The notes beneath the pieces were generated by a model that had not been told where the DNA came from, made no database searches, and saw only the letters and a list, made by a program, of their open reading frames with translations. Positions 1 to 24,473 of a stretch of 24,473 bases of DNA are shown here, in pieces (the first letter of the stretch is position 1; each line of letters opens with the position of its first letter). The position numbers and the translations under genes are program-made. The stretch covers positions 1 through 24,473 of the IMG/VR virus record IMGVR_UViG_3300017991_000384. One strand, given 5' to 3'. Origin of the DNA: a virus.

Positions 1-4
1 GCGC

Positions 5-466
5 ATGCGCGGCAAAGCTGGAAACGTTCTTTTTGATATCCTGCGCAGCCCAATGATTGATGAACCGACGAAGAAATATATGTCTGACCGCGTAAGGCGA
101 TTTGACAAAACACGTAGACAGCGGGATGATTTATCGCCGGGTCATCAAAAGCTTTTGTACAAGAAAAAGAAGTACCGCAAACCTTTGACAAAAGATGTCG
201 ATGTGGAAATCATAGAAAGCCCTCATGCGGTTTACCGGCGTAAATTGCGCGACATTGATATCAATAGAATGGTCAATCAGATTACTGAAGAATTGGCTTG
301 CAATCTTGACCCACAAGCCCCAGCCTGTCCCGTGCGCAGAAGGAAGCGAAAACCTAAGTTGAAGGATTTTGATGAACATATAAAAGGCCCAGCAGGAACG
401 GCGGTTGTTGAATACGACTTGACAGAAAACCCAGCAGATGCGTTTATCATAACTCAATGGAAGTGA
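5..466 (+). CDS. Basic protein of unknown function (153 aa as seen)
   Basis: I do not recognise a family. The protein is rich in Lys/Arg (several runs such as KKKKYRK and RRRKRKPK) with a more acidic last 25 residues, which suggests a nucleic-acid- or virion-associated protein, but no domain is visible. The first ATG lies four bases from the window edge, so the true start and any SD may be outside and the gene may be truncated here. It is followed 35 nt later by the nuclease-like gene on the same strand. An 11-codon frame at 471-503 overlaps that next start by ATGA and could be a coupling leader. Confidence 0.6.
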   Translation: MRGKAGNVLFDILRSPMIDEPTKKYMSDRVRRFDKTRRQRDDLSPGHQKLLYKKKKYRKPLTKDVDVEIIESPHAVYRRKLRDIDINRMVNQITEELACNLDPQAPACPVRRRKRKPKLKDFDEHIKGPAGTAVVEYDLTENPADAFIITQWK

Positions 467-501
467 TTTATGAACGACAAATTTCCAAAGGGTAAATTAA
501 A

Positions 502-1071
502 ATGAAGTTGGATACGTTGAAGGGCGTCGTTAAGGTTGACAAAAGAATAAACGATAAGCAACACAAACGAATGATTGAAGTTTTGTGGCGTAATCCAGAA
601 ATCTTGAGGCGCGCATTATCGCTTCCTTTTATATGGATAAGAACAATGGAGTACGTATTTGATCCGGCCACTCAAGAAAAAATAGACCTTGTCTTCCAAG
701 ATAAGTATAATGAGTATCGAGCTGAACCAGATACTGTTTGCTTTGTTGTTGAGCTGAAGAGCGACACGGCTGATCATGAAGTCATTGGGCAATTGAAAAA
801 AGCCGTTCAAACGATGCAAAAAAAAGGCAAAAAAATTGGGCATTGGCATAAGACGGTTGGAATTTCTATTGCGAAGGGATATACAAATTCTGGTTTGAAG
901 TTGTTATGGGAGGAAGGTTATCGGGCTTTTCAGTGGATTGATTCTGGGAAAGAAGTACGTTTGAAGGAATTAAGCGATCCAACTATCATACCTAAAAAAC
1001 AACCAGAAACAAGCACGTTGAGCAAGTCGCTTCTTCAGCGGCTGAAGGCGGTGTCAAAAAATACGGATTAA
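502..1071 (+). CDS. PD-(D/E)XK nuclease-like protein
   Basis: 189 aa. The central part carries the pattern of the PD-(D/E)XK nuclease fold: Asp62 in a hydrophobic strand (IDLVF), then Glu84-Leu-Lys86 in FVVELK, then a Gln (IGQL, residue 97) at the start of a helix, the arrangement seen in NucS/DUF91-like and related small nucleases. The N-terminal 60 residues look helical. The SD AAAGGG lies 10 nt upstream of the ATG. Its stop shares the bases TTAA with the stop of the convergent HTH gene. The fold assignment rests on motif spacing only; the substrate (DNA repair, host DNA, junctions) cannot be told, and a catalytically dead relative is possible. Confidence 0.6.
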   Translation: MKLDTLKGVVKVDKRINDKQHKRMIEVLWRNPEILRRALSLPFIWIRTMEYVFDPATQEKIDLVFQDKYNEYRAEPDTVCFVVELKSDTADHEVIGQLKKAVQTMQKKGKKIGHWHKTVGISIAKGYTNSGLKLLWEEGYRAFQWIDSGKEVRLKELSDPTIIPKKQPETSTLSKSLLQRLKAVSKNTD

Positions 1072-1424
1072 CGTCTTGCCAAGATATTTTTGATTGCTTC
1101 GTCAAGTAGTGCAGGAATATAGATTCCAGTCAGGTAATAAATTTCAGGAATCAAACTCAAATCTCGGATAAAGTGAATCCCATTTTCCCAATTCGCAATA
1201 CGCTGCCAATTGTATTTTTCAGTATCAGTTGCTGTTTGTGTAAGTTTCTTTTTCTTTTTTAGTTTCAGGAAACGAGCCAGCTCTGTACGTTTTAAGCCTT
1301 TTTTGATGCGTGCTTTTTTGAGCAATTTTCCAAATTCTTTTTTGATTGTTGATGAACGAATTTTGACATGTAACGACTCATCATTCTTCGGGCCAACGAT
1401 TGACACTTTCAGTTTCTTTGACAT
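1068..1424 (-). CDS. Small HTH (XRE/Cro-like) DNA-binding protein
   Basis: 118 aa from the ATG at 1424, chosen because GGAG sits nine bases upstream; the longer in-frame TTG start overlaps that SD. After a lysine-rich N-terminus (about 25 aa), residues 30-95 read as a Cro/CI-type HTH: FGKLLKKARIKKGLKRTELARFL, then a Lys-rich insertion, then WQRIANWENG, which matches the usual recognition-helix end 'I.r.E.G'. The insertion of about 15 residues between helices is unusual. It is the only minus-strand gene in the window and faces the virion module, with an extended -10 promoter of its own, so a regulatory role (repressor or late-gene switch) is likely but inferred. Confidence 0.75.
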   Translation of the reverse strand: MSKKLKVSIVGPKNDESLHVKIRSSTIKKEFGKLLKKARIKKGLKRTELARFLKLKKKKKLTQTATDTEKYNWQRIANWENGIHFIRDLSLIPEIYYLTGIYIPALLDEAIKNILARR

Positions 1425-1487
1425 TTTTTGTATCTCCAAACTATCAGTGTAATTTATATGGAAAACATATTGTTTTGTCCTTAAAAC

Positions 1488-1493
1488 ATTATA
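1488..1493 (-). promoter_or_regulatory. Extended -10 promoter for the HTH gene
   Basis: Read on the minus strand the sequence is TGGTATAAT, a perfect extended -10 (TG-N-TATAAT). The -35 region 17 bases upstream (AACAAA) is poor, as is usual for extended -10 promoters. The start point would lie near 1481, giving a leader of about 57 nt before the ATG at 1424. Confidence 0.55.
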
Positions 1494-1525
1494 CCACTGA
1501 GCGTTAAGTTTTTGTTAAAAAAACA

Positions 1526-1544
1526 AGAACTTTTTTATATTTTA
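1526..1544 (+). promoter_or_regulatory. T-run/ATATT motif upstream of the virion module (candidate phage promoter)
   Basis: Six Ts followed by ATATTTT, about 130 nt upstream of the first scaffold-like gene. The same core occurs at 5351, 5789 (variant), 8523 and 23121, mostly shortly before a gene module. Short inverted arms (GTTAAAA upstream, TTTTAAC downstream) flank this copy. No -35 box is recognisable, so a phage-specific or strongly AT-dependent promoter is inferred. Confidence 0.4.
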
Positions 1545-1671
1545 TTTTAACATGAACGACCTTCTATGGTTGTTCTTCGACCTACCCATATGTTGATGAT
1601 GTAAGCTGGCGCTCCAAGGCGTCCGTCTGTCATCGGAGCTTTACATAAGTCATTGAGAAAGGAGAGATTAA

Positions 1672-2379
1672 ATGAGCAGAAGTCTCGAAGATGAAATCCA
1701 AGCCCTTGAAAAAAGGTTGGGCACGGATGAAAGTCGTGAGGCTGAATCGCTCACGGCTGAGGACGAGCTGAGAAAAGAAATTGCCCAGCTTGAGGATGAT
1801 TTACTCGAAGATGAGATTATCGAAGATGATATTATAGAAGATGACGACATTGGCGACGAAGTATTGGACGAAGAAGTCGCTATGGCACCGATGGCTGCTG
1901 ATGCGGACGCTGAACTGGAAAAAGAGGCAGAAAAAATTGAGAGCGAGGATGAAAAAGTGATTAAAGATAGCAATGAAGAAGTAACAGACGTCAATGATTA
2001 TGGAAATGAAGACCTTAACACAAAAGTTTCACGTCAACTCCTTCAACTCGCAGCAGCAATTACAAACCCCGTAGAAGATGGATTTATTGATCAGGACTTT
2101 GATGAAGTTGAAAAGCTTTTCAACGTCCAAGATGAGACAGATTCAGGCCCAGACGGGGATGTCCTTCCGGTTGTTGATAAGAACACAGATGTAGATGAAT
2201 CAGACGTTGGTTACACTGCACGCCTGAAAGAAGCATCTTATCGACTTGACCGTGTTTGTAATTACCTTGAAAAGAAGGGCGGCAAGTGGATTAAGGTTGC
2301 TTTCCGTTTGGACAAGCTGAACAACGTGATTGATGGCGAGAGAGAAAGAGTTGCTAAGCGCATTGCGTCGCGTGGCTAA
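1672..2379 (+). CDS. Acidic scaffold-like protein 1
   Basis: 235 aa with a strongly acidic first half (long runs of Glu/Asp, for example residues 40-65) predicted as helix/coil, and a basic helical C-terminal third (residues 180-235, rich in Arg/Lys). The SD AAGGAGAG lies eight bases before the ATG. It is the first gene of an apparent operon with a second acidic protein, a small structural protein and the capsid protein. Acidic, helical, low-complexity proteins just upstream of a capsid gene are typical of prohead core or scaffolding components, so that role is inferred from position and composition only. No protease motif is seen. Confidence 0.6.
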   Translation: MSRSLEDEIQALEKRLGTDESREAESLTAEDELRKEIAQLEDDLLEDEIIEDDIIEDDDIGDEVLDEEVAMAPMAADADAELEKEAEKIESEDEKVIKDSNEEVTDVNDYGNEDLNTKVSRQLLQLAAAITNPVEDGFIDQDFDEVEKLFNVQDETDSGPDGDVLPVVDKNTDVDESDVGYTARLKEASYRLDRVCNYLEKKGGKWIKVAFRLDKLNNVIDGERERVAKRIASRG

Positions 2380-2413
2380 TTATTAACAGGTACTGATAAG
2401 GAGGATAAAAAGA

Positions 2414-3628
2414 ATGGAAAAAAGGATTCGGCTTACTGATCCACGGCACCCGCGCAATCGCGCTGCGGCTAAGGCGGAACCTTATCCGGGCATGGTTGGA
2501 CAACCTGATCGTAAGTTCCAACCAGACGACAAGTACGAAAATTACGTCGAAGTTCCCGGTTGGGAAACGCAAGAGTTGCCCACGGACATTGACGACAAGC
2601 GCGACGAGATTGGTTTTCCGGTAATGAAGAAAGCTACAGTCGCGAAGGTCCGTAGCGCTGCTCAAAAAGCGGTCCGTGCTGCTATTCTATTCCTTGGCGA
2701 CAAATCACCGGAAAGCGTTGTTGAAGCGCAAGCCCGTGATTTTATGCGCCTTGGGAACAAAGGGCTTGATTTGGCTCTGAGTCGTTATCAAGAAACGGCG
2801 AAGTTCTATGCTCAGAAGGAAGAGGACGACACCGTTGCGGATGACGATTTCATTGAGAAGAAAAAGGAAGAGTCAGAAGCAAAGTCTCCAGAAGAAGCAA
2901 AAAAGAACATCGAAAACAGCAATATGCCTGAAGCTTTGAAAGAACAGGCGCTCAAGAAGGTTGATGAAGAAGGCAAAAAGAAGAAAAAAGCTCTTCAACT
3001 GATTGCTGAAGCCAATGCTCTTCTCTCGGAAGATGAAGAGGCTCAGGACGAAGAGGAAGAAGCTTGCACGAAAAAGTCAGAAGATGAAGAAGTAAAAGAG
3101 GAAGCTCAGGACGAAGAGGAAGAAGCTTGCACAAAAAAGTCAGATGATAATCAAGATGAAGAGTCTGACGAGGACAAAGATATAGGAGCAAAGAAATCAG
3201 AGGACGAAGAAGTAAAAGAAGAAGTTCAGGAAGAAGAGACTGAGAAGAAAAAGTCAGATGATGATGACGATGATGACGACGATAAAGAAGAAGTGGTTGT
3301 GGAAGAAACTGTTGAGGCAAAGAAGAGCGGCGATGCTGAGCTGGACATTGAGATGAGCGCAGCCGATGAGGGTTTGGAAGAAAGCCCGTCCGAAGACAAG
3401 CTGCTTGCTTCGCTTTACGAGGCTCAGGAAGAGGAACCTGAGAAAAAGGAAGAGGCTCAGGAAGAAGAGAAAGAAGAAGCACAAGATGAAGAAGAGCCAG
3501 AGAAGAAAAAGAAGGCTGGAGTCAAAAAGCTTGGCGGTCAGCCCAGAGTTGCTTCTTCTGGAAATCCTCTCGATCTTTCGAGTTTGTGGAACAGTGCGCC
3601 TGATATCAATGAACTGTGGGATAAGTAA
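2414..3628 (+). CDS. Acidic repeat-containing scaffold-like protein 2
   Basis: 404 aa. Residues 1-70 are mixed, residues 75-130 form a probable helical region (AAQKAVRAAILFLGDK...), residues 140-380 are Glu/Asp/Lys low complexity with imperfect repeats and a run of nine Asp, and the last 30 residues (ending NSAPDINELWDK) regain a defined sequence. A 41-bp unit is directly repeated at 3041-3081 and 3104-3144 (period 63 bp, 21 codons), each copy encoding ...EEACTKKS.... The SD AAGGAGG is 8-9 bases upstream. A non-repetitive C-terminal tail behind an acidic body is what capsid-binding scaffolds often show, so a prohead core role is inferred; other acidic virion proteins are possible. Confidence 0.6.
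   Translation: MEKRIRLTDPRHPRNRAAAKAEPYPGMVGQPDRKFQPDDKYENYVEVPGWETQELPTDIDDKRDEIGFPVMKKATVAKVRSAAQKAVRAAILFLGDKSPESVVEAQARDFMRLGNKGLDLALSRYQETAKFYAQKEEDDTVADDDFIEKKKEESEAKSPEEAKKNIENSNMPEALKEQALKKVDEEGKKKKKALQLIAEANALLSEDEEAQDEEEEACTKKSEDEEVKEEAQDEEEEACTKKSDDNQDEESDEDKDIGAKKSEDEEVKEEVQEEETEKKKSDDDDDDDDDKEEVVVEETVEAKKSGDAELDIEMSAADEGLEESPSEDKLLASLYEAQEEEPEKKEEAQEEEKEEAQDEEEPEKKKKAGVKKLGGQPRVASSGNPLDLSSLWNSAPDINELWDK
3041..3144 (+). repeat. In-frame tandem repeat, two 41-bp near-identical units
   Basis: The unit starting GCTCAGGACGAAGAGGAAG occurs at 3041-3081 and 3104-3144, differing at one base, separated by 22 bp. A third, more diverged copy follows at about 3193-3240. All are in frame within the acidic protein, so copy number can change without breaking the reading frame. 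Confidence 0.85.
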
Positions 3629-3690
3629 CTTAGGGTTGGCGTCCCCGAAGGACGTTTACAATATAGGGAATTTTGAAAGGAGATTGAGTT

Positions 3691-4197
3691 ATGCTCACGA
3701 TTCTAATTCGCACTCAGCTCAACTCGATTCCTGTTCTCGCTGATGTTTGCTTCACAAAAGCGAACTATGGCGTGAACACGAATACGACGTTGTCTGTCAA
3801 CACTCCGCGCGGTGTGTTGGGCGGCTCTATTGCTGCGATCAGTGCGGGTAACGACTACACGGTTGTTCCGGGTCATGTTGACCTTGAACCCGTGGGTCTG
3901 TTCGTCAACGATGCAGCTGGCGCGGCGTTCGAGAATGCTCCGGCGGTTGCGTCTGGCAAGGTTGCGGTCATCAAGGGCCAGCCCTCTGTCGAAGTTGACG
4001 TGTACGAAACCCGCAACCAAGCTGGCACTGCCGATCTGAGCTATGCCGTCGGAAACTTGCTCTATTCTTCGGCTCAGGGATTCCTGACCAAAGAAAAGCC
4101 TTCCGATGTCGGTGGCTCGATTGATACCATTATTGGTATCACAACCAAGGCACCGTCCACGGCAAGCCCAACCATCGGTCTTGACATGCGCATCTAA
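3691..4197 (+). CDS. Small virion protein, capsid decoration/head protein candidate
   Basis: 168 aa, rich in Gly, Ala, Val and Thr, with predicted beta content and no low complexity (for example the stretch PRGVLGGSIAAISAGNDYTV). It lies between the acidic scaffold-like gene and the capsid gene, with the SD AAAGGAG eight bases before the ATG. Small beta-rich proteins in this position are often head decoration or stabilisation proteins, and I make that call on position and composition. GC-rich codon use resembles the neighbouring capsid gene rather than the AT-richer genes elsewhere in the window, consistent with high expression. Confidence 0.6.
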   Translation: MLTILIRTQLNSIPVLADVCFTKANYGVNTNTTLSVNTPRGVLGGSIAAISAGNDYTVVPGHVDLEPVGLFVNDAAGAAFENAPAVASGKVAVIKGQPSVEVDVYETRNQAGTADLSYAVGNLLYSSAQGFLTKEKPSDVGGSIDTIIGITTKAPSTASPTIGLDMRI

Positions 4198-4408
4198 ACG
4201 CATGACGCGGAACACGCTATGTTCCCCAGCGTGTAATAAATCGGGGTTTAGATAAGGGTGTTGCGAAGTAAGGAGAGATTTGATTGTTCCCAATCGCTCA
4301 TTCAATGCAGAACAACATCCTTGAGTGGTCTACAAGGCCGCTCAAAAAAGAACGTTGGAAGCTTACGGTCAGCGTTGACCACTTCCATTTTGATAAAGGA
4401 GAATGAAC
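4198..4408 (+). promoter_or_regulatory. Structured 5' leader of the capsid gene
   Basis: About 210 nt without a convincing gene. It holds a hairpin around 4207-4232 (GGAACA/TGTTCC overlapping CACGCT/AGCGTG) and a set of competing pairings just before the capsid SD: hairpin 4323-4330/4336-4343 (GAGTGGTC with GGCCGCTC, followed by six As), hairpin 4367-4371/4376-4380 (GGTCA GCGT TGACC), and an alternative long-range pairing 4324-4330 with 4377-4383 (AGTGGTC/GACCACT) that excludes both. A 14-codon frame (TTG at 4280, SD AAGGAG) also lies here. Translational control of the capsid gene is possible but unproven. Confidence 0.35.
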
Positions 4409-5272
4409 ATGGCCCAGTTGGACAATCAGACCAAGCAGGAAATCATCAGTCAGTACATCAAGACTGCCGCTGGTCGCCAACGCTTGGCCGCGTCCATGAT
4501 TCAACCCCTCCGCCGTCGTAGGGATTACTCGTCTGTTGGCCGCAAGGCTTTCTATGTCGAGCAACTTCCCGATGGTGCGCTTCCTCTTTACGACAAAGAT
4601 CCAAATATCACGGCCTACGTCGTTGGAGAAGAGGGGGAGAACATTGTCGCAGTCGCCAAGCCAAAGCGCGTGATGTTCCCGCTGTTCGAGATTGCTTCGA
4701 ACCCTGAAATCCAGCTGACCGAGATCAAGCAGCGTCGTTTCGATCTGATCGAGCGTTCTCTTGACCTCGCGAAAGCGGAAATTCAGGCCGAAGAAGACCG
4801 TAAGGTTTTCGCAGTGATGAACGCACTTTCGGCAGACCCCACCAACCCCAACCCCGCTATCCCCGTCACGGGCAACCTGACGGCCAATGCGCTTGCAGAT
4901 GCTTTTGCAAATATTGAGCGTACGGATATGCGCGTGGCCAACGTGTTCTTGAATGCTAAGGACTACGCTGACCTCCGCAAGTGGGATCGGGACACCTTGG
5001 ACATCGAAACTCAGGCCGTCTTGCTCAAGACTGGTCTGATGGCGACGGTCTGGGGTGCAAAACTCATCGTCAGTCGTATCGTGCCGGAAGGCACCGTTTA
5101 CGTCTGTGGTGAGCCTGAGTTCTTCGGTAGAATCCCCGTCCGTACCGAACTCACCGTGCTGTCCGCTGATGATCCGAAAAACCGTCTTATTGGTTTCTCG
5201 GTGTTCGAGAACATCGGCATTGGTGCGTACAACCCGTACGCATTGCAGGTGCTCACCATCACGCGTACGTAA
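4409..5272 (+). CDS. Major capsid protein, HK97-fold candidate
   Basis: 287 aa from the ATG at 4409, which has AAAGGAG at an ideal distance; the ATG six bases upstream is too close. The helical N-terminus is followed by an alpha/beta body and a C-terminal section (GLMATVWGAKLIVSRIVPEGTVYVCGEPEFFG) like the P-domain end of HK97-type capsid proteins, including the typical 'G..vi.s..vp.g..y' strand-loop-strand. Length fits a small major capsid protein without a delta domain. It is the last gene of the scaffold-capsid operon and is followed 37 nt later by the strongest terminator in the window. GC-rich, biased codon use suggests high expression. The assignment is from sequence pattern and context, not from a database match. 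Confidence 0.7.
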   Translation: MAQLDNQTKQEIISQYIKTAAGRQRLAASMIQPLRRRRDYSSVGRKAFYVEQLPDGALPLYDKDPNITAYVVGEEGENIVAVAKPKRVMFPLFEIASNPEIQLTEIKQRRFDLIERSLDLAKAEIQAEEDRKVFAVMNALSADPTNPNPAIPVTGNLTANALADAFANIERTDMRVANVFLNAKDYADLRKWDRDTLDIETQAVLLKTGLMATVWGAKLIVSRIVPEGTVYVCGEPEFFGRIPVRTELTVLSADDPKNRLIGFSVFENIGIGAYNPYALQVLTITRT

Positions 5273-5309
5273 AAGCGCAGTGTAGTTGTGGGACAACCAA
5301 CCCAAGTAG

Positions 5310-5339
5310 AAAAAGCCTCGGCTTTGCCGAGGCTTTTTT
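5310..5339 (+). terminator. Rho-independent terminator after the capsid gene
   Basis: Perfect 7-bp GC-rich stem GCCTCGG/CCGAGGC (5315-5321 with 5327-5333), loop CTTTG, flanked by five As upstream and TTTTTT downstream. It ends the virion operon. Confidence 0.95.
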
Positions 5340-5350
5340 CTTTTCCACTT

Positions 5351-5370
5351 GCATAATTTTTTTATATTCG
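5351..5370 (+). promoter_or_regulatory. GCATAATTTTTTTATATT motif (candidate phage promoter)
   Basis: Eighteen bases, GCATAATTTTTTTATATT, are identical to the copy at 8523-8540. The motif lies 12 nt after the capsid terminator, as expected if transcription restarts here. The next clear gene, nrdD, starts over 500 nt downstream. Confidence 0.5.
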
Positions 5371-5902
5371 TTCATTAAGTAGGAGCATTGTCCTTGGCGA
5401 TATCATCGGAGAAAACGAAAGCAGGCCATCGGATAGTGATCGTCATTTGCTGCGATTTTTGATCAATGCTTTATGAACGTTAGAATGGCCCATAGATGGG
5501 CTTTATGAATTTTTTATTTTTCCATCAAAACTTTGTCTTGACGGGACTATAATAAATTATGAGCGCATGCTTCAACAGTTGGCGGATGCAAGTTGTCACT
5601 TCCTGTCCGGTAAATAACAAACAACAAACCAAGAAAACAAACCAAAACCGAGACAGATTTTTCAATACAACAAGCATTGTTCCACTGTTCTTGCTTGGCG
5701 AAAAGTAATCTTGAAAAAGTTTGCGCTGGTAACTCTACGCATTGCGTTGGGTTACAAAAGCGGTTTGGAAAAACTTTCGCTCGAAGACGCATAATTCTTT
5801 TATAGTCGCCAATCTGATGAGTCCAAACTTTTGGCGAAGGCAATCAGATGATATTGAACACGCCAATTCACACCTGCAAATCATACGAGAAGGAGGAAGT
5901 TT
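5371..5902 (+). other. Gene-poor leader region before nrdD
   Basis: About 530 nt with no convincing protein gene. It contains a hairpin GCCCAT/ATGGGC at 5492-5505 followed by a T-rich stretch, and a TATAAT at 5548-5553 without a good -35, directly followed by an ATG at 5559 (a 49-codon frame to 5708 that would be leaderless; weak). There is an A/C-rich unstructured stretch at 5610-5660 and the promoter-like motif at 5789. A hairpin ATCTGAT/ATCAGAT lies just downstream of that motif at about 5813-5848. A long structured leader before a ribonucleotide reductase gene could be regulatory, but I recognise no known riboswitch. Confidence 0.35.
5789..5805 (+). promoter_or_regulatory. Variant GCATAATTCTTTTATAG motif before nrdD
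   Basis: Differs from the 18-base motif at 5351 and 8523 at two positions over the aligned 17 bases. It lies about 100 nt upstream of the nrdD start, a distance similar to the other copies, so it is the best candidate promoter for nrdDG. Confidence 0.4.
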
Positions 5903-7915
5903 ATGTCGCCGCACGAGAAGCGCAAAGGTTGGCATATCAGGCAATCTTTTTCAGACGACTTTGTGGACTTGATGCACAAGTTGGAGAAAAAGTACGGCGA
6001 CAAGATTTTTGCAATCCAAGGTATCGCGAACGATCACCTCGATCTGGTGCAGTTCAGCAGAAGTTTCTTTGCAAAGTCGGCCAGTAACGTAGCAGATGTA
6101 AGCGTTGACGGCAACGCCAACGTTACTGAAAAGAACATCATGCAATATAACTATGAAGCGGGAAAGGCTCTTATGAAACTTAATAGCCTTTACCTTCTTT
6201 ACAAATGGGTCAAAAAATTCTGGAAAAGAGAAGTAGCAGCCGAAGCATTGGAAAAGGTCGTCAACGGCGAGTTGTTCGTTAACGACCTTGTTCATTTCGG
6301 GATGCCGTATTGCTATGCCTTTGATCTCCGGAGCCTTCTGACTGAAGGGATGAATTTTTACAAAGGCAATATGCCGATCAATCCGCCAAAACGCAGTGAC
6401 TCTTTCTTTGCCTTGCTTATCCAGACGACGGCGTATATCAGCAACCAGATTCTTGGAGCGGCTTCATATCCTGATTTTTTTGTCGTTTTGGATTGGTTCT
6501 ATCGCAAGGAAATGGGCGAGGATTATTCTGACCAGTTGAATGATAAGACAATATGGAAAAGAATCAAAAACCAATTCCAAAATCTTGTCTTCAGTTTCAA
6601 CTTTCCCTTTCGCGGAAATCAAAGTGCCTTCACCAATTTGTCGGTGATGGACGAGGGTTTTTTGCAGCAACTTTTTGGCAAAGGAGCTTACACCTATCCA
6701 GATGGTACTGATCCCAAACTGGAAAGTGTTTTGAAATTATCGAAAAAGTTCTTTGAGTACTATGCTGAAATCAACGGCAAGGAAGGAATCTTTACATTCC
6801 CCGTTATGACATTGGCAATCAGTATTGACAAAGATACTGGAAAATATATTGATCCAGAATTTGTAGATTGGGCGGCAAAAGCAAATTGCAGTAAAGCGAT
6901 GGCAAACATTTTCCAGAGTGTTCCAAATTCGTTTTCAAGCTGTTGCCGGTTAAAAAGTGAATTTCAGATTGACGAAGTGGGTGCAGATGGTTATCAAAAC
7001 AGTTTTGGCGTTGGTGGTCTTTCGATTGGAAGTCATCGCGTTGCAGGTTTGAATCTTCCGCGTATTGCGATTTTGGAGAAAGAGAACCCAAATATCCTTG
7101 AAGAAGACATTGAGTTGTTGCATAAAATCCTTTTGGCGCATCGGCGTTTAATCCAGCATCATATTGACAACAAAGCGCTCCCGCTATATGAGACGGGCTG
7201 GATTCATTTGAAAAAGCAGTACAGTACGATTGGGTTTGTTGGCGGATATGAATATGTTGTCAACAAGGGCTTGAATATTAAGTCTGATGAAGGTATAAAA
7301 GCCTTGACTGATGTCTTGACTTTTGTTGAATCGAAAATTGGCCATTGGCAACGGGAAGAGAAAGAGGACGGGAACATTTACAATATTGAGCAAATCCCTG
7401 CTGAGTCCATGGCGGTGAGGCTTGCGAAAATTGATCATATTTCTGGGCACAACCCGAAAAATTTCAAGCTTTACTCCAACCAGTATATTCCATTGATTGA
7501 AGATGCGAGTATTTACGACAGGTTTCGGATTCAGGGTAATATCGATGCGTTGACTTCCGGCGGTGCGATTTTGCACTTGAATATTGACGATGAAAAACCG
7601 CTGAGCGCAAAGCAATTTCGCAAAGTAATCGAACATGCGAAAAATTCTGGCACTGTTTATTTTGCTGTGAATTATGCTTACAGTGAATGCGAGAAAAAAC
7701 ACTATGTTGTCGGAAAGCGTAAGAAATGCCCCGTTTGTAAAGCAAAGATTACTCAGCAATATACCCGTGTTGTTGGTTTTGTGACGCCGGTGAGAAGCTG
7801 GAATTCCGTTCGGCGTGATTATGAATATGAAAATCGAGTGTTTTACTCGAATGAAAACGCAGTCAATGGAACGTCAAAGAAGAAAATCCTCAAACCTCAA
7901 CCAGCGAGTGTATGA
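5903..7915 (+). CDS. nrdD: Anaerobic ribonucleoside-triphosphate reductase (class III)
   Basis: 670 aa. The class III enzyme reduces ribonucleotides to deoxyribonucleotides with a glycyl radical and supplies precursors for phage DNA. Visible features: YCYAFDLRSLLTEG (around residue 137), the block IQTTAYISNQILGAASYP, the substrate-site cysteines in SFSSCCR (Cys347/348), a C-terminal zinc site, and RVVGFVTPVRSWN with Gly625 as the expected radical glycine. The zinc site reads Cys596-x3-His600 ... Cys609-x2-Cys612, so the first pair is C-x3-H rather than the usual CxxC. The ATG follows GAAGGAGGAAG. The activase gene starts two bases after the stop. Length is normal for the family. Confidence 0.93.
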   Translation: MSPHEKRKGWHIRQSFSDDFVDLMHKLEKKYGDKIFAIQGIANDHLDLVQFSRSFFAKSASNVADVSVDGNANVTEKNIMQYNYEAGKALMKLNSLYLLYKWVKKFWKREVAAEALEKVVNGELFVNDLVHFGMPYCYAFDLRSLLTEGMNFYKGNMPINPPKRSDSFFALLIQTTAYISNQILGAASYPDFFVVLDWFYRKEMGEDYSDQLNDKTIWKRIKNQFQNLVFSFNFPFRGNQSAFTNLSVMDEGFLQQLFGKGAYTYPDGTDPKLESVLKLSKKFFEYYAEINGKEGIFTFPVMTLAISIDKDTGKYIDPEFVDWAAKANCSKAMANIFQSVPNSFSSCCRLKSEFQIDEVGADGYQNSFGVGGLSIGSHRVAGLNLPRIAILEKENPNILEEDIELLHKILLAHRRLIQHHIDNKALPLYETGWIHLKKQYSTIGFVGGYEYVVNKGLNIKSDEGIKALTDVLTFVESKIGHWQREEKEDGNIYNIEQIPAESMAVRLAKIDHISGHNPKNFKLYSNQYIPLIEDASIYDRFRIQGNIDALTSGGAILHLNIDDEKPLSAKQFRKVIEHAKNSGTVYFAVNYAYSECEKKHYVVGKRKKCPVCKAKITQQYTRVVGFVTPVRSWNSVRRDYEYENRVFYSNENAVNGTSKKKILKPQPASV

Positions 7916-7916
7916 T

Positions 7917-8519
7917 ATGCAAATTGCAAGTTTTGTTCGCGATTCGTTTCAAGAGTTTGAAGATCATCATTCTCTGGTCCTATTCTGTAAAGGCTGCAAT
8001 TTTTCCTGCCCAGAATGCTACAACTTGAAAAGTCTCGAACAACCGCCTATCGGGACAGCGGTAAACATTATCAAAGCGGAAATAACGCCCATGCACGACG
8101 CTGTGGTTTTTCTTGGAGGCGAACCTACCATATGGAGCAATGGCTTGCTAAAAGCCGCCGTTTTTGCCAAGAGAAGCATGGATTTGAGCGTCAAAGTTTT
8201 TACGAATGGATTCCAACCAGACGTGGTTGAAAGGTTGATTGCTGCCGAAGTTGTAGACGCTTTTAGTGTCGATTTTAAGTGCCTTGAAGCAGTAAAGGAA
8301 GTCATTGGAGTCGATATTTCAGCAGAAAAATACATTTCCACAGTCACTGACACAATCAACATAATTCGTGATTCAAACATCCCAATTGAACTGCGTACAA
8401 CTTCATTTAAGTCGGTGCGTAATATGGACTTACTCAAATCTCATGTTGGAAATACTTTTCCAAATGTGCGTCATATCATTCAAGAAGATTTCTCTCCGAT
8501 GCTTGAGAATGTCCTGTAG
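7917..8519 (+). CDS. nrdG: Anaerobic RNR-activating protein, radical SAM
   Basis: 200 aa from the ATG at 7917, two bases after the nrdD stop. It has the radical SAM signature Cys27-x3-Cys31-x2-Cys34 (CNFSCPEC), and GGEPT (FLGGEPTIW) as the SAM-binding 'GGE' strand, and it is the length of NrdG-type activases. It would use S-adenosylmethionine and a [4Fe-4S] cluster to generate the glycyl radical on NrdD. There is no strong SD, so translation is probably coupled to nrdD. A longer in-frame start inside nrdD is not needed. A single SAM-dependent activase next to its target is the standard arrangement. Confidence 0.92.
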   Translation: MQIASFVRDSFQEFEDHHSLVLFCKGCNFSCPECYNLKSLEQPPIGTAVNIIKAEITPMHDAVVFLGGEPTIWSNGLLKAAVFAKRSMDLSVKVFTNGFQPDVVERLIAAEVVDAFSVDFKCLEAVKEVIGVDISAEKYISTVTDTINIIRDSNIPIELRTTSFKSVRNMDLLKSHVGNTFPNVRHIIQEDFSPMLENVL

Positions 8520-8522
8520 AAT

Positions 8523-8540
8523 GCATAATTTTTTTATATT
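8523..8540 (+). promoter_or_regulatory. GCATAATTTTTTTATATT motif (second identical copy)
   Basis: Identical over 18 bases to 5351-5368. It lies directly after the nrdG stop and 75 nt before the next gene, so it probably starts the transcript for the small-protein/lipoprotein/caspase module. Confidence 0.5.
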
Positions 8541-8614
8541 TATCTATTTAATGACAAGCTATCCGTATATGATGGTATCGTTAGTTGATGCCCCAATGGG
8601 GCAAGGAGGCAGTT

Positions 8615-8878
8615 ATGGCAGGCCCAACAGAACCAACTTATCGGGCTAATCCAACGGACAAGCAGCAGAAGGACATTGAGGACGCGGAATTTGATAGCAC
8701 CATTCCCGTGATGGATGATGACAAAACCAAGAACATCGGAAATCCACTTGGCGCTGGTCAGAACATGGTTCAAGGCGACGAGGGCCAAATCACTTATCAT
8801 GACGACAAATATGGTTATGATATGAGTGAATTGGTTGGCCGCAAACGGAATGGTTGGACCAAATGGCGCGGACAGTAA
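8615..8878 (+). CDS. Small hydrophilic protein of unknown function
   Basis: 87 aa, starting at the ATG with AAGGAGG eight bases upstream. Composition is polar and acidic (PVMDDDKTKN, GDEGQITYHDDKYGYD) with a basic, Trp-containing C-terminus (RKRNGWTKWRGQ). No domain is recognised. It is followed after three bases by the next gene, so the two are probably co-translated. Confidence 0.65.
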   Translation: MAGPTEPTYRANPTDKQQKDIEDAEFDSTIPVMDDDKTKNIGNPLGAGQNMVQGDEGQITYHDDKYGYDMSELVGRKRNGWTKWRGQ

Positions 8879-8881
8879 ACG

Positions 8882-9280
8882 ATGTTCGTTTTGCCCAATT
8901 CTGAAACCGACGTCTACGGTATGGACCCGATCAATTTTTTCAAACGGGGCGATGAAGTTGCGTACCGTGGCGTTGACTTGACAACGTTTTCTGGCGTCGT
9001 AACTTTTGTTGATAAGCCGATTCGGAAAATTCATGTTTCGTGGATGGGCAATATCAAACAACACGACCCGGAAGAACTGGTTTTGTTCCCGTTTGGTACT
9101 GATCAAAAGAATATGGCAGAACGGTATCTGGAACAAACGGTAGGTGAGATAAGCCGTAGAAAAGAAAGAATGGGTTCAGATAGAAGCTACAAAGAGTCTT
9201 TTACCAAAGATGTTTTTCAACGTAAGATGTCGCTTGAGTTGGCGTTAGTTGCAAAGATGATTGATGATATGAACTATTGA
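8882..9280 (+). CDS. Unknown protein with a possible SH3-like N-terminal half
   Basis: 132 aa. Residues 20-65 (GDEVAYRGVDLTTFSGVVTFVDKPIRKIHVSW) have the alternating strand pattern of a small SH3/KOW-like barrel: 'G..V.y.......G.V..v......v.V.W'. The C-terminal half is charged and helical. No clear SD; the ATG lies three bases after the previous stop, so coupling is likely. The fold suggestion is tentative, and the function is unknown. Confidence 0.6.
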   Translation: MFVLPNSETDVYGMDPINFFKRGDEVAYRGVDLTTFSGVVTFVDKPIRKIHVSWMGNIKQHDPEELVLFPFGTDQKNMAERYLEQTVGEISRRKERMGSDRSYKESFTKDVFQRKMSLELALVAKMIDDMNY

Positions 9281-9293
9281 AAAGGAGATTGCT

Positions 9294-9836
9294 ATGAGAA
9301 CAGTTTTGGTTGTGGCGTTTTTAATTTCATCGGTACTTATGATTGGTTGTGAAGCTCCCAATTTGGGCGGTTTGAATGTTCAAGGTTCTGCAATCAATGG
9401 TGGTGGTCAAGTGACCGTTGCTGCTATTCTTGACAACCGGCCTATATCAGATGTCCCCAAGGACATCGCACAAATCAAGGAGATTGTAAAAGAGATTCGT
9501 AAGTTCCTTGAAACGGGAAAAGTTTCTGACCTGACAATGGGCGAATTCAAAAACGCAATTGACAAACTCATTCCAGTTCAGTACCGGCCATACTTCAACG
9601 GTATTCTCGCAGCAGTGAGTAATATCACCGTTCCAACGGACAAGATTGGACCGGACAATCTATATCGTATTAAAGAAGCCTTGGACGGCATTGACTATCG
9701 CGTGAACCGTTATAACATCGACTACCATCCCCCCATGACGGAACTTCAAGAACGGGGCTTTGGGTTAACTGAAGTGCCTGAACTTGAGGTGGAATACGAG
9801 ATTCGACCCAAGCGGCGAATCTTGCGCGGGAATTAA
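9294..9836 (+). CDS. Phage lipoprotein 1
   Basis: 180 aa. The N-terminus has Arg2, a hydrophobic core and a lipobox LMIGC (Cys19), a clear signal peptidase II site, so the mature protein should be lipid-anchored to the cell envelope. The rest is hydrophilic with a predicted helical middle part (residues 55-110: KEIVKEIRKFLETGK...). SD AAAAGGAG is seven bases upstream. It is one of three lipoproteins in this module. Roles such as superinfection exclusion or outer spanin are known for phage lipoproteins, but nothing here decides between them. Confidence 0.75.
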   Translation: MRTVLVVAFLISSVLMIGCEAPNLGGLNVQGSAINGGGQVTVAAILDNRPISDVPKDIAQIKEIVKEIRKFLETGKVSDLTMGEFKNAIDKLIPVQYRPYFNGILAAVSNITVPTDKIGPDNLYRIKEALDGIDYRVNRYNIDYHPPMTELQERGFGLTEVPELEVEYEIRPKRRILRGN

Positions 9837-9868
9837 GTAGTCGGAGGAGGAATGGTTTGACGCGAACC

Positions 9869-9910
9869 AACAAGGCAGGTGGGTTATTCCTGCCTGCCTT
9901 GTTCTATTGG
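9869..9910 (+). terminator. Hairpin between lipoprotein 1 and the caspase-like gene
   Basis: Perfect 10-bp stem AACAAGGCAG/CTGCCTTGTT (9869-9878 with 9894-9903), followed by a short T-rich stretch (TTCTATT). It could be a weak terminator or attenuator. A very strong SD (GGAGGAGG at 9843-9850) precedes it, with the three-codon frame ATG GTT TGA at 9852. Confidence 0.5.
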
Positions 9911-9919
9911 AGAATAACT

Positions 9920-10867
9920 ATGAGTGGCAAAAAAGGTTGTTTGCTTGGCTGGCTTATGGGCAATGGCGAGACAGGGACGCCAGACATTCCTAATCCGCCA
10001 TCGCCGCCACCACCATCTGGAACAGGAAATATGAATAAAAAAGCACTCCTTATTGGTATCAATAAATATCAAATGCCCGGAGCGAATCTGAATGGCTGTG
10101 TGAATGACGTAAACAATATGTGGGACATACTTGTAAACAAGCAAGGTTTTGAGCCTGATAACATCCGCATGGTTACAGATGAACGCGCAACCAAGGCAAA
10201 TATTCTTTCCCGTCTTGAATGGCTTGTAGCTGGTTCGAAGGCTGGTGATTTGCTTATCTTTCAGTATAGCGGACACGGTTCCCAAGTGAGAGATAGGAAC
10301 GGGGATGAACTGAATGACCACATGGATGAAATACTTTGCCCGACAGATTTGGATTGGGATGACCCACTGACTGATGATATTGTGGCAACTTATTTCAAGC
10401 GCATTCCTAAAGGTGCGTTCCTGACGTTCATTTGTGATGCTTGTCACTCTGGGACAATGGATAGGAGTCTCGTTTCTCCCAATAGCAATCCACACCCAAC
10501 GAAGGAACGTTTCTTGCCACCACCGGCAGACATCTTAGCGCGGTCAAGAGGCAGAGATTTGAAAACCAAAAAGGTTGGTTGCAGAAGTTTGTTCAAGAGC
10601 AATGGAAACGTAACATATTCTGAGCAACGGCATATGCTTCTCTCCGGTTGTCGTGATGATCAAACAAGCGCCGATGCTTTTATTGATGGAAAGTATCAAG
10701 GCGCAATGACGGCAAGCTTGTTGAAGATGTTGAAAACGCACCCAGATGCTTCTTGGGTACGTGTTCACGAAGAGATGTTGAAGTATTTGTCAGGTAGTTT
10801 TTCTCAGGTGCCTCAATTGAGTGGGCCAAAGCCTGAATTGGAAGCAAAACCTTTTTCAAAGAGCTGA
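9920..10867 (+). CDS. Caspase-fold cysteine protease (peptidase C14, metacaspase-like)
   Basis: 315 aa from the ATG at 9920 (GGAG seven bases upstream). A 37-residue lead with a Pro-rich linker precedes the catalytic domain: KKALLIGINKY (first strand), YSGHGS with His119, and FICDACHSGT with Cys175, the classic His/Cys dyad of clan CD proteases. The strand-helix order (LIGI ... GDLLIFQYSGHG ... LTFICDACHSG) is that of bacterial metacaspases, which usually cut after Arg/Lys. A further in-frame TTG start at 9857 would run through the upstream hairpin and is less likely. A caspase-like protease in a phage is uncommon; roles in virion maturation, host killing or counter-defence are open. Confidence 0.88.
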   Translation: MSGKKGCLLGWLMGNGETGTPDIPNPPSPPPPSGTGNMNKKALLIGINKYQMPGANLNGCVNDVNNMWDILVNKQGFEPDNIRMVTDERATKANILSRLEWLVAGSKAGDLLIFQYSGHGSQVRDRNGDELNDHMDEILCPTDLDWDDPLTDDIVATYFKRIPKGAFLTFICDACHSGTMDRSLVSPNSNPHPTKERFLPPPADILARSRGRDLKTKKVGCRSLFKSNGNVTYSEQRHMLLSGCRDDQTSADAFIDGKYQGAMTASLLKMLKTHPDASWVRVHEEMLKYLSGSFSQVPQLSGPKPELEAKPFSKS

Positions 10868-10870
10868 AAA

Positions 10871-11245
10871 ATGAATCATGAAGAGATTGCCGAGCGGATA
10901 GCAAAAAGCTTTTCTTCTGCAAGTTTCAAAAAGATCATGTATTACGAGAAAGCCCCTCGCGGGTATTTCTTTCTTTTGACGTGGCGTTACAATTTGGGGA
11001 CTACGCCAAAAATAGACGATGTGAAAACTGCTATTGAAAAGATGAAGAAAGATTTTAATACGGACTTTGCCAAAGTCAAGAAGTTTGGCGCGTTCAGCGA
11101 AACATCATCTTCAGGGCATGCTTTGACGGGTCGCGGCTTGAGGATGGAGTATTCTGTCTCCTCTACTTTGTCAATTGAAGAACCGGAAAGAAACAAGATC
11201 ATTGACCAATTGGAAAAGATGGGCTTTGATTGGGGAAACAAATGA
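10871..11245 (+). CDS. Unknown protein following the caspase-like gene
   Basis: 124 aa, starting three bases after the protease stop, with no strong SD, so probably coupled to it. Mixed alpha/beta composition: strands around YFFLLTWRYNLG and LRMEYSVSSTL, helices around residues 48-62 and 105-120. Close coupling to the protease suggests a functional link (inhibitor, substrate or adaptor), but there is no sequence evidence for that. The next short gene overlaps its stop by ATGA. Confidence 0.65.
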   Translation: MNHEEIAERIAKSFSSASFKKIMYYEKAPRGYFFLLTWRYNLGTTPKIDDVKTAIEKMKKDFNTDFAKVKKFGAFSETSSSGHALTGRGLRMEYSVSSTLSIEEPERNKIIDQLEKMGFDWGNK

Positions 11246-11382
11246 AAGTAAAACCAGAGCACAAGTATTTCAAAAACAACGCTCAAGTTGTGAAAAAGAC
11301 AGCGAATGTCAAACAGGAAGAAGGCGCAGGACAAAAAGTTGGAGCACCTGTCAAAGTCGAAATCAAAGATGAAAAGGAATAA
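11242..11382 (+). CDS. 46-aa charged protein
   Basis: Small Lys/Glu-rich protein whose ATG overlaps the previous stop (ATGA at 11242-11245), so it is very likely translated by coupling. No hydrophobic segment or motif is seen. The next gene starts two bases after its stop, keeping the run of tightly packed frames from 10.87 to 12.27 kb. Confidence 0.55.
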   Translation: MKVKPEHKYFKNNAQVVKKTANVKQEEGAGQKVGAPVKVEIKDEKE

Positions 11383-11384
11383 CA

Positions 11385-11654
11385 ATGGCGGATAAAAAAA
11401 GCTGGTTCAATGTGATCATTGGCGCTTTGGGAACACTTCTTAATTGGTTTTTGCGGAGAAAGCAGAACCAGCAAGTTGATCAACAACAGGAACAGAACCA
11501 GCAGGATGTTCAGAACGAAGAAGGCAAGGTTGATGGAGAGCACCAAGAAATCGACAATGGGCCTTCAGATGTAACAACGACGCCTGATGGTGGTTTGAAC
11601 TTTGATGAGTTCAATAAGGGCGAAAATAAAGATGAAAAGGAGAAAGAGAAATGA
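11385..11654 (+). CDS. Small membrane-anchored Gln/Glu-rich protein
   Basis: 89 aa. A short N-terminal hydrophobic stretch (residues 7-22, WFNVIIGALGTLLNWF) is followed by Arg-Arg-Lys and a polar tail full of Gln, Asn, Asp and Glu. This looks like a single membrane or amphipathic anchor with the tail inside. The SD is AAAAGGA in the end of the upstream gene. The stop overlaps the next start by ATGA. Confidence 0.6.
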   Translation: MADKKSWFNVIIGALGTLLNWFLRRKQNQQVDQQQEQNQQDVQNEEGKVDGEHQEIDNGPSDVTTTPDGGLNFDEFNKGENKDEKEKEK

Positions 11655-12046
11655 GATGGTTAGTCCTTTTGCTTCCGTTGTTGCTTGTGGGTTGTATTAA
11701 CGTTAAGGTGGAAATGCCCAAGGAAGTAGAAAAGAAATACGTCTTTGAAAGATACCCGACCTATCCGGTTGCTGAAAAACCAAAGCTTGAAAACGTCCGT
11801 GGTGCAGAAATGCATCCTTGGAAAGACGCAGCGACGTTTGCCGGTGCAAAATTGAAAGGTGCAGACAAAACGAAGTTTGATGAACTTTCAACCAAGGCCA
11901 AAACAGATGAAAAAAATGGTCTGAAGAAAATCAAGGATGGCTACGACGGCTTAATCAAGTGGGGAAAGAAAAACGAAGCGACGGTTAAATCGTATAATGA
12001 ATTTGCTGAAAAGAAAAACGAACGACTCAAAGACAAGGAGAAATGA
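11651..12046 (+). CDS. Phage lipoprotein 2
   Basis: 131 aa. Hydrophobic signal MRWLVLLLPLLL with lipobox LLVGC (Cys15). The mature part is Lys-rich, with a likely helical C-terminal half (residues 60-131). ATGA overlap with the upstream gene and AAAGGAGAAAGAG upstream as SD. A short membrane protein followed by a lipoprotein could be an inner/outer spanin pair, but the usual nested arrangement is absent, so this is only a possibility. Confidence 0.75.
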   Translation: MRWLVLLLPLLLVGCINVKVEMPKEVEKKYVFERYPTYPVAEKPKLENVRGAEMHPWKDAATFAGAKLKGADKTKFDELSTKAKTDEKNGLKKIKDGYDGLIKWGKKNEATVKSYNEFAEKKNERLKDKEK

Positions 12047-12047
12047 G

Positions 12048-12266
12048 ATGCGTAAATTGGTGGTATTTCTTGCTATTGTTGCAGTAATGATCGTGGGTTG
12101 CGGCGAGGTTGAAGAGGTTAAGCCGGAGACGAAACCGGAGCCAACAGTAGAGAAAAAGGCCGAAGAACCCAAGGCAGAAGAGAAAAAAGAAGAACCCAAA
12201 GTAGAACAGCCGAAGGTGGAAAAGAAGGCCGAAGAACCCAAGGCAGAACCCAAGGCAGAAAAATAA
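12048..12266 (+). CDS. Phage lipoprotein 3 with Pro/Glu/Lys repeats
   Basis: 72 aa from the ATG at 12048, with AAGGAG 9-10 bases upstream, inside the end of the previous gene. Signal MRKLVVFLAIVAVMIVGC gives a lipobox ending at Cys18. The mature part is a low-complexity ladder of EEPK/EKKAEEPK units, likely an extended envelope tether. It ends the module, and 20 nt downstream a sigma70-type promoter begins the tRNA/RNA section. Confidence 0.75.
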   Translation: MRKLVVFLAIVAVMIVGCGEVEEVKPETKPEPTVEKKAEEPKAEEKKEEPKVEQPKVEKKAEEPKAEPKAEK

Positions 12267-12289
12267 TTTACATTTTTTCTAAAAAGAAC

Positions 12290-12318
12290 TTGAAAGTTTG
12301 CCGTCATAAGTGTATAAT
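12290..12318 (+). promoter_or_regulatory. Sigma70-type promoter of the first tRNA/ncRNA unit
   Basis: TTGAAA, 17-bp spacer, TATAAT (12290-12295 and 12313-12318): a near-consensus host promoter. The start point would be about 12325, 24 nt before the initiator-like tRNA. It differs from the T-rich motifs in front of the protein modules. Confidence 0.85.
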
Positions 12319-12348
12319 GTATTGATTGGATTGATCTTTTACAAACGT

Positions 12349-12423
12349 TGCGGAGTGGAGAAGTAGAATCTCGTCTGGCTCATAACCAGAAGGTCGCTGG
12401 TGCAATTCCAGCCTCCGCTACCA
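12349..12423 (+). tRNA. tRNA-Met(CAU), initiator-like
   Basis: Anticodon loop CTCATAA. It aligns best to bacterial tRNA-fMet: the start TGCGGAGTGGAG, A11-U24 in the D stem, and a mismatch at 1:72 (U-U; C-A in E. coli), the main initiator mark. Only two of the three anticodon-stem G-C pairs are kept (29:41 is U-A). Odd: the D loop (AGTAGAA) lacks the G18-G19 pair and the T loop reads TGCAATT, with G in place of the universal U55. CCA is encoded. Confidence 0.85.
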
Positions 12424-12430
12424 GACTGAC

Positions 12431-12452
12431 AAGTGGGTTAGTTCCACTTTTT
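12431..12452 (+). terminator. Weak hairpin with T tail after the initiator-like tRNA
   Basis: AAGTGG/CCACTT stem (12431-12436 with 12444-12449), followed by TTTTT overlapping the stem end. It could be a partial terminator or a processing spacer between the tRNA and the structured RNA. Confidence 0.4.
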
Positions 12453-12792
12453 GGTTAGCTCAGTGCCGATTAATGGCTAAACAGGGAAACCCCGCTGAGC
12501 TTTGAAAACAGTTCTCGCTGAAGCCGAAATATCAAAGGGCGCTTTGCGGGACGGGCCTCCGAGAACACACGACGCAGTTCTCATGGGAGCCGTGCGAGGA
12601 CTTAATATTTAAGGTGAGTGAAATGTTTTGTTTTAGATTTGCCGAACAATCTGCCTCGTTACTCATGCGAAAGCATGAGCGCGGTATTGCCGCGTCGGGG
12701 CGACTTATTTTGTCACCCAGTTTGACAAAACAAGAAGTCGTCCTGAATACGAATGATACCAGTTGACAAGGTTCGGCGAATGAAGAAAAATG
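12453..12792 (+). ncRNA. Structured RNA of unknown class, with antiterminator
   Basis: No credible reading frame, but dense helices: 12457-12463/12495-12501 (AGCTCAG/CTGAGCT) enclosing two small hairpins; 12511-12517/12560-12566 (GTTCTCG/CGAGAAC) with inner CAAAG-GGCG-CTTTG; a 5-bp hairpin 12601-12613; 12635-12639/12648-12652 with loop TGCCGAAC; CTCATGC-GAAA-GCATGAG at 12662-12679 (GNRA loop); CGCGG/CCGCG at 12680-12694; and 12698-12706/12735-12743 capped by the 8-bp TTTTGTCA/TGACAAAA. The loop GCCGAAC (12641-12647) is complementary to GTTCGGC at 12771-12777, giving a 7-bp pseudoknot. Large phage RNAs such as GOLLD or ROOL sit in similar tRNA contexts, but I cannot match this one to them. Confidence 0.75.
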
Positions 12793-12825
12793 AACGCCGG
12801 ACCTTGAAAAGTTCGGCGTTTTTTT
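12793..12825 (+). terminator. Terminator with competing antiterminator
   Basis: AACGCCGGAC/GTTCGGCGTT (12793-12802 with 12811-12820), running into a T7 tract. Its 5' strand can instead pair upstream: AAGGTTCGGCG (12768-12778) with CGCCGGACCTT (12795-12805), 11 bp with one G-U. The two forms exclude each other, the layout of an attenuator in front of the HNH gene. Confidence 0.85.
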
Positions 12826-12859
12826 GTTGGCTAAATATAAAAGGAAGTGGGGGTGCGTC

Positions 12860-13396
12860 ATGAAGCGGGTTTTACTGCTCGGAAGAAACGGAAGAATCCT
12901 TGATGTAGTCTGCTGGAAGGCAGCGATCAATCTGACGTACTTCCGTGGATGCGGAAGGGATGTCGTGTTCCCGCTTGAATATCATGATGTTGAGGTTCGT
13001 TCTCAATATCAGTCTTTCAAGCTTCCGGCGGTTATGATTCTGCTTGGCAACCGTGACCGCTACCCGAATAGTGACGTGCTTCCGCTGTCCCGTTCAAATG
13101 TGTTGCTTCGGGATGAATACACGTGCCAGTACTGCGGAAAGAAATTGTCTTTCACAAGCGGTACGATCGACCACGTTTTTCCGCTGTGCAAGGGCGGCAC
13201 CAATACGTGGAGAAATGTGGTTGCGTGTTGCGAAGACTGTAACAACGAAAAGGATGACTTGAGACTGGAACAGTACACGAAGCAGACGGGTAAGAAGCTG
13301 AAGAAAAAGCCACGGACTCCAAGCCGTGGGGTGCTGTTCAGGTCTTATGTTGAAAAGGAAGGTTACGGCTGTTGGAAACCTTACATCAGCGTGTAA
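12860..13396 (+). CDS. HNH endonuclease (McrA-like, four-Cys zinc type)
   Basis: 178 aa from the ATG at 12860 (AGGAAG and GGGGG upstream); the TTG 36 bases earlier lies in the terminator T tract and is rejected. The HNH core is clear: Cys89-x2-Cys92, Asp104-His105, Asn119 in WRNVV, then Cys124-x2-Cys127-Asn with Lys131, the zinc-stabilised beta-beta-alpha metal nuclease module. The first 75 residues form an unassigned domain that often precedes such HNH cores. Placed between the terminator-controlled RNA and the tRNA array, it may be a free-standing homing endonuclease or a packaging-type nicking enzyme; homing fits the tRNA context better, by inference. Confidence 0.88.
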   Translation: MKRVLLLGRNGRILDVVCWKAAINLTYFRGCGRDVVFPLEYHDVEVRSQYQSFKLPAVMILLGNRDRYPNSDVLPLSRSNVLLRDEYTCQYCGKKLSFTSGTIDHVFPLCKGGTNTWRNVVACCEDCNNEKDDLRLEQYTKQTGKKLKKKPRTPSRGVLFRSYVEKEGYGCWKPYISV

Positions 13397-13402
13397 TTTT
13401 CC

Positions 13403-13431
13403 TTGAAAATGTTCTTTGACAATTGTATAAC
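13403..13431 (+). promoter_or_regulatory. Sigma70-type promoter of the main tRNA array
   Basis: TTGAAA, 17-bp spacer, TATAAC (13403-13408 and 13426-13431), 14 bp before the first array tRNA. The same -35 hexamer and spacer as the promoter at 12290. Confidence 0.8.
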
Positions 13432-13445
13432 GTAATAGCGGAATT

Positions 13446-13522
13446 GGAGCTGTAGCTCAACTGGTCAGAGTATCGGACTGTCGATCCGAGGGTTGCGGGT
13501 TCGAGTCCCGTCAGCTCCGCCA
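13446..13522 (+). tRNA. tRNA-Asp(GUC), copy 1
   Basis: Acceptor GGAGCTG/CAGCTCC, anticodon loop CTGTCGA, T loop TTCGAGT, G73, CCA encoded. First tRNA after the promoter. A second, quite different tRNA-Asp(GUC) lies at 14034. Confidence 0.97.
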
Positions 13523-13531
13523 GATGACAAC

Positions 13532-13557
13532 GCAGTGGGGAATTCCCCACTGCTTTT
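13532..13557 (+). terminator. Perfect GC-rich hairpin with T4 between tRNA-Asp and tRNA-Val
   Basis: GCAGTGGGG/CCCCACTGC, 9 bp, loop AATT, then TTTT directly abutting the next tRNA. It is either an intrinsic terminator that partly limits the array or a processing spacer. Confidence 0.75.
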
Positions 13558-13633
13558 GGGCGGTTAGTTCAGTTGGTAGAACGCATGGATCACAACCATG
13601 AGGTCACTGGTTCAAGTCCAGTACCGCCCACCA
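13558..13633 (+). tRNA. tRNA-Val(CAC)
   Basis: Acceptor GGGCGGT/ACCGCCC, anticodon loop ATCACAA (CAC), A73, CCA encoded, T loop TTCAAGT. A wobble-redundant C34 isoacceptor, since Val(UAC) is also present. Confidence 0.95.
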
Positions 13634-13640
13634 GAAACAA

Positions 13641-13719
13641 ACGGAAGGTTAAGGTATTTGATTCCGAGTCCTTGGTTGAATTATATGCGTTATGCGCCAG
13701 CTTTGGGTTGGCCTTCCGT
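13641..13719 (+). other. Long imperfect hairpin region between tRNA-Val and scaffold element 1
   Basis: ACGGAAGGTTAA (13641-13652) pairs with TTGGCCTTCCGT (13708-13719), 12 bp including two G-U pairs. The 55-nt interior has only small hairpins (for example CCAGCTTTGG). No T-loop signature, so not a tRNA. Function unknown. Confidence 0.45.
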
Positions 13720-13728
13720 GAATAAAAT

Positions 13729-13801
13729 CCAGCACGCTTCAGTGATGGGATACTTCTCCATTTTAGGAAAAAAAGCAACCTGTCGCGTTTTTTGGTGCTG
13801 G
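13729..13801 (+). ncRNA. Hairpin scaffold element 1 (no tRNA inside)
   Basis: Outer helix CCAGCAC/GTGCTGG (13729-13735 with 13795-13801), internal loop GCTTCA / GTTTTTTG, inner helix GTGATGGG/CCTGTCGC (13742-13749 with 13779-13786), apical loop starting ATACTTC. The same internal loop with differently paired helices frames the permuted tRNA at 13892-14025, and the compensatory differences show that the structure itself is maintained. Confidence 0.75.
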
Positions 13802-13806
13802 TTTAT

Positions 13807-13881
13807 GGCCCTGTGATGTAATTGGAAACATGTCAGGTTTTCAGCCTGATTTTTGGGGTTCGAGTCCCCACAGGGTCACCA
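13807..13881 (+). tRNA. tRNA-Glu(UUC)
   Basis: Acceptor GGCCCTG/CAGGGTC (one G-U), anticodon loop TTTTCAG, T loop TTCGAGT, CCA encoded. It separates the two scaffold elements. Confidence 0.95.
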
Positions 13882-13887
13882 AAAAAT

Positions 13888-14029
13888 AATTCCAGTACGC
13901 TTCAGTGAAGAGATACTTCGACTTGTAATCGAGAGGTTGCGGGTTCGAGTCCCGTCGGTTTGCTTCGGCAAACTGTAGCTCAATTGGCAGAGCGCTAAAT
14001 ACCTCTTTGCGTTTTTTGGTACTGGAATT
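13888..14029 (+). tRNA. Circularly permuted tRNA-Thr(UGU) in scaffold element 2
   Basis: The 3' part comes first: anticodon arm 13917-13933 (loop CTTGTAA), variable loop AGGTT, T arm 13939-13955 (GCGGG TTCGAGT CCCGT), 3' acceptor strand CGGTTTG (13956-13962). Then C-TTCG-G, then 5' acceptor strand CAAACTG (13969-13975), TA, D arm 13978-13993 (GCTC AATTGGCA GAGC), G26. Joined in normal order these make a complete cloverleaf with a 7-bp acceptor. The break lies between positions 26 and 27. No CCA is encoded. Flanks: outer helix AATTCCAGTAC/GTACTGGAATT (13888-13898 with 14019-14029), loop GCTTCA/GTTTTTTG, inner helix GTGAAGAG/CTCTTTGC (13905-13912 with 14003-14010). Maturation would need cleavage of the UUCG loop, joining at 26/27 and CCA addition. 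A conventional tRNA-Thr(UGU) exists at 22350. Confidence 0.85.
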
Positions 14030-14033
14030 TTTC

Positions 14034-14110
14034 GGGGATGAAGACGAAGTGGACGAGTCACTGCCCTGTCACGGCAGAGTAAGCGGGTTCAAGTCCCGTC
14101 ATTCCCGCCA
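14034..14110 (+). tRNA. tRNA-Asp(GUC), copy 2
   Basis: Acceptor GGGGATG/CATTCCC (one G-U), anticodon loop CTGTCAC, G73, CCA encoded. The D arm is irregular (GAC...GTC around a long loop). It is only distantly similar to copy 1, so not a recent duplication. Confidence 0.9.
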
Positions 14111-14119
14111 AGTTTACGT

Positions 14120-14194
14120 TCCGGCGTGGCCCAACGGTAGGGCAGCTGGCTGTTAACCAGTTCATTGGAAGTTCGACTCTTCCCGCCGGAGCCA
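14120..14194 (+). tRNA. tRNA-Asn(GUU)
   Basis: Acceptor TCCGGCG/CGCCGGA, anticodon loop CTGTTAA, G73, CCA encoded, T loop TTCGACT. Confidence 0.96.
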
Positions 14195-14197
14195 TTT

Positions 14198-14284
14198 GCG
14201 CAAGTGCTGGAACAGGTAGACAGGCCAGTTTGAGGGACTGGTGTCCGAAAGGGCGTGGGAGTTCGAATCTCCCCTTGCGCACCA
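14198..14284 (+). tRNA. tRNA-Leu(GAG)
   Basis: Long variable arm (TGTCCGAAAGGGCGT), acceptor GCGCAAG/CTTGCGC, anticodon loop TTGAGGG, A73, CCA encoded. One of five Leu isoacceptors here. Confidence 0.96.
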
Positions 14285-14327
14285 AATAATTTTTTGATAA
14301 AGTGCAATAGGAAAGGAGAAACAACAA

Positions 14328-14369
14328 ATGCTTGATCTCACTTGTACCAAAGGGGGTCTGCCATGTTAG
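14328..14369 (+). CDS. 13-codon reading frame with strong SD
   Basis: MLDLTCTKGGLPC, preceded by GGAAAGGAG at good spacing and followed 23 nt later by the next gene. Too short to judge by composition; it could be a leader peptide or chance. A TAATTTTTTGATAAAG stretch at about 14287 resembles the T-rich promoter motif weakly. Confidence 0.3.
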   Translation: MLDLTCTKGGLPC

Positions 14370-14392
14370 AGCCTTAACGAAAGGAGCTAAAC

Positions 14393-14782
14393 ATGAGCAG
14401 AACCTTCAAGAAGTACCCACGGCACTGGTATAGGCGTCCAAGCGGACGTAAGAGAGCGCTGGTGAATGGGGTAAGGAAACGGGCTGTGCCTCCCGACCCT
14501 TACGATGATATTCACCCCGACAGACAGTGCTTTAGTGCAGACAAAGTTGGTTTGGAGTTGCACAAGTTGGGATGGAGCAACGAAAAGATTGCCAAGCGTT
14601 TGAGTTGGAGATTCAAAGTTCCTTACTTGGTGATTTGGCACAGCATTATCCCCGACAAACCGTTTGATTGGTGGTGGTCTTGCAAGTGTAAGGAATGCAA
14701 TGAAAAATACCAAGCTTGGCGGGAGTGGCGCGGAGGAATGCGTCTTTATTCTTGGGATGAGTTGGCAGTGGAACGCGGCTGA
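14393..14782 (+). CDS. Basic, Trp-rich unknown protein with Cys motif
   Basis: 129 aa, SD GAAAGGAG upstream. Very basic N-terminus (FKKYPRHWYRRPSGRKR), a helical central part (GLELHKLGWSNEKIAKRLSW) that resembles an HTH-like 'gws.e.IA..L' segment, then WWWSCKCKEC, a possible metal site. A DNA- or RNA-binding role is plausible. It starts the protein-coding islands inside the tRNA array. Confidence 0.6.
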   Translation: MSRTFKKYPRHWYRRPSGRKRALVNGVRKRAVPPDPYDDIHPDRQCFSADKVGLELHKLGWSNEKIAKRLSWRFKVPYLVIWHSIIPDKPFDWWWSCKCKECNEKYQAWREWRGGMRLYSWDELAVERG

Positions 14783-14795
14783 GACAAGGAAGAAT

Positions 14796-14883
14796 AGCGG
14801 TGTGACGAAACTGGTAAACGTGCATGGCTTAGAACCATGTGCCCTTTGTGGGCTTGAGGGTTCGACTCCCTTCACCGCTACCA
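14796..14883 (+). tRNA. tRNA-Leu(UAG)
   Basis: Acceptor AGCGGTG/CACCGCT, anticodon loop CTTAGAA, long variable arm, A73, CCA encoded. The SD of the next gene begins four bases after CCA. Confidence 0.96.
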
Positions 14884-14899
14884 TTTGAGGAAAGAGCAA

Positions 14900-15658
14900 A
14901 TGACAGATATCATTGTTCTGACTCACAACAAGGAAGAGAAAACCTGTCGTTGTTTTGAATCCATTGCGTTGAATACAAAAAATTATCGGGTGCTTTGGGT
15001 TGACAATGGCTCAGAAGAAGCAAGCATTCAAAAGGTTTTGCCGTTTGCTGAAAAGCTTGAAAACTTTCGCTTGATGCGCAACAAGGAAAATGAAGGGTTT
15101 TCAAAAGGGGTCAATTGCGCCTTGCGTCTTTTCTTGTTTGACGGATTATCTGATCACCTTATCTTGCTGAACAATGACGTTGTTGTGACGAAAGGTTGGC
15201 TTGATCATTTGATTGCTGCGATGAAGAAATCAGGTTTGGATGCAATTGGCCCAGTGACATCAGACAATTGTCAACAAAGCCTTGAAGCATTACGGCCTCA
15301 ATTGAGTAGAAAATTGCCGGAGTTCACGGACGAAACGACAGAGGAAAAAGCGAGAATATTATATGAGGACGCAGGTAGTGCAGTTTATCCGGTGACTTCA
15401 ATCTTGACTTTTTTCTGTGTGTTGTTTCGCAGGGAAACGGTTGAACAAATCGGGTTGCTTGATGAAAACATTTTCGCCTACGGTGAAGATAACGATTATT
15501 GTGAGCGAATGAAACGCACGGGGAAGAAAATGGGATTAGCTGTTGGAATTTACGTTGAGCATGATCACGGCGCAACGGCTCAGTTGTTTGGAGACAGCTG
15601 GAAAGAGAAACAAATGAAAAAGGCTTCGGCGTATATCCAGCAGAAATATAATCTTTAG
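14900..15658 (+). CDS. Family 2 glycosyltransferase
   Basis: 252 aa from the ATG at 14900, chosen over the TTG at 14885 because AGGAAAGAG precedes it. GT-A fold signatures: IIVLTHNKEEKTCRCFESI (nucleotide-binding strand and helix), WVDNGS, LLNNDVVV (the DxD-equivalent NND), FCVLFRRETVEQIGLLDE and YGEDNDYCERMKRTGKKM, as in rhamnosyl- and related inverting transferases. It would transfer a sugar from a nucleotide-activated donor to phage DNA, a virion protein or a cell-surface glycan; the acceptor is unknown. With the nucleotidyltransferase at 16268 and the dehydratase at 19137 it suggests a sugar-modification pathway. Its stop TAG shares its last base with the next tRNA. Confidence 0.88.
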   Translation: MTDIIVLTHNKEEKTCRCFESIALNTKNYRVLWVDNGSEEASIQKVLPFAEKLENFRLMRNKENEGFSKGVNCALRLFLFDGLSDHLILLNNDVVVTKGWLDHLIAAMKKSGLDAIGPVTSDNCQQSLEALRPQLSRKLPEFTDETTEEKARILYEDAGSAVYPVTSILTFFCVLFRRETVEQIGLLDENIFAYGEDNDYCERMKRTGKKMGLAVGIYVEHDHGATAQLFGDSWKEKQMKKASAYIQQKYNL

Positions 15659-15745
15659 GCGTTGTGGTGAAACTGGCAGACACGCATGATTCAGGGTCAT
15701 GTTCCCTTTTTGGGAGTGAGGGTTCGACTCCCTCCAACGCCACCA
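15658..15745 (+). tRNA. tRNA-Leu(CAG)
   Basis: Acceptor GGCGTTG/CAACGCC, anticodon loop TTCAGGG, long variable arm, A73, CCA encoded. G1 is also the last base of the glycosyltransferase stop codon. Confidence 0.96.
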
Positions 15746-15747
15746 TC

Positions 15748-15822
15748 GGCCCTATGGAGTAATCGGAAACTCACCAGATTCTCAGTCTGGAATTCAGGGT
15801 TCGAGTCCCTGTAGGGTCACCA
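15748..15822 (+). tRNA. tRNA-Glu(CUC)
   Basis: Acceptor GGCCCTA/TAGGGTC (one G-U), anticodon loop TTCTCAG, A73, CCA encoded. Close in sequence to tRNA-Glu(UUC) at 13807, so probably a duplicated and re-tuned copy. Confidence 0.96.
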
Positions 15823-15853
15823 GCTTCGGATTATGAATTGCTTAAAAGATAAA

Positions 15854-15930
15854 GGGCGATTAGCTCAGCTGGACAGAGCACTTGCTCGACAAGCAAGGGG
15901 TCAGTGGTTCGAGTCCACTATCGCCCACCA
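15854..15930 (+). tRNA. tRNA-Val(GAC)
   Basis: Acceptor GGGCGAT/ATCGCCC, anticodon loop TCGACAA, A73, CCA encoded, T loop TTCGAGT. Confidence 0.96.
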
Positions 15931-15941
15931 TTGTAGGAATC

Positions 15942-16019
15942 GGACGCGTAGCTCAGATTGGTCAGAGCACTTCTCTTACAAGGAAGGGGTCACAGGTTCG
16001 AGTCCTGTCGCGTCCACCA
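15942..16019 (+). tRNA. tRNA-Val(UAC)
   Basis: Acceptor GGACGCG/CGCGTCC, anticodon loop CTTACAA, A73, CCA encoded. Completes the three Val isoacceptors. Confidence 0.96.
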
Positions 16020-16037
16020 AATGAAAGGCGGTGGAAA

Positions 16038-16271
16038 ATGGAAAACAAGGCGCTACCAAAGATCAAACTACGGGCCGTAAAAGAACCACAAAAAGAAAAG
16101 GCTCCAAAGAACACGTATTTGCTCACCATGCGCTTTCCAATCACCGCACTTGACGATGTTGAAGCGCGCGAACGTGCTTGGAAGCATATGAAGTTTCATA
16201 ACTTTGTTAAGCTTGATGCAAAGCTTCAACGTGTTCGTGACAAGAAGGCACCGGAGAAAGTAAATCTATGA
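16038..16271 (+). CDS. 77-aa basic protein of unknown function
   Basis: Starts 18 bases after tRNA-Val, behind AAAGGCGGTGG. Lys-rich N-terminus, then a mixed section (TYLLTMRFPITALDDVEARERAWKHMKFH) that reads strand-helix. No family recognised. Its stop overlaps the nucleotidyltransferase start by ATGA, so the two are translationally coupled. Confidence 0.6.
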   Translation: MENKALPKIKLRAVKEPQKEKAPKNTYLLTMRFPITALDDVEARERAWKHMKFHNFVKLDAKLQRVRDKKAPEKVNL

Positions 16272-16696
16272 TTACAGTGACGTGTAATGGCTGTTTTGAC
16301 GGGTTGCATCCCGGCCACTTGTTTTATCTTGGTTATTGTCGAGCGCAAGGTGACCGTTTGGTCGTTGGGATCAATTCCGATGAATACATAGCCAACAAGA
16401 AAAGAACAAAGCCGTATTTTGATGCTAAGCAACGTAAAGAAGTATTGCTGGCGCTCAACATTGCTGAAGATGTAATTGTGTTTGATGAACCGAATCCAAA
16501 CGAATTCATCCGTAAGGTTCATCCGCAAGTGCATTGTACGGGTGAAGAATACGGCTATGAATGTGCTGAGTCAGTAATTTGTAATGAGCTTGGAATCAAA
16601 TTGGTATTGGTTCCAAGAACGGCAATATGGTCAACGGGAAGTTTACCGTTGATTGGAATGAAATGGGTTGCTGATTTTATGAATAGCGGAAAATGA
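16268..16696 (+). CDS. Cytidylyltransferase-like nucleotidyltransferase
   Basis: 142 aa. Typical of the TagD/HldE-C family: CNGCFDGLHPGHLFYL carries the HxGH motif (His14-x2-His17), followed by GDRLVVGINSDEYI, R.....AL near the middle (RKEVLLALN), and the late STGSLP in the place of the usual STT/S signature. These enzymes couple CTP or ATP to a sugar- or alcohol-phosphate, producing an activated donor. The partner could be the glycosyltransferase at 14900 and the dehydratase at 19137, though these would normally use different nucleotide sugars. ATGA overlaps at both ends show it is in an operon with its neighbours. Confidence 0.88.
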   Translation: MITVTCNGCFDGLHPGHLFYLGYCRAQGDRLVVGINSDEYIANKKRTKPYFDAKQRKEVLLALNIAEDVIVFDEPNPNEFIRKVHPQVHCTGEEYGYECAESVICNELGIKLVLVPRTAIWSTGSLPLIGMKWVADFMNSGK

Positions 16697-16710
16697 ACGT
16701 GGAGGGGAAA

Positions 16711-17125
16711 ATGGGCAAAAACTCGCAAGATAAAGGTGATTTGAGCAAGGTTATGATCATAGGTGCCTTGATGAAGAAAGACAAAAAGGTACTTGATACA
16801 ATTGGAGAAAATCACAGATTTGATCTTGCGTTTTATGAAGAAGGGACAAGATGTTTCAAAACGGTTCAATGCAAAACAGGACAGTACAAAAACGGTTGCG
16901 TGATTTTTCCTACTTGTAGTGTTGTCAAGAATTCCAAAACTGGAAAACACGAAAGAAGGACTTATAAAGGTCAAGTGGACTTTTTTTGGAGTGTATTGTC
17001 AAAAGAAAGAAAAGTGTTATCTTGTCCCGGAGAAAATTGCCGGTCAATCTTACACGTACTTAAGAGTTGAAAAACCAAAAGTCAAATGCAACAGGATAAA
17101 CCGAGCTGAAGATTATGAATTATAA
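16711..17125 (+). pseudogene. PD-(D/E)XK homing-type endonuclease, frameshifted
   Basis: From the ATG at 16711 (GGAGG upstream) the first frame runs to 17070. Its N-terminal 92 codons look like group-I-intron-type PD-(D/E)XK endonucleases: GDLSKVMIIGALMKKD, RFDLAF (catalytic Asp), KTVQCKTG (Q-x-K), YKGQVDFF. At the seven-T run 16981-16987 the family-like sequence jumps by one base into the next frame: FGVYCQKKEKCYLVPEK ... AEDYEL, ending at 17125. Removing one T would give an intact protein of about 137 aa. Either a sequencing/assembly indel, a real inactivating mutation, or a programmed +1 shift on U7. The family recognises specific DNA sites and spreads by cutting alleles lacking it. Confidence 0.75.
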
Positions 17126-17127
17126 TC

Positions 17128-17218
17128 GGGGGGATGGCTGAGCGGCTTAAAGCGCACGGTTGCTAACCGTGTGGGCGTTAGTAGCGTCTCGTGGGTTCGA
17201 ATCCCACTCCCCCCGCCA
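17128..17218 (+). tRNA. tRNA-Ser(GCU)
   Basis: Acceptor GGGGGGA/TCCCCCC, anticodon loop TTGCTAA, long variable arm, G73, CCA encoded. Confidence 0.96.
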
Positions 17219-17223
17219 TTCAA

Positions 17224-17284
17224 GGAGGGCTAAACCAGTGAGGTGTTAAAGCCTCCGCAGGTTCGAATCCTGTCCCCTCCGCCA
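17224..17284 (+). pseudogene. D-armless tRNA remnant (61 nt)
   Basis: Acceptor GGAGGG/CCCTCC with G73 and CCA, and a good T arm (GCAGG TTCGAAT CCTGT), but no D arm. The anticodon arm is reduced to GAGG/CCTC around an eight-base loop (TGTTAAAG) in which no anticodon can be fixed. Probably a deletion derivative of a tRNA; a functional minimal tRNA is less likely. Confidence 0.7.
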
Positions 17285-17306
17285 CTTTCAAAGAAAGGAG
17301 ACAAGT

Positions 17307-17462
17307 GTGTCAGATGCCAAAAAGTCTCGCAAACTGGAACGCATCAAAAGGCGCATGGAAAACGTCGTTGACGACTGCGAATCGCTTTTGAAGATTTGCA
17401 ATGGCGACTTGCGCATGAAAGAATTGCGGGACAAAGCACTTGAGTTTTACAAGCTTATTTAA
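17307..17462 (+). CDS. 51-aa charged protein, GTG start
   Basis: Starts at GTG (17307) with AAAGGAG eight to nine bases upstream. The protein is Lys/Arg/Glu-rich and helical (KKSRKLERIKRRMENVVDDC ... LRMKELRDKALEFYKLI), probably a small coiled-coil or nucleic-acid-associated factor. Function unknown. The stop TAA ends immediately before the next tRNA (17463). Confidence 0.6.
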   Translation: MSDAKKSRKLERIKRRMENVVDDCESLLKICNGDLRMKELRDKALEFYKLI

Positions 17463-17553
17463 GGAAGGTTGGCAGAGTGGTTGAATGCGCTGGTTTTGAA
17501 AACCAGTGGGCGTCAAAAACGTCTCATGGGTTCGAATCCCATACCTTCCTCCA
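17463..17553 (+). tRNA. tRNA-Ser(UGA)
   Basis: Acceptor GGAAGGT/ACCTTCC, anticodon loop TTTGAAA, long variable arm, CCA encoded. Position 73 is U instead of the usual G of bacterial tRNA-Ser. Confidence 0.95.
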
Positions 17554-17567
17554 TATATGAAATTGAT

Positions 17568-17708
17568 ATGAGACAAAACTTGACTTTGACTGACCGGATT
17601 TGTATTGTTGTCTTTGTATCGTTGATGATTCTGATGCAACCATTATGGGTTGCGTTGAGAATTCTTCAATGGTTGATCCGGTTTTGGAAACCTGACTTTC
17701 ATTGGTAA
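17568..17708 (+). CDS. 46-aa single-pass membrane protein
   Basis: Hydrophobic segment of about 20 residues (RICIVVFVSLMILMQPLWVA) followed by a basic amphipathic tail (LRILQWLIRFWKPDFHW). No clear SD before the ATG. Located between two tRNAs. One of several tiny membrane proteins in the array; function unknown. Confidence 0.45.
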   Translation: MRQNLTLTDRICIVVFVSLMILMQPLWVALRILQWLIRFWKPDFHW

Positions 17709-17711
17709 TGT

Positions 17712-17788
17712 GTGCCCGTGGCTCAAATGGATAGAGCACCTGACTACGGATCAGGAGGTTGTAGGTTCGAGTCCTACCGGGCATGCCA
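17712..17788 (+). tRNA. tRNA-Arg(ACG)
   Basis: Acceptor GTGCCCG/CGGGCAT (G-U at 1:72), anticodon loop CTACGGA, G73, CCA encoded. Needs A34-to-inosine editing (TadA) to read CGU/CGC/CGA. Confidence 0.95.
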
Positions 17789-17805
17789 ACTCAAAGGAAT
17801 TGCAA

Positions 17806-17886
17806 ATGAAATTCTTTGATGGAACATGGGGATGTTTGATTTGGATTGTTTTGATAGGCGGTTTACTGGTTTACTACTTGGCCTGA
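17806..17886 (+). CDS. 26-aa membrane peptide
   Basis: Begins MKFFDGTWG, then one hydrophobic helix (CLIWIVLIGGLLVYYLA). AAAGGA lies nine bases upstream of the ATG. It fits the pattern of tiny hydrophobic phage proteins, but at this size a chance frame cannot be excluded. Confidence 0.4.
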   Translation: MKFFDGTWGCLIWIVLIGGLLVYYLA

Positions 17887-17898
17887 TTGGAATTCTAT

Positions 17899-17975
17899 GG
17901 TGAGAGTAGCTCAGATGGTAGAGCGTCTGGTTGTGGTCCAGAAAGTCGCGGGTTCAAGTCCCGTCTCTCACCCCA
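17899..17975 (+). tRNA. tRNA-His(GUG)
   Basis: Has the tRNA-His hallmark G-1 opposite C73; acceptor GTGAGAG/CTCTCAC, anticodon loop TTGTGGT, CCA encoded. Confidence 0.97.
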
Positions 17976-17996
17976 ATATCAACGAAAGGATGAAAT

Positions 17997-18194
17997 TTGA
18001 TATGGATAATCTTAATCCTGTTCATGTATATGATAATTGCTATGATATTTTTTCTGCATGAATGTTCTAAAATACAAAAGCATGTTCCGCCAAAACGTCT
18101 TCGACACTGTTCGGTTTACAGGACGCTTCAATGGTTTGAAGCAATTGTTCGAAGCGTTTTATGGCCGGTTGTGTTGATATTGAATATCTTTTAG
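17997..18194 (+). CDS. 65-aa membrane-anchored protein, TTG start
   Basis: TTG start with AAAGGA at a good distance. The N-terminus MIWIILILFMYMIIAMIFFL is a membrane helix, followed by a Cys/Lys/Arg-rich middle and a second weakly hydrophobic end (VLWPVVLILNIF). The start MIWI resembles that of the protein at 22442. Its stop TAG shares its last G with tRNA-Ser(CGA). A 23-codon frame (ATG at 17990) overlaps the start and seems less likely. Confidence 0.5.
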   Translation: MIWIILILFMYMIIAMIFFLHECSKIQKHVPPKRLRHCSVYRTLQWFEAIVRSVLWPVVLILNIF

Positions 18195-18284
18195 GAAGGG
18201 TGGCTGAGCGGCTTAAGGCACTGGTTTCGAAAACCAGCGGACGCCAAAAGCGTCCCGTGGGTTCAAATCCCATCCCTTCCTCCA
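18194..18284 (+). tRNA. tRNA-Ser(CGA)
   Basis: Acceptor GGAAGGG/CCCTTCC, anticodon loop TTCGAAA, long variable arm, U73, CCA encoded. Similar to tRNA-Ser(UGA) at 17463, including U73, so probably duplicated from it. Confidence 0.95.
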
Positions 18285-18300
18285 TTGTAGGGAACAATCG

Positions 18301-18447
18301 ATGTTCGCTTGGTTTAAGAAATTGTTTTGTAAGAAAGAGGAAGCGCCAGAAGTAGTGGGCTTGAAAAAGTTTGAGCATCACGCTGAAATCACACTTGAAT
18401 ATAGCGATGGCAAAAGGGTAACACTTTGCGTTCGCAAAGGAGAATAA
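18301..18447 (+). CDS. 48-aa unknown protein
   Basis: Starts MFAWFKKLFCKKEEAPEVV, an amphipathic, possibly membrane-associated N-terminus, followed by a strand pattern (HAEITLEYSDGKRVTLCVRKG). AGGG lies eight bases before the ATG. The SD of the next frame lies in its last codons. Confidence 0.5.
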   Translation: MFAWFKKLFCKKEEAPEVVGLKKFEHHAEITLEYSDGKRVTLCVRKGE

Positions 18448-18449
18448 TC

Positions 18450-18587
18450 ATGGATCATTCAGTTACTTCCCGGAGCGGCGAAAGCACGATGGGGCGCAGG
18501 CCGCGTGAACCGGGAGGGATTTATGAATCCAGAACGTCGGAGAAAAGGGTTGCTGAAGGTTTGGAAACTGATGCGGATTTGGCGTAA
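18450..18587 (+). CDS. 45-aa reading frame overlapping the next gene
   Basis: Strong SD (AAAGGAG, six bases before the ATG), polar Arg/Glu/Ser-rich product. It overlaps the following gene by 65 nt in another frame. Either a coupling leader or a real small protein; the following frame looks more protein-like. Confidence 0.35.
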   Translation: MDHSVTSRSGESTMGRRPREPGGIYESRTSEKRVAEGLETDADLA

Positions 18588-18780
18588 TTATCATGATGGC
18601 GATAAAGAATACGCCAATGATGGGTTGATTGCGCAAGGGCATGAGAAAAACCGGAAGCCGTGCTCTTGTATGATGTGTTGCAATCGTCGCCGTTCAGGTT
18701 TTAGTAAGGGAAAAGAAAAGCTTACAAGACAGGAGCGAAAATCAGAAAACAGTTTCAAGGATCAACTGGATGAATTGTAG
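18523..18780 (+). CDS. 85-aa basic protein with Cys cluster
   Basis: ATG after GGAGGG. The centre reads HEKNRKPCSCMMCCNRRR, a CxCxxCC cluster between basic residues. This resembles small phage/bacterial proteins of the 'PCSCxMCxNpR' type, whose function is not known to me. Both ends are Lys/Arg-rich. Its stop TAG overlaps the first two bases of tRNA-Ser(GGA). Confidence 0.65.
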   Translation: MNPERRRKGLLKVWKLMRIWRNYHDGDKEYANDGLIAQGHEKNRKPCSCMMCCNRRRSGFSKGKEKLTRQERKSENSFKDQLDEL

Positions 18781-18868
18781 AGGGGTGTGGTAATTGGTAG
18801 CCAGCTGGTTTGGAACACCAGTGTGCCCTAATAAGGCATTGCGGGTTCAAATCCCGTCCCCTCTGCCA
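18779..18868 (+). tRNA. tRNA-Ser(GGA)
   Basis: Acceptor AGAGGGG/CCCCTCT, anticodon loop TTGGAAC, long variable arm, G73, CCA encoded. The first two bases are part of the upstream stop codon. Fourth Ser isoacceptor. Confidence 0.96.
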
Positions 18869-18882
18869 CTTTTGAACGATGC

Positions 18883-18958
18883 TGAGGGATAGCTCAATTG
18901 GTAGAGCACTTGGCTCTGGTCCAAGCGGTTGCAGGTTCGAATCCTGTTCCCTCTGCCA
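18883..18958 (+). tRNA. tRNA-Gln(CUG)
   Basis: Anticodon loop CTCTGGT, acceptor TGAGGGA/TCCCTCT with U1-U72 unpaired, in line with the weak 1:72 pair that glutaminyl-tRNA synthetase favours. G73, CCA encoded. Confidence 0.94.
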
Positions 18959-18963
18959 TTTTA

Positions 18964-19038
18964 TGGCCCGTAGTATAATTGGCAATACACAAGGTTTTGG
19001 TCCTTGTATTCCACGTTCGAGTCGTGGCGGGCCAGCCA
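18964..19038 (+). tRNA. tRNA-Gln(UUG)
   Basis: Acceptor TGGCCCG/CGGGCCA (U1-A72, typical for Gln), anticodon loop TTTTGGT, G73, CCA encoded. Confidence 0.96.
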
Positions 19039-19040
19039 AC

Positions 19041-19118
19041 GGGACGGTAGCTCAATTTGGTTAGAGCATCTGCCTTTTAAGCAGGAGGTTGTGGGTTCGA
19101 GTCCCACCCGTCTCACCA
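19041..19118 (+). tRNA. tRNA-Lys(UUU)
   Basis: Acceptor GGGACGG/CCGTCTC (one G-U), anticodon loop CTTTTAA, A73, CCA encoded; only two bases after the preceding CCA. Confidence 0.96.
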
Positions 19119-19136
19119 ATCTTGAAAGGAGGAACA

Positions 19137-20081
19137 TTGAAGTTTTTTGTAACAGGCGTCTATGGATTCATCGGCAGTTGCTTTGCAAGAATGTTGATTG
19201 AAGAAACTAATCACACGGTTGTTGGTTTTGGCCGGAACACTGATCAAAGAAATAAAGGCCGAATCAAAAGCATTATCAGCAGTGAACGTTTCAACCTTAT
19301 CAATGGCGACCTTGCTGGGGATATAAGTGGATTGCTTGAAGGCGTTGACGTTGTAGTTCATTTTGCGGCAAAGACTTTTGTGGACCATTCAGTGAAAGAC
19401 CCTGAACCGTTTGTCCGCAGCAATATTATTGGCAGTTATCAACTTTTGGAACAAGCACGGATTTACAAGCCCAAACGCTTCATTCACATTTCAACGGATG
19501 AAGTGTATGGCGCGTGTTTAGAAGGGTCTTACAGTGAGGATTCTCCGCTGAATCCGACAAATCCATATTCAGCGACAAAAGCAGCTGCGGACGTTTTGGC
19601 AACAGGCTACTTTCATACGTACGGGGTGAACGTTATTATCACTCGCACTGAAAACAATGTTGGTCCGTTCCAGCACCCGCAAAAGGTTCTCCCGACGTTT
19701 GTAAGGAAAGCATTGGCTGGTGAGTTGTTGCCGGTTTACGGGGATGGAAAGCACGTAAGACAATGGCTTCACGTAAAAGACCATTGCTATGCCGTTTTGC
19801 TTTTGATTGAAAAAGGACAGATTGGAGACATTTATCATATTGCTGGCTCAAAGGAATTGCAAAACATCGAGTTGGCAAAAATGGTTTTGAAAATCTTGAA
19901 AAAGCCGGAAGACGCTTTTGAGTTTATTCCGGACAATGAGATTCGGCCCAATCATGACCGGCGTTATGCGATTGATTCATCCAAGCTTCGAGCGTTGGGT
20001 TGGGAACCAAAGTTTGATCGTGATGAAACCATTCGCAAAACGGTTGAATGGTACGTTAAAAATCAAAACTGGTTGGTGTAA
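19137..20081 (+). CDS. NAD-dependent sugar-nucleotide dehydratase, RmlB-like
   Basis: 314 aa from the TTG at 19137 (AAAGGAGG five bases upstream). Extended SDR family: TGVYGFIGS (Rossmann loop, residues 6-14), HISTDEVYG with Asp121-Glu122 (the catalytic pair of dTDP-glucose 4,6-dehydratases), YSATKAA with Tyr144/Lys148, TENNVGPFQHP and VYGDGKHVRQWLHVKDH (substrate region). The DE pair favours a 4,6-dehydratase over a plain 4-epimerase. It would make a 4-keto-6-deoxy sugar nucleotide, the first step to rhamnose-type sugars. Family length is usually 330-350, so it is slightly short but complete at both ends. Likely partner: the glycosyltransferase at 14900. Confidence 0.88.
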   Translation: MKFFVTGVYGFIGSCFARMLIEETNHTVVGFGRNTDQRNKGRIKSIISSERFNLINGDLAGDISGLLEGVDVVVHFAAKTFVDHSVKDPEPFVRSNIIGSYQLLEQARIYKPKRFIHISTDEVYGACLEGSYSEDSPLNPTNPYSATKAAADVLATGYFHTYGVNVIITRTENNVGPFQHPQKVLPTFVRKALAGELLPVYGDGKHVRQWLHVKDHCYAVLLLIEKGQIGDIYHIAGSKELQNIELAKMVLKILKKPEDAFEFIPDNEIRPNHDRRYAIDSSKLRALGWEPKFDRDETIRKTVEWYVKNQNWLV

Positions 20082-20086
20082 ATTAT

Positions 20087-20163
20087 GGACGTATAGCTCA
20101 GTTGGTTAGAGCACTCGCCTGATAAGTGAGAGGCCGCTGGTTCGAATCCAGCTACGTCCACCA
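20087..20163 (+). tRNA. tRNA-Ile(GAU)
   Basis: Acceptor GGACGTA/TACGTCC, anticodon loop CTGATAA, A73, CCA encoded. Directly upstream of the RNase P-like RNA. Confidence 0.96.
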
Positions 20164-20171
20164 ACTTTATT

Positions 20172-20361
20172 TGCTCTCATAGGAAGGTCAGGACACCACT
20201 GCTGAAGGTAGGAGACAATTGTCGCTCGCACTACTGAGGGTGCAACACAAATAGGCTCCGTTTGGACTGGGTGAGCAGCAGGAAGGAGCGGGTTGTGGCA
20301 AAGATGAATGACAGATTGGAAAACAAAATCCTGCCTACTGTAGAATCTGTCGATGAGAGCA
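20172..20361 (+). ncRNA. rnpB-like: Circularly permuted, miniature RNase P RNA
   Basis: RNase P catalytic-domain signatures, numbered by window: CR-I AGGAAGGTCAGGAC (20181-20194; E. coli AGGAAAGTCCGGGC); P4 strands AGG-[U188]-CAGGA (20185-20193) and TCCTGCCT (20329-20336), eight perfect pairs with the universal bulged U; AGATGAAT (20302-20309, identical to E. coli); GTGCAACA (20240-20247, identical to E. coli) followed by CAAA; ACAAAA before P4-3' (E. coli ACAGAA). P2 is GACAGATT (20310-20317) with AATCTGTC (20344-20351), but this 5' strand of P2 comes after P4-3' instead of before CR-I. P1 is missing, replaced by ACTGTAG. The ends pair as TGCTCTCAT/ATGAGAGCA in the P3 position. P5 CTGCTG/CAGCAG, P7 GGAG/CTCC and hairpins P8-P9 are reduced. 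GGGTT (20290-20294) may be the L15 site that binds tRNA CCA. Confidence 0.85.
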
Positions 20362-20367
20362 TTTTGT

Positions 20368-20445
20368 GGGTGCGTAGCAAACATTGGTTTTGCAGCGGAC
20401 TCTTAATCCGTCTTAATGTGGGTTCGATTCCCACCGCACCTACCA
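20368..20445 (+). tRNA. tRNA-Lys(CUU)
   Basis: Acceptor GGGTGCG/CGCACCT (G-U at 1:72), anticodon loop CTCTTAA, A73, CCA encoded. D arm GCAA/TTGC. Begins six bases after the RNase P-like RNA. Confidence 0.94.
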
Positions 20446-20450
20446 ACTTT

Positions 20451-20527
20451 GCTCCCGTAGCTCAGCTGGACAGAGCGGGACTTTCCTAAAGTTCAGGTCG
20501 CAGGTTCGAATCCTGCCGGGAGTACCA
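20451..20527 (+). tRNA. tRNA-Arg(CCU)
   Basis: Acceptor GCTCCCG/CGGGAGT (G-U at 1:72), anticodon loop TTCCTAA, A73, CCA encoded. GGGAG in its 3' acceptor strand is also the only SD-like sequence for the next gene. Confidence 0.95.
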
Positions 20528-20529
20528 AA

Positions 20530-20952
20530 ATGATGATTGAAGAAAAACATAAAGACCTTTTTACAGTGAGTGATGATTATCACCTTGCTCATTGTATCGC
20601 TACTGACATGAGAATGGGCGCTGGAATTGCGTTGCCAATGCAAAAGAAATTTAGATTGAGGGCGAAAATAAGAAACAGCAACGAATCCATATTGAGTCCA
20701 ACTTGTATTTTGACTGGTCGCGTTTTCAATTTGATTACAAAACGGCGCAGCAGCGGAAAGCCGACCTATCAATCGCTTCAAGCAAGCTTAGTAAAGATGC
20801 GTGAAATCATAGAACAAAAAGGCGTTACAAAACTTGCAATGCCAAAAATTGGTTGTGGCCTTGATCGTCTTAATTGGGCCGTTGTGCGTCAAATGCTTGA
20901 AGATATTTTTTATGGTTTGGAGATCGAAATACTGGTTTGCGTTTGGAAATGA
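20530..20952 (+). CDS. Macrodomain protein, TARG1/OARD1-like ADP-ribosyl hydrolase
   Basis: 140 aa, a single macrodomain. The ligand loops are clear: CIATDMRMGAGIA (Asp26, Gly30-rich) and PKIGCGLDRLNW (residues 106-117), nearly the motif of human TARG1/OARD1, whose catalytic Asp is the one in GCGLDRL; GKPTYQSLQASL matches the segment carrying its catalytic Lys. Such enzymes remove ADP-ribose from acidic residues or deacylate O-acyl-ADP-ribose. In a phage it could reverse host ADP-ribosylation or clear ADP-ribose signals of NAD-based defences (inference). The ATG lies two bases after the tRNA-Arg CCA, so the SD lies within the tRNA. Confidence 0.88.
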   Translation: MMIEEKHKDLFTVSDDYHLAHCIATDMRMGAGIALPMQKKFRLRAKIRNSNESILSPTCILTGRVFNLITKRRSSGKPTYQSLQASLVKMREIIEQKGVTKLAMPKIGCGLDRLNWAVVRQMLEDIFYGLEIEILVCVWK

Positions 20953-20955
20953 AAT

Positions 20956-21031
20956 GGGGGATTAGCTCAGTTGGGAGAGCGTTTGACTGGCAGTCAAAAG
21001 GTCACGAGTTCGAGTCTCGTATCCTCCACCA
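20956..21031 (+). tRNA. tRNA-Ala(GGC)
   Basis: Acceptor GGGGGAT/ATCCTCC contains G3-U70, the alanine identity pair; anticodon loop CTGGCAG, A73, CCA encoded. Confidence 0.97.
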
Positions 21032-21036
21032 CTTGT

Positions 21037-21113
21037 GCTCCCGTAGCTCAAATGGATAGAGTCCCTGTCTTCTAAACAGGATGTTGCAGGTTCGAGTCCT
21101 GCCGGGAGTGCCA
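21037..21113 (+). tRNA. tRNA-Arg(UCU)
   Basis: Acceptor GCTCCCG/CGGGAGT, anticodon loop CTTCTAA, G73, CCA encoded. Shares acceptor and T arm with tRNA-Arg(CCU), so probably duplicated. Confidence 0.96.
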
Positions 21114-21127
21114 ACTTGGAGAACAAA

Positions 21128-21319
21128 ATGGAATTCAGATGGTGGCCGTGCAGGTTGGCAAATGATTTTTGTGAGTTGTTGAAAATTCCCGCATATGTTT
21201 TAGCATTGCCACTGAAACTGATTGAACATTATCAAGAGACGATTTGGAAAAATTACGCAACTCAATCTGACCGGGCGTATACGACAACGGAAATTTCAGA
21301 TGAAGATTTGGCGGTGTAG
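21128..21319 (+). CDS. 63-aa protein ending inside tRNA-Met
   Basis: ATG with TTGGAG upstream. N-terminus MEFRWWPCRLANDFCELL, then a hydrophobic segment (IPAYVLALPLKLI) and a polar tail. Its last codons are the 5' acceptor strand of the following tRNA, and its stop TAG is that tRNA's U8-A9-G10, a 10-nt overlap. Function unknown. Confidence 0.6.
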   Translation: MEFRWWPCRLANDFCELLKIPAYVLALPLKLIEHYQETIWKNYATQSDRAYTTTEISDEDLAV

Positions 21320-21387
21320 CTCAGTCTGGACAGAGCATCGGATTCATACCCCGAAGGCCACTGGTTCGATTCCAGTCACCGCTACCA
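21310..21387 (+). tRNA. tRNA-Met(CAU), elongator-type (or Ile2)
   Basis: Acceptor GGCGGTG/CACCGCT (G-U at 1:72, so not an initiator), anticodon loop TTCATAC, anticodon-stem mismatch A31-C39, A73, CCA encoded. The CAU anticodon could also be tRNA-Ile2 if C34 is modified to lysidine; the sequence does not decide. Confidence 0.88.
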
Positions 21388-21392
21388 ATTTT

Positions 21393-21480
21393 GGGCGAGT
21401 GGAGGAATTGGTATACTCGCGGGATTTAAAATCCCGTGGACTAATAGTCCATGAGGGTTCGAGTCCCTCCTCGCCTACCA
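21393..21480 (+). tRNA. tRNA-Leu(UAA)
   Basis: Acceptor GGGCGAG/CTCGCCT (G-U at 1:72), anticodon loop TTTAAAA, long variable arm, A73, CCA encoded. Confidence 0.96.
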
Positions 21481-21498
21481 CTTGACAGGAGAATTTCA

Positions 21499-22053
21499 AT
21501 GCCCAACGAGTATTTGTTTGAGTGCCGCGTTCCGAAACATTACTTTGTAACGTCTGGAGCAGGCCAAATAACGCAGGATGCGGGAGCTGATCATTATGAA
21601 ACAGGTTCCTATGATTTGGCTTTGCTGGATGCTTCAATTGAGAACTTCAACGTTGTGAAGTATACCAGTGTAGTCCCTAAAAATGCGGAAGAAATCCCTT
21701 TGGATGAAGCCAAAAAGTATTTCCGTCACGGCGCGGTGCTTGAATGCATCATGGCTCAAATGAACGGCCCGCAAGGTGAACATCTTTGCGCTGGCGTAGG
21801 AAGATGCAAATGCAAAGTCAATGGAAGCTACATCGGTGGCTTTGCGGCTGAGTATGAAGGCAATGCTTCGACAGAGAAAGCAGAAAAAATCCTTGAAAAA
21901 GATTTACAAGGCATTGTTGACAGGCGCTATGGAAAAAGTGGTGAAATGTTTGATCTTGAGTTCACAATAAGAGATTTGGTTGTTGACGACGAATACGGCA
22001 CTGTTTTGGCCGCTATTTGCTTTATCACGTACGAATTTCCGGTGATAGGATAG
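21499..22053 (+). CDS. Pyruvoyl-dependent arginine decarboxylase
   Basis: 184 aa, SD AGGAG upstream. Matches the PvlArgDC family (about 150-195 aa): YFVTSGAGQ, GSYDLALLDASIENFNVVKYTSVVP, and GGFAAEYEG with Glu118 as the expected proton donor. Self-cleavage should occur between Thr56 and Ser57, the serine becoming the pyruvoyl group; bacterial (chlamydial-type) members also have Thr-Ser here. The enzyme converts arginine to agmatine, which could feed polyamines for DNA packaging, or raise pH and consume arginine as in chlamydial AaxB. No agmatine or spermidine pathway partner is in the window. Confidence 0.9.
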   Translation: MPNEYLFECRVPKHYFVTSGAGQITQDAGADHYETGSYDLALLDASIENFNVVKYTSVVPKNAEEIPLDEAKKYFRHGAVLECIMAQMNGPQGEHLCAGVGRCKCKVNGSYIGGFAAEYEGNASTEKAEKILEKDLQGIVDRRYGKSGEMFDLEFTIRDLVVDDEYGTVLAAICFITYEFPVIG

Positions 22054-22058
22054 AATGT

Positions 22059-22145
22059 GGCAGCGTGGTGAAATTGGTATACACGCGTGATTCAAAATCA
22101 CGTCCGGGCAACCGGGTGAGGGTTCGAGTCCCTCCGCTGCTACCA
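22059..22145 (+). tRNA. tRNA-Leu(CAA)
   Basis: Acceptor GGCAGCG/CGCTGCT (G-U at 1:72), anticodon loop TTCAAAA, long variable arm, A73, CCA encoded. Fifth Leu isoacceptor. Confidence 0.96.
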
Positions 22146-22152
22146 AACTAAA

Positions 22153-22359
22153 ATGAAAGACAAAAGCGTAATCCCAGAAGGCATTTATTGTCACGGCGTA
22201 AATGGCGTCTGCCCATATTGGTCCTCAAGGGAGGACAAACCAGAGCAGGAAAATGGATACTGTTCTTTTCTTGAAATGGGCGATTGGAACGATGAGCCTT
22301 TGACCCTTTTGTGGGATCAAGTGAAAGAATGCGGAATAAATGATGATTGGCCAACATAG
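22153..22359 (+). CDS. 68-aa acidic Cys-containing protein ending inside tRNA-Thr
   Basis: Four spaced cysteines (YCHGVNGVCPYW ... GYCSF ... KECG) suggest a small metal-bound or disulfide fold; the rest is acidic and Trp-rich. No good SD; the ATG lies seven bases after the tRNA-Leu CCA. The stop TAG is U8-A9-G10 of the next tRNA, a 10-nt overlap like that at 21310. Confidence 0.6.
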   Translation: MKDKSVIPEGIYCHGVNGVCPYWSSREDKPEQENGYCSFLEMGDWNDEPLTLLWDQVKECGINDDWPT

Positions 22360-22425
22360 CTCAATTGGCAGAGCAGGGCACTTGTAATGCTCAGGTTGTG
22401 GGTTCGAATCCCTCTGTTGGCTCCA
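22350..22425 (+). tRNA. tRNA-Thr(UGU), conventional order
   Basis: Acceptor GCCAACA/TGTTGGC (G1-C72, C2-G71 as in Thr identity), anticodon loop CTTGTAA, T-stem mismatch U50-U64, U73, CCA encoded. It has the same anticodon loop as the permuted tRNA at 13888. Confidence 0.95.
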
Positions 22426-22441
22426 CTTCAAAGGGGAAATT

Positions 22442-22837
22442 ATGATTTGGATTTTTCTTATTGTTGCCGTTTATATTTTCATTGATGTTTGTATCCGACA
22501 ACGCCCAAAAAAGGTTGATATATACAAGCAACATTTGATAGCAGACAGGGAACAAGCAGAAGACATTTCGAGAAAACGAGAAGCCATTTGGGAAAGGTCA
22601 AAGGAAAAGAGAGAAAAATACGAGAAGGAAATCAAAACACAACAAAAAATTGGGAGAAATCTTTTCAAGGCGTTTGAGCTGATTGGTTGGTTTCGAGACG
22701 AACATAACAGACGATGGATTACGCCTTGCGGTGTTTTAGAAGACGTTGAGATTTATTTTTCTACGAAACTTTATGTTCATACAGCGATTTACCTTTTGAA
22801 GAAGAAAAACTTGTTTGCTGCCGTGGCTCAGTGGTAG
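22442..22837 (+). CDS. Membrane-anchored coiled-coil protein ending inside tRNA-Thr(GGU)
   Basis: 131 aa, SD AAAGGGG. Residues 1-18 (MIWIFLIVAVYIFIDVCI) form a membrane anchor, residues 22-75 a highly charged helix (probable coiled coil), then a small mixed domain (FELIGWFRDEHNRRWITPCG ... VEIYFSTKLYVHTAIYLL). The last seven codons and the stop (TAG in the D loop) are the first 21 nt of the next tRNA. The topology resembles inner-membrane spanin or tether proteins, without firm evidence. Confidence 0.6.
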   Translation: MIWIFLIVAVYIFIDVCIRQRPKKVDIYKQHLIADREQAEDISRKREAIWERSKEKREKYEKEIKTQQKIGRNLFKAFELIGWFRDEHNRRWITPCGVLEDVEIYFSTKLYVHTAIYLLKKKNLFAAVAQW

Positions 22838-22891
22838 AGCACGTCCTTGGTAAGGACGAGGTCATGGGTTCGAGTCCCATCGGCAGCTCCA
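22817..22891 (+). tRNA. tRNA-Thr(GGU)
   Basis: Acceptor GCTGCCG/CGGCAGC, anticodon loop TTGGTAA, U73, CCA encoded. Its first 21 nt are also coding sequence of the upstream gene. Confidence 0.96.
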
Positions 22892-22931
22892 AGCCTTTAT
22901 CACCCCGCTATTTACGTTATGCAAATCATGG

Positions 22932-23008
22932 GCCACCTTAGCACAATTTGGCGGTGCGCTGCTTTCGTAAGGCAGAGGTTCCCGGTTCGAATCCGGGAGG
23001 TGGCTCCA
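22932..23008 (+). tRNA. tRNA-Thr(CGU)
   Basis: Acceptor GCCACCT/AGGTGGC, anticodon loop TTCGTAA, U73, CCA encoded. Last tRNA seen in the array. Confidence 0.96.
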
Positions 23009-23110
23009 TATTTCTCTTTTCTGTAAAATTCCTCACAACGTTCATTCCTTTGTCGCAATTCCATTCCTGACAAAAACTTACCAGCAAGAACTATTTTCTA
23101 TCAATTGTCG

Positions 23111-23145
23111 CTAACTGCTTCTTTTTTTTTATATTTTGCAGTTAG
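23111..23145 (+). promoter_or_regulatory. T-run/ATATTTT motif inside an inverted repeat, before the tail genes
   Basis: CTAACTGC and GCAGTTAG (23111-23118 and 23138-23145) flank CTTTTTTTTTATATTTT. The core matches the motifs at 1531, 5351 and 8523, and it ends about 45 nt before the next start codon, after the last tRNA. Candidate late promoter with an operator-like palindrome. Confidence 0.45.
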
Positions 23146-23188
23146 TAGATGGTATAGACTTCCCGCGTGGATTTCGTGAGGTCAAAGG

Positions 23189-24163
23189 ATGAAACAATAC
23201 ATTGTTACTGGACGCTTCTTTGCGGGACCGTTGAAGCGATCAATCCCGGTAAATGCATATTTCTATGAATATGAGGAACAATCAAAGCTGGTAATGACAA
23301 ATGCTCCGGACAGTAGCAATTTGTCGAATCAGCTCCTAACAAAATTTAATTACAGCGATGGAGATTCAGTAGGTTGGTTCAAAAGCCTTGTTCATGTTCA
23401 TCATGTTAATTACATTGTCTATCTTCAAGACCTGCCAGAAAGCGTTTTGGACCTTACGGGTCCAGATGGTATTCTTGATGCAAGCGATGTAAACAATGAT
23501 TCGTCCGTAACGGGAACGACGGTCAAGGATGCGCTTGAAAATCTCGCAGCAGGTGCATTGGTCATTGTCGACATCCTTGCAAACCGTCCGGCGTTTGGAG
23601 TTCAAGGGCGGGCGTTTTGGGCAACAGATACTCAACAATTTTTCATTGATACAGGAACTTCTTGGGATTTAGTTTCTGGCGGTGGTTCAGGTTTTGTTCT
23701 GAATCGAGACTTGGACTATTTCAACGGGAACACTTCACCACTCAGAGCAGATGCAGATGTTTACGGCTTTGAAGATGCGGCTTCGTTTCTTCCTTCTGTT
23801 GATAATGATGTGATTTTCAAAGTTGCTTCTCAGTTGGCATATGCAAATTTGAATACGACGACGATTTTCTTACTCTATTTTATGTCAACGTCTGAAGTGG
23901 GAAAGAATATTGTGCTGAAATTTGATTACACTGTACACGACAACGGAGAAGCTTACAATGCGGGTACGGCTTACAGTTCAAGTCATACAGTTGCGACGCC
24001 AAACAATGCAAACATGGCAACGATAACTGCGATTTCAATACCAAGTACCAATATCACGTCAAGCACGGTAGAGGTCGAATGTCGGCTAACACGTGCGGGA
24101 ACAGACGTTTCCGATACACACTTAGGTGATTTTATTCTCAAACAGCTCTTGGTCACAGGGTAA
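23189..24163 (+). CDS. Tail or receptor-binding structural protein
   Basis: 324 aa; GAGG eight bases before the ATG. The middle contains NRPAFGVQGRAFWATDTQQFFIDTGTSWDLVS, the 'R....g..G...yaTDT...y.dtGt.W' element common in phage tail-fibre and tail-tip proteins. The C-terminal 130 residues are Thr/Ser/Asn-rich and beta-like. It begins a new transcription unit behind the T-rich motif and is followed by another fibre-like gene. The specific tail part is not determinable. Confidence 0.7.
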   Translation: MKQYIVTGRFFAGPLKRSIPVNAYFYEYEEQSKLVMTNAPDSSNLSNQLLTKFNYSDGDSVGWFKSLVHVHHVNYIVYLQDLPESVLDLTGPDGILDASDVNNDSSVTGTTVKDALENLAAGALVIVDILANRPAFGVQGRAFWATDTQQFFIDTGTSWDLVSGGGSGFVLNRDLDYFNGNTSPLRADADVYGFEDAASFLPSVDNDVIFKVASQLAYANLNTTTIFLLYFMSTSEVGKNIVLKFDYTVHDNGEAYNAGTAYSSSHTVATPNNANMATITAISIPSTNITSSTVEVECRLTRAGTDVSDTHLGDFILKQLLVTG

Positions 24164-24178
24164 GGAGGGTCTTAACAA

Positions 24179-24473
24179 ATGTCATTCAGGGAACGACTCA
24201 TCGGATCAAGAGTTGACAGCGTAGGTGTACAAGTCTCCGTTGTTGACTCAAGATTGGATTCGGTTGTTGACTCGCGTGTAGCGATCGTTGACAGTCGAAT
24301 TCAAGTCGGTGATTCGACGGTTTCGAGCGAGGTAACCTCTGTCGGAGTACAAGTGTCGGTTGTTGACTCGCGTTTGACCGTCGTAAACACTGAGACTACA
24401 ACGATTGATTCGCGGGTGACTGTCGTCGACTCCCGCGTGGTTGTAATTGACGACGAATTATCGGTTGTTGATA
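24179..24473 (+). CDS. Tail-fibre-like repeat protein (runs off the window)
   Basis: Starts at the ATG with AAGGAGGG upstream; 98 codons are visible. After a short N-terminus the protein is a ladder of VVDSR/VVDSRL/IVDSRI units with spacing of 7 or 14 residues (for example VQVSVVDSRL occurs twice). Such heptad-like repeats fit a trimeric coiled coil or beta-structured fibre shaft. Likely a long fibre whose body lies beyond the edge. Confidence 0.65.
   Translation, partial: MSFRERLIGSRVDSVGVQVSVVDSRLDSVVDSRVAIVDSRIQVGDSTVSSEVTSVGVQVSVVDSRLTVVNTETTTIDSRVTVVDSRVVVIDDELSVVD

Follow-up and report, generated by a model that had tools for sequence, protein, structure and literature searches.

Y RNAs are small non-coding RNAs, gripped at the stem by the ring-shaped protein Ro; those of bacteria are understood in detail for only a few model systems. 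Permuted tRNA genes occur in algae and archaea. The basal stem of a Y RNA is described as tethering the Ro homologue Rsr, its tRNA-like domain as meeting PNPase, and YrlA as being modified by TruB and DusA (PMC8394870). In Deinococcus, Rsr together with Y RNA directs PNPase to structured RNA, and Salmonella YrlA was proposed to be a competitive inhibitor of a tRNA nuclease (PMC7790460). Y RNAs and Ro are already known in phages (PMC7765460), and a Ro-like annotation was present in several of the phage records opened in this work. YrlA (RF02553) carries a permuted T arm, a closed acceptor stem and a D arm on a long stem formed by its ends; the Rfam consensus, seen via Gordonia phage Sixama, places an internal loop of 5 + 8 nt between an outer and an inner helix.

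Here we analyse a viral DNA stretch of 24,473 nucleotides (IMG/VR record IMGVR_UViG_3300017991_000384, hereafter the window), in which two hairpins, elements 1 and 2, sit within an array of 32 phage tRNA genes. As judged from sequence comparison, both are very probably Y RNAs of a phage-G-like huge phage. They are arranged as follows:

13729..13801, plus strand: element 1, putative short Y RNA with a bipartite stem and a small hairpin, without a tRNA-like module
13736..13741, plus strand: 5' side (GCTTCA) of the element 1 internal loop, putative Ro site
13787..13794, plus strand: 3' side (GTTTTTTG) of the element 1 internal loop
13807..13881, plus strand: tRNA-Glu(TTC), starting 5 nt past element 1; element 2 starts 10 nt past this tRNA
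13892..14025, plus strand: element 2, putative long Y RNA with a YrlA-like permuted tRNA module
13899..13904, plus strand: 5' side (GCTTCA) of the element 2 internal loop, putative Ro site
14011..14018, plus strand: 3' side (GTTTTTTG) of the element 2 internal loop
14034..14110, plus strand: tRNA-Asp(GTC), starting 8 nt past element 2

Both elements follow one plan, namely a 7-bp outer helix, a GCTTCA/GTTTTTTG internal loop and an 8-bp inner helix, after which ATACTTC stands. Element 1 reads CCAGCAC GCTTCA GTGATGGG ATACTTC ... CCTGTCGC GTTTTTTG GTGCTGG and element 2 reads CCAGTAC GCTTCA GTGAAGAG ATACTTC ... CTCTTTGC GTTTTTTG GTACTGG, with 7/7 outer and 8/8 inner pairs formed in each (G-U counted). 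The outer helices differ by a single C-G to T-A change, and the inner helices by two double-sided changes (T-G to A-T and G-C to A-T) and two one-sided ones; a repeat finder reports the pair as a 32-nt direct repeat of 88% identity. The bipartite stem was recovered by the minimum-energy fold in both elements, the loop end of element 1 being a small hairpin. The folding z-score was -2.67 for element 1 (equalled by 3 of 200 shuffles) and -4.58 for element 2 (equalled by none of 200). A scan of 207 sequences (2.48 Mb, both strands) for the scaffold, i.e., outer helix, GCTTCA, inner helix and GNTTTTTG, matched the two window elements (repeated in the overlapping copies L001 and L005) and two in a related contig, L021, with no others, so that the elements are not a product of chance. 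The exact scaffold pattern had no match in the viral contigs database, and a looser one matched 21 stretches of viral contigs, where the scaffold scan of the loci gave no further element. In a blastn search of element 1 against phages, the only match was a 23-nt one (E 0.8) to a single cyanophage, present there as two copies.

The contig L021 was located via its caspase-like protein (74% identity) and is syntenic with the window; the major head proteins of the two are 97% identical. Upstream neighbours are the same in both phages, tRNA-Glu(TTC) standing before element 2 and tRNA-Val(CAC) before element 1, and the order of the blocks differs. The interiors of the two elements differ from each other, yet match one to one between the phages. 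Among the 37 predicted pairs of element 2, nine show double-sided changes in L021, and among the 19 pairs of element 1 two do, with no pair broken in either. Covariation inside the window alone amounts to three double changes, so the case for selection depends on the relatives. No Ro gene was found in the 24-kb window or in the 30-kb L021 record, both of which are fragments.

More distant relatives were sought with the capsid gene:

4403..5272, plus strand: major head protein (PHROG 2522, E 4.3e-54), used for placing the phage

The search retrieved 31 IMG/VR loci, and the identity reached 70% with LR745208, 49% with Tunturi_5, 38% with Bacillus phage G and about 26% with mycobacteriophages. 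By the sequence of its major head protein, this comparison places the window among the phage-G-like huge phages. A profile search for Ro, performed on 17 of the 31 IMG/VR capsid relatives, L025 and three named phages, found the gene in 7 of the 17 and in Bacillus phage G; it detected none in the other 10 of the 17, in LR745208 (485 kb) or in Tunturi_5. Pfam TROVE matched the three IMG/VR Ro proteins scanned with E-values from 4.2e-21 to 1.3e-24, and phage G gp540, annotated as 'putative TROVE domain ribonucleoprotein', weakly (3.1e-4, under the cut-off).

Upstream of the Ro genes of these capsid relatives, on the same strand, GCTTCA-type hairpins were found, so the GCTTCA loop of element 1 is also present in Ro-bearing relatives. 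The hairpin of L385/L362, for instance, reads TTGATAC GCTTCA GTCTAGGG ATACTTC ... CCTTAGAC GATTATTG GTGTCGG and lies about 250 nt before Ro. Complete elements occur in five of the six distinct IMG/VR Ro loci examined (L380, L381, L383, L385 and L386), only the 5' side having been found in L382; L384, which repeats L383, was omitted from the hairpin search. Four 5' motifs had no 3' partner, namely one in L362/L385 (counted twice) and those in L381 and L382. Across ten distinct elements, counting those of the window and of L021, the inner helix is paired in 80/80 cells, and the overall 97.3% of paired cells is partly a matter of construction, as an element was listed only with at least 7/8 inner and at least 6/7 outer pairs. 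Less affected by this rule is the count of double changes, which occur in 11 of 15 pairs against an arm-swap mean of 5.7. A covariance model, R2, built only from three short Ro-flanking hairpins of capsid relatives, found element 1 as its sole significant match in the window (51.1 bits, E 2.6e-13); elsewhere it matched the L021 elements (51.3 and 35.4 bits) and L380 (43.9 bits), and on 50 other loci (776 kb) nothing exceeded 21.1 bits. On element 2 the model misaligned (9-13 bits) and did not recover it across the long insert; element 2 appears to join the family through its identical loop and stem plan and through its L021 counterpart. In one capsid relative, L381, a tmRNA gene lies upstream of the Y RNAs and Ro (3690-4051, minus strand).

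Taken together, these sequence comparisons argue that elements 1 and 2 belong to one family, the structure of which is under selection. The earlier note, written from the window alone, had described two hairpin copies with compensatory changes, a description which the pairing, the folds and the scaffold scan bear out, and had taken the RNA structure to be selected, as L021, with its double changes and no broken pairs, and the double changes among the Ro-flanking relatives now substantiate. Its suggestion that element 1 might be an empty or decayed version did not hold: element 1 has its own conserved counterpart in L021 and resembles the short Ro-flanking hairpins, as the R2 match demonstrates, and on this comparison it is very probably a short Y RNA without a module, not a decayed copy.

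Inside element 2, the parts of a tRNA stand in permuted order and its acceptor ends are joined; a structure-only module search found exactly one such module in the window:

13917..13933, plus strand: anticodon-arm-like hairpin (TTCGA CTTGTAA TCGAG), covarying across 13 sequences
13939..13955, plus strand: T arm of the tRNA-like module
13956..13975, plus strand: acceptor-like stem of 8 bp with a UUCG tetraloop cap and no CCA
13978..13993, plus strand: D arm of the tRNA-like module

The anticodon-like arm, the T arm, the closed acceptor-like stem and the D arm follow in this order; the cap is C(UUCG)G and leaves no space for a discriminator and CCA. The 'anticodon', UGU in element 2 and AUU in its L021 counterpart, is not conserved. 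The fold of the single sequence favours an alternative pairing over the anticodon and T arms (-52.4 vs -44.2 kcal/mol). An alignment of 13 module sequences, in which 97.6% of cells in 19 pairs are paired, shows double changes in 11 pairs, a number reached by none of 500 shuffles; this covariation favours the tRNA-like arms as the probable structure over the alternative hairpin.

At a permissive threshold, Rfam YrlA matched positions 13932-13996 with 33.9 bits (model positions 24-84 of 114), the best among the YrlA-like matches in the window; five other places, neighbouring tRNAs, scored 20.5-27.4 bits, and since nearby tRNAs score as well, the match alone is a weak one. The score is also under the Rfam gathering score (33.9 vs 69 bits), for which reason element 2 is classed as a YrlA-like Y RNA rather than as a member of the curated family. 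Ro-linked modules likewise fall below 69 bits, with 46.8 in Sixama (L008) and 39.6 in Promicromonospora (L131). The T arm, closed acceptor stem and D arm that characterize YrlA are all present in element 2 and lacking in element 1. The internal loop shares the geometry of that in YrlA, with 6 + 8 nt here and 5 + 8 nt in the Rfam consensus. Element 2 departs from YrlA in its loop sequence, GCUUCA/GUUUUUUG, in the extra anticodon-arm-like hairpin and in lying in a tRNA array where no Ro gene is seen.

Homologues of the module are widespread. A blastn search with element 2 against phages returned 26 records, and modules were matched in Gordonia, Mycobacterium, Microbacterium and Xanthomonas phages and in a Rhodococcus plasmid. 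Phage Y RNAs adjoining a gene annotated as 'Ro-like RNA binding protein' include those of the Gordonia phages Sixama, Forza and Cashline and of the Mycobacterium prophage prophiGD43A-5, the tRNA-like module of which is about 76-81% identical to that of element 2. Of eleven module-bearing loci opened (L007-L017), ten have a Ro-like gene close by, according to annotation or Pfam TROVE. The exception is LR756508 (484 kb), where neither the Pfam scan of ten ORFs nor searches of the whole record gave a TROVE match. Its module lies at about 437.3 kb, and a weak vWA-type protein of 632 aa, no clear Ro, is encoded at about 460 kb. The search against plasmids gave six records, four of which were opened: L017 has the module beside TROVE, and L018 (a tRNA array), L019 and L020 have no Ro gene in the listed annotation.

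Starting from Ro instead, the structure-only search found modules, among the matches listed, in 33 of 80 viral Ro loci (80 of at least 209 relatives) and in 31 of 80 genomic ones (80 of at least 95 relatives), and in 0 of 25 other loci; all of the listed modules are on the Ro strand and, bar one in each of the two sets, upstream of Ro. In a set of 123 loci, mostly of a tRNA-like pattern, modules were found in 42, 24 of which have Ro in the locus; the search covered all 120 pattern loci, and the remaining matches there include tightly packed ordinary tRNAs. Stems of the CCGRA type, among the matches listed for the 80 viral loci, numbered 23 long (with a T loop) and 19 short upstream of Ro and none of either kind on the opposite strand, both forms occurring together in 12 of the 80. 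The 80 genomic loci gave, with the same scope, 12 long and 13 short stems, both in two of the 80, and again none of either on the opposite strand. The CCGRA motif and the D-arm starts used in these module and stem searches were fixed after examples had been viewed. The model R1, at a cut-off of 56.8 bits picked after its list had been viewed, gave 44 matches in 37 of the 80 viral loci (among the matches listed), all on the Ro strand and upstream of the gene, 43 within 807 nt and one at 2,266; R1 also scores pairs of tightly packed ordinary tRNAs, up to 73.7 bits in the pattern-selected L217. The structure-only search and the opposite-strand control are independent of that cut-off. As long and short forms stand together in 12 of 80 viral loci, the pairing of a short and a long form in the window recurs elsewhere, and in those related viral contigs it lies upstream of Ro. 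The Ro site of the viral loci is mostly of the CCGRA type, and that of the window elements is instead of the GCTTCA type. In the tRNA array of Gordonia phage GMA2 (L012, 4262-4318), a Pistol ribozyme (56.8 bits vs a gathering score of 34.5) adjoins the Y RNA and the Ro gene.

An array comparable with that of the window was found in Bacillus phage G (JN638751, about 405.0-407.4 kb; L371, L379, L390), where several unannotated short bipartite hairpins bearing AG(T/C)TACTTC stand in tandem before gp540 and a long hairpin of 154 nt carries a permuted tRNA. As in the window, short bipartite hairpins with TTACTTC are thus accompanied by one long hairpin with a permuted tRNA. Phage G differs in the 5' loop, which is of the GAAGCGG/GATGCGG type, in having Ro adjacent, and in that its permuted tRNA keeps an encoded A-CCA, whereas element 2 has no CCA. 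The motif NCCA follows the acceptor stem in 8 of 82 eligible modules, against about 1.3 expected at 1 in 64. A discriminator and CCA stand right after a 7-bp acceptor stem in L371 (phage G), L066, L166 and L247, and perhaps in L086 and L304; L206 and L295 were judged to be tandem tRNAs and not CCA-bearing Y RNA modules. That circularly permuted tRNA genes gave rise to the YrlA-type Y RNAs, with the huge phages keeping steps of the change, is a rather unlikely proposal. If true, the mimic in the CCA-bearing modules could be freed and then charged or read as a tRNA end, the UUCG-capped element 2 would represent a locked, purely structural form of the permuted tRNA, and the phage would steer tRNA surveillance during infection by means of short and long Y RNAs on a Ro ring.

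The tRNA genes around the elements offer a plausible route for their release. A tRNA lies directly downstream in 8 of the 10 distinct GCTTCA-type elements; the gap to it is 5 and 8 nt in the window and 5 and 6 nt in L021, and a tRNA-Met follows at 8-14 nt in L381, L383, L385 and L386. The Y RNAs may therefore be excised from the tRNA transcript by tRNA processing, the RNase P cut of the next tRNA setting their 3' end, a release which we infer from the tRNA start 5-8 nt after each window element. Between tRNA-Val and element 1 (13641-13719) there is a further hairpin with ACGGAAGG/CCTTCCGT arms (-27.3 kcal/mol).

The long stem formed by the ends, with its asymmetric internal loop, is evident in the folds, the relatives and the geometry of the Rfam consensus; homology to the Ro-flanking hairpins is evident for element 1 from R2 and for element 2 from the shared stem and loop. 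Since their anatomy is like that of known Y RNAs, the phage RNAs are expected to work alike, with a constant Ro stem and an exchangeable end. By analogy with known Y RNAs, the stem and internal loop would dock on a Ro protein, presumably encoded elsewhere in the phage genome or, less likely, by the host, and the loop end of each RNA would be its effector. Through its tRNA mimic, element 2 may recruit proteins that act on tRNAs or link the Ro ring to a nuclease, for instance PNPase, and element 1 may act as a gate of Ro or a second tether.

Element 2 could instead be mainly a decoy, its tRNA mimic occupying host anticodon nucleases or other tRNA enzymes regardless of Ro. Its placement among 32 phage tRNA genes, the anticodon-like arm retained under covariation and the competitive-inhibitor role proposed for Salmonella YrlA (PMC7790460) agree with such a function, but element 1 keeps the same stem without any mimic and the linkage to Ro extends across phages and bacteria, which makes independence of Ro distinctly improbable. 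A decoy activity as such is compatible with the Y RNA reading and is not a true alternative to it.

Still less probable, indeed very unlikely, is that element 2 is a permuted tRNA gene maturing to a working tRNA-Thr(UGU), the scaffold aligning the ends for cutting and ligation. Such genes resemble element 2 in having the 3' half ahead of the 5' half, and element 2, in keeping with the earlier note's recognition of a permuted tRNA in one copy, has the full set of tRNA arms in permuted order, U33 in a 7-nt loop and a covarying anticodon stem. It differs from them in the UUCG cap, with no CCA and no intervening leader between the halves that would yield a discriminator and CCA, and in showing no sign of ligation; its decoding identity is not conserved, the anticodon varying in L021 and across modules, most positions of the acceptor stem have been rebuilt in L021, and the window already has a standard tRNA-Thr(TGT) (22350-22425). 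Moreover, the scaffold occurs without a tRNA piece beside Ro. The note had offered cleavage, ligation or protein binding as the function of the loop, in the service of permuted-tRNA maturation: the loop is most likely a putative protein-binding site, and the maturation role has to be abandoned, as the stem recurs, conserved and covarying, upstream of the relatives' Ro genes without a tRNA piece. Instances unlinked to tRNA pieces, which the note had itself named as speaking against its proposal, are what these Ro-flanking hairpins provide. A spread of mobile or repeat elements (MITE- or REP-like) through the tRNA array would account for a pair of copies in that array, both with inverted-repeat ends, but the reading is rejected as next to impossible, since in 2.48 Mb the scaffold scan shows no copies beyond the pair in the window and the pair in L021, the differing interiors are kept one to one between the phages, and the divergence is compensatory, not random.

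On the Y RNA reading, the new points, as far as the searches show, would be the GCUUCA/GNUUAUUG-type stem with its huge-phage clade and its conserved pair in a tRNA array, and the unannotated Y RNA arrays of phage G; no published report of either the GCUUCA-type stem or phage G Y RNAs was found in a search that lay mostly outside the subscription literature. The Y RNA stems of the clade share one internal loop, their effector ends differ, and they lie in or beside tRNA arrays, so that a modular model of a constant Ro stem with an exchangeable effector becomes testable by comparison, and the relative Bacillus phage G is cultivable. The Ro site, as this comparison suggests, can acquire a new sequence by drift and still keep its geometry. 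The annotated 'tRNA-Thr', 'tRNA-Asn' and 'tRNA-Leu' underlying blastn matches of element 2 can be explained as pieces of Y RNAs, and calls of permuted tRNAs in phage arrays should be checked against Y RNAs first.

Several other features of the window were recorded. A caspase-domain (Peptidase_C14) protein is encoded at 9857-10867 (E 3.5e-32), with relatives in L021-L025; a glycosyltransferase neighbour gave no relative in the search. An anaerobic ribonucleotide reductase with a radical-SAM partner and a pyruvoyl-dependent arginine decarboxylase lie at 5903-8519 and 21451-22053. After tRNA-Met, the apparently non-coding stretch 12511-12628 shares 90.7% identity with L021, far more than the genes beside it do; its fold has 29 pairs, one with a double change and none broken, and no Rfam match at the gathering score was obtained. 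The spacer between tRNA-Ile and tRNA-Lys (20164-20367), about 81% identical to L021, may be a further structured RNA, and of its 53 predicted pairs four have double changes and none is broken.
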